From Magnetococcales bacterium (GTDB taxonomy: Bacteria > Pseudomonadota > Magnetococcia > Magnetococcales > Magnetaquicoccaceae), in NCBI GenBank assembly GCA_002753095.1, contig PDZU01000013.1, positions 1 through 53,615 on the forward strand: a stretch of DNA of 53,615 nt, read 5' to 3'. A program made the position numbers and the translations under genes. The notes below the pieces were generated by a model, which was not told where the DNA came from, made no database searches, and saw only the letters and a list, made by a program, of their open reading frames with translations. Positions 1 to 53,615 of this stretch are shown here, piece after piece. How positions within the stretch are numbered: position 1 is the first letter of the stretch; every line of letters starts with the position of its first letter.

Positions 1-81
1 ATTTCAAAGTCGTTGTCGATCTGAAATTTCCATATAATGTGTCCTCGGGCTGATCGACTCTCCGCGTTCAGTCCAACCAAG

Positions 82-108
82 TTTTTGCGTCGGCAAGCGA
101 CGCAAAAA
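82..108. repeat. Perfect 11-bp inverted repeat
   Basis: Arms TTTTTGCGTCG (82-92) and CGACGCAAAAA (98-108) enclose a 5-nt spacer. The T tract lies in the 5' arm and the A tract in the 3' arm, so this is not a standard terminator on either strand. The first ~300 bases otherwise hold no gene I can support. Confidence 0.5.
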
Positions 109-302
109 GCCTTAATTCGTTTGTTGTCCTGGCTTTCTTGGCCTTTCTGACACCTTCAACAAGTACTGTAAAATAAAGCAGTTCTCTTCTTAACGTTTCC
201 GAGTGTTTCCGCTATTTTTCTCCCAAATGATTGCTGTGTGATTGCTGGAAATGAGCAACTGGTTGATTGCTTAGGACAACAGATTCAAATCGGAGAGACG
301 AC

Positions 303-500
303 ATGCAAGCAAAAATCAGCAAGAGATTGATTGACTCTATGGCGACTCCAGAAGCTGATACGTTCCTATGGGACACGGAGACAAAAGCTTTCGGCGTCAA
401 GTTTACTCCGGCTGGCAAGAGGATTTACCTGCTTCAGTATCGGCATGCTGGGCGACTCCGGCGCTATACCATCGGCCAGCACGGTTCCAGGCAGCGATGA
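303..500 (+). pseudogene. Tyrosine integrase, N-terminal fragment
   Basis: About 60 residues match the arm-type DNA-binding domain (DUF4102) at the N-terminus of P4-like integrases: a FLWDTETKAFGVK-like stretch, a KRIYLLQYR strand, and GRLRRYTIGQHG at the end. A GGAGAG ribosome site lies 7 bases before the ATG. Just after GQHG the sequence jumps, out of frame, to bases that match the extreme 3' end of the integrase gene seen again near 1060-1150 and 1863-1955. The whole catalytic core is therefore missing and the product cannot recombine DNA. It is the 5' relic of the element that once brought in the toxin-antitoxin cassettes that follow. Confidence 0.75.
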
Positions 501-740
501 CAGGCAAGACAGAGTCGGATAACATCATTCCCATGACCCCACGCCACAGCACAGGAGGATAACCATGACCATTGCCATTCCCGCCGACATGGAGGAGATG
601 TTTCAGTTTGTTGCCAAGGAGACAGGCCGACCGCTTGAGGAGTTGGTTCGCGAGGCGTTGGACCGATTCCTGGAGGAGTGGGAGGAGCGCCAGGATGCAG
701 AGGATGCGCGTATCGCTTTGGAAGAGTACCGGCGCAATCC
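484..740 (+). repeat. Cassette repeat copy 1 (integrase tail + antitoxin start)
   Basis: Direct repeat of about 220-255 bp. It begins in the last ~25 codons of the integrase and runs into the conserved first half of the antitoxin gene. Related copies start near 1058 and 1863. Copies 1 and 3 stay nearly identical to about 740/2131; copy 2 diverges after about 1290. Confidence 0.75.
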
Positions 741-810
741 TGGCGCAGCATTTACCCTGGATGATGCGTTGACACGGTACGGAATGACACGGGGGGAGCT
801 GGCTCCATGA
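565..810 (+). CDS. Ribbon-helix-helix-like antitoxin, copy 1
   Basis: 81 residues. A short N-terminal strand (TIAIP) followed by two helices (to about residue 40) looks like a ribbon-helix-helix DNA-binding dimer of the RelB/CopG type; the acidic C-terminal half should wrap the toxin. The ribosome site GGAGG is formed by the last codons of the upstream integrase tail, whose stop lies 2 bases before this ATG, so translation was probably coupled to the integrase. The gene overlaps the toxin start by 4 bases (ATGA). Its partner toxin is truncated, so this antitoxin may be an orphan that still represses or neutralises the sister cassettes. Confidence 0.75.
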   Translation: MTIAIPADMEEMFQFVAKETGRPLEELVREALDRFLEEWEERQDAEDARIALEEYRRNPGAAFTLDDALTRYGMTRGELAP

Positions 811-1148
811 GTTTCACTGTAGATTTGCGCCTTGTCCAAAAAACGCTGGATCGTATGGAGCAAGCCTTGCGCAAGCGCATCCTGCACGCGGCGAACACCC
901 TGGCGCATAACCCCCGCCAACCAGGAAGCAGGAAACTGGAAGGAACCACCGACATTGATTTAAGGATAAGTCACTCTTGTGATACGCTCAGGATCGATCC
1001 CTGGCAAAGCCGTGCAGACAGAAGAGAGAGCAGCCCCAACCGGTGCCGCACGCATCGAATTGGAGCGCGGATCCAGGCAGCGATGACGGGCAAGATGGAT
1101 TCGGATAACATCATCCCATTGACCCCACGCCAAAATACAGGAGGATAA
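807..1148 (+). pseudogene. RelE-like toxin, truncated and fused to integrase tail
   Basis: The first ~48 residues are the N-terminal half of a RelE/ParE-type toxin, ending at KLEGTTDIDLRIS where sister toxins have the WRIRxGDxRIxYTIEDD core. The core strands and the VVKIGHRREVYR end are lost. The reading frame then passes through unrelated sequence and joins, in frame, the last residues of the integrase (QAAMTGKMDSDNIIP), stopping 2 bases before antitoxin 2. Without the core it should not fold as an active RNase or gyrase toxin. The open frame is an accident of the cassette join. Confidence 0.65.
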
Positions 1149-1290
1149 CCATGACCATTGCCATTCCCGCCGACATGGAGGAGATGTTTCAGTTTGTTGC
1201 CAAGGAGACAGGCCGACCCCTTGAGGAATTGATTCGGGAAGCGTTGGATCGGTTCCTGGAGGAGTGGGAAGAGCGCCAGGATGCCATGGA
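1058..1290 (+). repeat. Cassette repeat copy 2 (integrase tail + antitoxin start)
   Basis: Second copy of the integrase-tail/antitoxin repeat. From about 1070 it is nearly identical to the copy starting at 1863, through the antitoxin ATG and the first ~44 antitoxin codons. It diverges sharply after the EERQDA codons, where the toxin-binding half begins. Confidence 0.75.
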
Positions 1291-1387
1291 TGCGGACCGG
1301 GCCTATCGGGAGTTCAAAGAGAGTGGCGAAAAGGGCATACCATGGGAGGTTGTTAAAGCAGAAATGGACGCCAGGCATGCCTTATAA
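1151..1387 (+). CDS. Ribbon-helix-helix-like antitoxin, copy 2
   Basis: 78 residues. Residues 1-45 are almost identical to the antitoxins at 565 and 1956 (predicted DNA-binding half). The C-terminal half (from about residue 46, YREFKESGEKGIPWEVVKAEM) is unrelated in detail to the other two and presumably recognises only its own toxin. The ribosome site GGAGG lies inside the preceding integrase-tail codons. It overlaps the next toxin gene by 11 bases. The shared N-terminus suggests the three antitoxins could bind each other's operators or form mixed dimers; that is inference. Confidence 0.8.
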   Translation: MTIAIPADMEEMFQFVAKETGRPLEELIREALDRFLEEWEERQDAMDADRAYREFKESGEKGIPWEVVKAEMDARHAL

Positions 1388-1634
1388 AATTGTTGTTCCA
1401 GACCGGGTTCGAAAGCAACTTGATGCACTGCCTCGTGCCATCTGGCAACGTGTAAGAGGCGCCATTGACCATTTGTCCGTTGATCCTCGTCCACATGCTG
1501 CAATCAAGATGAAAGGCTCGTCGGAGTCTTGGCGTATACGGATTGGAGATCATCGGATTGTTTACACCATTGAAGATGATCAACTGATTGTCCTTGTTAT
1601 CAAAATCGGTCATCGGCGCGAGGTGTATCGATAA
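1377..1634 (+). CDS. RelE/ParE-family toxin, copy 2
   Basis: 85 residues, the usual length for a RelE-superfamily toxin. The ATG at 1377 inside the antitoxin's last codons gives the correct length. The family core is clear: LPRAIWQRVRGAI helix, then SWRIRIGDHRIVYTIEDDQL and the closing VVIKIGHRREVYR-like strand. These strands carry the basic residues that in RelE-type enzymes contact mRNA or the ribosome; whether this one cuts mRNA or, like ParE, targets gyrase cannot be told from sequence. It forms a two-gene operon with the antitoxin at 1151. The last 20 bases plus the following stretch to about 1653 are repeated after toxin 3. Confidence 0.8.
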   Translation: MPYKIVVPDRVRKQLDALPRAIWQRVRGAIDHLSVDPRPHAAIKMKGSSESWRIRIGDHRIVYTIEDDQLIVLVIKIGHRREVYR

Positions 1635-1650
1635 TCGAATCCCACCGGTC

Positions 1651-1953
1651 ACAACCCTGGCAGGCAAGACACACCACCGGAAGGGGCGGATTTTTTCCAA
1701 CTGGTGGCGCACTCATGATCTGCGCCACGCCTATGCTTCCATTGGCGCGAGTATGGGCATGAGCCTGCCCGTGATTGGCAAGCTGCTGGGACACACCCAG
1801 GCGGCCACTACGGCGCGTTATGCACACCTTTCCGACGATCCGTTGAAGAAGGCAACCCGCATGATTGGGGAGCGGATCCAAGCAGCGATGACGGGCAAGA
1901 TGGATTCGGATAACATCATCCCATTGACCCCACGCCAAAATACAGGAGGATAA
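1651..1953 (+). pseudogene. Tyrosine integrase, C-terminal catalytic fragment
   Basis: An open frame with no proper start encodes the last ~90 residues of a tyrosine recombinase: HDLRHAYAS (box II His and Arg), KLLGH (His/Trp position) and TTARYAHL (tyrosine nucleophile), then the tail QAAMTGKMDSDNIIP ending 2 bases before antitoxin 3. The first catalytic arginine and the core-binding domain are absent, so it cannot be an active integrase. It is the longest remnant of the integrase 3' end and shows that the repeated tails at 484 and 1058 derive from an integrase gene placed directly upstream of a toxin-antitoxin pair. Confidence 0.8.
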
Positions 1954-2131
1954 CCATGACCATTGCCATTCCCGCCGACATGGAGGAGATGCTTCAGTTT
2001 GTTGCCAAGGAGACAGGCCGACCGCTTGAGGAGTTGGTTCGCGAGGCGTTGGACCGATTCCTAGAGGAGTGGGAGGAGCGCCAGGATGCAGAGGATGCGC
2101 GTATCGCTTTGGAAGAGTACCGGCGCAATCC
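1863..2131 (+). repeat. Cassette repeat copy 3 (integrase tail + antitoxin start)
   Basis: Third copy of the integrase-tail/antitoxin repeat, here still attached to a longer piece of the integrase catalytic domain. It agrees with copy 1 through GCGCAATCCTGG (740/2131), so copies 1 and 3 share more antitoxin sequence than either shares with copy 2. Confidence 0.75.
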
Positions 2132-2198
2132 TGGGAGCGCCCTTCCTTTGGACGATGTATTGCGGGAATTAGGGTTTTCCAGGGATTCATTGCGATGA
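1956..2198 (+). CDS. Ribbon-helix-helix-like antitoxin, copy 3
   Basis: 80 residues. Nearly identical to antitoxin 1 up to YRRNPG (about residue 60), then different (SALPLDDVLRELGFSRDSLR). Same architecture: N-terminal strand and helices for DNA binding and dimerisation, C-terminal toxin-binding segment. It ends in an ATGA overlap with the toxin at 2195 and is preceded by the GGAGG site inside the integrase tail. With an intact partner toxin this is, with copy 2, one of two cassettes that look functional. Confidence 0.8.
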   Translation: MTIAIPADMEEMLQFVAKETGRPLEELVREALDRFLEEWEERQDAEDARIALEEYRRNPGSALPLDDVLRELGFSRDSLR

Positions 2199-2452
2199 CC
2201 TATTCCGTGTTTTGGGATGCTGTCGCCAAGCGGCAGGTACAAAGGTTGGATCGAGCGGTACAGGCACGCATATTTGAGAAGGTGATCGACCTGGAATCCA
2301 CACCCCGCCCACCAGGGGCAAAGAAGATCAGAGGGACCACCGACATGTGGCGCATCCGAACCGGCGATTACCGCATCATCTATACCATCGAGGATGACCG
2401 TCTGGTTGTCCTTGTTGTCAAAATCGGTCACCGGCGCGAGGTGTATCGATAA
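2195..2452 (+). CDS. RelE/ParE-family toxin, copy 3
   Basis: 85 residues. The ATG at 2195 in the ATGA overlap gives the standard length. N-terminal helices (KRQVQRLDRAVQARIFEKVIDL) differ from toxin 2, while the core MWRIRTGDYRIIYTIEDDRL and the end VVLVVKIGHRREVYR are strongly conserved, matching RelE-superfamily toxins. Conserved catalytic strands with variable antitoxin-facing helices match the pattern in the paired antitoxins. The 3' end and the bases just after it (about 2425-2470) repeat those after toxin 2 (about 1605-1653). Confidence 0.8.
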   Translation: MTYSVFWDAVAKRQVQRLDRAVQARIFEKVIDLESTPRPPGAKKIRGTTDMWRIRTGDYRIIYTIEDDRLVVLVVKIGHRREVYR

Positions 2453-2579
2453 TCGAATCCCACCGGTCACCCGGTGGACAGAATGCCCGGCCTACCGCGA
2501 CGGCGGGAAAAGGGGAAACCTTCAACCCCCTGGCCGGGCACCATCAATTGAAGGGCAACGCATTTTGAAGGGTGCGAGA

Positions 2580-3329
2580 ATGGCTGTCGTCATCGGAAAT
2601 CTGAACGCAACGCTTTTGCATGCAAGCAAAACTTTCATCAATGTTCCCTGGCCATCATTCACAGAGCACAAGGGAACAGTTGGCAGAGCCGACGTTATCG
2701 CTGAATATTTGCGATTGCGAAGGATGGAGCTTGAAATTCAAAAGAAGGTTTCCAGAAGTTTCGATGAAGACGGGCAAGCGTTCGCAACGTATGAGAAGTT
2801 AATCAAGCAGATTGATGATTTTTTGCCGATTCACCGGGGAATTTGCGAGTTTTTTTTCAGGGAAAATTTGGTGAGTGGCCGATATTTAGGGGCTGGCCGC
2901 AAGATTGGAGCACTCGGAGAAAGTCTGATTCCGTTTTCGGAATGGGGTTTTCTCGATTTCGATTATGAAAAAAATTCTGCGTACAGCACGAGGTACGGCA
3001 TTGCTTACGCTGGTTTGGAATTTCTCGACATATCTCTATTGCCCACCAAGGACAGAGAAGAATTGTTTCGTCGTGGATCGGCCACAAATGCGCCAGAGGC
3101 AGAATCAGAGTCAACAGGAAATGGGCAGGCGCACAAACCAAAGCGTGACAAAGTGACGACACAAGCTGAGTACCAAAAGTGGTTTGATGAGTACAAGCGG
3201 ATAAAAAAATCTGATAGTGGCTTGTCTGACAAATCCATATACAGACAAATCAAAAACAATCTTACGCTGGCTCAAAGCGTCGAAACGATCGCCAGAAAGA
3301 TCCGTGAATTAAAAAAGAGCGGGGAATAA
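2580..3329 (+). CDS. Unrecognised 249-aa protein
   Basis: I do not recognise this family. The start at 2580 begins the part with protein-like composition; the open frame upstream is only the toxin region read in another frame. Residues 1-170 look like a mixed alpha/beta fold without obvious catalytic motifs. Residues 180-215 are polar and low-complexity (APEAESESTGNGQAHKPKRD). Residues 215-249 form a basic, possibly helix-turn-helix segment ending IARKIRELKKSGE. The base composition is more AT-rich than the core genes, it sits in the integrase/toxin block, and a hairpin overlaps its stop codon, all consistent with horizontally acquired cargo. A DNA-binding accessory or phage-defence role is possible but unsupported. 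Confidence 0.6.
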   Translation: MAVVIGNLNATLLHASKTFINVPWPSFTEHKGTVGRADVIAEYLRLRRMELEIQKKVSRSFDEDGQAFATYEKLIKQIDDFLPIHRGICEFFFRENLVSGRYLGAGRKIGALGESLIPFSEWGFLDFDYEKNSAYSTRYGIAYAGLEFLDISLLPTKDREELFRRGSATNAPEAESESTGNGQAHKPKRDKVTTQAEYQKWFDEYKRIKKSDSGLSDKSIYRQIKNNLTLAQSVETIARKIRELKKSGE

Positions 3330-3341
3330 TTTTTTCCCCGC
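3319..3341 (+). terminator. Hairpin at the stop of the 249-aa gene
   Basis: GCGGGGAA (3319-3326) pairs with TTCCCCGC (3334-3341) around a 7-nt AT-rich loop, overlapping the stop codon. No long T-run follows directly, so it is either a weak terminator or an mRNA 3'-end stabiliser. Confidence 0.5.
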
Positions 3342-3406
3342 AATTCTCCCCGTTTTTCTCCCCGCACCACATGTCATTGAATTTGCACGATTTTACCCTG
3401 CACAAG

Positions 3407-3437
3407 AACGGGGAATAAACTTGTTGCCCCGTTTTTT
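3407..3437 (+). terminator. Rho-independent terminator
   Basis: AACGGGG (3407-3413) pairs with CCCCGTT (3427-3433), and the T-run continues past the arm (TTTTTT to 3437). It repeats the GGGGAATAA motif seen at the hairpin 90 bases upstream. It would end transcripts from the 249-aa gene. Confidence 0.55.
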
Positions 3438-3490
3438 CTCCCGTGTTTTGATTATGCCATCAAGTATTGTCGATTTTAATCAATCGGGAG

Positions 3491-3739
3491 ATGGCATGTG
3501 GCAACACAACGAATCAAACCAACAGAAGTTCGCAAAAAATTTGGCGAAATTTCAACGGCGAATCTACACCGCACATGGAAAGTACCCGTGTGGCCGGCAG
3601 TGCGGTTGTCCAACAATGGGTCGCACGAAGGGGGCACGCAATGAACCAGACCATCTTGTTCATTTACGCCATCCTGGAGCTGCTGGAACGGCTCCTGGAT
3701 GTGGTGATTGTACTGCATGATTTGCTTTCCAGGTTCTAA
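3491..3739 (+). CDS. Possible small protein, 82 aa
   Basis: Weakly supported frame. A GGGAG ribosome-like site sits directly before the ATG at 3491. The N-terminal 50 residues are polar. The last ~30 (MNQTILFIYAILELLERLLDVVIVLHDLL) are strongly hydrophobic and could form one membrane helix; an internal ATG would give just that 32-residue hydrophobic peptide. It lies between a terminator and the tRNA-Arg gene in a stretch (3340-3960) with no other supportable gene. It may be a relic of the mobile element or a chance frame. Confidence 0.3.
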   Translation: MACGNTTNQTNRSSQKIWRNFNGESTPHMESTRVAGSAVVQQWVARRGHAMNQTILFIYAILELLERLLDVVIVLHDLLSRF

Positions 3740-3928
3740 TCTGGCGGTCTACGCCGGGCGGACACCCGGCGTGGACATCTCCAAGATAGTCGCAAAATTC
3801 GGCGCTCTTCGTCAAGAGAATTTCCCACCCCCACCAACCCTCCTTGCCAACAAGCGGCAGATTGGGCCACCAACCGAGGAACCCGAAAAGCAAAAGGAAC
3901 CCATAGAGGAACCCAAAATCCCTTAAAA

Positions 3929-3955
3929 CAAAAACGGCTACCACAAGGTAGCCGT
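3929..3955 (-). terminator. Terminator of the tRNA-Arg transcript
   Basis: ACGGCTACC (3934-3942) and GGTAGCCGT (3947-3955) form a perfect 9-bp stem with a 4-nt loop. Read on the minus strand it is followed by a T-rich tail, so it ends transcription about 15 bases after the tRNA-Arg 3' end. Confidence 0.8.
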
Positions 3956-3970
3956 CGATGTTTGCATAAG

Positions 3971-4048
3971 TGGCGCACTCGGAAGGATTCGAACCTCCGG
4001 CCTACTGGTTCGTAGCCAGTTGCTCTATCCGGGCTGAGCTACGAGTGC
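3971..4048 (-). tRNA. tRNA-Arg (anticodon ACG)
   Basis: On the minus strand a full cloverleaf can be drawn: acceptor GCACTCG pairing with CGAGTGC, anticodon stem ACTGG/CCAGT around loop CTACGAA (anticodon ACG, A34 read as inosine), T arm with GGTTCGAATCC, and an encoded 3' CCA. The 3' end faces the integrase/toxin block at 303-3740, the usual geometry for an element integrated into a tRNA gene. Confidence 0.95.
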
Positions 4049-4105
4049 CTGCCTTTCTCGCGAAAGAGAGGGAACTCTAACAGATCCTCCCCCCCTCGTC
4101 AACCC

Positions 4106-5140
4106 TCAATAGAGCCTCTCCTGTAATAAACTCTCCTGAATGCGCTGCAGGCTCTGCACACGCTCTGCGCGCACCGCGCCACGACCGATCGCTGCCTGTA
4201 CCGCACAACCGGGTTCACCCCCATGGCGACAATCGTTGAAACGGCACTGCTCCAGCCACGGCGCCACATCGGGAAAATAGCGCCCCACCTGCGCGGCCTC
4301 TATGCCATGCAAGCCAAACTCCCGGATTCCAGGCGAATCAATCACCGCCCCACCCCCAGGCAGGTGGTACCAGGAGGTCACCGTCGTCGTATGGCGCCCC
4401 TTGCCACTCCACTGGCTGACCTCGCCAATCTTGACGCTCTCTGCCGTCACCCACTCCGCCAACAACGAGGACTTTCCTGTCCCCGACTCCCCCACCAACA
4501 CCGAGGTCAACCCCTGCATCGCCGCCAGTAACGCCGCCATGCCGCGCTTGTCCACCGTTGAAACATACTGCACCACATACCCCATCGCGCCATAATGGCC
4601 AAAACGGGCCTGCATCTCTCCCTCTTCCACCAAATCCATCTTGTTGACCACAATCGCCGCCGGAATGCCCGCCACCCCCGCCGCCACCAGATAACGGTCC
4701 AACAAACCCATGTTCGGTTCCGTGGCAGCAAAAACCACCCAGATACGGTCCACATTGGCGGCAATCACCTGCAAACGCTGTCCGGCCAATGGTCGCTGCA
4801 ACAACGAACGCCGGGACAAAATGCCATTGATCACCCCCTGCTGCCCCCCCTCGGCCCGCATCCACAATACCCGATCCCCACACACCGGTTCACCCGTCGA
4901 ACTCTTGCGCACCGCACAACGACAGCGCCCACCCTGCCCATCCTCCACCTCAATGTTCAAACCATAATGGGCAATGACCAACCCCTCCTCCTCCGGGCCA
5001 AACGCCTCCCGCCCCAGGCAGCGCAGCAACGCCTCGCCATGCACCGCCATGCTCTCCTGCGAACGCTTGCGCTCGGTATGGGCAATCTGACCACGCTGCC
5101 GCTGCGATAAATGGCGCTCGCCGCCCTTCTTCCGTATCAC
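4106..5140 (-). CDS. rsgA: Ribosome small-subunit-dependent GTPase RsgA
   Basis: 344 residues. RsgA is a late 30S assembly checkpoint enzyme that hydrolyses GTP when bound near the decoding centre. Domains in order: basic N-terminus, OB fold (about 50-115), and a circularly permuted GTPase in which the G4 motif NKMD (166-169) precedes the P-loop GESGTGKSS (217-225), a switch region GRHTTT and DSPG (268-271). A C-terminal zinc knuckle has Cys299, Cys304, His306 and Cys312. The permuted motif order is diagnostic. The start is GTG with a GGAAG site 5 bases upstream. It is divergent from rlmL and ends just after the tRNA-Arg gene. Confidence 0.95.
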   Translation of the reverse strand: MIRKKGGERHLSQRQRGQIAHTERKRSQESMAVHGEALLRCLGREAFGPEEEGLVIAHYGLNIEVEDGQGGRCRCAVRKSSTGEPVCGDRVLWMRAEGGQQGVINGILSRRSLLQRPLAGQRLQVIAANVDRIWVVFAATEPNMGLLDRYLVAAGVAGIPAAIVVNKMDLVEEGEMQARFGHYGAMGYVVQYVSTVDKRGMAALLAAMQGLTSVLVGESGTGKSSLLAEWVTAESVKIGEVSQWSGKGRHTTTVTSWYHLPGGGAVIDSPGIREFGLHGIEAAQVGRYFPDVAPWLEQCRFNDCRHGGEPGCAVQAAIGRGAVRAERVQSLQRIQESLLQERLY

Positions 5141-5239
5141 TGCTCTTCCCTCGCCTCCCTCATTATCGCTTTCTGCCTTGGCACGCTGCCTTGTTTCGCT
5201 TTATAGTCCTCTCCCCCTCTTCCTTCAAGGAAACTGCCC

Positions 5240-7363
5240 ATGGATGCGCCCCTTTTCATCACCACCGCCGCCGGCTTCGAACCCCTCCTCGCCGCCGAAC
5301 TGCGCCAATTGGGGGCCAGCGCCATCCGTCCTGGTATCGCCGGTATCGCCTGCAACGCCTCTCCCGTCACCACCATGCGTATCGCCCTCTGGTCCCGCGT
5401 TGCCAGCCGTATCCTGCTTCCCCTCGCCAAAATTCCCGCCCTCACTATCGACGAATTCCATCAACATGTCCAACAAATCCCGTGGGAAGAGTATCTCACC
5501 CCCGATGCCACCTTCGCCGTCGATTTTACCGGCAGCAACGCCCTCTTCCGCCACTCCCATTTCGGCGCCCTGAAGGTCAAGGATGCCGTCGTTGACCGTT
5601 TCCGCAGCCGAGGACAGAATCGCCCCTCCATCGACACCCTGCAACCCGATCTGCGCCTCCATCTGCGTCTGCAGGGCGACAGAGCCCGCCTGAGTCTGGA
5701 TCTCTCCGGTAACGGTCTGCATCGGCGCGGTTGGCGTTTGCAACCCACCGAAGCCAATTTGCGCGAAACCTTGGCCGCTGCCATCCTGCTCTTTGCCGAT
5801 TGGCCCAAGATCGCCGCTGCAGGGGGAGCCCTTCTTGATCCCATGTGCGGTTCTGGCTCTTTTGTCATCGAAGCCGCCTGGATCGCCGCCAACGTGGCCC
5901 CCGGACTCTTGCAGCGCCATTTTGGTTTTTTGCGTCTGCCCGGTTTTGCCAGCCAACAGTGGCAGGAACTGCGCCACGAGGCGCAGGAACAGGCCCGCAT
6001 TGGTCTGCAGACCCTGCCCCCCCTCCTGGCCTGGGATCAGGATCATAGCGCCCTCAACGCTGCACGCCAAAACATCCAGCAAGCCGGTCTTACCCCTTAC
6101 GTACAACTGGCTCAGCGCCCCTTGCAACAACTCTCGACCCAGGATCACCTCCCGGAGTCAGGGTTGCTGGTGGTCAATCCCCCCTATGGGGTCCGTCAGG
6201 GCGAAGAGGAGCCCTTGCGCCTGCTCTACCAACAACTGGGCGAAAAAATGCGCCAGGTCTGCCCCTCCTGGCAGCGTGCCCTGTTCACCACGCGCACCGA
6301 CCTGCTCAAATCGGTGGGCCTGCAGCCCACGCAGGAGGTTCCCCTCCATAACGGACCGCTGGAGTGTCAACTCTACCTCTTCGCCCCCAGCGCCCCCCCG
6401 GCCACAGCAGAGGACGCACCTCTCAACCATTTTGCCAACCGCCTGCAAAAAAATCTCAAACAACTGCTCCCCTGGGCGCGTCGCGAAGAGATCCACTGTC
6501 TGCGCCTTTATGATGCCGACATGCCCGAATATTCTGCTGCCATCGATCTGTATGGCGATTGGATCCATATCCAGGAGTATCAGGCCCCCGCCACCATCGA
6601 TGCCGATAAAGCCAAACTGCGCTTCGCCGAGATGATCAGCGGCATCACCCAGGTGCTGCATGTTCCACCAGAGCGGATCATCAGCAAAGTGCGCCACATG
6701 CAAAAAAAAGCGGCCCAATACAGCAAGCAGGATGAAGAAAACCATTTTCTCGCCGTGCAGGAAGGGGGGTTGCACTTTTGGATCAACCTGACCGACTACC
6801 TGGATAGCGGCCTGTTTCTTGATCAACGCCTGCTGCGCCAACAACTGCGCACCATGGCCAAAGGCAAGCGTTTTCTCAACCTCTTCGCCTATACCGCTTC
6901 GGCCACCCTCTATGCCATGGCTGGTGGCGCGCTCTCGACCACCTCTGTGGATCTCTCCCGCACCTATCTGAACTGGGCCGAACGCAATTTTACCCTTAAC
7001 CATTTTGCCCCGCAGGAGCAGCACCAACTGATCCAGGCCGACTGCCTGCAGTGGATCCAACAGGATCGCGCACTCTATGACCTGATTCTGCTCGCTCCCC
7101 CCACTTTCTCCAACTCCAAACGGATGACCGACCATTGGGACATCCATCGTGATCATCCTAGCCTGATCGCCCACTGCTACCAACGTCTGGCCCCCAATGG
7201 TACCCTGCTGTTCATCACCCATGCCCGCCGCTTTCAATTGCAGACAGAGGCGCTCCCCTCCCCCTTGCAGATCCGTGATATCAGCCAGCAAACCTTGCCA
7301 CGTGATTTTCAGCGCAACCCCCACTACCACCGCACTTGGCTGATGCAGCGCCTGCCGCATTGA
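5240..7363 (+). CDS. rlmL: Bifunctional 23S rRNA methyltransferase RlmKL
   Basis: 707 residues, close to the E. coli RlmKL length (about 702). An N-terminal THUMP-containing RNA-binding region (1-165) is followed by the RlmL methyltransferase, with SAM motif LDPMCGSGSFVIEAAW and catalytic VNPPYG (NPPY, N6/N2-type). The C-terminal RlmK domain has KRFLNLFAYTASATLYA and DLILLAPPTFSNSKR. Together the two halves make m2G2445 and m7G2069 in E. coli 23S rRNA. An AAGGAAA site lies 9 bases before the ATG. No partner gene is needed; it stands alone between rsgA and the sigma54 regulator. Confidence 0.95.
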   Translation: MDAPLFITTAAGFEPLLAAELRQLGASAIRPGIAGIACNASPVTTMRIALWSRVASRILLPLAKIPALTIDEFHQHVQQIPWEEYLTPDATFAVDFTGSNALFRHSHFGALKVKDAVVDRFRSRGQNRPSIDTLQPDLRLHLRLQGDRARLSLDLSGNGLHRRGWRLQPTEANLRETLAAAILLFADWPKIAAAGGALLDPMCGSGSFVIEAAWIAANVAPGLLQRHFGFLRLPGFASQQWQELRHEAQEQARIGLQTLPPLLAWDQDHSALNAARQNIQQAGLTPYVQLAQRPLQQLSTQDHLPESGLLVVNPPYGVRQGEEEPLRLLYQQLGEKMRQVCPSWQRALFTTRTDLLKSVGLQPTQEVPLHNGPLECQLYLFAPSAPPATAEDAPLNHFANRLQKNLKQLLPWARREEIHCLRLYDADMPEYSAAIDLYGDWIHIQEYQAPATIDADKAKLRFAEMISGITQVLHVPPERIISKVRHMQKKAAQYSKQDEENHFLAVQEGGLHFWINLTDYLDSGLFLDQRLLRQQLRTMAKGKRFLNLFAYTASATLYAMAGGALSTTSVDLSRTYLNWAERNFTLNHFAPQEQHQLIQADCLQWIQQDRALYDLILLAPPTFSNSKRMTDHWDIHRDHPSLIAHCYQRLAPNGTLLFITHARRFQLQTEALPSPLQIRDISQQTLPRDFQRNPHYHRTWLMQRLPH

Positions 7364-7646
7364 GCAAGAGACCTAAAAAACGGAGAAAATGCGCACAAAT
7401 CGCGAAGAATGGCTACCCTGCCATAAAATTCCTCTATAGCGGATTGATTTTGTTGTAAATCGGCGTCATAATGACGAGAGGATCGTCAAAGGGGGGGATC
7501 CGCTTTATGCCACACTCTTGCGCCTGTTGTGCCACTCCCTCCCCTGTGCCCCATTCCGCATAAATTGATCCATCGCCCTTGTCCGCATCGAGCGTGCGGT
7601 GGAAACAAGATCCATGGCAGGCTCATAGGTAGAACTGTGGTATGCA

Positions 7647-9107
7647 ATGAATATAACAGCATCTTCGCCCCCCCATTTCCTGCTGTGCGACGACGAGGCC
7701 GGTGTGCTGCTCGGTGCCAGTCTGCTGTTGCGCCGTTCCGGCTTTGATCCGGTCTCCACCCTGCAGGACAGCCGTCAGGTACTTCCTTTCCTGGCCCAAA
7801 ATTCTGTGGCCATGGTCATGCTTGATTTGCACATGCCGCACATCGGCGGTCTGCAACTGCTTGGGGAAATCAAACAACTTTACCCTGATCTGCCCGTGGT
7901 GATCCTGACCGCCATGCAGGATGTAAAAATGGCCGTCGCCTGCATGAAAGAGGGGGCCATGGATTATCTGCTCAAGCCCATCGAAAAAGAGCGTCTGCTG
8001 GCCATCGCCGAGCAGACTAGGCAACTCTACTCCCTGCGGCGGCAGGTGGATACCTTGAAAGGGTATCTGCTCAACGATCCCAAACCGCATCAGGAGGCTT
8101 TTGCCGGTATTGTCACCAACAGCACGCGCATGCGTTCCATCTTCCAGTACATGGAGGCGATCGCCACCACCCGTGAACCGGTGTTGATTACCGGCGAAAC
8201 GGGCGTTGGCAAGGAGTCCATTGCGGCGGCCATGCACCATCTGAGCGGACGGAGCGGCGCCTTTGTTCCCGTCAATGTGGCCGGTCTGGATGATATGGTT
8301 TTTTCCGACACCCTGTTCGGGCACCGCAAGGGCGCCTATACCGGGGCCGATCAAAATCGGGATGGACAGATTGCCAAAGCGGTGGGCGGAACCCTCTTTC
8401 TCGACGAAATCGGTGATTTAAGCGAAACCAGCCAGGTCAAACTGCTGCGACTGTTACAGGAGAAAAAATATTTCCCGCTGGGTTCGGATATTGGCAAGCA
8501 TGCCGACATTTATGTGGTAGCCGCCACCAATCGGGCCATCAAGGAGCGTATCCTCAATGGCCATTTTCGCGCCGACCTCTATTATCGACTGGCGGGACAT
8601 CAGGTTCACCTGCCCCCGTTACGTGAAAGGGTGGAGGACATTGCCCTGTTGGTCAACCATTTTCTCCAGGATGCGGCCCGCTCGGTAGGCAAAGAGCCAC
8701 CCACGCCCACCCCGGAGCTTTTCTCTTTGCTCTCCAGTTACTCTTTTCCCGGCAATATCCGGGAGTTGCGCGCCATGGTCTTTGATGCTGTGGCGCAGCA
8801 TCGCCGGGGTGTTCTCTCCTTGCGCAGCTTCAAGGAACATATCCTCGCCACTCAGGGCTATCCTGATCCCACGGTACCGCCTCATGATGCGTTGGCGCAG
8901 TGCGGCCCTCAACTCTCCTGGCCGCATACCGCCCGCCCGCCCACCATCAAAGAGGCGGAAGAGTTTTTACTGCATAACGCCCTGCGTGCCAGCAAAGGCA
9001 ACCAAGGTGTGGCCGCCTCTTTGTTGGGCATCACCCGACAAGCTCTCAACCAGCGTTTGGCCCGTCGCAAAAAGGGACACGACGAGATGGATGCATCCTC
9101 CCCGTGA
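7647..9107 (+). CDS. Sigma54-dependent response regulator (NtrC/LuxO type)
   Basis: 486 residues in three domains. Receiver domain (1-125): acidic pocket DDE at 15-17, phospho-acceptor Asp60 in VMLDLHMP, Lys110 in LLKP. AAA+ domain (about 150-390): Walker A GETGVGKE (183-190), sigma54-contact loop GAYTGA (229-234, a GAFTGA variant), Walker B LFLDEIGD and an R-finger region. A Fis-type helix-turn-helix closes the protein (about 445-475). It should activate RNA polymerase-sigma54 when phosphorylated. No histidine kinase is nearby, so its input is unknown. A near-consensus sigma54 promoter and a structured RNA lie immediately downstream, which makes that RNA its most likely target. Confidence 0.92.
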   Translation: MNITASSPPHFLLCDDEAGVLLGASLLLRRSGFDPVSTLQDSRQVLPFLAQNSVAMVMLDLHMPHIGGLQLLGEIKQLYPDLPVVILTAMQDVKMAVACMKEGAMDYLLKPIEKERLLAIAEQTRQLYSLRRQVDTLKGYLLNDPKPHQEAFAGIVTNSTRMRSIFQYMEAIATTREPVLITGETGVGKESIAAAMHHLSGRSGAFVPVNVAGLDDMVFSDTLFGHRKGAYTGADQNRDGQIAKAVGGTLFLDEIGDLSETSQVKLLRLLQEKKYFPLGSDIGKHADIYVVAATNRAIKERILNGHFRADLYYRLAGHQVHLPPLRERVEDIALLVNHFLQDAARSVGKEPPTPTPELFSLLSSYSFPGNIRELRAMVFDAVAQHRRGVLSLRSFKEHILATQGYPDPTVPPHDALAQCGPQLSWPHTARPPTIKEAEEFLLHNALRASKGNQGVAASLLGITRQALNQRLARRKKGHDEMDASSP

Positions 9108-9130
9108 ATTCTTTGCCAGCCCAAAAAAAT

Positions 9131-9146
9131 TGGCACGAATGGTGCT
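9131..9146 (+). promoter_or_regulatory. Sigma54 (-24/-12) promoter
   Basis: TGGCACGAATGGTGCT matches the consensus TGGCACG-N4-TTGCW at every fixed position except one, with GG and GC at exact -24/-12 spacing. The predicted start is near 9157. It lies 24 bases after the stop of a sigma54 activator gene and points away from it into a region with no real open frame, so the transcript should be a separate non-coding RNA. Confidence 0.8.
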
Positions 9147-9156
9147 CATATAAAGG

Positions 9157-9462
9157 CAACAGCGGGTCATGATGGACGACCCAGAAAACAGCAAGATGTA
9201 GTCGGTTGGTGTTGTTACCGGAGCGCGTCGCTTGCCGACCCGGTGTACAGAAAAAGGGATGCCGGTTCTTTGGATCAGCGTCTCTGTGTCGGGCCGGTCA
9301 GAAGTACCCCCCTCTAGCTTCTGACCGGCTTGGCTAATCCTAAAAGTCTCAGGTTCCATGAACCTGCGCTCGCAAAGAAGAAACGGACCTCGCGGTCTGG
9401 ATCTTCCTGCCGGGCTGATCGGGAGCCCCCCCCCTCTAACTCCTGGTCGCCCGGCTTTTTTT
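9157..9462 (+). ncRNA. Structured regulatory RNA with twin C-rich loops
   Basis: A transcript of about 305 nt is predicted from the sigma54 promoter to a strong terminator. Hairpins seen: GGGTC/GACCC (9164-9182); a GTCGG/CCGAC arm further on; a perfect 12-bp stem 9293-9304/9318-9329; a 7-bp stem CAGGTTC/GAACCTG (9350-9366); and the terminator stem. The 12-bp hairpin loop (9305-9317) and the terminator loop (9426-9439) both expose CCCCCCTCTA, which could pair with G-rich ribosome sites. No frame longer than about 10 codons with a good ribosome site is present. It resembles Qrr or CrcZ RNAs in context (next to a sigma54 activator) but I recognise no Rfam family. Confidence 0.7.
9409..9462 (+). 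terminator. Strong terminator of the structured RNA
   Basis: GCCGGGC (9409-9415) pairs with GCCCGGC (9449-9455). The stem extends inward to about 16 bp with one bulge, holds a C9-containing loop, and is followed by seven T residues (9456-9462). Confidence 0.85.
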
Positions 9463-9575
9463 ATGCCCCGCGCACAAATCAAGTATTCCAATTATAAATC
9501 AATCACTTAACAAAAATGCGTTGATACTTTTCATCGGTCAAAGTGGCAGATGAAAAGCATCTGTCAAAGTGGCAT

Positions 9576-9742
9576 GGGGTCCAGGGGAGATTATCTCCCC
9601 TGGCGGGTGCAGGGCGGAGCCCTGCTTGTAATGTGCGGCGTTTTACAAAAGCAAATGCGCAGCATTTGCGCACGCCGCACAGATTTGTGCCCCGCAGGGG
9701 CACGCCTTGGGAGGGCGGATGCCCGACATGCACCGTGTTGCC
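9576..9742 (+). repeat. Composite palindromic repeat R1
   Basis: Full copy of the interspersed family: a GGGTCCAGGGG.. palindrome, a GGGTGCAGGGCGGAGCCCTGC hairpin split by its loop, then a nested hairpin (outer arms GTGCGGCG/CGCCGCAC, inner GCAAATGC/GCATTTGC with GCA loop, 9633-9680), then GTGCCCC-GCA-GGGGCAC, then GGGAGGGCG..CGCCCGAC-like ending. The long open frames across it are side effects of the repeat. Confidence 0.85.
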
Positions 9743-9898
9743 TTGTACGACCCGGCGCAAGAACCCAAAAAGAGTGCGCGCAAACCCCTGCAACATTCGA
9801 TAGAATTTATCTCGCATGTTGCACCTGCAGCAAATGTTTTATATCAACATGTTAAACCGAGCAATCCCCATATACCTTATCAAACGTTGCACCCTTTT

Positions 9899-10022
9899 TG
9901 TGCGAACGCAGCAAAAAGGCGCTGGGGGGGCTGGGGGGTATCTGCATTTTTTCTTGTGCGAACGCAGCAAAAAGGCGCTGGGGGGGGGGGCTGGGGGCGC
10001 TGGGGGGCATCTGTATTTTTTC
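9899..10022. repeat. Two-copy direct repeat with long G-tracts
   Basis: Copies 9899-9954 and 9955-10022 both start TGTGCGAACGCAGCAAAAAG and then carry G-runs before ATCTG.ATTTTTTCT. The second copy has G-runs of 11, 5 and 6 separated by 2-4 bases (9980-10006), enough for an intrastrand G-quadruplex on the plus strand. No gene is supportable between 9463 and 10298. Confidence 0.75.
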
Positions 10023-10066
10023 TGCATCGTCTGAGTGCATCTGAACTTTCTGCATCGTCATAGCAA

Positions 10067-10262
10067 ACAACACGGTGCATGTCGGGCGTCCGCCCTCCCA
10101 AGGCGTGCCCCTGCGGGGCACAGATTTGGGCGCGCTGCGCAGATTTGGGCAAGCCCAAATCTGCTTCGGTGAAAGCGCGCCATTGCAGCAGGGCTCCGCC
10201 CTGCACCCGGCATGGCTCCGCCCTGCACCCGGCAGGGGCGGTGACCGCCCCTGCACCCCGCA
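10067..10262 (-). repeat. Composite palindromic repeat R2
   Basis: Reverse-oriented copy. Its nested hairpin (10139-10181 region) has a different stem, GCAGATTTGGGC/GCCCAAATCTGC inside GGCGCGC/GCGCGCC, on the same scaffold. The R1/R2 pair face each other around the G-tract repeat. Confidence 0.8.
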
Positions 10263-10280
10263 ATTGTTTTTTCGATTGTT

Positions 10281-10304
10281 TCAGCTTCAGCTTCAGCTTC
10301 AGCG
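10281..10304 (-). repeat. Hexanucleotide repeat at the dctM stop codon
   Basis: Four tandem TCAGCT/TCAGCG units cover the dctM stop. On the minus strand they read as in-frame TGA AGC repeated, giving a series of backup stop codons. Confidence 0.7.
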
Positions 10305-11585
10305 AATCATACCCAACATGCGGGGCAACCAGAGCGAAAGGGTGGGCCAATAGGTGACCAACATCAAAAAGACCAGGGTGGTGATCATCCAGGGAATGGC
10401 AGCAATCGTCACCTCGGTCAAACCTCGATCAATCAAACCACTCACCACATAAAGGTTTAAACCAACCGGAGGTGTAACCATCCCCACCTCCATATTGACG
10501 GTAATCAAAATACCGAAATGGACCGGGTCAATCCCTAACTTGATGGCGATGGGAAAAAGGATCGGAGCCATGATCAACACAATCGAAGAAGGCTCCATGA
10601 AATCACCTGCCAACAGTAAAATCAGGTTGACAACCAACAAAAAGGAGAAGGCGCTCAACCCCTGATCAAGCATCCACAACGCCATCTGTTGTGGAATATT
10701 TTCGTGGGTCAGCAGAAAAGAGAAGAGTGTCGCATTGGTGATGATGTAGAGCAACATGGCACTCATGTTGGCCGAGGCCAACAACACCTTGGGCACATGG
10801 CTCAACGGCAACACACGGTAAACATAAACCGCCACAATAAACGAATATACCGCACTGACCGCCGCCGCTTCGGTCGGGGTGAACATGCCGGAATAGATCC
10901 CCCCCAGCACAATGACAATCAACAACAACCCCCAACTGGATTGCTGGAAAGTGTGCCAAATTTCGCCCAAAGAGGCCCGTGGCTGGCGGGGATAGTTATG
11001 CTTACGGGCCTGATACCACGTGGTCAAAGACAGCAAAACGGCCAACACCACCCCCGGCACAATACCAGCCATAAACAAAGCCCCCACCGAAGTGTTGGTG
11101 GAGACGGCATACATGACCAGAACAATGGAAGGCGGCACCAAAATACCCAGAGCACCAGCCGTGGCAATGGAACCGGCACCAAAACGCAAGGGATAACCAG
11201 CCTTGAGCATGGCAGGAATCATGATCGAACCAATGGCCGCCGCCGTGGCCGGTGAAGAACCGGAAATGGCCGCAAAAAGAGCGCAGGCAATCACCCCAGC
11301 AATCCCCAAACCACCATGAAAATGGCCCACCAACGCCGTAGCAAAGTTGACCAAACGCCGCGCCACCCCACCATGGGTCAAAAAATTACCCGCCAGAATA
11401 AAAAAAGGAATGGCCATGATTTCAAACTTTTCGATACCAGTGAAAAGTTTCATGGCCACCGCTTCCAAAGGTACCCGTGTCAGGGTAAAAAGAAACAACA
11501 ACACCGTCATGCCCAAAGCGATGGAGATGGGCATGCCGGTGAGCAGCAACACAAACAACAAGGTAAAAATAATGGCTGCAGTCAT
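10299..11585 (-). CDS. dctM: TRAP transporter large permease DctM
   Basis: 428 residues, the standard DctM length. Hydrophobic throughout, with about 12 predicted membrane segments. Family signatures include MPISIALGMTVLLF near the start, the FFILAGNFLTHGG segment, the AAISGSSPATAAAIGSIMIPAM segment and a second-half inverted repeat (GDFMEPSSIVLIMAPILFPIAIKLGIDPVHFGI). It is the ion-coupled carrier subunit that moves the substrate delivered by DctP, probably a C4-dicarboxylate or related acid, using a sodium or proton gradient. The start overlaps the dctQ stop by 4 bases; it is last in the dctPQM operon and ends in the hexanucleotide repeat. Confidence 0.95.
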   Translation of the reverse strand: MTAAIIFTLLFVLLLTGMPISIALGMTVLLFLFTLTRVPLEAVAMKLFTGIEKFEIMAIPFFILAGNFLTHGGVARRLVNFATALVGHFHGGLGIAGVIACALFAAISGSSPATAAAIGSIMIPAMLKAGYPLRFGAGSIATAGALGILVPPSIVLVMYAVSTNTSVGALFMAGIVPGVVLAVLLSLTTWYQARKHNYPRQPRASLGEIWHTFQQSSWGLLLIVIVLGGIYSGMFTPTEAAAVSAVYSFIVAVYVYRVLPLSHVPKVLLASANMSAMLLYIITNATLFSFLLTHENIPQQMALWMLDQGLSAFSFLLVVNLILLLAGDFMEPSSIVLIMAPILFPIAIKLGIDPVHFGILITVNMEVGMVTPPVGLNLYVVSGLIDRGLTEVTIAAIPWMITTLVFLMLVTYWPTLSLWLPRMLGMIR

Positions 11586-12175
11586 CGCGAAAACTCCCGG
11601 CCAACAATCGGGTGACCGGTGGCTTCACTGCCCGCCGGATGCACATCCAACTCTTCGATAGGAATGGGTTCGTGGCGCGGCAACTTGCCGGTACGGGCAT
11701 AACTGACCATAACCTGCAAAAAACGAAAACTCATCAAATAGGAACCAAGCGGGATGCACAGATAAACCAACCACATGGGAACTTCCAGATCGGGAGATGT
11801 CTGCTGCGTGTGAGAAATTTTCCAGACCATATGAGCACCCAGCGTACCGATCAACGCAGTAAAAAACACACCACAGGCAAGACCAAAAAGAACGATCGGC
11901 TTTTGCCGACGCGGTTCCAGCTTATGCACCAGCAGATCGACACCCACATGCACCCCGGTCCGTACCCCATAAGCCGCCCCAAACTTGGCCATCCAGACAA
12001 ACATGTAGATGCACAACTCTTGAGCCCAGGAAGTATCAAAACGGGAGAGATAAGGGAAAAAGGCAGGAACACCAGAAGCATAGCGATGCACCACCGCCGT
12101 AAAAATCAGCAGGGTCGCCGCTGCCATCAGTAAACTGATCAGCCACTCTTCCAGGTGATCAAAAAATTTAGCCAT
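11582..12175 (-). CDS. dctQ: TRAP transporter small permease DctQ
   Basis: 197 residues with four predicted membrane helices. The start has the typical FFDHLEEWLISLLMAAATLL, and the middle carries QELCIYMFVWMAKFGAAYGVRTGVHVGVDLL, a family hallmark. It pairs with DctM in the inner membrane. It lies between dctP (64-base gap) and dctM (ATGA overlap). The C-terminal ~25 residues are polar and face the cytoplasm. Confidence 0.92.
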   Translation of the reverse strand: MAKFFDHLEEWLISLLMAAATLLIFTAVVHRYASGVPAFFPYLSRFDTSWAQELCIYMFVWMAKFGAAYGVRTGVHVGVDLLVHKLEPRRQKPIVLFGLACGVFFTALIGTLGAHMVWKISHTQQTSPDLEVPMWLVYLCIPLGSYLMSFRFLQVMVSYARTGKLPRHEPIPIEELDVHPAGSEATGHPIVGREFSR

Positions 12176-12239
12176 GGGAATCTATCCTGGCAAGGGGTGC
12201 CCCCCAGCACCCCCGCCACATCGGGGAGAAATAACAGAA

Positions 12240-13253
12240 TCAACGACCTGCATCAAAACCAGCCACCCGATGCAACTCGGCGATCAACTCCTTGCCAATC
12301 CGATCCTCCATCTGGGTGTGGACAGCCACCATTTTTTGCTGCCATGCCCGACGTTGCACCGGAGTCAGGTCAAGCACCTCAGTCCTGCCAGAAGCCCGCA
12401 CCGCTTCGACCGCCTGATCATTTTCCTGCTTGGCAATCAAATTGGCATATTCGGTCGCCTCCACCATGGCTTTTTCCAGTTCTTGCCGCACATCCCCCGG
12501 CAGACCCATCCAAAAATCCTTATTGACAATCACCGCATAGCCCAGATAGCCATGGTTGGAAAGGGTCAGATATTTTTGCACCTCGTGCATCTTTTGGGTG
12601 TAGAAGTTGGAGGGAGGATTTTCGGTACCATCCACCACCCCGGTCTGCAACGCCTGATAGACTTCAGAAAAAGCCATGGTCTGCGGCATGGCTCCCATGG
12701 CGCGCATCTGAGCATCCAAGACCTTCGAAGACTGAATACGCAGTTTCAACCCTTGAAAATCTGCCGGTTCACGCAACGCCTTGTTGGCACTCATCTGCTT
12801 GAAACCGTTATCCCAATAGGACAGACCAATAATGCCTTTCGTCTCCAACTTGCGCAACAGAGCCTGCCCCACCGGACCTTGGGTCACCTTGTGCAGGGCT
12901 TCATAGTCACTGAACAGATAAGGCAGGTCAAAAGCCTCGAACTCCTTGGCCCCCAAGGGACCAAATTTGGCCAGAGAAGGGGCCAGCATCTGTACCGCAC
13001 CCATCTGCAAAGCCTCCAACTCCTCTTTGTCCTTGTAGAGCTGACTGTTGGGATAAACCTCTACTTTGACGCGGTTTTGCGTATAGCTGGCGGCCAATTC
13101 GCGAAATTTTTCCGCCGCTTTCCCTTTCGGGGTATCAACAGCCACCACGTGGCTGAACTTGATCACAATCGGTGCCGTTTCCGCGTTGGCCCAAAGCGGC
13201 CAGACCAGCACACCAGCCAAACCGGTCAGCAACCATTTTTGCCATTTATTCAT
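12240..13253 (-). CDS. dctP: TRAP substrate-binding protein DctP
   Basis: 337 residues from the ATG at 13253, chosen because an AAGGAG site lies about 8 bases upstream and a signal peptide follows at once (MNKWQKWLLTGLAGVLVWPLWANA, cleavage likely after ANA). The mature part begins IVIKFSHVVAVDTPKGKAAEKF, typical of DctP, with the conserved substrate-carboxylate arginine region LKLRIQSSKVLDAQMRAMGA and the VVDGTENPPSNF signature. It captures an organic acid in the periplasm and hands it to DctQM. No dctBD sensor genes are nearby, so regulation is not visible. Confidence 0.94.
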   Translation of the reverse strand: MNKWQKWLLTGLAGVLVWPLWANAETAPIVIKFSHVVAVDTPKGKAAEKFRELAASYTQNRVKVEVYPNSQLYKDKEELEALQMGAVQMLAPSLAKFGPLGAKEFEAFDLPYLFSDYEALHKVTQGPVGQALLRKLETKGIIGLSYWDNGFKQMSANKALREPADFQGLKLRIQSSKVLDAQMRAMGAMPQTMAFSEVYQALQTGVVDGTENPPSNFYTQKMHEVQKYLTLSNHGYLGYAVIVNKDFWMGLPGDVRQELEKAMVEATEYANLIAKQENDQAVEAVRASGRTEVLDLTPVQRRAWQQKMVAVHTQMEDRIGKELIAELHRVAGFDAGR

Positions 13254-13393
13254 GTTGCATGCTCCTTGATTTGTCGATCCAGCCGGGATGCTCCGGCAAC
13301 AACAAGCTCTCTTTTTGCTTCCCTCTCCGGTCAAAAGGCAACACACCCCACAACGGGGGAGTCATAACACAGGGTCAAGCATTGCGCAACCCC

Positions 13394-14059
13394 TTATTTT
13401 TCCTGGTTCTCTTTAACCCCGTTCCCGGCCAGTTCCTGGGGACAAAAGCTTCGAATCAGGCACTGCGCACAGCGGGGCTGGCGTGCTTGGCAGATATGGC
13501 GACCATGCAGGAGCAGCCAATGGTGGGCATGCTGCAGATATTCCTCTGGAATGATGCGCAAAAGTTCCTGTTCCACCCCTTCTGGGGTCTGGGCTGCGGC
13601 AAAACCCAGGCGGCGGGCAACCCGAAAAACATGGGTATCCACGGCCAGGGTTGGTTCACCGAAAGCGACGTTCAACACCACGTTGGCTGTTTTGCGCCCC
13701 ACCCCCGGCAAGCGTTGCAGCGTTTGCCGAACACGGGGCACTTCGCCATTGAACTCTGTCAGCAGCATCTGGCTCATGGCCAGCAGATGTTTGGCTTTGT
13801 TGTGGTATAGCCCCAGGGTACGGATATGGGCGATCACCCCCTCCTCGCCCAGTTGCAGCAGGGTCTGGGGGGTATTGGCCACGGCGAAAAGGGTTCGGGT
13901 GACCCGATTGACCCCCACATCGGTAGATTGGGCCGACAAGATGACCGCCACCAGCAGCTCAAAGGGTGAGGCAAACTGCAGTTCGCTACCCGGATGGGGA
14001 GCGGCCTCCTGCCAGAGGGCAAAAATCGCCTGGATCCGTGCCGCCTCACTGCGCTGCAT
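13394..14059 (-). CDS. nth: Endonuclease III (DNA glycosylase/AP lyase)
   Basis: 221 residues, near the family norm (about 211). The helix-hairpin-helix LPGVGRKTANVVL carries catalytic Lys123. Asp141 lies in AVDTHVFRV. The 4Fe-4S cluster ligands are Cys190, Cys197, Cys200 and Cys206 (C-x6-C-x2-C-x5-C). It removes oxidised pyrimidines and nicks the abasic site. The ATG at 14059 was chosen because the frame upstream is composition-poor and belongs to the overlapping VanZ-like gene; the two overlap by 14 bases and form an operon. Confidence 0.95.
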   Translation of the reverse strand: MQRSEAARIQAIFALWQEAAPHPGSELQFASPFELLVAVILSAQSTDVGVNRVTRTLFAVANTPQTLLQLGEEGVIAHIRTLGLYHNKAKHLLAMSQMLLTEFNGEVPRVRQTLQRLPGVGRKTANVVLNVAFGEPTLAVDTHVFRVARRLGFAAAQTPEGVEQELLRIIPEEYLQHAHHWLLLHGRHICQARQPRCAQCLIRSFCPQELAGNGVKENQEK

Positions 14060-14435
14060 GCTCTTCTCCTTGCTGCCTGCGGTGCCACCAGAGCGACAGG
14101 AGCACAGCGCAGGCGGCCCCCAGACTGTCGGCCAACCAATCAGCCACCTCGGCGGAGCGACCCGGCACGAAGGATTGATGCCATTCATCGCTGGCCCCAT
14201 ACAGCGTGGCATACCCCCAGGCCCACCAACCCGGGACAGACAACGGCCAACAGCGCCCACTCTGCCAAGCCAGCCCAGCCAACAGAGCATAACCAAGACA
14301 ATGCAACAGCTTGTCCTTCAGGGGAAAGCTGGGGCCAGGTAAATGAATGGGAGCAGAAGAGAGGTAGTAGATCAAACCCGAATAGCCCAACAACAGGAGG
14401 GGCCAACAAATCCTGGCCCAGACAGATCGGTTCAT
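14046..14435 (-). CDS. VanZ-like membrane protein
   Basis: 129 residues with about four hydrophobic segments. The family pattern is present: KDKLLHCLGYALLAGL, then DEWHQSFVPGRSAEVADWLADSLGA. VanZ-like proteins are small membrane proteins of unclear biochemical role (VanZ gives low-level teicoplanin resistance in enterococci). Its coupling to nth is probably just operon economy. It is divergent from nagZ, with about 90 bases between them. Confidence 0.85.
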   Translation of the reverse strand: MNRSVWARICWPLLLLGYSGLIYYLSSAPIHLPGPSFPLKDKLLHCLGYALLAGLAWQSGRCWPLSVPGWWAWGYATLYGASDEWHQSFVPGRSAEVADWLADSLGAACAVLLSLWWHRRQQGEEHAAQ

Positions 14436-14524
14436 GGTAGCATTAATTTCCTGTCGTCAAGAGGGAACGCACGGGGATACTGGAGTCTCCACAAGTACTC
14501 CGCATACTATACACAGGATGTCGC

Positions 14525-15628
14525 ATGAGCACAGCCGATTCTGCTGGCCAACATTTGGTCGCCAGTATTGCCTCCCACGACTTAAGCAGCGAAGAGTGCC
14601 ATTTTCTGCAAGAGGTCCAACCTGCCGGAGTCATCTTATTCAGCCGCAACCTGCATGATCCTGATCAACTTCAGGATTTGATTCAGTCGATCCGTGCCGA
14701 GGTTTCGCCTGCATGCACGATCTGGCTGGATCAGGAGGGGGGGCGCGTGCAGCGCCTGCGTGATCCTTTCACCCGTTTTCCCAGCCCATGGCGCTGGGCA
14801 GAGATGGCGCGCCGGGATGGAACACAGGCCAGCGCCATGGCCACGATAGCCGGGCAGGTATGCGGCATGGAGTTGGCGGCCATTGGTATTGGTATCGATT
14901 GCGCCCCGGTTTTGGATCTGCGCGAGAAGGGTGCCGATCCGGTCATCGGGGAACGGGCTTTCGGCAACACGCCGCAACAGGTGATTACGCTGGCCGGTGC
15001 TTGGCTGGATGGTTTGCAAAGCCAGGGCATTTTGGGCGTTGGCAAACATTTTCCTGGACATGGTGCGGCGCGGGCCGACTCGCACAAAAGTCTGCCGGTG
15101 ATCCATGGCAGCCGGGAGGAGTTGGCCGAACGGGAGTTGCTGCCATTTCGTCTGTTGTTGCCGCGTCTGTCCGCCGTGATGACCGCCCATTTGGTGGCCA
15201 AGGCGTTGGACGAACAACCGGCCACTTGGTCCAGGGAGATTCTGCACGGTTTGTTGCGCAAGAAATGGGGGTATACAGGTCTGGTGGTCAGCGACGCCTT
15301 GGAGATGGGCGCCTTACGTGGCCCATTGCCAGAACGGGCTGAGAAGGCTCTGTTGGCGGGATGTGACTTGGTCTTGTGCTGCACTGGTCATCTGGAGGAT
15401 AATCAGGCGGTCCGGGAGGGCATCGCCCAGGCGCGTGACGCCTGGACAGGGAGCCAATGTCGCGCCATAGACGAACGGATTCGTCGCACGCTGGCCCCTT
15501 ACGCCCCACCGCCCGGTGATTGGCGCGGTCTGTTGCGGCAGAGTGACTATCAGCGCTTCCGTCAGATGGTGGAGGCGCATTGCACCGAGGAGAGCCCGCC
15601 GGAAGATCCCACCGAGGCCCATTCGTAA
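14525..15628 (+). CDS. nagZ: Beta-N-acetylhexosaminidase NagZ
   Basis: 367 residues, GH3 family. KHFPGHG (174-180) and the Asp185/His187 pair in ADSH form the mobile catalytic acid/base loop. The nucleophile is Asp257 in VVSDALEMGAL. WLDQEGGRVQRL near residue 68 binds substrate. It cuts GlcNAc from anhydro-muropeptides during cytoplasmic cell-wall recycling. The C-terminus has a ~20-residue acidic tail. The next gene (DUF971) follows after 21 bases. Confidence 0.94.
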   Translation: MSTADSAGQHLVASIASHDLSSEECHFLQEVQPAGVILFSRNLHDPDQLQDLIQSIRAEVSPACTIWLDQEGGRVQRLRDPFTRFPSPWRWAEMARRDGTQASAMATIAGQVCGMELAAIGIGIDCAPVLDLREKGADPVIGERAFGNTPQQVITLAGAWLDGLQSQGILGVGKHFPGHGAARADSHKSLPVIHGSREELAERELLPFRLLLPRLSAVMTAHLVAKALDEQPATWSREILHGLLRKKWGYTGLVVSDALEMGALRGPLPERAEKALLAGCDLVLCCTGHLEDNQAVREGIAQARDAWTGSQCRAIDERIRRTLAPYAPPPGDWRGLLRQSDYQRFRQMVEAHCTEESPPEDPTEAHS

Positions 15629-15649
15629 CCTGTCACCGATGAGAGAGCC

Positions 15650-16045
15650 ATGTCCTACGGCAGCGAACATTTTCCGACTGAAATTCGCCAAAAAAACCAG
15701 GAGCAGGTGGTGGTAATCACCTGGGACAGTGGCGAGAATTTTACTTATCCCATGGAGTATTTACGGGTCAAATGCCCCTGTGCCGACTGTTGCGGCCATA
15801 CCCCCGACCAGGCCAAATTGATTGACGGCAAGCAGGGGATCACCATTCAATCCATCCAGGCAGTTGGACGCTACGCGGTCAAGATTGCCTTCAGCGATGG
15901 GCATGACAGCGGCGTTTTCTCCTGGAGCACTCTTTTTGATCTGGGATTGCGCCAGGAATATTATTGGCAGGAGTATCTGGAGGCCCTGCAGGCGGCCAAA
16001 AAACGGCGCAAGCCTTCGATCATTCCCATCACGGTGCTTCCGTGA
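15650..16045 (+). CDS. DUF971 domain protein
   Basis: 131 residues. The DUF971 fold (also the N-terminal domain of gamma-butyrobetaine hydroxylase) is recognised by VVITWDSGENFTYPMEYLRVKCPCADC, then GRYAVKIAFSDGHDSGVFSWSTLFDLG. Cys-Pro-Cys-Ala-Asp-Cys-Cys could bind zinc or an Fe-S cluster; stand-alone members are often linked to Fe-S cluster carrier genes, but none is nearby. It shares a probable transcript with nagZ. The function is not known. Confidence 0.85.
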   Translation: MSYGSEHFPTEIRQKNQEQVVVITWDSGENFTYPMEYLRVKCPCADCCGHTPDQAKLIDGKQGITIQSIQAVGRYAVKIAFSDGHDSGVFSWSTLFDLGLRQEYYWQEYLEALQAAKKRRKPSIIPITVLP

Positions 16046-16137
16046 GTGGCCTGGGGCGAGACTTTTTCCGCACGGTGCAAAAAAGAACTTGCCAGACGGG
16101 TCAAGAAGCGGTAAAAGGTAGCCCCACCACGTAGTAC

Positions 16138-16213
16138 GTCCCCATCGTCTAGTGGCCTAGGACGCCGGCCTCTCACGCCGGCAACACGGGTTCGACTCCC
16201 GTTGGGGACGCCA
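16138..16213 (+). tRNA. tRNA-Glu (anticodon CTC)
   Basis: 76 nt with acceptor GTCCCCA/TGGGGAC, D arm, anticodon stem CCGGC/GCCGG around loop CTCTCAC (anticodon CTC), T arm with GGGTTCGACTCCC, and encoded CCA. A run of six T follows directly (16214-16219) and may terminate the transcript. Confidence 0.95.
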
Positions 16214-16370
16214 TTTTTTCAATAAGCTGGCCTTGCAAAACGCCTCAAAATCCCAGGCATCTCTAAAATATCTCGAATGGTCGTTCCGGTGGTTTGCTGT
16301 CTGTCAGTCTCGGTTACGGCAGGCAATTGCGGTGTAAACAGAATAATCGGCAAGCACATCCCCCGTACGT

Positions 16371-16721
16371 TCAATGCCCGCTAGGCAATACACGCACCAA
16401 GGTCATGAGGATACCCGCCATCATGGCCAGTTGTGCCAGGGCCAAGCCAACCATCCACTTGATGGTTTCGTTTTTGGCGACCTCAATCTCTTTCTGCAAT
16501 TCCGCCTTGGTGGTCTCAATTCGGCCTTCCAGCCTGAGTTCAAGCTCCCGAACGTCACCCTTGGTGGCCAACTCCTGGAGTCTTGACTCCTCCACCTTCC
16601 GGAGAACACCGGACAACGCCTTGGCTTGTGCTTCTGCATGCGCGGACGGAATACCGGCGGTTTCCAACTCCTTGGCGAAAGCCAAGGTGTCGAACGGTAT
16701 GGCAAAGGCTGTTGTGCTCAT
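16371..16721 (-). CDS. DUF1640 coiled-coil membrane protein (short)
   Basis: 116 residues. N-terminal FDTLAFAKELETAGIPSAHAEAQAKAL is the DUF1640/CCDC90 signature, followed by a coiled coil (about 45-85; ATKGDVRELELRLEGRIETTKAELQKEIEVAK) and one C-terminal membrane helix (KWMVGLALAQLAMMAGILMTLV). Mitochondrial relatives (MCUR1/CCDC90) are inner-membrane coiled-coil proteins; the bacterial role is unknown. A GGAGAG site lies upstream of the ATG. It is divergent from the longer paralogue at 16942. Confidence 0.85.
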   Translation of the reverse strand: MSTTAFAIPFDTLAFAKELETAGIPSAHAEAQAKALSGVLRKVEESRLQELATKGDVRELELRLEGRIETTKAELQKEIEVAKNETIKWMVGLALAQLAMMAGILMTLVRVLPSGH

Positions 16722-16941
16722 GGTGATTCTCTCCCCGGTTGAACCGTGTCAATCCATCTCCACTGTAGCGAATTTCCGTACACGTTGCCACTGGATTCTT
16801 GCTGGTAGCGCATCCACCCCAGGAGGGTGACCGGAAAAACACCGAAGCGGTGGCATCTCCAAAACATCAAGCCTGTTGACTTTTTCGACGAAAAAATGAA
16901 AGATCGGTCACAGGTGGTGCAGTTTGACAGGAGAGAATGCC

Positions 16942-17592
16942 ATGAGCCTTGCGACAGAATCTGGAAAGACGGAATACGCCCACACTGGGGTGTTCGACAC
17001 CTACAGCTACGTGCGCCGTCTGCGTGATGCTGGCATGGATGAAAACCTTGCAGCCATCCAGGCCGAACAGTTTCTTGCCGTCATTGAAAATCGCATGGCC
17101 AGTAAACGGGATGTGCTGGAAACCGAAGCACGATTGACAAAGGATGCGCAGGAAACAGAAGCGCGATTGACCAGGGATCTGCAGGAAATCGAAGCACGCT
17201 TGACAAAGGATTTGAAGGAAATAGAAGCACGGTTGACCAAAGATTTGCAGGAAACGGAAGCGCGACTTAAGTTGGACATCGCCGCCATCGATGCCAAGCT
17301 GGAAGCCACCAAAGCCGAATTAAAACGGGATCTCGCCGCCATCGACGCCAAGGTGGAAGCCACAAAGACCGAATTGAAACGAGATATTGCTGTTATAGAA
17401 GCAAAAATCGAGTCCTCCAAGGCCGACACCATCAAATGGACGGCTGGCATGTTTGCCGCACAAACAGCCCTGATCCTCGGAGCCATGTTTGCCATCATGC
17501 GCATGAACCAACCCCCACCTGTTGTCTATCACCCCCCCGCGCAGGAGATGCGTCTACCCACGCCTGCACCTGCCGCACCTCTCAACCGGTAG
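16942..17592 (+). CDS. DUF1640 coiled-coil membrane protein (long, repeated)
   Basis: 216 residues from the ATG at 16942 (AGGAGAG site 7 bases upstream). The N-terminus FDTYSYVRRLRDAGMDENLAAIQAEQ matches the paralogue at 16371. A long coiled coil (about 55-165) is built from 11-residue repeats of the type EARLTKDLQET (five near-copies, 33-bp period), then DAKLEATKAELKRDLAAI units. One membrane helix (WTAGMFAAQTALILGAMFAIM) precedes a proline-rich tail. The hendecad spacing predicts a straight, right-leaning coil. The last 65 bases are duplicated 2.5 kb downstream (20052-20119). Confidence 0.85.
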   Translation: MSLATESGKTEYAHTGVFDTYSYVRRLRDAGMDENLAAIQAEQFLAVIENRMASKRDVLETEARLTKDAQETEARLTRDLQEIEARLTKDLKEIEARLTKDLQETEARLKLDIAAIDAKLEATKAELKRDLAAIDAKVEATKTELKRDIAVIEAKIESSKADTIKWTAGMFAAQTALILGAMFAIMRMNQPPPVVYHPPAQEMRLPTPAPAAPLNR

Positions 17593-17596
17593 GGTG
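17529..17596 (+). repeat. 68-bp direct repeat, left copy
   Basis: Perfect 68-bp match to 20052-20119. This copy is the natural 3' end of the long DUF1640 gene plus its stop and 4 further bases. The two copies bracket the tetR/dsrE2 block. Confidence 0.9.
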
Positions 17597-17645
17597 ATCC
17601 TGTCGGGAACTCACCAAGCTGAGATGTTTCAAGAAAGGTAACGGC

Positions 17646-17948
17646 TCAACAGGCCACCTCAAAAAAATCCACCAGGAGGAACTTGGAAAACACGCCGTGG
17701 CCACAAACCGTGATGTGATAGATGTCACCACCAGAAGGATCTCCCCCGTGGGGAATGGAAAGCAGACACCCTTCCATGCCCGGCATACGGAAGGACTGTT
17801 TGACGAAATGATTGCCGCCCCACAAGACGTTGCACACCCATTCAACTGGCGTGTCATAGTCCATCTCTCCCAGACGCCACGGCATGGAAGGCGGAGGTGC
17901 GTCTGCTCCTTGCGACAGGTTTTCCCGTATATCCGATAGCGATGACAT
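17646..17948 (-). pseudogene. Truncated protein, probable SpoIIE/PP2C-type phosphatase start
   Basis: 100 residues from the ATG at 17948. The frame reads like a real protein (YDTPVEWVCNVLWGGNHF, then GGDIYHITVCGHGVFSKFLLVD) and then ends in FFEVAC and a stop. From memory, similar N-termini lead into the D-x-SGHG metal motif of SpoIIE-like phosphatases; here the frame stops just at that point, so the catalytic part is missing. It is last in the minus-strand tetR/AhpD/tusA/dsrE2 run, 37 bases after dsrE2, and its cut end lies about 50 bases from the 68-bp repeat, consistent with loss at the block's edge. The phosphatase assignment is moderately sure, the truncation surer. Confidence 0.5.
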
Positions 17949-17985
17949 TTCCCTTTTTCCCCTGGTGGGTGATGCTTTTCCACGG

Positions 17986-18456
17986 TCAGGTGTAAAGCGT
18001 GATGTTTGCCTTGGCGGCGGCTTCCATGAAAGCCGTGGCACCGGCGAACACAATGCCGTCGATCAGATCCTCCCGCCGAAACGCGAACAGGTCCACGGTC
18101 ATCTGACAGGCGATGATGCGCACTTCGGACTCCAAAGCCATATCCCGAAGAGTCCGAACCGAAGCCACTCCCCTTTTGGTCAATTTTTTCCGCATTATGG
18201 CAGTGGCCATCGCCTCCATGCCGGGCAATGCCTGCATCAATACTGGCAGACTGACTGGCATGGGCATGGCGGGATTGCCCATAGGAGAGAGACGCAGGTC
18301 AAGATTCTTCCGCAGTACCTGCAATCCATAGAACGTGTAGAACATGGAAACCTGATAATCCAATGCCGCCGCCGTTGTTGCCAGGATCAGCGGTGGATAG
18401 GCCCAATCCAGGGTTCCCTGGGTGGCGATGATCGCCATCTTCTTTTCACCATTCAT
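17986..18456 (-). CDS. DsrE2-like sulfur-relay protein
   Basis: 156 residues. MAIIATQGTLDWAYPPLILATTAAAL, MFYTFYGLQVL, GNPAMPMP and IIACQMTVDLF are hallmarks of the DsrE2 branch of the DsrE/F/H family. The conserved Cys in IIACQM is the likely persulfide carrier. Members are often found with TusA, as here, and move sulfane sulfur between proteins in the cytoplasm. An AAGGAA site precedes the ATG. No dsrAB or hdr genes are visible, so a detoxifying or redox role is as likely as lithotrophy. Confidence 0.88.
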   Translation of the reverse strand: MNGEKKMAIIATQGTLDWAYPPLILATTAAALDYQVSMFYTFYGLQVLRKNLDLRLSPMGNPAMPMPVSLPVLMQALPGMEAMATAIMRKKLTKRGVASVRTLRDMALESEVRIIACQMTVDLFAFRREDLIDGIVFAGATAFMEAAAKANITLYT

Positions 18457-18468
18457 GTCGAATGTTCC

Positions 18469-18693
18469 TTATACTTTACGGATAGTATAGAAGAATACGC
18501 CACTGCTTTCAGAAGCGGAAAGCAGGCTGTTGCCGGTCTGTGTGCAAAAGGATTCAAAATCTTTGGCAGAACCGGGATCCGTAGCTTCCACGGCCAAAAT
18601 TTGACCAGGGGGCATCTTCTGAAGGATCCTCTTGGCGTGCAGGATGGGTAATGGGCAACTCAAGCCTTTGGTGTCCAGTGTCTGGTCGGGCAT
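18469..18693 (-). CDS. tusA: TusA-family sulfur carrier
   Basis: 74 residues, the standard TusA/SirA length. TKGLSCPLPIL holds the CPxP motif whose cysteine carries a persulfide. The ATG at 18693 with GAAGGAG 8 bases upstream was chosen over longer frames. It lies 12 bases before dsrE2 and about 50 after the AhpD-like gene, so it belongs to a TetR-controlled sulfur/redox operon. A second TusA-like gene occurs at 27549. Confidence 0.92.
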   Translation of the reverse strand: MPDQTLDTKGLSCPLPILHAKRILQKMPPGQILAVEATDPGSAKDFESFCTQTGNSLLSASESSGVFFYTIRKV

Positions 18694-18742
18694 ATCGATC
18701 TCCTTCAGGGTTGCAAGTGAACACTGTGCAGTGTGTATACGT

Positions 18743-19282
18743 TCAGACCGATCCGAGGTCCAAGGCGATGTCCAACGCATCGGCAAAACGGTTGAACCCG
18801 GCGAACAACTCCATGACCCCCAGCGCCTCGACGATCTCCCCATTGGAAGCACCATGCACTCGGGCAGAATCCAAGTCGGCGTCGGTGACAGCGCGTGGGC
18901 TGGTTGCCGCCTTGCGAGCCAGAGAGATCAGTACCCGCTCTTTGTCCGAAAAATCTGCCGCACTCAGGTTGGATTCCAGACACTGGATCTCCGCATCGCT
19001 CACCCCAATGGACTTCAAGGCAGCCGTGTGGGCACCGATGCAATAGGTACAGGCGTTGTCGCGGGAGGTGACCAGAGCGATGGTCTCTTTGGTCTTGCGG
19101 GAAAGGAATCCTCCCATCATGAGCACCTTGGCCTTTTCCCAGTTGGCGCGCAACAGGTGGGGGTGGTGTGCGTAGGTGAGAAAAAGAGCAGGCCGCATGC
19201 CAAATCCTGCTTCAATTTCTCGCAATACGGCTTCACTTTCGGCGGGATGGTGTTCGTTTTCCAGACGATTGATGCGTTCCAT
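18743..19282 (-). CDS. AhpD/carboxymuconolactone decarboxylase-like protein
   Basis: 179 residues from the ATG at 19282 (AAGGAG site 8 bases upstream). The CMD fold is shown by VTSRDNACTYCIGAHTAAL: a CxxC pair followed by His three residues on, as in AhpD peroxidase partners. Later LARKAATSPRAVTDADL and NGEIVEALGVMELFAGFNRFAD match the family. It is probably a thiol-dependent peroxidase or oxidoreductase. It is the first gene after a perfect TetR operator (19362-19383). Confidence 0.85.
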   Translation of the reverse strand: MERINRLENEHHPAESEAVLREIEAGFGMRPALFLTYAHHPHLLRANWEKAKVLMMGGFLSRKTKETIALVTSRDNACTYCIGAHTAALKSIGVSDAEIQCLESNLSAADFSDKERVLISLARKAATSPRAVTDADLDSARVHGASNGEIVEALGVMELFAGFNRFADALDIALDLGSV

Positions 19283-19361
19283 GACAAACTCCTTGTTTTT
19301 GGATGTAAAAAGGCCATGCAACGTTTCCCGATTTGTCCTGGGAAACAGAGGCCACAAAGAT

Positions 19362-19383
19362 ATTTACCGACCGGTCGGTAAAT
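19362..19383. promoter_or_regulatory. TetR-type operator before the AhpD-like gene
   Basis: Perfect 22-bp palindrome with half-site ATTTACCGACC and its complement, centred about 90 bases before the AhpD-like start. The same core recurs upstream of tetR (near 20003-20023). The size and position suit binding of the TetR protein encoded next door. Confidence 0.8.
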
Positions 19384-19398
19384 TCGTAAGCAAAAAAA

Positions 19399-19995
19399 TT
19401 ACCGGATACCGCACAGACGCAGACCCATCTCCTCTTGACCAAGCAACAGATCAGGATCGTTGTGTGTCTTGGCCATCATCAGGATGCCTTCCTGAAATGC
19501 CAACAGGGCACGGGCGGTTTGTTCCGGGTTGATTCCTTGCAGTTCACCTGTGTCCAGCGCCTCCTGGAGAGCGGCATGGAACACCGCGATGATGCGTTTG
19601 AACACGCCTTCCAGTGCGCGCCGCACTTCGTCCTCCCGGTTGCCAAGTTCCAAAGCCAGATTGCCAAACGGACAACCCAGGACACATCCCGTTTTTTCCT
19701 TGGCTTCGACCTGGACCGCATGACTGCGACGAAAAAAACGCCGCAACCTTTCCACGGGTGGCACATCACGGGCAAAGGCGGGTTCCAGAATGCGGGCATG
19801 GATCTGACGTTCCATCTCCTCGATCATGACCAGGGTCAAAGCCTGCTTTGAAGGGAAATGATGGTAAAAAGCACCTTTCTTGATCCCAGCCGAGTCACAC
19901 AACTCCTGCACCCCCACGTCACCATACCCACGACGGTGCATCAGTGTCATGGCACTTTCCAGGAGGCGTTCTCGGGATGTTGGAGAGATATTCAT
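19399..19995 (-). CDS. TetR-family transcriptional regulator
   Basis: 198 residues. The N-terminal helix-turn-helix reads RERLLESAMTLMHRRGYGDVGVQELCDSAGIKKGAFYHHFPSKQAL, typical of TetR. The ligand domain contains Cys residues in EKTGCVLGCPFGNLALEL, a TetR_C motif seen in AcrR-like members and possibly redox-active. The ATG at 19995 is used because it sits just before the conserved HTH and behind an operator copy. It probably represses itself and the downstream AhpD-tusA-dsrE2 operon. Confidence 0.92.
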   Translation of the reverse strand: MNISPTSRERLLESAMTLMHRRGYGDVGVQELCDSAGIKKGAFYHHFPSKQALTLVMIEEMERQIHARILEPAFARDVPPVERLRRFFRRSHAVQVEAKEKTGCVLGCPFGNLALELGNREDEVRRALEGVFKRIIAVFHAALQEALDTGELQGINPEQTARALLAFQEGILMMAKTHNDPDLLLGQEEMGLRLCGIR

Positions 19996-20002
19996 GGATT
20001 CA

Positions 20003-20023
20003 ATTTTACCGACCGGTTGGTTT
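20003..20023. promoter_or_regulatory. TetR-type operator before tetR
   Basis: ACCGACCGGTTGGT flanked by TTTT and TTTG is an imperfect version of the palindrome at 19362-19383, placed about 10-25 bases upstream of the tetR start codon. It suggests autorepression. Confidence 0.7.
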
Positions 20024-20051
20024 GTTGTCAAGCGTTTTTATGCATGGTATC

Positions 20052-20119
20052 TCACCCCCCCGCGCAGGAGATGCGTCTACCCACGCCTGCACCTGCCGCA
20101 CCTCTCAACCGGTAGGGTG
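20052..20119 (+). repeat. 68-bp direct repeat, right copy
   Basis: Perfect copy of 17529-17596 with no attached DUF1640 gene: only the last 21 codons, stop and 4 bases are present. It marks the right boundary of the 2.45-kb tetR/dsrE2 block. Confidence 0.9.
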
Positions 20120-20288
20120 TTCCGCGTTAGTGTGTTTCTCGTTGCCACTGGCCCAAGGAATTTTCCTGGTCGCTTAACTTCAATTCCTTTGCGCACGAGC
20201 ACCTGCCGTCATAAAGAACCATTTCCTTCTGCCCCACTCCCCGCTACACTTCCCTTTTCGTTTCTCTTCAGCCACGGACCCGTCGCCC

Positions 20289-20789
20289 ATGTCGCATCTG
20301 TTGATTTTCATCGGAATGCTTTTTTGCGTGGACATCTATCTGATCGGCACAGTCATGGATCAGGTCGGCGTGCTGATCACCCTTTTGCTGTTGATCCTGA
20401 TGGCCTGGGTTGGCAGTCGGTTGGTCAAATGGGAAGGCATGCGCACTCTGGAAAACATCATGCGCAAGATGAGTCAACAAGAGCCGATCGGCTTGGAAAT
20501 GCTCGAAGGTACACTCCTGCTGCTGGCTGGACTGCTCTATCTGTTACCCGGTTTCCTCTCGGACATTCTCGCCACCCTGCTCCTGCTGCCGCCCGTGCGC
20601 CAACTGGCCGCCCTCTTTCTTGGTCGGAATCGCATTTTTGCCACGTCACAGAAGGCACGCGACCCACACTCCGTGGTCATCAACGGCGAAACCATCCATG
20701 AACCGTCCCAGCAGGCGTCAGGTGCCTCAACGGATCCAACGGGCCATCCCTTCAAAAACCTCCCCGGAGATCTCCCGCCGCGTCAGTAG
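20289..20789 (+). CDS. fxsA: FxsA-family membrane protein
   Basis: 166 residues. Starts with a membrane helix (LLIFIGMLFCVDIYLIGTVMDQVG), then LLLLILMAWVGSRLVKWEGMRTL, and the family hallmark LEGTLLLLAGLLYLLPGFLSDILATLLLLPPVR. FxsA (YxeI/YtzA group) is an inner-membrane protein; in E. coli its overproduction relieves phage T7 exclusion by the F plasmid. The polar C-terminal 45 residues overlap the 3' end of the convergent methyltransferase gene by 63 bases. Confidence 0.9.
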   Translation: MSHLLIFIGMLFCVDIYLIGTVMDQVGVLITLLLLILMAWVGSRLVKWEGMRTLENIMRKMSQQEPIGLEMLEGTLLLLAGLLYLLPGFLSDILATLLLLPPVRQLAALFLGRNRIFATSQKARDPHSVVINGETIHEPSQQASGASTDPTGHPFKNLPGDLPPRQ

Positions 20790-21908
20790 GTGGAGTTCCT
20801 CGCCGTTGCTCAACCACTGCAACTGCCGCCTTTCCGCCAAGCGGCGCATGCTGCGCGGGGCAAAAAAGGAGATGTTGCGCCCTCCCGACAGATCATAGAA
20901 AGCCCACTCCCCTGGTTTCGGCATCGGATCCGGCAGCAGGGGCATGTTGAACAGCACGCCGTCGCTGCGCGCCAGCAAATAATCCAGCATCTTGCCTGGT
21001 TCGGCGCATTGTTGCCAAACGTCGAAGGCTGTCACCAGTTCGTAGCGCTCCAATGTTTTGCTGCTGCGTCTGCTTCTTTTGACCTCCCGGTCTGCCGCAC
21101 GGGCCAACGTCTGCGCCCCTTGATAACGATAACGAAAACCTGCCTCTCGCATGGTACGGGCAAAGCGGCCTCCGTCTGCGCTGCAGTCCAGGTTCTCCCC
21201 GTGAACATCCCATAAATTTTGCAGCAACAGACCGACAAAGGCTCGGCGCTTGCTCCATTGCTGGCGCATCTGCGCTGGGGGGGGGTCCACCTCACCCATT
21301 GCTGCACTCTCTTCCCACCAATAGGGAGCCTCCGTGCTTAGATAATCGCACTGTGCGCACCAATAGTAGGCTGCCCGATAACGGCCACGCAGATGGCCAT
21401 GAAACCAATAGTCCGCTTTACCTCCACACACTTTGCACACCTGCGGGGTCCAGTCAAAGCCTTCTGTAACCACGTCTTGGAAATGGCGCAGTATCGTCCA
21501 GACCCGTTCTGCATCTTGTTTGGCTGCTGATGATGCCCATAAGTGGCTCACCAGCGGTGCCACCATCTGATCGTATACCTCCATCTGGCGTTCGTGTGAT
21601 AGCGCCTGCACCTGCGCTTCCAGCGATGCCAGTCCGTTTCCCTCCTCGATGGCGTTGCCAAAGATCAATCCACCCACGCTTAGGGCAATCGACATGACGA
21701 TGCTGCGTTGGCCGCGCTTTTCTAATAGCATTCCTAGTATATAGGCAGAGCGTATTCGACCCCGTCCCAATAGCTGTGTCATTGCCGATAACATATCCGC
21801 TGTGCTGTGCCGCCTGCCCTGCACAAATTCCAGAAATTCGTGCATATCGTCGCAAGCGTCCAAGCGGAATATGGTTTCAAAAAAATCATACGGTTCGTTC
21901 TCTTCCAC
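20727..21908 (-). CDS. Zinc-finger SAM-methyltransferase-like protein
   Basis: About 393 residues. A helical N-terminal region (1-150) precedes a treble-clef-like zinc site (VCKVCGG ... YWCAQCDY, two CxxC pairs) and a C-terminal Rossmann-like domain. NLDCSADGGRFARTMREAGFR occupies the SAM-binding position, but the usual D-x-G-x-G is degraded to CSADGG. ELVTAFDVWQQCAEPGKML and FYDLSGGRNISFFAPRSMRRLAE match methyltransferase type 23 motifs. Start: the GTG at 21908 has GGAGG 8 bases upstream; the frame also opens at a GTG at 21953. The substrate is unknown; catalytic competence is uncertain. Confidence 0.65.
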   Translation of the reverse strand: MEENEPYDFFETIFRLDACDDMHEFLEFVQGRRHSTADMLSAMTQLLGRGRIRSAYILGMLLEKRGQRSIVMSIALSVGGLIFGNAIEEGNGLASLEAQVQALSHERQMEVYDQMVAPLVSHLWASSAAKQDAERVWTILRHFQDVVTEGFDWTPQVCKVCGGKADYWFHGHLRGRYRAAYYWCAQCDYLSTEAPYWWEESAAMGEVDPPPAQMRQQWSKRRAFVGLLLQNLWDVHGENLDCSADGGRFARTMREAGFRYRYQGAQTLARAADREVKRSRRSSKTLERYELVTAFDVWQQCAEPGKMLDYLLARSDGVLFNMPLLPDPMPKPGEWAFYDLSGGRNISFFAPRSMRRLAERRQLQWLSNGEELHLLTRREISGEVFEGMARWIR

Positions 21909-22043
21909 TTCTGACACCCTCCACCGACACAACGACTCACCATACAAGACCACCTTTCATGATACGGGGATTTCGGGCAAACTGCCAGTTGCCTCGACCC
22001 ATGGCCAGGGCAATTGCGTGAGTGATGCTCTTAAAAGTGACAT

Positions 22044-22203
22044 GGGGTCAAGGGGAGATTATCTCCCCTTGCGGGATGCAAGGGCGGAGCCCTTGTTTCT
22101 GGCGCGCTTTTAACGAAGCAGATTTACGCAGTAAATCTGCGCAGCGCGCCTTAATCTGTGCCCCGCAGGGGCACGCTTTGGGAGGGCGGAGCCCGACTTT
22201 TAA
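22044..22203 (+). repeat. Composite palindromic repeat R3a
   Basis: Full copy in which the nested hairpin (22101-22150) has outer arms GGCGCGCT/AGCGCGCC-like and inner arms GCAGATTTAC/GTAAATCTGC, with the same GCA loop and linkers as R1. No gene is supportable from 21954 to 22467. Confidence 0.85.
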
Positions 22204-22302
22204 CAGTGAGGATTATGACGAACTTGTGGAGAGACGCACGGACAAAACCCATTGGGAGGCTGTGCGCATTGGCGCATAAAAACGCGCCAATGCGCACAGC
22301 AT

Positions 22303-22438
22303 GCGTCAATTAGGCGCGCTGCGCCGACGCAAAAATCGCGTCGGCTTACTGTGAAAATCGCGCCAAAAGATAAAAGATAAAAGCAAATTCCCAGGGCGCT
22401 GCCCTGGACCCGCCAGGGAGCTAAGCTCCCTGGACCCA
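22303..22438 (-). repeat. Composite palindromic repeat R3b
   Basis: Partial, reverse copy facing R3a. Its nested hairpin (22312-22363) uses a fourth stem, GCCGACGC/GCGTCGGC, inside GGCGCGAT/GCGCGCC-type arms, and ends in the GGGTCCAGGGAG palindrome. Confidence 0.75.
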
Positions 22439-22467
22439 TCATCATTTCATGTGCAAGGGATTCCGCC

Positions 22468-23250
22468 ATGCCCCAAACCCTACACCTGCAAAACCGCACC
22501 ATACTCATCACCCGCCCAGAACCAGAAGCCACCAACACCGCCCGTCTGGTACAAGCCTGCCATGGCCGCCCACTCCTGGCCCCAGCCCTCACCATCCAAC
22601 CACCAACGGACCCGCTCCCCTTGCAGCAGGCACTGCAACACTGCATCAACCCACCACACCCTTACCAGGCCATCGTCATCACCAGCATCAACGCCGCCCG
22701 CGCCGTGCTGCAACAGTTGCCCAACCACGCCAACCCGCCCCCCTTTTTTGTCGTGGGCAAACAGTCCGCCACCCTCCTGCAACAGGCCGGATGGCCAGTG
22801 CTGCTCCCCCCAAACGCCGCCGGAGGCGAAGCCCTGGCCTCCTTCATGCAACAATGGGCCACCACATCCCATCCACACGTACTCTTCCCTCAGGCTGCCA
22901 TCGGACGCGACGAACTCCATAACCAACTCACCCAGGCCGGTTGGCAGGTCGAACGCGTGGAAGCCTACCGCGCCGAACCGATCACTACCCTGCCCGCCGA
23001 GGTGCAAGAGGCGCTACAGCAAGAAAAGGTCGATGCCATTCTCTTCTTTAGCAGTCGCTCAGCACACGCCTTCCTGGATGCCCTGCCAAACAAGGATATA
23101 AGTTATTTAAAACGCCCCATACTCGCCGTCATCAGCCCCGTCACCGGACAATCCGTCCGCGCAACCGGCCTGACCGTGGCCGTCACCGCACAAGAGGCAA
23201 CCACCCAAAGCTTGCTGCACGGGTTATATGATTATTGGAAAATTAATTAA
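22468..23250 (+). CDS. hemD: Uroporphyrinogen-III synthase
   Basis: 260 residues. HemD sequences are poorly conserved, but the two-lobed pattern is clear: ILITRPEPEATNTARLVQACHGRPLLAPALTI at the N-terminus, IVITSINAARAV, FFVVGKQSATLLQQAGW, then VERVEAYRAEP and AILFFSSRSAHAFL with AVISPVTGQSVRATGL near the end. It closes and inverts the tetrapyrrole ring to uroporphyrinogen III. hemC is not adjacent; hemB lies 2.2 kb downstream beyond a minus-strand operon. It is bounded by palindromic repeats on both sides. Confidence 0.9.
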   Translation: MPQTLHLQNRTILITRPEPEATNTARLVQACHGRPLLAPALTIQPPTDPLPLQQALQHCINPPHPYQAIVITSINAARAVLQQLPNHANPPPFFVVGKQSATLLQQAGWPVLLPPNAAGGEALASFMQQWATTSHPHVLFPQAAIGRDELHNQLTQAGWQVERVEAYRAEPITTLPAEVQEALQQEKVDAILFFSSRSAHAFLDALPNKDISYLKRPILAVISPVTGQSVRATGLTVAVTAQEATTQSLLHGLYDYWKIN

Positions 23251-23270
23251 GTGATTATTGCGCGCGATGT

Positions 23271-23430
23271 CAAAAGTCGGGCGTCCGCCCTCCCAAAGAG
23301 TGCCCCTGCGGGGCACAAATCTGTGCGGCGTGCGCAAATGCTACGCATTTGCTTATCTTAAACGCCGCACATTGCAAGCATGGCTCCGCCCTGCACCCGC
23401 CAGGGGCGATGATCGCCCCTGGACCCCGCA
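23271..23430 (-). repeat. Composite palindromic repeat R4
   Basis: Reverse copy with the GTGCGGCG/CGCCGCAC nested hairpin. One base of the inner stem is altered (GCTACGC), and a matching change occurs only partly, so this copy may be decaying. Confidence 0.8.
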
Positions 23431-23448
23431 GAAATTTATGTCCAGAAT

Positions 23449-24336
23449 CTAACAGGAAAAATGTACCGCCAACGGATCACTGCTGTTGACCTCACGCCCC
23501 AGACCAATCACACCACGACCCTGCAGGACATATTCATCCCGATGCACAAAGGCACGCTCTTTTTGCGCCGTCACAACGAAAGTACCGTTGGTGCTCTGAT
23601 CCACCAGCACAATCTTGCCCCGCCGACACTCTACCTTGGCATGCACCCGCGAAGACATGCTGTCCAATACCGAAAAGGTGTTATTCTTGTCCCGACCAAT
23701 CGTGACCGAGGGGTTGTTCTCGTTGATCTCCACACTCTTGCCATGAAAGGAGATCATCCCACTCACCGTGTTGGGCGCCAAAACCGTCACCGCCTCACGA
23801 CCCCCCATCACCGTCAACTCCTCCTCTTCCCCCCAGGTCAACTCAATGATCTGGATCGGCGTGGATTTGCCTTTTACAGTGGTCGTAATCAACTCCCGAC
23901 TGCCAAAACGCAAATACGGACTCATGGCATCCAAAGTCTCACCCGTGGTGATAATCTGGTCCCCCTTGGCCTGCGCCGCCATGCGCGCCGCCAAGTTCAC
24001 CGCATCACCAAAAACATCCCCATTCTCCAAAATTACCTCACCAAAATGAAACCCAACCCGAATATGTAAACTGCCCAACTGGGAAGAGTTCTCCGAAACC
24101 GTCTCCTGCATACGCACCGCCGCCCGCGCCGCATCGTCCGCCGAGGGGAACGTACACATCACCTCGTCGCCAATGGTCTTGACTACCCGACCCTTGAACT
24201 CCGCCGTCACCTCCGACAAATAGGCAATACAACGGGAAGTCACCTCCCTCGCCTTCTCGTTGCCAATCGTCTCATACAACTTGGTACTCCCGGCAATGTC
24301 GGCAAACATTATCGCCAACTGGTGATTCTCTCTCAT
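23449..24336 (-). CDS. Class III nucleotidyl cyclase with FHA domain
   Basis: 295 residues. The cyclase domain (1-165) has both metal aspartates (Asp13 in FADIAGS, Asp57 in TIGDEVM), the adenine-selecting Lys53 in VVKTIGDE, and the VNLAAR transition-state Asn/Arg, so it is probably an active adenylate cyclase. It is joined to a C-terminal FHA domain (about 205-275: VTIGRDKNNTF, SRVHAKVE, NGTFV), which binds phosphothreonine. The start has an AAGGAGAG site. It follows the PP2C gene by 60 bases, suggesting phosphorylation-controlled cAMP signalling; no kinase gene is in the window. Confidence 0.92.
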   Translation of the reverse strand: MRENHQLAIMFADIAGSTKLYETIGNEKAREVTSRCIAYLSEVTAEFKGRVVKTIGDEVMCTFPSADDAARAAVRMQETVSENSSQLGSLHIRVGFHFGEVILENGDVFGDAVNLAARMAAQAKGDQIITTGETLDAMSPYLRFGSRELITTTVKGKSTPIQIIELTWGEEEELTVMGGREAVTVLAPNTVSGMISFHGKSVEINENNPSVTIGRDKNNTFSVLDSMSSRVHAKVECRRGKIVLVDQSTNGTFVVTAQKERAFVHRDEYVLQGRGVIGLGREVNSSDPLAVHFSC

Positions 24337-24396
24337 GATGCTCTCCTTACCTGCGTTCTCTCAAACCACCCAAACAGTACGGCTGCACGCCTACCC

Positions 24397-25227
24397 TCAA
24401 ATAAAATGGCCCAGAATCACCGTCACATTATCCCGCCCGCCACCATCACGGGCCATGGTGATCAATCGATCGCACAGACTGTCCAAATTATCGGACGTCA
24501 ACTCCGACAACACCCCCTGAATGGCCTCCTCCGTGACCATGCCAGTCAGACCGTCCGAACAGAGCAGAACCGTATCCCCAGCCGAAACAGGTAAAAACTG
24601 CACATCCGGTGTCACAATCCGCGACGGACCAATTGCCTGCAACAGGATGTTTTGTGGTGGCGGCATCCCCTTGCCGCCAAAACTCAACCATTGCTGGTAC
24701 AAAGAGTGGTCCCGCGTCCTCTGCTGCAACCGCCCCCCCTGGTACAGATATAAACGACTATCCCCTACGTGAAAAACAACCGGATGTGCAGTTTTAGGCG
24801 GTGACCATAAACCAACCACCGTCGACCCCATCCCGGAATCCTCCGCATGGCCCCGCTCCCGGTTGATGCGGTTTAAATCCGCATTCACCGCCAACAACGC
24901 CTCCCGTACCACCATCAATACCGGATTGGGTAAATCATCCAAGGTCGCCTGCTCCTGCAGATCCCCCTCCAAATCACCGACCGCTCCCCCCCTCTCTTCC
25001 GGCAGAAGATCTGGCGAGGTGTCCATGAATTGCCGTACCCGCTCCGTCACCTCCAGAACCACATGGGCACTGGCAACCTCCCCGGCATCATGACCACCCA
25101 TGCCATCCGCCAGGATCAACAACCCCGTACCGCTATCAATGTGAAAACTGTCCTCATTAAGCGGCCTGACACAACCCACGTTGCTCCGCCCCACCGCCAG
25201 CAGATGTTCCCCAATTTTTTCTGCCAT
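24397..25227 (-). CDS. PP2C-family Ser/Thr protein phosphatase
   Basis: 276 residues. All PP2C metal motifs are present: NEDSF, LADGMGGHDAG, DSGMGSTVVG, VFHVGDSRLYLY, CSDGLTGMV and GGRDNVTVI. The middle carries an unusual acidic, low-complexity insert (about 75-100, EERGGAVGDLEGDLQEQ). It should remove phosphates from Ser/Thr and is a natural antagonist of a Hanks-type kinase. Co-transcribed with the FHA-cyclase downstream, whose FHA domain would read the same phosphates. Divergent from hemB with a 226-base intergenic region. Confidence 0.93.
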   Translation of the reverse strand: MAEKIGEHLLAVGRSNVGCVRPLNEDSFHIDSGTGLLILADGMGGHDAGEVASAHVVLEVTERVRQFMDTSPDLLPEERGGAVGDLEGDLQEQATLDDLPNPVLMVVREALLAVNADLNRINRERGHAEDSGMGSTVVGLWSPPKTAHPVVFHVGDSRLYLYQGGRLQQRTRDHSLYQQWLSFGGKGMPPPQNILLQAIGPSRIVTPDVQFLPVSAGDTVLLCSDGLTGMVTEEAIQGVLSELTSDNLDSLCDRLITMARDGGGRDNVTVILGHFI

Positions 25228-25453
25228 TTGATCGATCTTTCCGTGATACGGTTATATGTTACCTTTAACCCGACCCCCAACCGGACAAGGCGGATCACCT
25301 GCACAACTTCCCCAGGAAGCCATTCTAGGTTAGACTGCACACTTTCGTCCAGCACCCTTTCCCGCAATCCAGAACAGCACCAGCGATTCTCCGGTTGCCG
25401 GTAGGCGTGCCCATCACTCACCCCACTCTGCCCGATCGATACCGTTACCGACC

Positions 25454-26476
25454 ATGACCGACTCTGCCCTGCTTCATCGCCCCCGCCGCCTACGGCAAAA
25501 TAGCGCCATCCGTCGTATGGTGCGCGAACATGCCCTCCAACCAGCCGACCTGGTACACCCCCTCTTTATCGTCCCAGGCCAGGGCATCCGTAACCCGGTG
25601 CCCTCCATGCCCGGCGTGGCGCAACTCTCCATCGATGAAGCCATCCGCGTCGCCAGCCAGTCACAAAACCTAGGCATTCCAGCCATCATCCTGTTTGGCA
25701 TACCGGAAGTCAAGGATAAGGATCCCAGCGGCTCCGACGCCCGCAACCCCGATGGTATCATTCAACAAGCGATCCGAGCCATCAAAAAATCTCTGCCCGA
25801 TCTCTATGTCATCGCCGACCTCTGCTACTGCGAATATACCGATCACGGCCACTGCGGCGTGTTGCGCAACAACCCGCAACCGTTCCAAAATGAACAAGAG
25901 GTCGACAACGACGCCACCCTCGCCCTACTCGGTGCGGCAGCCTGCTCCTACGCCGCAGCCGGCGTCGATATGGTTGCCCCCTCAGGCATGATGGATGGCA
26001 TGGTCGCGGCCATTCGCAACGCCTTGGACCAACAGAGTTTTTCTCATATCCCCATCCTCTCCTACGCCGTCAAATATGCCTCTGCCTACTACGGCCCTTT
26101 CCGCGATGCCGCCGAAAGCACCCCCACCTTCGGCGACCGACGCAGCTACCAGATGGATCCGGCCAATCGCCGCGAAGCACTGCGGGAAGCAAGCCTCGAC
26201 ATCGCCCAGGGCGCCGATATGCTGATGGTCAAACCCGGTCTTGCCTACCTGGATATCCTGCGCGACCTGCGCGAACGGTGCGACCTGCCCCTGGCCGTCT
26301 ATAATGTCAGCGGGGAATATGCCATGGTCAAAGCCGCCGCCGCGCACGGTTGGATCGATGAAAAACGGGTGATCATGGAAAATCTTACCGCCTTCAAACG
26401 GGCTGGCGCCGACCTGATTCTCACCTATCACGCCCCGGAGGCCGCCCGCCTCCTGCAAGAAGGTTATCTCGGCTGA
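25454..26476 (+). CDS. hemB: Delta-aminolevulinic acid dehydratase (porphobilinogen synthase)
   Basis: 340 residues. [14 protein letters not shown] supplies Cys124, Cys126 and Cys134, the zinc-site cysteines, so this is a zinc-type rather than Mg-only enzyme. The two Schiff-base lysines lie in [17 protein letters not shown] and [12 protein letters not shown]. It condenses two ALA molecules to porphobilinogen, upstream of HemD in tetrapyrrole synthesis. The next gene starts 23 bases later and may share its mRNA. Confidence 0.97.
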
Positions 26477-26499
26477 CCCTAACCAGGACTGTTGTCACC

Positions 26500-27549
26500 A
26501 TGGCACATCAAACCCCTATTTCCGCTCTTGGATTGCTCTCCGGCGGCCTGGACAGCATGCTGGCCGCCCGTCTGCTCATGGATCAAGGCATCCATGTAGC
26601 CTGTGTCAACTTTCATACCGGCTTCTGCATCCAAGGCCATACCAGTGCCATGCGCAACCCGGAACCCAACGCCAAACCACCCCGGCATGATGCCCTGCAT
26701 GCGGCGCAACTGCTGGGCATCAAGCTGCACATGGTCGATATTGCCGAGGATTATGTCCGTATCGTCACCGATCCCAAGCATGGTTACGGCAGCAACCTGA
26801 ATCCCTGTCTGGACTGCAAAATTTTTATGGTGCGCAAGGCTTGGCAACTGAAAGAGGCGCTGGGCTTTCATTTTCTCTTCACCGGAGAGGTGATCGGGCA
26901 GCGTCCCATGAGCCAACGCCGGGAAAATTTGCCCCACATCGAACGGGCTGCCGGGGTGGAAGGCTGGCTGCTTCGCCCACTCTGCGCCCAACGCCTTAAA
27001 AGCACCGAACCGGAAAAACTGGGCTGGGTAGACCGCAAGCAACTCAAAGGATTTCATGGCCGAGGCCGCCGGGCACAGATGGAGCTGGCGCAACAGATGG
27101 GACTACTGGACTATCCCAGCCCTGCCGGGGGTTGCTGTTTTCTCACCGATGCCAACTACTCCCGCAAGCTGCAGGATCTCTGGCACAGTCGGGGCGAACG
27201 GCAGTACACCATGGATGACATTCTGCTCCTGAAAGCCGGCAGACATCTGCGGCCCGCCCCCCATTTTAAGGTGATCGTTGGTCGGGATGAGACGGAAAAC
27301 AATTTTCTCTCCGGCTTTCGTGCCCAGCGCTGGCTGTTGCAGGCGGAGGGGATCCCCGGTCCGGTCATGCTGGTGGAAGGAACCCCCTCTGACAGCGACC
27401 TCACCTTGGCCTGTCGTCTCACCGCCCGTTTTGGCCAGGGGCGCCACAGTCCGCAGGTCACCATCCGTATCGCACACCAAGGCCAGGAAGCGTTGCGCCA
27501 GGTTGCTCCTCTGCCCGCCGAGGAGATCCCCGAGTCCTGGTACATCTGA
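26500..27549 (+). CDS. PP-loop tRNA thiolation-like enzyme (MnmA-related)
   Basis: 349 residues. The N-terminal PP-loop LLSGGLDSMLAARLLM binds ATP. NPCLDCKIFM supplies a CxxC in the place of the MnmA catalytic cysteine, and PSPAGGCCFLTDANYS resembles the second-cysteine segment. Such proteins are annotated as tRNA 2-thiouridylase or MnmA-like and would adenylate a tRNA uridine for sulfur insertion. The stop overlaps the ATG of a TusA-like carrier (TGATG), strong evidence that the pair form a sulfur-donor/enzyme unit. Substrate base and position are unknown. Confidence 0.8.
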   Translation: MAHQTPISALGLLSGGLDSMLAARLLMDQGIHVACVNFHTGFCIQGHTSAMRNPEPNAKPPRHDALHAAQLLGIKLHMVDIAEDYVRIVTDPKHGYGSNLNPCLDCKIFMVRKAWQLKEALGFHFLFTGEVIGQRPMSQRRENLPHIERAAGVEGWLLRPLCAQRLKSTEPEKLGWVDRKQLKGFHGRGRRAQMELAQQMGLLDYPSPAGGCCFLTDANYSRKLQDLWHSRGERQYTMDDILLLKAGRHLRPAPHFKVIVGRDETENNFLSGFRAQRWLLQAEGIPGPVMLVEGTPSDSDLTLACRLTARFGQGRHSPQVTIRIAHQGQEALRQVAPLPAEEIPESWYI

Positions 27550-27806
27550 TGACCGAGACCGCCCCCCATCCCCCGGAGAGTGACCACACCCTGGATGCCC
27601 GGCGTCTGCTCTGCCCGATGCCCATTCTGCGCACTGAGCAGGCGTTGCGCCCCCTGCCCACTGGGGCCATTCTGGCCATTCTGGCCAGTGATCCCGGCAT
27701 TGAGCAGGATCTGCCGGCCTGGTGCCGCATCAACGGTCATACTCTGCTCGACCTGCGCCCACAGGGGCGCGGCGAGTGGATTGCCTGGGTCCAAAAGGGA
27801 GAGTGA
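27549..27806 (+). CDS. TusA-like sulfur carrier, coupled
   Basis: 85 residues. LDARRLLCPMPILRTEQAL contains the CPxP persulfide cysteine of TusA/SirA, and the length and beta-alpha-beta-alpha-beta pattern agree. The start codon overlaps the upstream PP-loop gene's stop, so translation is coupled, and the obvious role is delivering sulfur to that enzyme. It is only distantly similar to the TusA at 18469. Confidence 0.88.
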   Translation: MTETAPHPPESDHTLDARRLLCPMPILRTEQALRPLPTGAILAILASDPGIEQDLPAWCRINGHTLLDLRPQGRGEWIAWVQKGE

Positions 27807-27821
27807 GCAGTGCGCCAACCA

Positions 27822-27877
27822 CGTGCGCAGGGGCATGTTTTGGGAACGGATGCCCGACATGCACTGTGTTGCTTGAA
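27822..27877 (+). repeat. Degenerate repeat fragment R5
   Basis: Only the last part of the family is left (GCAGGGGCA, GGGAACGGATGCCCGACATGCAC.GTGTTGC), with lost arms. It sits in the tusA-carB gap. Confidence 0.55.
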
Positions 27878-28034
27878 TCACGATGGTCAGGAAAAATTTA
27901 AATGCGATTGCCCTGGATTGTCCTGCCCCACACATTGACTTTGCCAACCCAAAAGGGCTATATTTACCAGTCAGGCGGATTCGCATCACACCGGAGAGAT
28001 TCTCCTCACCCTTTCGTCACAGAAGCCTTGCTAC

Positions 28035-31000
28035 ATGCCCAAACGCACTGACCTGAACAAGATCCTGATTATCGGCGCTGGCCCCATTATTATCGGACAA
28101 GCCTGCGAATTTGACTATTCGGGGGCTCAGGCATGTAAAGCCCTCAAGCAGGAGGGGTATGAAGTGGTGCTGGTCAACTCCAATCCAGCCACCATCATGA
28201 CCGACCCTGATCTGGCGCACCGTACCTACGTCGAGCCCATCACCGTTGAAGCCGTCAGCAACATTATCGCCAAAGAGCGACCGGATGCCATTCTGCCCAC
28301 CATGGGCGGCCAAACTGCGCTCAACATTGCCATGGCGTTGGCCGACAAGGGGATCCTTGCCTACTATAATGTGGAGTTGATTGGTGCTTCGCGTGCGGCC
28401 ATTGCCAAGGCGGAAGATCGCATCCAGTTCAAATCGGCCATGCAGCGCATTGGTTTGGCGCTACCCCGTTCTGGTTTTGCCCACTCCTGGGAAGAGGCTT
28501 TGCGGGTACAACAAGAGATCGGCTTTCCACTGATCATCCGGCCCAGTTTTACCTTGGGCGGCACTGGCGGTGGTGTTGCCTACAATCGGGAGGAGTTTGA
28601 GGGCATCATTCGGCGAGGTTTGGCGGCCTCGCCCACCTGTGAGGTATTGATTGAGGAGTCTCTGCTCGGCTGGAAAGAGTACGAGATGGAGGTGGTGCGT
28701 GATCGGGAAGATAACGCCATCATCATCTGTTCCATCGAAAATTTTGATCCCATGGGGATACACACTGGTGACTCTATCACGGTGGCCCCGGCCCAGACGC
28801 TCACCGACAAAGAGTACCAGGAGATGCGCGATGCCTCCATCGCCATCCTGCGTGAGATTGGGGTAGACACGGGTGGTTCCAACGTGCAGTTTGCCGTACA
28901 GCCTTGCAGTGGGCGGATGATCGTCATCGAGATGAACCCCAGGGTTTCGCGCTCTTCGGCGTTGGCCTCCAAGGCGACGGGTTTTCCCATTGCCAAGGTA
29001 GCCGCCAAGTTGGCCATCGGCTATACGCTGCCGGAGATCATGAATGATATTACTGGCATCACGCCGGCCTCTTTCGAGCCGACCATCGACTATGTAGTCA
29101 CCAAGATTCCCCGTTTTACCTTTGAGAAATTTCCTCTGGCTGAACCGTTGTTGACCACGCAGATGAAATCGGTGGGTGAGGCCATGGCCATTGGCCGCAC
29201 TTTCAAGGAGTCTCTGCAAAAAGCCTTGCGTTCCATGGAGACTGGTCTGGATGGATTGAATCCCATTTTCAGACCGGAAAGCTATCTGACTCCGCAGCAG
29301 GCGGATACTGCTTTGGAGAAGGCGTTGCGCCACGCCGGCCCGGATCGCATTCTCTATGTTGCGGATGCCCTGCGTCTGGGCAAATCGCTCTCCTGGATCC
29401 AGCAATCGAGTGCCATTGATCCCTGGTTTATTGACCAGATGGCGCAATTGATTGAGGCGGAACAGGCGCTGCAGCAGATGACGTTGGCGGCGCTGACACC
29501 GCGCCATTTGCGCACCTTGAAGGAGATGGGATTTTCGGACCGTCGTTTGGGCCAGTTATTGGGCTGTGGGGCGACAGAGGTATTTGCTGCCCGCCGCGTG
29601 CAGGGTATTTTGCCGGTTTACAAGCGGGTGGATACCTGTGCGGCGGAGTTTCCATCGCAGACGGCCTATCTGTATTCCACCTATGAAAGCCAGTGTGAGG
29701 CGCGCCCCACTGACCGCAAGAAGATCATGATTCTGGGTGGCGGCCCCAACCGCATTGGCCAGGGTATTGAGTTTGACTATTGTTGTGTCCACGCGGCTTT
29801 TGCTTTGCGTGAGGCGGGTTATGAGACCATCATGGTCAACTGTAACCCGGAGACTGTCTCTACCGACTATGACACGTCCGACCGTCTTTATTTTGAGCCG
29901 CTCACTTTTGAGGATGTGATGGCCATTGTGGCGGTTGAGCGACCGGCGGGGATTATTGTACAGTTGGGTGGGCAGACGCCGCTCAAGTTGGCCAAGGCCT
30001 TGGAGGCTGCGGGGGCACCGATCATTGGCACCACCCCGGATGCCATTGATATTGCCGAAGATCGGGAGCGTTTTCAGCAACTGTTGCACCAACTGCGGTT
30101 GCGCCAACCGCGCAACGGCATTGCCCGTTCGGCGGAGGAGGCGGTACACATTGCCACTGAGGTTGGTTATCCGGTGGTGGTGCGTCCCTCGTATGTATTG
30201 GGCGGGCGGGCCATGGAGGTAGTGCATGATCAGAGTGATCTGGAGCGTTACATGCGCACTGCCGTGCGGGCTTCTCCAGACCATCCGGTACTTTTGGACC
30301 ATTTTCTCAACAACGCCATTGAAATTGATGTGGATTGTGTTGCCGACGGTGCGCATGTGGTGGTGGGCGGCATCATGGAGCACATTGAGGAGGCGGGGGT
30401 TCATTCTGGGGACTCGGCCTGTTCGTTGCCCCCCTATTCGGTCAACCAGCAACTGATTGACACCATTGAGCAACAGACCATTCAGCTGGCCAAGGCGCTG
30501 CATGTAGTTGGTTTGATGAATGTGCAGTTTGCCATCCAGCAGGAGACGGTTTACATTTTGGAGGTCAACCCTCGCGCCTCCCGCACGGTACCTTTTGTTT
30601 CCAAGGCCACTGGTGTGCCGTTGGCCAAGATGGCGGCGCGGATTATGGCGGGTGAGACTTTGGCCCAACTTGGGCTTTCTTCCATCCCCAAGTTGCCCCA
30701 TATAGCGGTCAAGGAGGCGGTTTTTCCCTTTGAAAAATTTCCGGGGGTAGACACCATTTTGGGACCGGAGATGAAATCCACTGGCGAGGTAATGGGACTA
30801 GCGGACAATTTTGGTTTGGCGTTTGCTAAGGCTCAGGAGAGTGCTGGCACTTTGCTGCCGCGCCAAGCCAGTGACAAGGGTTTGGTTTTTATTTCGGTCA
30901 AGGATGAGGACAAGCCGTTGATCACTCAGCCGGCTCGGCAGTTATTGGCGCTTGGTTTTCGTTTGTGTGCCACGCGTGGCACTGCCGAGTGGTTACGGGG

Positions 31001-31280
31001 TCAAGATATTCCGGTCACGCGGGCCAACAAGGTTGGGGAAGATCGCCCGGACATTGTTGATCGCATGAAGAACGGAGAGATCCAGTTGGTTTTCAACACC
31101 ACGCATGGCAAGCAAGCCATTGCTGACTCTTTTTCCATCCGTCGCACGGCCTTGATGAGTCGCATTCCTTATTTCACCACGGCGGCTGGCATGCGTGCTG
31201 CGGTTGCTGCCATGGAGGCTTTACGGGAGTTTGGTTTTCATTGTAAAGCGTTACAGGATTATCTCCCAGGAAATCGGTAG
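28035..31280 (+). CDS. carB: Carbamoyl-phosphate synthase large subunit
   Basis: 1081 residues, matching the ~1073-residue E. coli enzyme. Two homologous halves: the first ATP-grasp ([29 protein letters not shown] ... [19 protein letters not shown]) makes carboxyphosphate; the second ([26 protein letters not shown] ... [19 protein letters not shown]) phosphorylates carbamate. A C-terminal MGS-like allosteric domain begins near residue 940. It feeds pyrimidine and arginine synthesis. carA, usually directly upstream, is not in this window. A repeat-rich gap follows. Confidence 0.98.
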
Positions 31281-31312
31281 CCCGCCCCCACCCTCACAGT
31301 TCAAACCATTCA

Positions 31313-31502
31313 GGGGTCCAGGGGGATTATCCCCCTGGCGGGTCCAGGGCGGAGCCCTGGGAATTTATCTTTTGATTTTAATCTTTTATCTTTTTATCTG
31401 GCGCGCTTTTACCGAAGCAGATTTACGCAGTAAATCTGCGCAGCGCGCCACAATCTGTGCCCCGCAGGGGCACGCTTCTGGAGGGCGGACGCCCGACTTT
31501 TA
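31313..31502 (+). repeat. Composite palindromic repeat R6
   Basis: Full copy after carB with the GGCGCGC nested hairpin (31400-31449), plus a 30-bp AT-rich insert. The 75 bases that follow (31503-31577) are similar to 44005-44077 after R9, so the repeat unit there is longer than the hairpins alone. Confidence 0.8.
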
Positions 31503-31577
31503 ACATTGCGTATGATAAGAAGTCTTTTACTATCAAACGGGTGTTCGCCGTTCGGTTAACGCTTATGGGGCGCTGCC

Positions 31578-31618
31578 CTGCACCCGCCAGGGGCGATGAT
31601 CGCCCCTGGCGGGTGCAG
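31578..31618. repeat. 41-bp near-perfect palindrome
   Basis: Twenty-base arms meet at one central G (31598). The arms combine CTGCACCCGCC and AGGGGCGAT and are perfect complements, so the DNA can extrude a cruciform and RNA from either strand can fold. It ends 15 bases before the stop of the DUF2892 gene and could act as its terminator. Confidence 0.85.
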
Positions 31619-31633
31619 AAGTTTATACAACGA

Positions 31634-31828
31634 CTACTCCTGGGCGGTGGAACAGGTACAGATCCCCAACAAAGGATAAAACGGACAAAAACGCAGCGCA
31701 CCGGTGATAATCGGCACCAGGCCCACCCATCCCCAGGGGGTATTCAAGCCAACGAAGACCTGCGATAACAGCAAAACACCGACAACAATGCGTAAAATGC
31801 GATCAATCCCACCGACATTGGCTTTCAT
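31634..31828 (-). CDS. DUF2892 (YgaP-like) inner-membrane protein
   Basis: 64 residues, two membrane helices. MKANVGGIDRILRIVVGVLLL and GLVPIITGALRFCPFYPLLGICTC are characteristic of DUF2892; the Cys-Pro and Cys-Thr-Cys residues near the end recall YgaP-linked sulfur proteins. The ATG at 31828 has GAGGAG 8 bases upstream and is preferred to the GTG three codons earlier. Confidence 0.88.
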   Translation of the reverse strand: MKANVGGIDRILRIVVGVLLLSQVFVGLNTPWGWVGLVPIITGALRFCPFYPLLGICTCSTAQE

Positions 31829-31955
31829 CCGGGCCACTCCTCATTAAATTCCGAGAGAAAAACAAACACCACACACCACCATGCAAAGGATTGGACCCAC
31901 GCAGTCGTCAAGAGTTTCCTCTTTCTTTGCACAATTGCCACTTTTTTCTAGTCGA

Positions 31956-34805
31956 CTACTCTTCCCCACCCATGGCCTCCACCACCTGGCGCACACTGCG
32001 GGTAAAACTCTCCACTTTTTGCGGCGTCAGTTTCAAGCCGTACAGGTCGCGCACGTAGAACACATCCACCGCCCGTTCGCCATAGGTGGCAATTTTGGCC
32101 GTGCGAATCTGGATGCCATGCAGTTCCATCTCGCGGGTGATCATGAACAACAAACCCACCCGATCCAGCGAGGTGATCTCCAGGATGGTAAAATTATCCA
32201 CACTGTCATCCACCTCCACATGGAACGGCACCCGGAAGGTGCGCTGCCGATGCAGATCGGTCTCATTGGGCGGCAAGACCGGCTGCGGACGTTGCGGATC
32301 CAACAGGAATTGTTGCAGACGTTGCTCCAAGCGCTGGATATGCCCCTTATTCTCCAACGCCTTGCCCACCGAATTTTGTACCACGAAACAGTCCAACGCC
32401 ATGCCATCCTTGGTAGTCACAATATCGGCAGACAGGATATTGACACCCTCCACGGCCAGAGCGCCGGAAATGCGTGACATCAACCCCGACTGATCGCGCG
32501 TATGGATCAATAACTCCGAGGTATCCGACCCCGGATTGGCCAGAAGAATGATGGCCACCGACTCCTCCTCCCGCCCCATTAAAGCCAGCGCATGGCGGGC
32601 GATTGCCTCCGGTTCATAGTGGATGAAGTAGGGATCATCAAAGCGATCCAAATGGCTGCGCACACGATGGGCCGCCACATTTTTGTGACCAGCCAGAACG
32701 GCCAGAACGGCCTGTTTTTGCTGTTCAGCCTGCCGCACCAACTCCTCCTGCTGGAAGGCGCCCCGAATCAGGGCACTGGCGGTCACCGTGTACAAACGGC
32801 GCAACAACTCTGCTTTCCAGGAGCTCCAGGCATTGGGGCCCACGGCCCGAATATCGGCCACCGTTAACAGCAGCAAGAATTCCAAGCGCCGCTGCGTACC
32901 AACCTGGCGGGCAAAAGCCTGGATGGTATTGGGGTCGGACAGATCACGCCGAAAAGCCGTGCGCGACATATCCAGATGGCGCCCCACCAACCAACAGATC
33001 ATGCCGCCCTCTGCATCACTCAAACCCAGACGGGCACAGACCTGCTGGGCAATCATGGCCCCCTTCAGTTGATGATCCCCACCACGCCCCTTGGCGATAT
33101 CATGCAGCAAAACCGCCAGATAGAGCATCATCGAACCCCGCTCGTAAAAATCCAACTGTCCCATCAAGGCGGTGCAAATGGGCAACTCGTTGCTGAACTG
33201 CCCTGATTTGATGTGCCGCAGCGCCTCCACCGCCAGAATGGTGTGCTCGTCCACGGTGTAAATGTGAAACAGATCGTGTTGCGGTTGGCCGATAATACGG
33301 CCAAATTCCGGCAGGAAACGCCCCAGCACGCCACTCATGCTCATGCGCCGCAACACCCAGGCCACCGCCCGCTCACCGTTCAACATCTTGATGAACAGGG
33401 CCGATACCTCTGGATTGCGGCGAAACTGCTGATTGACCAGACGTAAATCCTTGCTGACCAAGCGCAAGGTATCGGGATGAATCGACTTCAAATGGCGCTG
33501 CGCCACCTCAAACAGGCGCATGATGCGCACCGGATCCTGACGAAACGCCTCTGGATCGGTCACCACCACCTTGTCACCATGCAGATGGAAACAGTCCTCC
33601 AAGGCACGCCGATTCCACCAGTACAGGGAACGATACTCCTCCTGATACTTGCGCAAAAAGATCCAGGAGAGGTTACTCACCTGCCGGGAGACCTGATAAT
33701 AACGGCGCATGAACTGTTCCACACCGCGCATACCCGGACGGTCTCTGTAACCGAATTCTGCTGCAATATCCAATTGATGTTGAAATGTCAGCCGATCATC
33801 ACGGCGCCCGGCCCGATAGTGAAGCGCGTTGCGGACACGTTTCAGGAAGGATTGACAACGGACAAAGGTGCGATACTCATCTTCGGTAATCAACCCCTTG
33901 GGGATCAAGTCCCGCACCCGATGCACGTGATAACGATATTTGGAGATCCAGGAGAACGTTTGCAAATCGCGCATGCCGCCCGGATTTTCTTTGACGTTTG
34001 GCTCCAGATAGAACAGGGAATTGCCAAAGCGCTCATGCCGCTTGCTCTGTTCGACCAATTTGGCACGCAAAAACGCCTCTGGCCCCCGTTCCAACACCTT
34101 GGCAAACAAGGTGTCATAGTAGGATTTGAACAGAGCCGGATCCCCACTCAAGAAGCGCGACTCCAGCATAGAGGTACGAATTTCCACATCTTGGCGTGCA
34201 AGTTGCACACATTCCTGCACAGTGCGTACTGCATGGCCAACATCCAGATTCAGATCCCACAGGCAGTAGAGCATGCGCTCCACCCGTTGGGAAATCTGGT
34301 CCTGTGGTGACCCTTGCGCTGCTTGAGCCGGGTGAGGCGTACCCCCCTTGACAGGCCGAAAAGTGTTGACATCCTTTTTGGACCTGACAAAGGTTAGTTC
34401 GTTCGGCAACAAGAACAACAGGTCGATATCGGAAAAGGGGGCCAGTTCGCCCCGCCCGTATCCGCCGGTGGCGATGACGCTGAAGGTACCTTTGCCATTC
34501 TCCCGGCCATCGTGGATATACCGATAGAGACGCTGCAACAGAATATCCATCAAGAAGGCATGCCCCATTGCCACCTGCTGACCGGAGGCGCCATCCAGAT
34601 GGTTTTGATGCAGACGTTGACGACCCGTTGCCAACGCCTCTTTCAACAGCGCCAGGAACTGCTGCCGTCGATTGTCCGTCCCTGTGCCAGCCCCCGTCGC
34701 CGCGAGATTGCTCTCTGTTCCGGCGGTTGCGGTGGCACACAAATCGGCCAATTGACGATCCAGCGTCTCCACGTCCAATAAATCGGTTTTTTTGAAAATA
34801 CGCAC
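31956..34805 (-). CDS. glnD: PII uridylyltransferase/uridylyl-removing enzyme
   Basis: About 950 residues. Nucleotidyltransferase domain with GGYGRGELAPFSDIDLLFL (G-x(n)-D-x-D), then a linker domain, an HD hydrolase domain (VLLHDIAKGRGGDH) and two C-terminal ACT domains (ADIVTTKDGMALDCFVV; EITSLDRVGLLFMITREMEL) that sense glutamine. It modifies PII (GlnB/GlnK) and so sets nitrogen regulation. Start: GTG at 34805 (GGGAA upstream) is my choice; a TTG at 34844 would add 13 residues. Divergent from mreB. Confidence 0.96.
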   Translation of the reverse strand: MRIFKKTDLLDVETLDRQLADLCATATAGTESNLAATGAGTGTDNRRQQFLALLKEALATGRQRLHQNHLDGASGQQVAMGHAFLMDILLQRLYRYIHDGRENGKGTFSVIATGGYGRGELAPFSDIDLLFLLPNELTFVRSKKDVNTFRPVKGGTPHPAQAAQGSPQDQISQRVERMLYCLWDLNLDVGHAVRTVQECVQLARQDVEIRTSMLESRFLSGDPALFKSYYDTLFAKVLERGPEAFLRAKLVEQSKRHERFGNSLFYLEPNVKENPGGMRDLQTFSWISKYRYHVHRVRDLIPKGLITEDEYRTFVRCQSFLKRVRNALHYRAGRRDDRLTFQHQLDIAAEFGYRDRPGMRGVEQFMRRYYQVSRQVSNLSWIFLRKYQEEYRSLYWWNRRALEDCFHLHGDKVVVTDPEAFRQDPVRIMRLFEVAQRHLKSIHPDTLRLVSKDLRLVNQQFRRNPEVSALFIKMLNGERAVAWVLRRMSMSGVLGRFLPEFGRIIGQPQHDLFHIYTVDEHTILAVEALRHIKSGQFSNELPICTALMGQLDFYERGSMMLYLAVLLHDIAKGRGGDHQLKGAMIAQQVCARLGLSDAEGGMICWLVGRHLDMSRTAFRRDLSDPNTIQAFARQVGTQRRLEFLLLLTVADIRAVGPNAWSSWKAELLRRLYTVTASALIRGAFQQEELVRQAEQQKQAVLAVLAGHKNVAAHRVRSHLDRFDDPYFIHYEPEAIARHALALMGREEESVAIILLANPGSDTSELLIHTRDQSGLMSRISGALAVEGVNILSADIVTTKDGMALDCFVVQNSVGKALENKGHIQRLEQRLQQFLLDPQRPQPVLPPNETDLHRQRTFRVPFHVEVDDSVDNFTILEITSLDRVGLLFMITREMELHGIQIRTAKIATYGERAVDVFYVRDLYGLKLTPQKVESFTRSVRQVVEAMGGEE

Positions 34806-34897
34806 GTTCCGTTCCCACACGCCGGGACTTTGGCAAGCGGCCAAACCCGCAGTTTGCCAGAGCCAAATTGAATTCTGGGCGGTTTACCCCACTGGGC

Positions 34898-34924
34898 TTG
34901 CTTTCAGCAACCTTGCTGAAGCAA
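34898..34924. repeat. Inverted repeat in the glnD-mreB gap
   Basis: TTGCTTTCAGCAA and TTGCTGAAGCAA pair over about 12 bp with a one-base bulge and a 2-base loop. It sits 100 bases before mreB; it could be an operator or an attenuation hairpin. Confidence 0.45.
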
Positions 34925-34939
34925 CCTTTTACATGATAA

Positions 34940-36058
<1,119 letters not shown>

Positions 36059-36143
36059 GCATGCCCCCGCTGTACGCGGCATCACTCTCCGGCACGGCCT
36101 ACCCCCTGAGCGGGGTTGGGCACGGCGTTCTGCGGGGCTTGGC

Positions 36144-37109
36144 GTGATTCTCCTGAAACATCCGCCACGCCAACTCCTGCTGGTCAGCCTTGCCCTGCTG
36201 GCCACCGTGCTGCTGCTTACCTTCTCCCCCCATTTTCCGGCCAACCCTCTGCTGCAACACAGTCGCGAACTGCTGCAGGAGTGGGCCATGGAGGGGGTTT
36301 CCCCGTTACTGCGCCTGCTGCAGAATCCCATTGTGGCCACCCACTCTCTGGCCGACCGCATCCAGGGCATGCAGCATATCGAACAGGAAAACCACAAATT
36401 AAAGCTGGAGTTGGACCGCATGCACTCTCTGGCGGTGCGTCTGGAGGAGCTTTCCCTGGAAAATCAGCGGTTGCGTCTGCTGTTGGGCATGCGCCCAGCG
36501 CACTCTGCGCAGGAGTTGGTGGCGCGGATTATCGGCAACTCTTCCTCTGCTTTTGCCCGCTCTTTTCTCATTGATGCTGGGCAGGAGGATGGGGTTGGCA
36601 CGGATACCATTGTGCTGGGCATCAGCGCCAAGGCAGGTGGTGGCCTGCTGGGCCGCATCGTGCAGAGCTCGCCCCATAGTGCCTTGATCCTGGCCTTGCC
36701 GGACTTGAACTCGCGCATTCCGGTGATGGTGCAGCGCTCCCGTGTCCGCGCCATTGTTTCTGGGCGCAACAAGCCTTTGTTGGAGATGGAATTTGTCGCC
36801 AAGGGGGCGGACATCAAGCCCGGCGATCTGGTGGTCACCTCTGGCATTGGTGGCGTTTTCCCGAAAGGTATCCCGGTAGGGCGGATTCATGCCATCGCCG
36901 CCACGGAAGAGACGGGCATGTTCCATCTGATCAGTGTCAAGCCTTTGGTTGATTTTGACCGGGTGGAGGAGGTACGTCTGTTGCTTGATCCGGTTGAAGA
37001 GTCAGTTGCTCCCCAGGAGAGCAACCCCTCCTCTTCGACCACCCAAACCCAGACCCAAAATGGCCACAAGACACCGTCCGTCCCCTCTGTCCGCCCGCGT
37101 AGCAATTGA
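36144..37109 (+). CDS. mreC: Rod-shape protein MreC
   Basis: 321 residues from a GTG at 36144, chosen because the single membrane helix (LLLVSLALLATVLLLTFSP) should lie near the N-terminus and a GGGG site is placed 6 bases upstream. A coiled coil follows (about 75-115, IEQENHKLKLELDRMHSLAVRLEELSLENQRLRLLLGM), then the periplasmic beta-barrel pair (ARIIGNSSSAFARSFLIDAGQEDGV; VVTSGIGGVFPKGIPVG). The last ~35 residues are low-complexity Ser/Thr/Gln. It activates PBP2/RodA from the periplasm. Confidence 0.94.
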   Translation: MILLKHPPRQLLLVSLALLATVLLLTFSPHFPANPLLQHSRELLQEWAMEGVSPLLRLLQNPIVATHSLADRIQGMQHIEQENHKLKLELDRMHSLAVRLEELSLENQRLRLLLGMRPAHSAQELVARIIGNSSSAFARSFLIDAGQEDGVGTDTIVLGISAKAGGGLLGRIVQSSPHSALILALPDLNSRIPVMVQRSRVRAIVSGRNKPLLEMEFVAKGADIKPGDLVVTSGIGGVFPKGIPVGRIHAIAATEETGMFHLISVKPLVDFDRVEEVRLLLDPVEESVAPQESNPSSSTTQTQTQNGHKTPSVPSVRPRSN

Positions 37110-37142
37110 TGCAACGCCGATGAGTGTCCTGAAAACGGGCAT

Positions 37143-37172
37143 GGGATCCAGGGGAGATTCTCTCCCCTGGCG
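37143..37172 (+). repeat. Repeat fragment R7 (mreC-mreD gap)
   Basis: Only the first palindrome of the family (GATCCAGGGGAG/CTCCCCTGGCGG). It lies inside the mre operon, showing that the family can insert within a transcript. Confidence 0.6.
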
Positions 37173-37185
37173 GTTGTCACCTGAA

Positions 37186-37235
37186 CGCCATTGCGAGAAA
37201 GCACCACCAACTCAGCGCCATTGCGAGAAAGCACC
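37186..37235 (+). repeat. 20-bp direct repeat, 30-bp period
   Basis: CGCCATTGCGAGAAAGCACC occurs at 37186-37205 and 37216-37235. The 174-base mreC-mreD gap is otherwise featureless. Confidence 0.8.
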
Positions 37236-37283
37236 GATCATACCGCCAGGGCTCCACCACTCACCCCTCCCCCAGAGGCCCTT

Positions 37284-37778
37284 GTGCTTGCCTCGCTGTT
37301 GATCGCCTGGATCCCTGCCCTGACGTTGTTACTGGCGGTGGCCATTCAGGAGAGTTTCATCCCGTTGGCGGCATGGTCTGTGCTGCGCCCGGATATGCTA
37401 CTGATCAGCCTGAGTTATTGGCGTCTGTACCGCCCGGATCTGTGTACCATCCCGTTGGTTTTTGCCATTGGTTTGCTGGTGGATCTATTGAGTGGCACCC
37501 AACTGGGCCTGAATGCCTTCAGCAAACTGATTTTATTGCTATTGATTGGCCGTTTTGGCCGGCGTTTACGTTCCATGAGTTTTTTGCATGTGCTGTTTGG
37601 CATTCTGTTGCTCTCTCTGTTGGATGCCACTCTGCAATGGATGGTCATGAGCGTGATCAAGGGCTATGAGGCCCATTGGCCGATGCTGTTGGGCCGCCCT
37701 GTGGCCACTGTGTTGATTGCTCCGCTGTGGGCCTCGCTGTTGATCTACATTCATCATGGCTGGTTGGAAAATGTCTAA
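37284..37778 (+). CDS. mreD: Rod-shape protein MreD
   Basis: 164 residues from a GTG at 37284 with GAGG 5 bases upstream; the frame upstream to 37191 is repeat sequence. Five to six membrane helices with the MreD-like RPDMLLISLSYWRLYRPDL and GLLVDLLSGTQLGLNAFSKLILLLLIGRFGRRL segments. Inner-membrane part of the Rod complex. Followed after 37 bases by mrdA. Confidence 0.9.
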   Translation: MLASLLIAWIPALTLLLAVAIQESFIPLAAWSVLRPDMLLISLSYWRLYRPDLCTIPLVFAIGLLVDLLSGTQLGLNAFSKLILLLLIGRFGRRLRSMSFLHVLFGILLLSLLDATLQWMVMSVIKGYEAHWPMLLGRPVATVLIAPLWASLLIYIHHGWLENV

Positions 37779-37815
37779 GTCTCTTCCCTTGGCCAAGCAG
37801 GAGCGTTGGTGATCC

Positions 37816-39801
37816 ATGTTTGATGAGAAGCCGAAGACGTTTCAAGTGGATGCCCGCCGCCGTCTCCTGGTTCTGGGCGGTGGCATTACGCTGCTTTTTT
37901 CGGCTCTGACCAGTCGTCTTTTCTACCTGCAACTGCTCAAGAGCGGCACCTTTCGCGATATGGCCGATGACAATCGCATCAGCCTGCAACTGCTCTCTGC
38001 TTCGCGAGGCCGCATTTTTGACCGTAACGGGGTTTTGTTGGTAGAAAATCTGCCCGATTATCAGTTGGTAGCCATTCCCGAACTGGCCAGCCAGCATCTA
38101 CGCCGTTCGCCACGGGACCGCAGCGGACTGGCCCGCCTGCTGGAGTCGTTAAAACCACTGCTGCAGTTGGATGACAAAGAGATTCAGACTGTGCTCAAAC
38201 AGGCCAGTCGACAGCGGGCTTTTCTGCCCCTGACCGTCAAGACCCATCTCACCTGGGAAGAGGTCAGTCTGATTGAAACCCGCATCCACGAACTGCCTGG
38301 GGTAACCATCGAGGTGCAGCCACAGCGCTACTACCGCACGGCGACGTTGGCCTCCCACGCCATCGGCTATCTGGGTGAGGTAACCGCAAAGGATCAGGCC
38401 CGTTTTCAGGATATTGATTTTCGCCCTGGCGACCTGTTGGGCAAATCCGGTGTGGAACGGGCCATGGAGAGCAAACTGCGTGGCATGGATGGCCTGCGCG
38501 AAATTGAAGTCAACGCCTATGGTCGACAGGTGCGCGAGTTGCGCCGTACACCGCCCCGCCCCGGACAGGATATTGCCTTGACGCTGGATATGGATCTGCA
38601 GCAGGAGGCGGAACGGGCTTTGGCGGAATCTTCCGGCGGTACGGGTGCCATGGTGATCATGCGCCCCCACTCTGGGGAGTTGCTGGTCATGGCCAGCCAA
38701 CCCAGCTATAATCCCAATCAGTTCGTCAACGGTTTTCTGCCGGACGAGTGGCGGCAACTGACCCAGGATCCCAACCGCCCCCTGACCAACAAAGCCATTC
38801 AGGGCCAATACCCCCCCGGTTCCACCTTCAAGATGGTGGTGGTTTTTGCGGCCTTGCGTTTGGGCAAACTCAGTGAGCATGACACCTTCTACTGTCCCGG
38901 CTATACCACCCGGCAGGGTCATCGTTTTTATTGCTGGAGACTGCACGGCCACGGCACCGTCAACCTGACGCAGGCCATTTCCCAATCCTGTGACGTCTTT
39001 TTTTACGAACTGGCCGAGCGGATTGGCATTGATGCCATCCACCAACAGGCCTTGCGCATGGGGCTGGGCACCTTGACCGGCATTGCTTTGGAGGGGGAGA
39101 GGGCAGGTTTGATTCCGTCACGGGCCTGGAAGCGGTCCACCCACAAGGCCGGCTGGTATCCTGGCGAAACCCTGATCACCGCCATTGGTCAAGGCTATAC
39201 CCTCTCTACCCCCATGCAATTGGCGGTGATGATCTCGGCCATTGCCAATGGTGGGGCTGTTTATCGACCGTTTTTGGTCAAGCCTGAGCAGGCACCGTTG
39301 GCCGTCACCCCTGGGCAGAAGCCGGGCCCTGCGGGTATCACCCCCTTGTGGCATAACCATTTTCGCCCGGAACATGTGGCCTTGATCCACACTGGACTGG
39401 AAGAGGTGGTGCATGGTGTTCTGGGCACGGCCCGCACCGCCAAACTGAATGGCGTGCGCATGGCTGGCAAGACCGGCACATCGCAGGTGGCGCGTCATCG
39501 CCGCACACAGTCTGGATCCGTGCTGAAGACCACCAATCGCCGCCTGATGGACCATGCCATGTTCGTCGCCTACGCTCCGGCGCAACAACCCGAAATCGCC
39601 GTTGCGGTTATCGTCGAACACGGTGGGGGGGGCGGCACCAATGCAGCGCCCGTTGCCAAACGGGTCATGGATCTTTACTTTGCCAAGCAACGGGGTGAAA
39701 CTGTCCCTGTGCCCCATTTGCCCGGCAACAACCCCATCATCCCCAACCCGGATGATGAATTGGCCGAAGAACCCCCAGACGAAGTCGATTCCAACCCTTG
39801 A
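37816..39801 (+). CDS. mrdA: Penicillin-binding protein 2
   Basis: 661 residues. Membrane anchor at 19-37, dimerisation/pedestal domain with SRGRIFDRNGVLLVEN, then the transpeptidase: PPGSTFKMV (active-site Ser of SxxK), SQSCDVFFYELAERIG (SxN-type site with Cys-Asp after Ser) and KTGTSQV (KTG). Class B PBP that crosslinks new lateral-wall glycan together with RodA. The C-terminal 25 residues are acidic and Pro-rich. Confidence 0.97.
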   Translation: MFDEKPKTFQVDARRRLLVLGGGITLLFSALTSRLFYLQLLKSGTFRDMADDNRISLQLLSASRGRIFDRNGVLLVENLPDYQLVAIPELASQHLRRSPRDRSGLARLLESLKPLLQLDDKEIQTVLKQASRQRAFLPLTVKTHLTWEEVSLIETRIHELPGVTIEVQPQRYYRTATLASHAIGYLGEVTAKDQARFQDIDFRPGDLLGKSGVERAMESKLRGMDGLREIEVNAYGRQVRELRRTPPRPGQDIALTLDMDLQQEAERALAESSGGTGAMVIMRPHSGELLVMASQPSYNPNQFVNGFLPDEWRQLTQDPNRPLTNKAIQGQYPPGSTFKMVVVFAALRLGKLSEHDTFYCPGYTTRQGHRFYCWRLHGHGTVNLTQAISQSCDVFFYELAERIGIDAIHQQALRMGLGTLTGIALEGERAGLIPSRAWKRSTHKAGWYPGETLITAIGQGYTLSTPMQLAVMISAIANGGAVYRPFLVKPEQAPLAVTPGQKPGPAGITPLWHNHFRPEHVALIHTGLEEVVHGVLGTARTAKLNGVRMAGKTGTSQVARHRRTQSGSVLKTTNRRLMDHAMFVAYAPAQQPEIAVAVIVEHGGGGGTNAAPVAKRVMDLYFAKQRGETVPVPHLPGNNPIIPNPDDELAEEPPDEVDSNP

Positions 39802-39816
39802 TACCCGACACTGACC

Positions 39817-41064
39817 ATGCGGCCTGCCCTGACACCCCATAACCCGGTTACCGAACCGCCGATTCACCCCGCCGACCCGGAGCAAAAAAACCGCAATCCG
39901 GTTGAGGGGGTCTTGAGCGTCGATGGCTCCACCACCCTAGGCTGGAAAGAGCGCTGGCAGCGTTTTCCCTGGAGCCTGATTTTTCTGCTGACCCTCACCT
40001 CTCTGCTGGGACTGGTGGTGCTCTATTCGGCGGCAGGCAGTCATTTGACCCAGCCAGACAGCAACAACACCCAATACCTGCTGCGCCAAGCCGGTCGTTT
40101 CGCTCTTGGCTTGGTGCTCCTTTTTGCTGTGGCCGTGCTTGGCAACGAACGGATCTATCGCCGTTATGCCTATCTGGCTTATGGTTTTTCGCTGGTCTTG
40201 CTGATTGCCGTCTTTCTTTTCGGCAGCATCAGCATGGGGGCACGGCGCTGGCTCGACATCGGCTTCATGCGCCTGCAACCTTCTGAATTAATGAAGGTCA
40301 CCATGGTCCTGGCTGTTGCCCGTTACTACCATGACCGAACGGTTGTGGCTGGTTTTGGCCTGCGTGATTTGGCCATCCCTTTGCTTTTGATCATCTGCCC
40401 GGTTGTGCTGATTCTCAAGCAGCCCGACCTGGGCACTGCCATGATCATTGCCACGGTGGGCATGGTGGTGATCGTGATTGCCGGACTCTCCTGGAAGATG
40501 ATCACCGTCTCGTTTGCTCTGCTGGCTGCCGCTCTCCCCGTGGCCTGGAACGCCATGCATGACTACCAACGCCTGCGGGTCTATACTCTGTTTTTCCCGG
40601 AGAAGGATCCGCTTGGTTCCGGCTACCACATTATCCAATCCAAAATTGCTGTTGGATCCGGGGGATTCCTGGGTAAAGGTTTTCTCAATGGCAGCCAAAG
40701 CCATCTGGATTTTCTTCCGGAGCGGCATACGGATTTTATTTTTTCCGTGCTGGCGGAAGAGTGGGGTTTTGTCGGCTGTGTTGTCTTATTGATTTTGTAT
40801 CTGTTGATTACTGCCCGTGGTCTGTTGATTGCCGCCACGGCGCAACACCGTTTTGGCCTGCTCACTGCTGTGGGTTTTATTGCCCTTTTTTCTTTTCAGG
40901 TCATCATCAACATTGGCATGGTCATTGGGCTTTTGCCTGTGGTGGGCATTCCGCTCCCTTTGATCAGCTATGGTGGCAGTTCCATGATCACCCTGCTCTT
41001 TTCCATGGGGCTGATTGCGCATGTGGCCATCTATTCCAAACAGTATCGCAAAACCATCACTTAG
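39817..41064 (+). CDS. rodA: SEDS glycosyltransferase RodA
   Basis: 415 residues; an N-terminal extension of ~45 polar residues precedes about ten membrane helices. SEDS motifs: [74 protein letters not shown], and [18 protein letters not shown]. It polymerises peptidoglycan in the Rod complex. Its stop lies within the lpxD ribosome site, so lpxD is probably co-transcribed. Confidence 0.97.
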
Positions 41065-41074
41065 GAGCACAGCC

Positions 41075-42058
41075 ATGCAATTGACCGAACTGGCCCATCA
41101 TCTTCATTTGAGTTTGCCCACCCTGGACGCCGATTTCAGCGACGTGGCCCCCCTGCATGGATCGGGAGGAGAGGATCTCTCTTTTATCACCGAGCGCAAA
41201 TGGCTGGACAAGGTTTTGGCGGGATCCGTCCGGGCTGCCGCCTATTTGGTTCCTGCCGAGTTGGCAGAACCGCTGCAGCAGGCTCAGATTGCCCATCTGG
41301 TCACGGCGACCCCCGCGTGGCACATTGCCACGACTGGTGTTTTGCTGGGGCGCCACACGTTGAACGTACTTGGCATCCATCCCAGCGCCAGCATTGATCC
41401 CAGTGCCCAACTGGCGCCCGGTGTCTGCGTTGCTGCCAAAGCGGTCATTGAGGCGCAGGTGGTGATCGGGGCGGATAGTGTGATTCATGCCGGGGCGGTC
41501 ATCCAGCAGGGGGTACACATTGGCGCACGCTGCATCATCGGCAGCAACAGTGTGATCGGTTTTGATGGTTTTGGTTATGAATATGCGCAAGGGCGGCACC
41601 AGAAAATTCCCCACTTAGGCACGGTAATCATTGAAGATGATGTAGAAATTGGTGCCAACAGCACCATCGATCGGGCGCGTTTTGGGGCCACACGCATTGG
41701 CAGCGGCACAAAAATCGACAATCTGGTTCAGATCGCCCACAACGTAGAGATTGGTCGTCACTGTCTGATTGTTGCTCAGGTTGGCATTGCGGGTTCGTGT
41801 CGCATCGAAGATGGGGCGATTTTGGCTGGCCAAGCGGGTCTGGTCCCCCATGTCACCATTGGTCGTGGGGCCCGTGTTGGCGCGGCAACCGGTGTAGCTG
41901 GCAGCGTCCCTGCTGGCAGCACTTGGTCTGGCTGGTATGGTCAAGCCCATCGGGATAACATGAGCCAACTGGCCGCCGTGCGTGCGCTCCCCGCCTTTAT
42001 CAAAAAGGTGCAAGCCTTTATGAAAAAATGGGAAGAAAAAGACCAACAGCCTGGATAA
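41075..42058 (+). CDS. lpxD: UDP-3-O-acylglucosamine N-acyltransferase
   Basis: 327 residues from the ATG at 41075 (TTAGGAG site 8 bases upstream). An N-terminal uridine-binding domain (to about 95) is followed by a left-handed beta-helix of hexapeptide repeats ([32 protein letters not shown] ...). The [36 protein letters not shown] segment is specific to LpxD; the catalytic His lies in [13 protein letters not shown] helical tail trimerises. Third step of lipid A synthesis. lpxA, fabZ and bamA, common neighbours, are absent. Confidence 0.96.
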
Positions 42059-42065
42059 AGATCAT

Positions 42066-42388
42066 GGGGTCAAGGGAAGATGATCTCTTACTCCAAAACT
42101 CTGAAATCTATAAAAATTTTTGCGGGGTCCAGGGGCGATGATCGCCCCTGGCGGGTGCAGGGCGGAGACCCACAAGCGTTAACCTGATCCAAAGATCTGA
42201 AATCTCTAAAAATTTTTGCGGGGTCCAGGGGCGATCATCGCCCCTGGCGGGTGCAGGGTGGAACCCTGCTTGTAATGTGCGGCGTTTTTAAGAAGCAAAT
42301 GCGCAGCATTTGCGCACGCCGCACCAATCTGTGCCCCGCAGGGGCACGCTTTGGGAGGGCGGACGCCCGACATACACCGTGTCGCTTG
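42066..42388 (+). repeat. Composite palindromic repeat R8 with tandem duplication
   Basis: An incomplete start (42066), then two ~95-bp units (about 42091 and 42186), each with TCTGAAATCT, TAAAAATTTTTGCGGGGTCC and the CAGGGGCGAT palindrome. The second goes on into the full nested-hairpin part. The same AT-rich lead (AAAGATxxxAAATCT) occurs before R9. Confidence 0.85.
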
Positions 42389-42465
42389 AACAAGATTGCG
42401 AAAAGTCACGGTTTATCGCCCACACACCGAGGAATTTTCTCTCTGGCGCAGAGAATATTGCCCGA

Positions 42466-43515
42466 CTATTTCAGCACCCCTCGTCTGCCATTACTGTCTA
42501 CGGGCATTGCCACATGTCCTGCTGGAGAGGTCATGGTGACAAACATGTTCTTGAAAGCAGGGGTCGGGTTACCATCTCCCATGAAATCCAGGAAATAGGC
42601 GTGACCTTTGATGGCATCCGCTTTATTGTTAAAAACATCGCAATCCAGGGCATAGACATTGTTTGGTGTTTTTTCCATATGTTCTGGGCCTGTATGCCCT
42701 AAACGGCGGGTAAACTGCCCATTCTTGACATTGGCCACTTTGCTGGCGGTCATAGCCATATCATCGCCCGCATAGTAGACAACAACATTGCGGGCGGCAT
42801 CTGGAATCGCCTCGCCAGGTTCACCATCTTCCAAAGCCTCGTTGGGAATGTCTGCGGACATCATAAAGATGTTACGGAACAGTTGCGGAATGCCCCCTTT
42901 GCTGCGCGCCCATTGCCCCAGCGTGTACATCAAAACGGCATTGCCCATGGAGTGGGAAAGAATGTTGATCCGTTTGTAGCAGGGCGTATTTTTTTGCTCC
43001 TGTGCAGCGCGCCAATCCATGAAGCGAGCGAGAAGACGGCTGAAACTCTGCTGGCCTGACATCTGGGCCGTATCTTCATCATCCCAATATTTTTTGATAA
43101 GCGGTGTCGTGCTTTCGCATGGCCAGATGATCGGGATGACTTCAACTCTTTTTTCCTTAGCGTTCCCTGCCTGTTTATCACACATCCACTGCAACTCTTT
43201 TGCCCGATTCAAAACATCTCTGGGCAGATTGTTGAAACCATGAATGTAGAGCAAAAGGTTGGTGGCAGTGGCATTGTCACTTTCGTTATCTTTCAATCGC
43301 GACAACAACTCCTCACTACCCACAACGTGGAATTCATTGGCGTTGCCTGTTGTTTCACAATAATGCACCGATTGCGTCATCCGGTTGTCATTTGGATCCA
43401 TGGTCACCATATCACCCGGCTGCGGATCAGGATCCAGAGCCGGATTATCCAAAACCATTTGGTAACTTGTCGAACCTTTGATCAGTGTCAGTTTTCTGTT
43501 TGTAATGAAAAGCAT
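42466..43515 (-). CDS. Alpha/beta hydrolase, DUF900-type
   Basis: 349 residues from the ATG at 43515 (GAGGGGG site 7 bases upstream). LLLYIHGFNN is the oxyanion strand and LSHSMGN holds the nucleophile Ser in the GxSxG-like position; VVVYYAGDDMAM provides the acidic residue and GHAYFLDF a possible His. DUF900 proteins are esterase-like with unknown substrate. The gene is isolated, flanked on both sides by composite repeats (R8, R9), and has an AT-rich promoter region, so it may be a recent arrival. Confidence 0.85.
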   Translation of the reverse strand: MLFITNRKLTLIKGSTSYQMVLDNPALDPDPQPGDMVTMDPNDNRMTQSVHYCETTGNANEFHVVGSEELLSRLKDNESDNATATNLLLYIHGFNNLPRDVLNRAKELQWMCDKQAGNAKEKRVEVIPIIWPCESTTPLIKKYWDDEDTAQMSGQQSFSRLLARFMDWRAAQEQKNTPCYKRINILSHSMGNAVLMYTLGQWARSKGGIPQLFRNIFMMSADIPNEALEDGEPGEAIPDAARNVVVYYAGDDMAMTASKVANVKNGQFTRRLGHTGPEHMEKTPNNVYALDCDVFNNKADAIKGHAYFLDFMGDGNPTPAFKNMFVTMTSPAGHVAMPVDSNGRRGVLK

Positions 43516-43556
43516 CTTAACCCCCTCGCATGACATGAGAACAATAAACTTTGCTT

Positions 43557-43585
43557 GATATCTCACAACCTCACGCAAAAGTCAA
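43557..43585 (-). promoter_or_regulatory. Possible sigma70 promoter of the hydrolase gene
   Basis: On the minus strand TTGACT (43580-43585) and GATATC (43557-43562) are separated by 17 bases, 42 bases before the start codon. The -10 is weak. The AT-rich 43579-43780 stretch holds no gene I can support. Confidence 0.4.
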
Positions 43586-43781
43586 CAAATTTAAAACCTG
43601 CATCTAAAAAACTGAAAAAATCTTCAATATACTGTTATAATGATTTTAATTATTCATATTGCCGACACAAACCCAAAGACAACTGAAGAATGTAATATCT
43701 AACTGCATCGTTACCCATACATTAACTAAACAACAACCTCCTGTTCGACAGAAAAGAATTCATCATGATATGCAATGTTAA

Positions 43782-44004
43782 TAGTCGGGCATCCGCCCCA
43801 TAAGCGTTAACATACTCCAAAGATTTTAAATCTTTAAAAATTTTTGCGGGGTCCAGGGGCGATCATCGCCCCTGGCGGGTGCAGGGCGGAGCCATGCTTG
43901 TAATGTGCGGCGTTTTTAAGAAGCAAATGCGCAGCATTTGCGCACGCCGCACCAATCTGTGCCCCGCAGGGGCACTCTTTGGGAGGGCGGACGCCCGACT
44001 TTTA
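43782..44004 (+). repeat. Composite palindromic repeat R9
   Basis: Full copy with GTGCGGCG-type nested hairpin and the same AT-rich lead as R8. The tail and the 73 bases that follow resemble the equivalent region after R6. Confidence 0.85.
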
Positions 44005-44109
44005 ACATTGCGTCTTATAAAAAGTTTTTCACTATCGAACGGGTTTTTGCCGCTCGGTCAACGCTTATTGGGCGGAGCCATGCTTGAAATGTGCGGCGTT
44101 CCCTCGCCC

Positions 44110-44180
44110 AAAAAAAAAGCCCCAGGGGCTCGGCCGTATCCAGGATTAGTGGGGACACGGCGTACTGCCAGGGGCGGATG
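44110..44180 (-). ncRNA. Candidate ~70-nt small RNA
   Basis: The minus strand has a promoter (44187-44215), then GCCGTGTCC/GGATACGGC (9-bp stem, loop CCACTAATCCT), then AGCCC/GGGCT with a run of nine T. This is the layout of a compact bacterial sRNA or antisense RNA. No Rfam family recognised. A short open frame (MACIRPWQYAVSPL...) overlaps it from a start 3 bases after the -10, but it has no ribosome site. Confidence 0.55.
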
Positions 44181-44186
44181 CAAGCC

Positions 44187-44215
44187 ATGTTAACAAAAGA
44201 TCCCCATCGTGTCAA
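44187..44215 (-). promoter_or_regulatory. Sigma70 promoter of the candidate small RNA
   Basis: TTGACA (44210-44215, perfect -35) and TAACAT (44187-44192) are 17 bases apart on the minus strand. The start would be near 44180. Confidence 0.6.
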
Positions 44216-44262
44216 CACGATTGCAGGGCTATCGCATTTGGATTTTTTCCTGTCGTTACTCT

Positions 44263-44435
44263 GGCAACACGGTGCATGTCGGGCTGCCGCCCTCCCAAAG
44301 CGTGCCCCTGCGGGGCACAAATCTGTGCGGCGTGCGCAAATGCTGCGCATTTGCTTCTGTAAAACGCCGCACATTACATGCATGGGCTCCGCCCCTGCAC
44401 CCCGCCAGGGGCGATGATCGCCCCTGGACCCCGCA
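44263..44435 (-). repeat. Composite palindromic repeat R11
   Basis: Full reverse copy with intact GTGCGGCG/CGCCGCAC and GCAAATGC/GCATTTGC stems, ending 14 bases from the chemoreceptor stop. A fragment (44063-44100, TTGGGCGGAGCCATGCTTG..GTGCGGCG) sits on the other side of the small RNA. Confidence 0.85.
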
Positions 44436-44449
44436 ATAAATGGTGTTAG

Positions 44450-46066
44450 TTATCTACTCATCCGAAAGAATGAGATGGCACTGCGCAACTGCTCAGCTTG
44501 CTCCAATAACTTCTCGGCAGTCGAAGCCGTCTCTCCAGACGCCGCAGCATTCTGCTGAATCACCTGATCCAACTGCTGAATCGCCTGATTGACCTGCATC
44601 GCCCCTTGCGCCTGCTCACGACTGGAAGTGGCAATCTCCTGCACCAAGTCCGACGTGCGCTGAATGTCCGGTACCAGATTGGCCAAACGCGTCCCCGCCT
44701 TTTCCGCCACCACCTTGCTGTGCCCAGCCAAATGGGTAATCTCACCCGCCGCCGTCTGACTGCGCTCCGCCAACTTGCGCACCTCGGACGCCACCACCGC
44801 AAAACCCTTGCCATGCTCGCCCGCCCGCGCCGCCTCAATGGCCGCATTGAGCGCCAACAAATTGGTCTGCCGCGCAATCTCCTCAATGCTGGAAATTTTG
44901 CCAGCAATCTCCTTCATCGCCGCAACCGCCTCGGCCACCGCCTGACCACTCTCCTGCGCATCCCGATTGGCCGATATGGCAATCTGCTCGGTCGCCGTGG
45001 CATTCTCCGTGTTGGTGGCAATGTTGGCCGTCATCTCCTCCATGGCCGCCGAGGTCTCCTCAATGGAAGCCGCCTGATTGGAAGCCCCCTCCGAGACCAC
45101 ATGCGACGTGGCAACCAAATTTTGACTGCCATCCGCCACCAACGCCGCCGAATGATGCACCTCGCTGACCACCTCGCGCAACTTGTCCGACATGCGCGAT
45201 AAGGCCGCCGCCATCTGCCCAACCTCATCCTGGCCGCCCGTCGACACCGTCACCGTCAAATCACCATTGGCCATGGCGGTCAAACTGCCAGCCATCTGCC
45301 GCACCGGTTCGACAATCAACTTGCGCACCATGCCGGAAAACAGCAAAAAGCCAATCACAAACACCGTACCCGCCGCCAACAACATCTGCAACAAAATCTC
45401 ATTCTTGGCCTGCGACAACTCCGACAACGGCGAGGAGAGAATAATCGCCCCTACCTGCTGATCCACTTTCCAATCCTCTTGGTCAAAACCAAACCAATCC
45501 ACCTTCTGCTTGTTGCCGTGACACTCCATACACCCCTCGTCGGCGCGAATTTCACGGACAAAAACAAACTGGCCACTGGCCGTATCGGCCCGGGCCAAAT
45601 CTTTCTTGCCACTGCGGCTCAACTCATCCAACAAAGCCAGTTCGCTGGCACTGCCCTGCGCCTTTGGATCACGAGGCCGGTCACGCTTGAATACCCGTAC
45701 CCCCATGCGACTGTGCTCCATCGCTGCCTTGACCGCATCCAACATGCGGATCACCGGAATGGTGCGGTGCAGATTGGTCTGCCGCGCACACTGCAACCGC
45801 GCCTCGACAGAACCCGCCTTGCGGCACTCCTTGGCCTGGGTGTACGCCTCGGAAGAGATCAACTCATCCTTCCACGCCTTGCCCATCGCTACCCGTACAT
45901 CGTGCCCAGCATCCAACGCCGCCAAAGCCGTCGATGCCTTTTGATGCTCAAACGCCTCCACCGCATCGTTCAGATGCAGATAACCCAAGACAAAAATAGC
46001 AAGCATAAACAGAGAAGTGAACAGCAATATCAACTTGCGTCCAATGCTCATGCCGGTAAAATCCAT
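44450..46066 (-). CDS. Methyl-accepting chemotaxis protein with c-heme sensor
   Basis: 538 residues. Membrane helix (12-30), periplasmic DUF3365/Tll0287-like domain (about 35-220) with CMECH (179-183), a CxxCH c-heme site, second helix (226-245), HAMP (about 247-300), then the cytoplasmic signalling rod with the conserved tip [31 protein letters not shown]. There is no C-terminal CheR tether. A heme on the periplasmic face suggests sensing of oxygen, NO or redox potential. Start ATG with GGGGGAG 8 bases upstream. Confidence 0.93.
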
Positions 46067-46233
46067 GGCAAGACTCCCCCTGCAGTGGTGGAAATGAGGT
46101 ATCCTGATAGCAAAATTGAATGATCTTTATAAATATCATCACAATTGTAAAGCAAAAAAAATGTAGAATTACCTGCCAAACCTGCCAAATATCACAATCT
46201 TGCCAAGCCATACATACCAAAGGGAAAAAACGT

Positions 46234-47052
46234 TCACCCACCGACAATCACAGACTTGCGATGCTGCAGGCAGGGAATGCGCTGCCGACTCTGCAGCACC
46301 CGTTCGCGCTGCAGTTCTGCCAGCGCAAAACCACGCCCCTCGGCACAACAGGCCACCACCTGCCCCCACGGCTCAATGATCATCGAGTGGCCATAGGTGC
46401 GCCGCCCATTGACATGCACCCCCCCCTGCCCGGCAGCCAAGACGTAGGTAAAATTTTCGATGGCCCGCGCCCGCAACAACACCTCCCAGTGCGCCTCCCC
46501 TGTCACCTGGGTAAAGGCTGCCGGTACCGTCACCAACTCCGCACCGGACTCCGCCAGGGCACGGAACAGCTCCGGGAAGCGCAGATCATAGCAGATGCTC
46601 AACCCCAGGCGTCCCATAGGGGTGTTCACCAGCACCGCCTGCGCACCAGGGACAACCCGATCCGACTCCCGATAGGGGGCCTCGCCCCCAAGATCCACAT
46701 CAAACAAATGGATTTTGTCATAGCGCGCCTGCACCTGCCCGCCGGCATCGACGACAAAACAGGTGTTGGTCATTTTGTCGCTGCCCTCAACCCGCAGGGC
46801 AATGGATCCCCCAACGATCCACACCCGATGTCGGGCAGCAAACTCTTGCAAAAACTGTAAACTGGGGCTGGCAGCGGCATCCTCGCGATGGCTGATCTTC
46901 TCCGCATCGCTACACCCCATGAAGGAGAAGTTTTCCGGCAGAACCAACAATTCGGCCCCCTGGCGCGCTGCAGAGGCCATCAGTCGCCCCGCTTCGGCCA
47001 GATTATAGGCCCGGTCTGCCGTACTGCACATCTGAATCACCGCTGCCCACAT
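46234..47052 (-). CDS. Nitrilase-family amidase (Nit1-like)
   Basis: 272 residues. The nitrilase triad is Glu in LPENFSFMG (about 40), Lys in YDKIHLFDVDLGG, and Cys in SICYDLRFPELFR. The LSICYDLRFPELFR and RRTYGHSMIIEPWG stretches are closest to the Nit1/YbeM group that hydrolyses deaminated glutathione. Next to glutaredoxin grxC (5-base gap), it fits a glutathione-housekeeping context. Confidence 0.9.
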   Translation of the reverse strand: MWAAVIQMCSTADRAYNLAEAGRLMASAARQGAELLVLPENFSFMGCSDAEKISHREDAAASPSLQFLQEFAARHRVWIVGGSIALRVEGSDKMTNTCFVVDAGGQVQARYDKIHLFDVDLGGEAPYRESDRVVPGAQAVLVNTPMGRLGLSICYDLRFPELFRALAESGAELVTVPAAFTQVTGEAHWEVLLRARAIENFTYVLAAGQGGVHVNGRRTYGHSMIIEPWGQVVACCAEGRGFALAELQRERVLQSRQRIPCLQHRKSVIVGG

Positions 47053-47057
47053 CCCGC

Positions 47058-47315
47058 TTACCCCGCCAACAGAGGATCCAACTCACCAGCCGCTTCCAAT
47101 TCATGCAGGTCATCACAACCGCCCACATGTTGCCCGTTGATGAAAATTTGCGGGACCGTGCGCCGACCATTGGCGCGGCTCACCATCTCTTCGCGGCGTT
47201 CTGGATGCTCGGTCAAATTGATCTCCTGGAAGGCTACCTTCTTTTTGCTCAACAACGCCTTGGCCCGCACACAAAACGGGCATACTGTGGTCGAATAGAT
47301 CACTACCTCAGCCAT
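47058..47315 (-). CDS. grxC: Glutaredoxin 3
   Basis: 85 residues. TTVCPFCVRAKALL has the dithiol CxxC, VPQIFINGQHVGGCDDL gives the cis-Pro and the glutathione-binding GG. It reduces disulfides with glutathione. Start has an AAGGAG site. It lies in a minus-strand group comF-grxC-nitrilase. Confidence 0.95.
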   Translation of the reverse strand: MAEVVIYSTTVCPFCVRAKALLSKKKVAFQEINLTEHPERREEMVSRANGRRTVPQIFINGQHVGGCDDLHELEAAGELDPLLAG

Positions 47316-47354
47316 TACCTGCTCCTTGAATTCGTAGGAATCGAATAGTCCAAC

Positions 47355-48128
47355 TTACCCTTCCGGTATCTTTGCCTCATGCACAGACACCGCCGCCAAA
47401 CAGGCTACCACCACCCGTCTGGCCCCTGCCAACTTCAACGCCTGGACCGCCGCATGTACTGTGGCACCAGTGGTAAAAACATCATCCACCAACAACAGAT
47501 CCGCACCCGCAACCCGTTGCGGATCAGCCCGAAAGGCGTGGCGCACGTTCGCTGCCCGTTGCAGGGCATTCAAATGGGTCTGTGGCTGGGTACGCCGGAT
47601 ACGCCGCAACAGATCGGTCCGCACCGGTACCCCCAAATGGTGCCCAAGCGCCCGTGCCAACAAGGCCGACTGGTTGTAACGACGGCGCAACACCCGCCAC
47701 GGATGCAACGGTACCGGCAGCACCATGGCCACACCTTCCCAGCGCAACTCCCGCTGCAGGCGCTGCCACAACAGCCAGCCCAAAGTCCGCGCCCACTCTG
47801 GACGATCCGCAAACTTCAACCCCACAATCCAGCCGGTAAGAGGCTCCGCATACTGAAAAGCAAAATAGGTCGCATCCGCATACTGTTCCAAAGCTTGCAG
47901 ACAATAGCCACAGCCGTTCATCACCCCCACCGTGCGCTGCCCACAACGCAGACAATAACTGTCCGGCTGTTTGGGCAACAGCGCAAGACAGGGTTCACAC
48001 AACCGGTCCACCTCCGCCATCTGCGCGCCGCAGTGTAAACACTCGGCGGGAAAAAAACCATCCCATAGTGTGTGCCAGCCACGACGCCACCAACTTCCGT
48101 TCACCTCTGCCCCCGTGTGCTGCCCCAC
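47355..48128 (-). CDS. comF: ComF-family phosphoribosyltransferase-like protein
   Basis: 257 residues. Four-cysteine zinc finger (ECLHCGAQMAEVDRLCEPC) and a second pair (CLRCGQ ... GCGYC), then a type I PRTase domain with LVDDVFTTGAT, the PRPP loop, and VLPVPLHPWRVLRRRYNQSALLARAL. ComF/GntX-like proteins assist ssDNA uptake in competence. Start is GTG at 48128; another GTG eight codons in is possible. Confidence 0.93.
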   Translation of the reverse strand: MGQHTGAEVNGSWWRRGWHTLWDGFFPAECLHCGAQMAEVDRLCEPCLALLPKQPDSYCLRCGQRTVGVMNGCGYCLQALEQYADATYFAFQYAEPLTGWIVGLKFADRPEWARTLGWLLWQRLQRELRWEGVAMVLPVPLHPWRVLRRRYNQSALLARALGHHLGVPVRTDLLRRIRRTQPQTHLNALQRAANVRHAFRADPQRVAGADLLLVDDVFTTGATVHAAVQALKLAGARRVVVACLAAVSVHEAKIPEG

Positions 48129-48234
48129 CCTAAAAATAGGCCCGTGCCGATTTTACGCTGGCAATCTTCCGGCAACCGTTGTAGTTTCCTTTATTGTTCC
48201 GCCCAGCAAATCCTTTTTTCGCCCGGTGTACCCC

Positions 48235-48774
48235 ATGTCCGAGCCTGTCTCCCAAATCTACCCGGAAATTCTTGCCCAGGCCGCTGAACTGCGCCAGCGC
48301 GACGCCCTGATCAACATCGATGAAGAGCAGGTACAATTGCTGATCTTTCGCTTGTTGGAGCACACCTTTGCCATCCCCGGCGCACACGTCCGGGAGTTGC
48401 TTCCCGCCGGGGAGATCGTCCCGGTACCGGGCAGTTCCCCCCTGTTTCTTGGGGTAATCCCCGTGCGCGGCGAAATTGCCTCTGTCCTTGATCTGGCCCG
48501 CCTGCTGCAGTTGCCACCCGGCACCAGCGCCACCGCCCACAACCGCTCCAGCCGTATCCTGATCGTCCAGAAAGAGGAGATGAGTACCGGCATGTTGGTC
48601 GATGCTGTCGAAGAGATTCGAGAGTTTCCCAAAAGCGCCGTCCAAACGCAACAGGCTTCCCTCAACACCCTTCTGGAAAAGCTGTCCCAAGGGCAACTGC
48701 TCTTCAACCACCAGCCCACCCCCCTGCTCGATATTGCCAAACTGTTCCAGTATCTGCAGGAGCTGTGTGCATGA
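48235..48774 (+). CDS. CheW-like chemotaxis scaffold protein
   Basis: 179 residues from the ATG at 48235. A ~30-residue helical extension precedes a CheW domain: QLLIFRLLEHTFAIPGAHVRELLP, LFLGVIPVRGEIASVLDLARLLQLP, ILIVQKEEMSTGMLVDAVEEIREFP, ending TPLLDIAKLFQYL. It should couple a receptor to CheA. No cheA nearby, though the c-heme receptor lies 2.2 kb to the left. It overlaps the next gene by 4 bases. Confidence 0.9.
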   Translation: MSEPVSQIYPEILAQAAELRQRDALINIDEEQVQLLIFRLLEHTFAIPGAHVRELLPAGEIVPVPGSSPLFLGVIPVRGEIASVLDLARLLQLPPGTSATAHNRSSRILIVQKEEMSTGMLVDAVEEIREFPKSAVQTQQASLNTLLEKLSQGQLLFNHQPTPLLDIAKLFQYLQELCA

Positions 48775-49205
48775 AGCCTGAGCTTGTCACCCCAGAGCTG
48801 CTGATCCTGCTCTTTCACCACCAGGACAGCCGCCTGGGTATCGCGGCGCGCCAAGTAGCCCACACGCAACGCTGGCATCCCGAACATGGGCTAAAAAATA
48901 TAAGTTATTTTCATCACTGCCTGCACACCGGCGACTCGGATCCACACTATTGCGATCCCTACCTGCTCGCCCCCGCCGCACGACAACACAGTAACAGGGC
49001 TCTGCTCGTTGATCGTCTGCAGGGCGTGCTCGCGCTTCCCTACCGACAACTGCACCCCTGGCCACCGTGCCTGTTGCCTGCCAGCCAGAATCCCTATTGG
49101 GCCATCGCCCTGCCCGATACGGGCGCACCGATCCTGCTGCTGGATCTGGGCCGACTGCTGACTGCACGGCCACCACACCTGACTGGCCAGGACACCCCTG
49201 TTTGA
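48771..49205 (+). CDS. Degenerate CheW-like protein
   Basis: 144 residues, ATGA overlap with the CheW gene. The second half (ALLVDRLQGVLALPYRQLHPWPPCLLPASQNPYWAIALPDTGAPILLLDLGRLL) has the strand pattern of CheW subdomain 2, and RLGIAARQVAHTQRW fits subdomain 1, but the hallmark NLRG segment is lost and many His and Pro residues replace it. Probably a diverged CheW partner; function inferred only from fold and operon. Confidence 0.65.
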   Translation: MKPELVTPELLILLFHHQDSRLGIAARQVAHTQRWHPEHGLKNISYFHHCLHTGDSDPHYCDPYLLAPAARQHSNRALLVDRLQGVLALPYRQLHPWPPCLLPASQNPYWAIALPDTGAPILLLDLGRLLTARPPHLTGQDTPV

Positions 49206-49371
49206 ATGTGCCCGCGTTGTTGTGCGCAGGCTTAACTTCTCAAAAAAATGGCTGAGTCGCGCCTATTCAGAACCGGCCAACCCCTAAACAAGACGAAACA
49301 GCCATGAAAATGCCATCGCCAATTGACCTTTTCCACGCCATTACCCTGACCCTGCCGCCTGCAGCGCTGTT

Positions 49372-50217
49372 TTATTCGTTGCTCTGCCCATCCTGCATCA
49401 CCAACACTGGGCAATGCGCCTTGCCAATCAGGTGAACCAGTGGATTGGCGCTGAACAGGCGATCGATCATGGAACGGTCCCGAGGCTCGCACACGATGAT
49501 GTCACAACTGCGCTGCCGTGCCACCTCTAGAATGACCTCATTGGCATCGCCATCCTGCACCAGACCATCCGCATCCACCTGCCCCATTTTGGCTCTGGCC
49601 ACCAACCGGTTCACGGTCTGGTTCATCTCAGTCCGGTCGCGGCCATCCGCATCGGCAACGGTCAAGATGGTCAGCGGTAAACGGGCCTTTTGCGCCAAGG
49701 AAAAGGCCCCATTGGCGACATTGTCGCCCTCGCCCAGTTCTGGATCCACCGCCAGCAAAACACCATTGCTCCAGTACGAAAAAAGCCGTGGCACCACCAG
49801 AACAGAACACTCTGCTTTTTCGATAATCTTGGTGGTTGCATCGCCCACCATGAATTTGGCCATGCCACGCCGTCCCCGACGCCCGATGACCAACAGCTGC
49901 GCGCCCACCTCTTTGGCGACTGCCAAAATTCCCTGACTGGGATCTTTGGCTGGACGCAGCAACACCGAACTTTCTATTCCCTTTTCCCGACACAAGGCGT
50001 GGATCCGTTCCACGTTCAAAGAGGCATCCTGCTCCTCCACAATCGCCGCATCCGTTCCCGCTTCAGCCATCAACAGGCGCAACACAATCAACTGTGAACC
50101 ATGCTGAACCGCCATCTCGACTCCGACCCGTTCCACCCCCGCCGAAAATTCCGAGCCATCGGTAGCCACCAGAATGACCTTGAACTGATCCGGATCCACC
50201 ATACTGTCGTGACTCAT
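49372..50217 (-). CDS. Tandem universal stress protein (UspA)
   Basis: 281 residues, two UspA domains. The first (10-143) starts VILVATDGSEFSAG and keeps the ATP loop GRRGRRGMAKFMVGDAT. The second (150-278) starts VLLAVDPELGEGDN and has EPRDRSMIDRLFSANPL, a degenerate loop, so only the first is likely to bind ATP. An AAAGGGAGAG site precedes the ATG. Divergent from mgtE with 465 bases between. Confidence 0.92.
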   Translation of the reverse strand: MSHDSMVDPDQFKVILVATDGSEFSAGVERVGVEMAVQHGSQLIVLRLLMAEAGTDAAIVEEQDASLNVERIHALCREKGIESSVLLRPAKDPSQGILAVAKEVGAQLLVIGRRGRRGMAKFMVGDATTKIIEKAECSVLVVPRLFSYWSNGVLLAVDPELGEGDNVANGAFSLAQKARLPLTILTVADADGRDRTEMNQTVNRLVARAKMGQVDADGLVQDGDANEVILEVARQRSCDIIVCEPRDRSMIDRLFSANPLVHLIGKAHCPVLVMQDGQSNE

Positions 50218-50504
50218 GATCTCTCCCTTTGAGTATGTTCACCCCTGAAGGCGCGCAATCTGGAACAGGGTTACCTGTCCGTCCCGTCTGCCTCCACCTG
50301 ACCCACCGTCGTACATGGTATGCGGAAAGTGACCGGTCTTCAAGGAGCGGCAACGGCACGCACGTGAATTGAAATTATCTTTATCCATTTTATTCCACCG
50401 TCAATCATGGCCAATACTCTGCATATTGGCGGTTGCGATGCCATCGATTCGCAAAAAAAATCTCATTTTCCTGAAAAAAATTCACATGACACCTTGCCCC
50501 ATTC

Positions 50505-50533
50505 TTGACGGCGGTGGAATAGTGAGCTAATAG
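50505..50533 (+). promoter_or_regulatory. Possible sigma70 promoter of mgtE
   Basis: TTGACG (50505-50510) and TAATAG (50528-50533), 17-base spacer. Implies a ~140-nt leader before the first mgtE. A GGAATA (50516) to TATTCC (50594) pairing and GAGC/GCTC hairpin are possible in that region, but the M-box magnesium riboswitch core was not found. 50218-50500 holds no gene I can support. Confidence 0.4.
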
Positions 50534-50682
50534 TGACGGGCTTGATCGAACGGACGTTACCAGTGGGGCAGTAGTGCTGAAAACGGCGTAGCATATTCCG
50601 TATAAAGAGCCGGTGCTCTCCTTGCTTGGCCAACCCGCAATACCCTACTCTCCTCATGACCACGGAATCGGGAGGACGACCT

Positions 50683-52077
50683 ATGGCCGCAATCGTCGTT
50701 GATGAACCGCAATCTTCCTTGGGAAACCATCCCCCCATGTATGTCGAAACCATTCGGCGCCTGTACCGCAAGGGTGCCGATACGCAACTGACGCGCATTC
50801 TCAGCCGCCTGTTGCCCGGCGACATTGCCATGGTCATCAACAGCACCGATGAGATGGAAGAGGCTGCTGACATCTTCAATCTGATCACCCAGCCCACCCA
50901 GGCTGGTGAAACGCTGCAAAATCTACAGGAAGAGTATCAGATTCACATCATCTCCTCCTGCACCTTGGACCGTGCGGTTGCTGTTCTGGAAAATCTGCCC
51001 CCGGACACCCGCAGCCGCATTCTGAGCAAGCTCAACCCAGAGGTGGGCTCTCACATCATGAATGCCTTGGGCCAGGAGACCCGCAACGAGGTACAGAACC
51101 TCTTGCAGTACCTGCCCGATACGGCTGGCACGTTGATGACCACCCAGTTTTTTGCCATCGACGAAAACACCACGGCCCGCGAAGGGTTGGAGACCTTGCG
51201 CAGTCTGCCCTACCATGAGTTTGTTTTCTACGTCTACATTCTTGATGAACACAATCGGCTGTCTGGGGTCAGCTCCCTGCGGCGCCTGCTGCTTTCGCCG
51301 CCCGACAAGCGGGTTGGGGAGATCATGGACCGCCGGGTTCACACCGTCAACGTGGATACGCCACAGGAGGAGGCGGCCAAAATTGTCACCGCCTATGATC
51401 TGATGGCGATTCCGGTTGTTAACGATCAAGGGGTGTTGCGTGGGATTATCACTGTCGATGACTTGATCCATGTCATTCAGAACGCGGATACGCAGTCCAT
51501 GCTCAAATCGGTGGGGGCGGATTCGGAGCAGTCGCAAAATATTTTGACCCAGGCCATTACCTCGATTGCGCGCAATCGTCTGCCCTGGCTGGTGGCCCCG
51601 TTTATGGGTGGTCTGTTTGCCGCCTGGACCTTGGGTGAGTTTGAAGAGACCATGTCGCGCGTCATCCAGTTAAGCTTCTTTATGCCGATGATTTTCGGCA
51701 TGGCTGGCAATGTGGGCAGTCAAACGGCGGTGGTTGCTGTGCGTGGTTTGGCCACGGGGGTCATCCAGGTCAGCGACTATTTTGCGCTTCTCCGCAAGGA
51801 GACCAAGACCGGGGTTCTGATTGGTCTCTTTTATGGTGCCTGTCTCTCGCTCTATGCTCTGCTGGTCTTCAAGAGTTCTACCCTGGCCTTTGTGGTTGGC
51901 GTCAGCATTCTCTCCAATATCACCTATGCCGGTGTGATTGCTTCCAGCCTACCCTTGTTGTTGCAACGCATGGGCCATGATCCGGCCATTGGTGGCGGTC
52001 CCTATGTTTTGACCACCGTCGACGTGTTGGGGGTAATCAATTATCTGATGATTGCCACACTCGTCTACGGCTTCTGA
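50683..52077 (+). CDS. mgtE: MgtE-type Mg2+ transporter, copy 1
   Basis: 464 residues from the ATG at 50683 (GGGAGG 8 bases upstream; another ATG at 50656 lacks a site). N domain of helical repeats (about 20-150), two CBS domains (RSLPYHEFVFYVYILDEHNRLSGVSSL; MDRRVHTVNVDTPQEEAAKIVTAYDLMAIPVV), plug helix, and five membrane helices with IFGMAGNVGSQTAVVAVRGLATG, in which the pore-lining Asn-Val-Gly-Ser-Gln is conserved. It is a Mg2+-gated channel closed by internal Mg2+. The next mgtE starts 45 bases later. Confidence 0.95.
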   Translation: MAAIVVDEPQSSLGNHPPMYVETIRRLYRKGADTQLTRILSRLLPGDIAMVINSTDEMEEAADIFNLITQPTQAGETLQNLQEEYQIHIISSCTLDRAVAVLENLPPDTRSRILSKLNPEVGSHIMNALGQETRNEVQNLLQYLPDTAGTLMTTQFFAIDENTTAREGLETLRSLPYHEFVFYVYILDEHNRLSGVSSLRRLLLSPPDKRVGEIMDRRVHTVNVDTPQEEAAKIVTAYDLMAIPVVNDQGVLRGIITVDDLIHVIQNADTQSMLKSVGADSEQSQNILTQAITSIARNRLPWLVAPFMGGLFAAWTLGEFEETMSRVIQLSFFMPMIFGMAGNVGSQTAVVAVRGLATGVIQVSDYFALLRKETKTGVLIGLFYGACLSLYALLVFKSSTLAFVVGVSILSNITYAGVIASSLPLLLQRMGHDPAIGGGPYVLTTVDVLGVINYLMIATLVYGF

Positions 52078-52122
52078 TGACCATGTTCCCGCGCCAACCT
52101 TTCGCGACCAGGATGAACTGAT

Positions 52123-53517
52123 ATGGCTATGATGGATCTGGAAGAGAACAAACCTGCCGCCGTGCAACCGCCGAAAAATAATATCTCTGAGGCCATTGTG
52201 CGCCTGCATCGTCGTGGTGCCGGTGCGCACCTTTCGCAACTGCTCAGCAAGCTCAAACCGGTGGATATTGCCTCTGTCCTGAACGGTTTTCAGGAACATC
52301 GTGCGCAGGAGGTTTTTGCTGTCATCACCCCGCTTGCGCATGCTGCCATGGTTCTGGAGCACCTTGACGACGCCCATAAGCAGTCGGTCATGCGCCAGAC
52401 CAGTACAGAGCAGGCGTGGGCCATCCTCAACAATCTGCCGTTGGAAACCCGCACCGCCATCTTAAGCAAGTTGGATGATGTGACCAGTGAACGTCTGCAG
52501 GAGAGTCTGGAGACCAAGCAGCGTCCGCAACGGCCTGTCGACAACTATTCTTACAAGGAGAATACGGCAGGCAGTCTCATGGAGACCAACATCCTGGCCT
52601 TGCCGCACACCATGACTGCTGCCGAGGCCATTCGGACCATTCAGGAGCTGGACGATCAAAATTCGATCTTCTACCTGTATGTTGTCGATGAAATGCATCG
52701 TCTGAGTGGTGTCTGCTCGTTGCGCCGTTTGATCCTGGCCAATCCAGAAAAATTGTTGATGGAGTTTACCAGTACCCGTCTGGTCAAGGTCCATGTGGAT
52801 GGTCCGCAGGGAAGTGTGGCGCAACTGATTTCGCGTCATCGTCTCCTGGCCGTACCGGTCGTGGATGAGTTGGGTATGTTGGTAGGCCAGATCACCATCG
52901 ACAATTTGATTGACATTATCCAGGAGGAAAATACCGAGTCCATCATGAAAATGGCCGGTATTGGTTCCAGCAAGACCAATGTCCTGACGCAATCTCCGTT
53001 ACAGATTTTTGCCACACGTGTCCCCTGGTTGATTACCGCCTTTATCGCCTATCTGCTCATTTCTGCCATTCTTGATGGTTTTGAGCACACCTTGGCGGCT
53101 GTGGTTCAGTTGGCCTTTTTCTTTCCCATTGTCATTGGCATGTCGGGCAATGCGGGCAGTCAGACTGGTGCGGTTGTGGTACGCGGGTTGGCTCTTGGCA
53201 CCCTGCATGAGGGCCATTTCTTTCGCTTGCTTTTCCGCGAATTGGGGGTCAACTTTATCCAAGGCAGTATTTATGGGGTGGCTTTGGGGGGAGCATCCTA
53301 TTTGATCTTTCAGAACCTGCTGCTTTCTTTGACTCTGGGCATTGCCATGACCCTGAGTATTTCGTGTTCGGCGGTTATTGCCATGTCGTTACCTTTTTTC
53401 TTCAAAAAATTGGGGGCGGATCCTGCCGTGGCGGCTGGACCTTTGGCGCTTGCCTTTATTGACATGGTTGGTTCCATCAACTACTTGACTGTTGCTTTTT
53501 TCATGTTCAGGTTGTAG
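52123..53517 (+). CDS. mgtE: MgtE-type Mg2+ transporter, copy 2
   Basis: 464 residues, exactly the length of copy 1 and alike along its whole length. N domain (about 20-150) includes a basic, polar insert (KQRPQRPVDNYSYKENT). CBS pair with SIFYLYVVDEMHRLSGVCSLRRL and RHRLLAVPVVDELGMLVGQ. Pore segment VIGMSGNAGSQTGAVVVRGLALG. Probably arose by tandem duplication; the Asn-Ala-Gly-Ser in the pore differs from Asn-Val in copy 1, so selectivity or gating may differ. Confidence 0.95.
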   Translation: MAMMDLEENKPAAVQPPKNNISEAIVRLHRRGAGAHLSQLLSKLKPVDIASVLNGFQEHRAQEVFAVITPLAHAAMVLEHLDDAHKQSVMRQTSTEQAWAILNNLPLETRTAILSKLDDVTSERLQESLETKQRPQRPVDNYSYKENTAGSLMETNILALPHTMTAAEAIRTIQELDDQNSIFYLYVVDEMHRLSGVCSLRRLILANPEKLLMEFTSTRLVKVHVDGPQGSVAQLISRHRLLAVPVVDELGMLVGQITIDNLIDIIQEENTESIMKMAGIGSSKTNVLTQSPLQIFATRVPWLITAFIAYLLISAILDGFEHTLAAVVQLAFFFPIVIGMSGNAGSQTGAVVVRGLALGTLHEGHFFRLLFRELGVNFIQGSIYGVALGGASYLIFQNLLLSLTLGIAMTLSISCSAVIAMSLPFFFKKLGADPAVAAGPLALAFIDMVGSINYLTVAFFMFRL

Positions 53518-53528
53518 CGACCGTTTAA

Positions 53529-53577
53529 ATTTCTGCGGGGTGCAGGGGCGATCATCGCCCCTGCACCCCGCAGAAAT
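53529..53577. repeat. 49-bp perfect palindrome, likely bidirectional terminator
   Basis: Two 24-base arms with a single central C (53553). The arms read ATTTCTGCGGGGTGC and on into AGGGGCGAT. It lies between the stops of mgtE and a gene coming from the right, only 11 and 2 bases away, as expected for a shared terminator, and is a compact relative of the composite repeats. Confidence 0.85.
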
Positions 53578-53578
53578 G

Positions 53579-53614
53579 TTATTCCCCCAATAAATTCCGC
53601 ACCGTATCCAACAA
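53579..53614 (-). CDS. 3' end of a gene entering from the right
   Basis: On the minus strand the frame ending LLDTVRNLLGE and a TAA stop at 53579-53581 is open to the window edge. Only 11 residues are visible, so the product cannot be identified. Confidence 0.4.
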   Translation of the reverse strand: MLDTVRNLLGE

Positions 53615-53615
53615 A

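Follow-up and report, generated by a model that had tools for sequence, protein, structure and literature searches.

A Tandem C-Loop RNA Family with a Sigma54-Type Promoter behind NtrC-Type Activator Genes of the Magnetococcales

Activator Gene and Its Leader

The window analyzed here is a 53,615-nucleotide stretch of a Magnetococcales genome (GenBank contig PDZU01000013.1), in which a gene for an NtrC-type response regulator is followed by a −24/−12 promoter element and a structured non-coding RNA (Table 1). The regulator is complete, comprising receiver, sigma54 AAA+, lid, and Fis-type helix-turn-helix (HTH) domains, and a GAYTGA loop (GAFTGA-type) and the aspartate of DLHMP were recognized by eye. 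A receiver, an AAA+ domain with a GAFTGA-type loop, and a Fis HTH are the features by which an NtrC-type sigma54 activator is identified. The closest relatives of the window genome belong to the Ca. Magnetaquicoccus group of the order Magnetococcales, which are UR-1, WMHbinv6 (WMH), HCHbin5 (HCH), nDJH8bin2, and a Umea MAG; the activator orthologues of five relatives are 77–86% identical to that of the window.

The preliminary description called this regulator an orphan, which holds for the branch formed by the window, UR-1, and WMH, but not for three congeners and the sister genus, where a GAF/PAS histidine kinase gene lies directly upstream of the activator. Since the kinase precedes the activator in most relatives, the orphan status is specific to that branch. 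The G-tract of the activator leader occupies an aligned position in the window (G7), UR-1 (G6), and WMH (G8), and the rest of the leader is weakly conserved. In the other three congeners (HCHbin5, nDJH8bin2, and the Umea MAG), a run of G6–7 forms the Shine-Dalgarno sequence of the activator, all six congeners thus carrying G6–8 in either the leader or the Shine-Dalgarno sequence of this gene. Elsewhere in the window, an int-alpA RNA (Rfam RF02996) was found at 2485–2554, and tRNA genes were located at 3974–4048 (−) and 16138–16210 (+). The int-alpA RNA near tRNA genes points to an element integrated within the first kilobases of the window.

Table 1. Features of the activator–RNA locus, in window coordinates.
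Feature	Position	Strand	Basis
TTGATT-17-CATAAT, a putative sigma70-type promoter for the activator	7444..7472	+	Recognized visually within a conserved stretch shared by window, UR-1, and WMH
Activator-leader G7 run, a candidate site for pairing with the C loops	7491..7497	+	Six G unchanged in the alignment of three species
NtrC-type sigma54 activator/response regulator, 486 aa	7647..9107	+	Pfam Response_reg, Sigma54_activat, AAA_lid_14, HTH_8
−24/−12 (sigma54-type) promoter, TGGCACGAATGGTGCT	9131..9146	+	11/12 consensus positions; 24 bases past the activator stop
Non-coding RNA, predicted full transcript, two modules	9157..9462 (306 nt)	+	Fold, conservation in six species, covariance-model matches
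Module 1 hairpin A	9255..9285	+	Predicted fold, module alignment, covariation
Module 1 hairpin B, loop C6 (9307–9312) then UCUA	9288..9334	+	Predicted fold, covariation
Small linker hairpin	9351..9365	+	Predicted fold
Module 2 hairpin A	9377..9406	+	Predicted fold, module alignment, covariation
Module 2 hairpin B and terminator stem, loop C9 (9426–9434) then UCUA	9409..9455	+	Predicted fold, covariation
T7 terminator tail, directly 3′ of GC-rich hairpin B2	9456..9462	+	Sequence

Promoter of the RNA

The earlier assignment of an NtrC-type activator gene with a sigma54-type promoter behind it was borne out by the domain content and by the consensus match. From the GG/GC spacing of this element, the transcript is expected to start near 9157. 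A TGG-N11-TG element was found ahead of the first C loop at all 26 array loci checked; the scan of these loci used a loose TGG...TG pattern, and therefore only the remaining promoter positions count as free evidence. The −24 box has C at its sixth base in 25 of the 26 loci and G or A at its seventh in 25 of them. The −12 box is TGCT in the window genus and mostly TGATA outside it (TGAT, not TGCW), which is unusual for sigma54. Six Ca. Magnetaquicoccus-group genomes contain the activator, and every one keeps both the promoter and an array of 2–4 modules, so that the −24/−12 site is lost in no close relative. The order of the parts in five relatives with an orthologous activator (activator, −24/−12 site, tandem array) is that of the window. 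The RNA is likely under sigma54 control, which we infer to be exerted through the neighbouring activator.

Clustered TTGCA/TGCAA pairs near the promoter, considered as enhancers, were not consistent and were set aside. A block of ~120 bases downstream of the array is kept in all six congeners (window 9789–9905; L047, L048, L049, L050, and L051). Its edges are the inverted repeats TGCAACRTTTGAT ... ATCAAAYGTTGCA, between which a third TTGCACC usually lies, and like TGCAA/GTTGCA dyads occur 3′ of several other activator paralogues (L026, L029, L033, L036, and L044). This block and the similar dyads are possibly enhancer sites of the activator family.

Structure of the RNA

The predicted transcript (9157–9465) folds with −132.9 kcal/mol and a z-score of −4.8, and none of 100 shuffles was as good, in agreement with the structured non-coding RNA ending in a hairpin and seven T that had been described. 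The predicted elements are hairpins A1 and B1, a small middle hairpin, A2, and B2, together with a weaker 5′ domain. The preliminary description had overlooked that a single module is repeated in tandem in this RNA. In the module, hairpin A is followed after a few bases by hairpin B with a 15–18 bp stem and a C6–C9-UCUA loop, both B loops of the window being of this form. Hairpin B of module 2 is invariant among the window, UR-1, and WMH. The loop motif is new, as the preliminary description had it. An Rfam scan of the RNA, at gathering and relaxed thresholds, gave no credible family. Interruptions break up the sense frames across the RNA, the open stretches between them are not preserved in UR-1 and WMH, and stops in these two genomes also disrupt a 174-aa antisense frame (8967–9491). 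A protein-coding array was thus ruled out on either strand. The preliminary description had likewise found no credible open frame in the transcript. REP-like repeats, GGGTCCAGGGG...CCCCTGG and CAGGGC...GCCCTG, lie around the array (window 9575–9625 and 10160–10240), and in L051 also directly 5′ of the promoter.

Covariation and Distribution of the RNA Family

The array consists of two modules in the window, UR-1, and WMH, three in the Umea MAG, and four in HCHbin5 and nDJH8bin2, and the copy number ranges over 2–6 across the family. In the genus alignment of 19 modules, 95% of the cells pair and both sides have changed at 14 of the 28 pairs, to which neither shuffles nor slid registers come close. 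The order-wide alignment exhibited compensatory double changes at all 25 pairs, with 331 doubly changed cells as compared to 89 in shuffles, a count that leans towards the model because the alignment was fitted to it. The C-tract, mostly followed by UC, is retained in nearly all modules read, and the stems are wholly different. On this covariation, we regard the existence of an RNA family as close to certain.

A covariance model built from the window genus (R1) matched only within that genus. Reading of the regions downstream of activator paralogues revealed a two-hairpin C-loop unit with very different stem sequence in the sister genus and in two further families, denoted f8 and f12. A second model (R2) was then made of nine sister-genus modules only, and recovered window-genus modules in a 69-kb search with E values of 0.004–0.4; the window's own two modules gave 0.1 and 0.25, which are weak alone and exact in position. 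This constitutes an independent test of membership in the wider family, since R2 contains no window-genus input. R2 matched the modules of f8, f12, and a further family, f13, more strongly than those of the window genus. Taken together, the loci read and the covariance searches, which the preliminary description had suggested, place the family in 26 of 48 Magnetococcales genomes, namely 6/7 of the window genus, 9/11 of the sister genus, 7/8 of f13, 3/5 of f8, and 1/1 of f12. Genomes of the window genus, the sister genus, and f13 that lack the RNA are each at most 76% complete. No model match was obtained in ~350 other Pseudomonadota genomes, with only 12 candidates scored per genome. Activator homologues in Nitrospirota, Desulfobacterota, and others had no array next to them at the 23 loci that were read. 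The covarying family spans five GTDB-type families of the Magnetococcales. For these magnetotactic cocci, we found no regulatory RNA of the C-loop kind described.

The gene order in the sister genus is GAF/PAS histidine kinase, activator, array, and convergent rnhB. Genome G011 has lost both kinase and activator, yet its array remains next to rnhB, and in f13 the RNA adjoins an oadB-like gene (named by eye) rather than the activator. In f13 and G011, the RNA is thus remote from any activator. The array-bearing activators fall into two separate paralogous clades (f8 sequences left out), which indicates either that the coupling of RNA and activator arose at least twice or that the RNA outlived gene turnover.

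There is usually one array per genome. Stray single modules occur in nDJH8bin2 (G003; L101–L104, L231, L232, and L233), some without an activator nearby; they were located just 5′ of a phasin-like gene, just after the same gene, ~2 kb behind another kinase–activator pair, and 3′ of a second phasin-like frame. It may be that the module is mobile or serves in cis. Two genomes have a second, separate C-loop locus, L225 (G028 C30) with its own TGGCACAGTTTGTG element and L226 (G024 C84).

Hfq, ProQ, and Candidate Targets

Hfq (PF17209) was detected in 0 of 18 genomes of the window's family (f1) and in 13 of 13 tested genomes of other Magnetococcales families, and its apparent loss is thus placed in the f1 lineage. 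ProQ, a possible replacement chaperone, was not detected in the window's family. The exposure of C-tracts in the loops suggests that they pair with G-tracts without a chaperone, in the manner of 6C/B11, RepG, and LhrC. Such pairing is our best guess at what the loops do, and the RNA probably silences messages with G runs.

Predicted duplexes between the C loops and the activator G-tract range from −16 to −23 kcal/mol and beat most shuffles in five of the six congeners. Outside the window genus, most leaders of activator and kinase genes have no G-tract, and a universal feedback on these leaders was rejected, as it was not seen there. Feedback on the activator is a possibility of that lineage. 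In most Magnetococcales genomes, G-rich Shine-Dalgarno patterns exceed the reversed control several-fold. The pattern GAGGGGGG-N-ATG is no commoner in RNA-bearing than in RNA-less genomes, nor commoner than GGGGGGAG-N-ATG, by which a genome-wide G-tract Shine-Dalgarno enrichment in RNA-bearing genomes was discarded. Sites of TAGAGGGGG are few, and no target common to the window, UR-1, and WMH was seen among them. Target prediction from C-tracts was reported to be unreliable in G-rich genomes in a study of B11 (PMC12395582).

Proposed Mechanism and Alternative Explanations

We propose a two-component, sigma54-controlled antisense RNA whose C loops act on G-tracts without Hfq, a model that we judge moderately probable as a whole. 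A signal would be received by the GAF/PAS histidine kinase, which adjoins the activator in most relatives and was lost or moved in the window's branch, and the phosphorylated activator would then stimulate sigma54 RNA polymerase at 9131–9146. The resulting RNA would present two (elsewhere up to six) rigid hairpins, each exposing ~6–10 cytosines in its loop, and these loops would pair without Hfq to G-tracts in mRNA leaders or Shine-Dalgarno regions to block translation. The several loops of one RNA may serve as several pairing heads or give rise to several processed RNAs. A likely target in the window genus would be the message of the activator itself, leading to a feedback loop as in luxO–Qrr. 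Several findings speak against this model, namely the mostly missing G-tracts in leaders of other genera, the lack of a genome-wide or shared target signal, the TGAT form of the −12 box outside the window genus, the two clades of array-bearing activators, and the arrays of f13 and G011 far from any activator. The window's family, in which neither Hfq nor ProQ was detected, offers a natural test of chaperone-free small RNA action, and the RNA is also a test of how a sigma54 two-component switch was coupled to such an RNA. A wider reading is put forward only tentatively, namely that this order-wide, multi-headed C-loop RNA is a main post-transcriptional regulator of the Hfq/ProQ-less family under a sigma54 two-component switch, or that the arrays titrate an undescribed C-tract-binding protein.

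That the RNA is a protein sponge, whose 2–6 C-tract loops on stiff stems titrate a non-Hfq RNA-binding protein (such as a cold-shock or KH protein or Rho), appears rather unlikely. The primary site of Rho prefers YC-rich RNA. CsrB/RsmZ and CrcZ have a similar multivalent, tandem design governed by a two-component system, the copy number varies as that of a sponge would, and the failure to find a common mRNA target is consistent with titration; however, no such protein was identified, the loops consist of a C-tract and UC rather than a structured motif, and titration does not account for the G-tracts present in all six activator leaders.

It is improbable that the RNA does not act in trans and that the array is a terminator chain or a set of REP-like repeats behind an activator gene. 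Hairpin B does resemble an intrinsic terminator, REP-like repeats share the intergenic region of the array, and the stray modules of nDJH8bin2 partly lack a nearby activator. Against this, each module has two covarying hairpins that keep the loop sequence as the stems change, a promoter element is present at every array, genomes usually have a single array, and the array persists where the activator is lost.

A CsrB/RsmZ-type decoy for CsrA is very improbable. The sequence ACANGGAYGU, which we take to be close to the CsrA consensus, occurs in f12 and in seven transcripts of the sister genus, six of them having it at about +21 to +31, and ANGGA is in excess in HCH. The GGA counts of the window (3), UR-1 (2), and WMH (2) compare, however, with 2.4–3.3 in shuffles, only 1–2 of them are unpaired, and the conserved loops are without GGA, so that a CsrA decoy in the window, with its GGA motifs at shuffle level, is not supported. 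ACANGGAYGU sits in a conserved early hairpin (L105, L107, L116, L039, L149, and L151) that is not found in the window genus.

A strict CrcZ or Qrr, acting by Hfq titration through A-rich motifs or by Hfq-dependent pairing, is hardly conceivable; the preliminary description of a Qrr/CrcZ-like unit stands for the layout of activator, sigma54 promoter, RNA, and terminator, but not for the mechanism, since Hfq was undetected in 18/18 family genomes, which takes out both modes barring an unrecognizably divergent Hfq, and the RNA has no Rfam match.

Comparison with Known Systems

In the CbrB–CrcZ/CrcY systems of Pseudomonas and Azotobacter, an NtrC-type activator drives the RpoN promoter of a non-coding RNA (PMC4063720), and the window likewise has, at the level of sequence, an RpoN-type promoter adjoining an NtrC-type regulator gene. 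CrcZ titrates Hfq via A-rich motifs, whereas the conserved motif here is C-rich and Hfq is not detectable. LuxO–Qrr of Vibrio is alike in combining a sigma54 activator with a small RNA and in that the activator message may be subject to feedback. Qrr acts with Hfq (Lenz 2004, as cited in PMC10162802), the window RNA differs in having tandem modules in one transcript, and the Qrr covariance model did not match it at the gathering threshold or in relaxed scans.

LhrC1-5 of Listeria is a multicopy (five) small RNA that depends wholly on a two-component system, carries UCCC motifs, dispenses with Hfq, and has several regions able to recognize targets (PMC4132741). Its copies, unlike the modules here, are separate genes with their own LisR-dependent promoters in a Gram-positive host, and their sequence and fold are different. 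RepG of Helicobacter pylori pairs a C/U-rich terminator loop with a homopolymeric G-repeat in a leader, and its gene adjoins an orphan response regulator gene (PMC8295292). It has a single pairing loop and no tandem modules, sigma54 control is not reported for it there, and no homology to the window RNA was detected.

The 6C/B11 RNAs of mycobacteria and actinobacteria share with the window RNA the C-tract hairpin loops and hosts without known Hfq or ProQ. Their C loops or C-loop terminator were reported to pair with ribosome binding sites that contain G-tracts (PMC10470900, PMC12395582), and hairpin loops of about six or more cytosines, which characterize them, are also present in the window RNA. 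The Rfam 6C model did not match this RNA at any score, relaxed scans included; it belongs to another phylum and differs in its tandem modules, the second hairpin A, and the sigma54-type promoter beside an activator gene. The window RNA, unusual in its control and its setting, belongs to a new RNA family, and the mechanism proposed for it is of a known kind.
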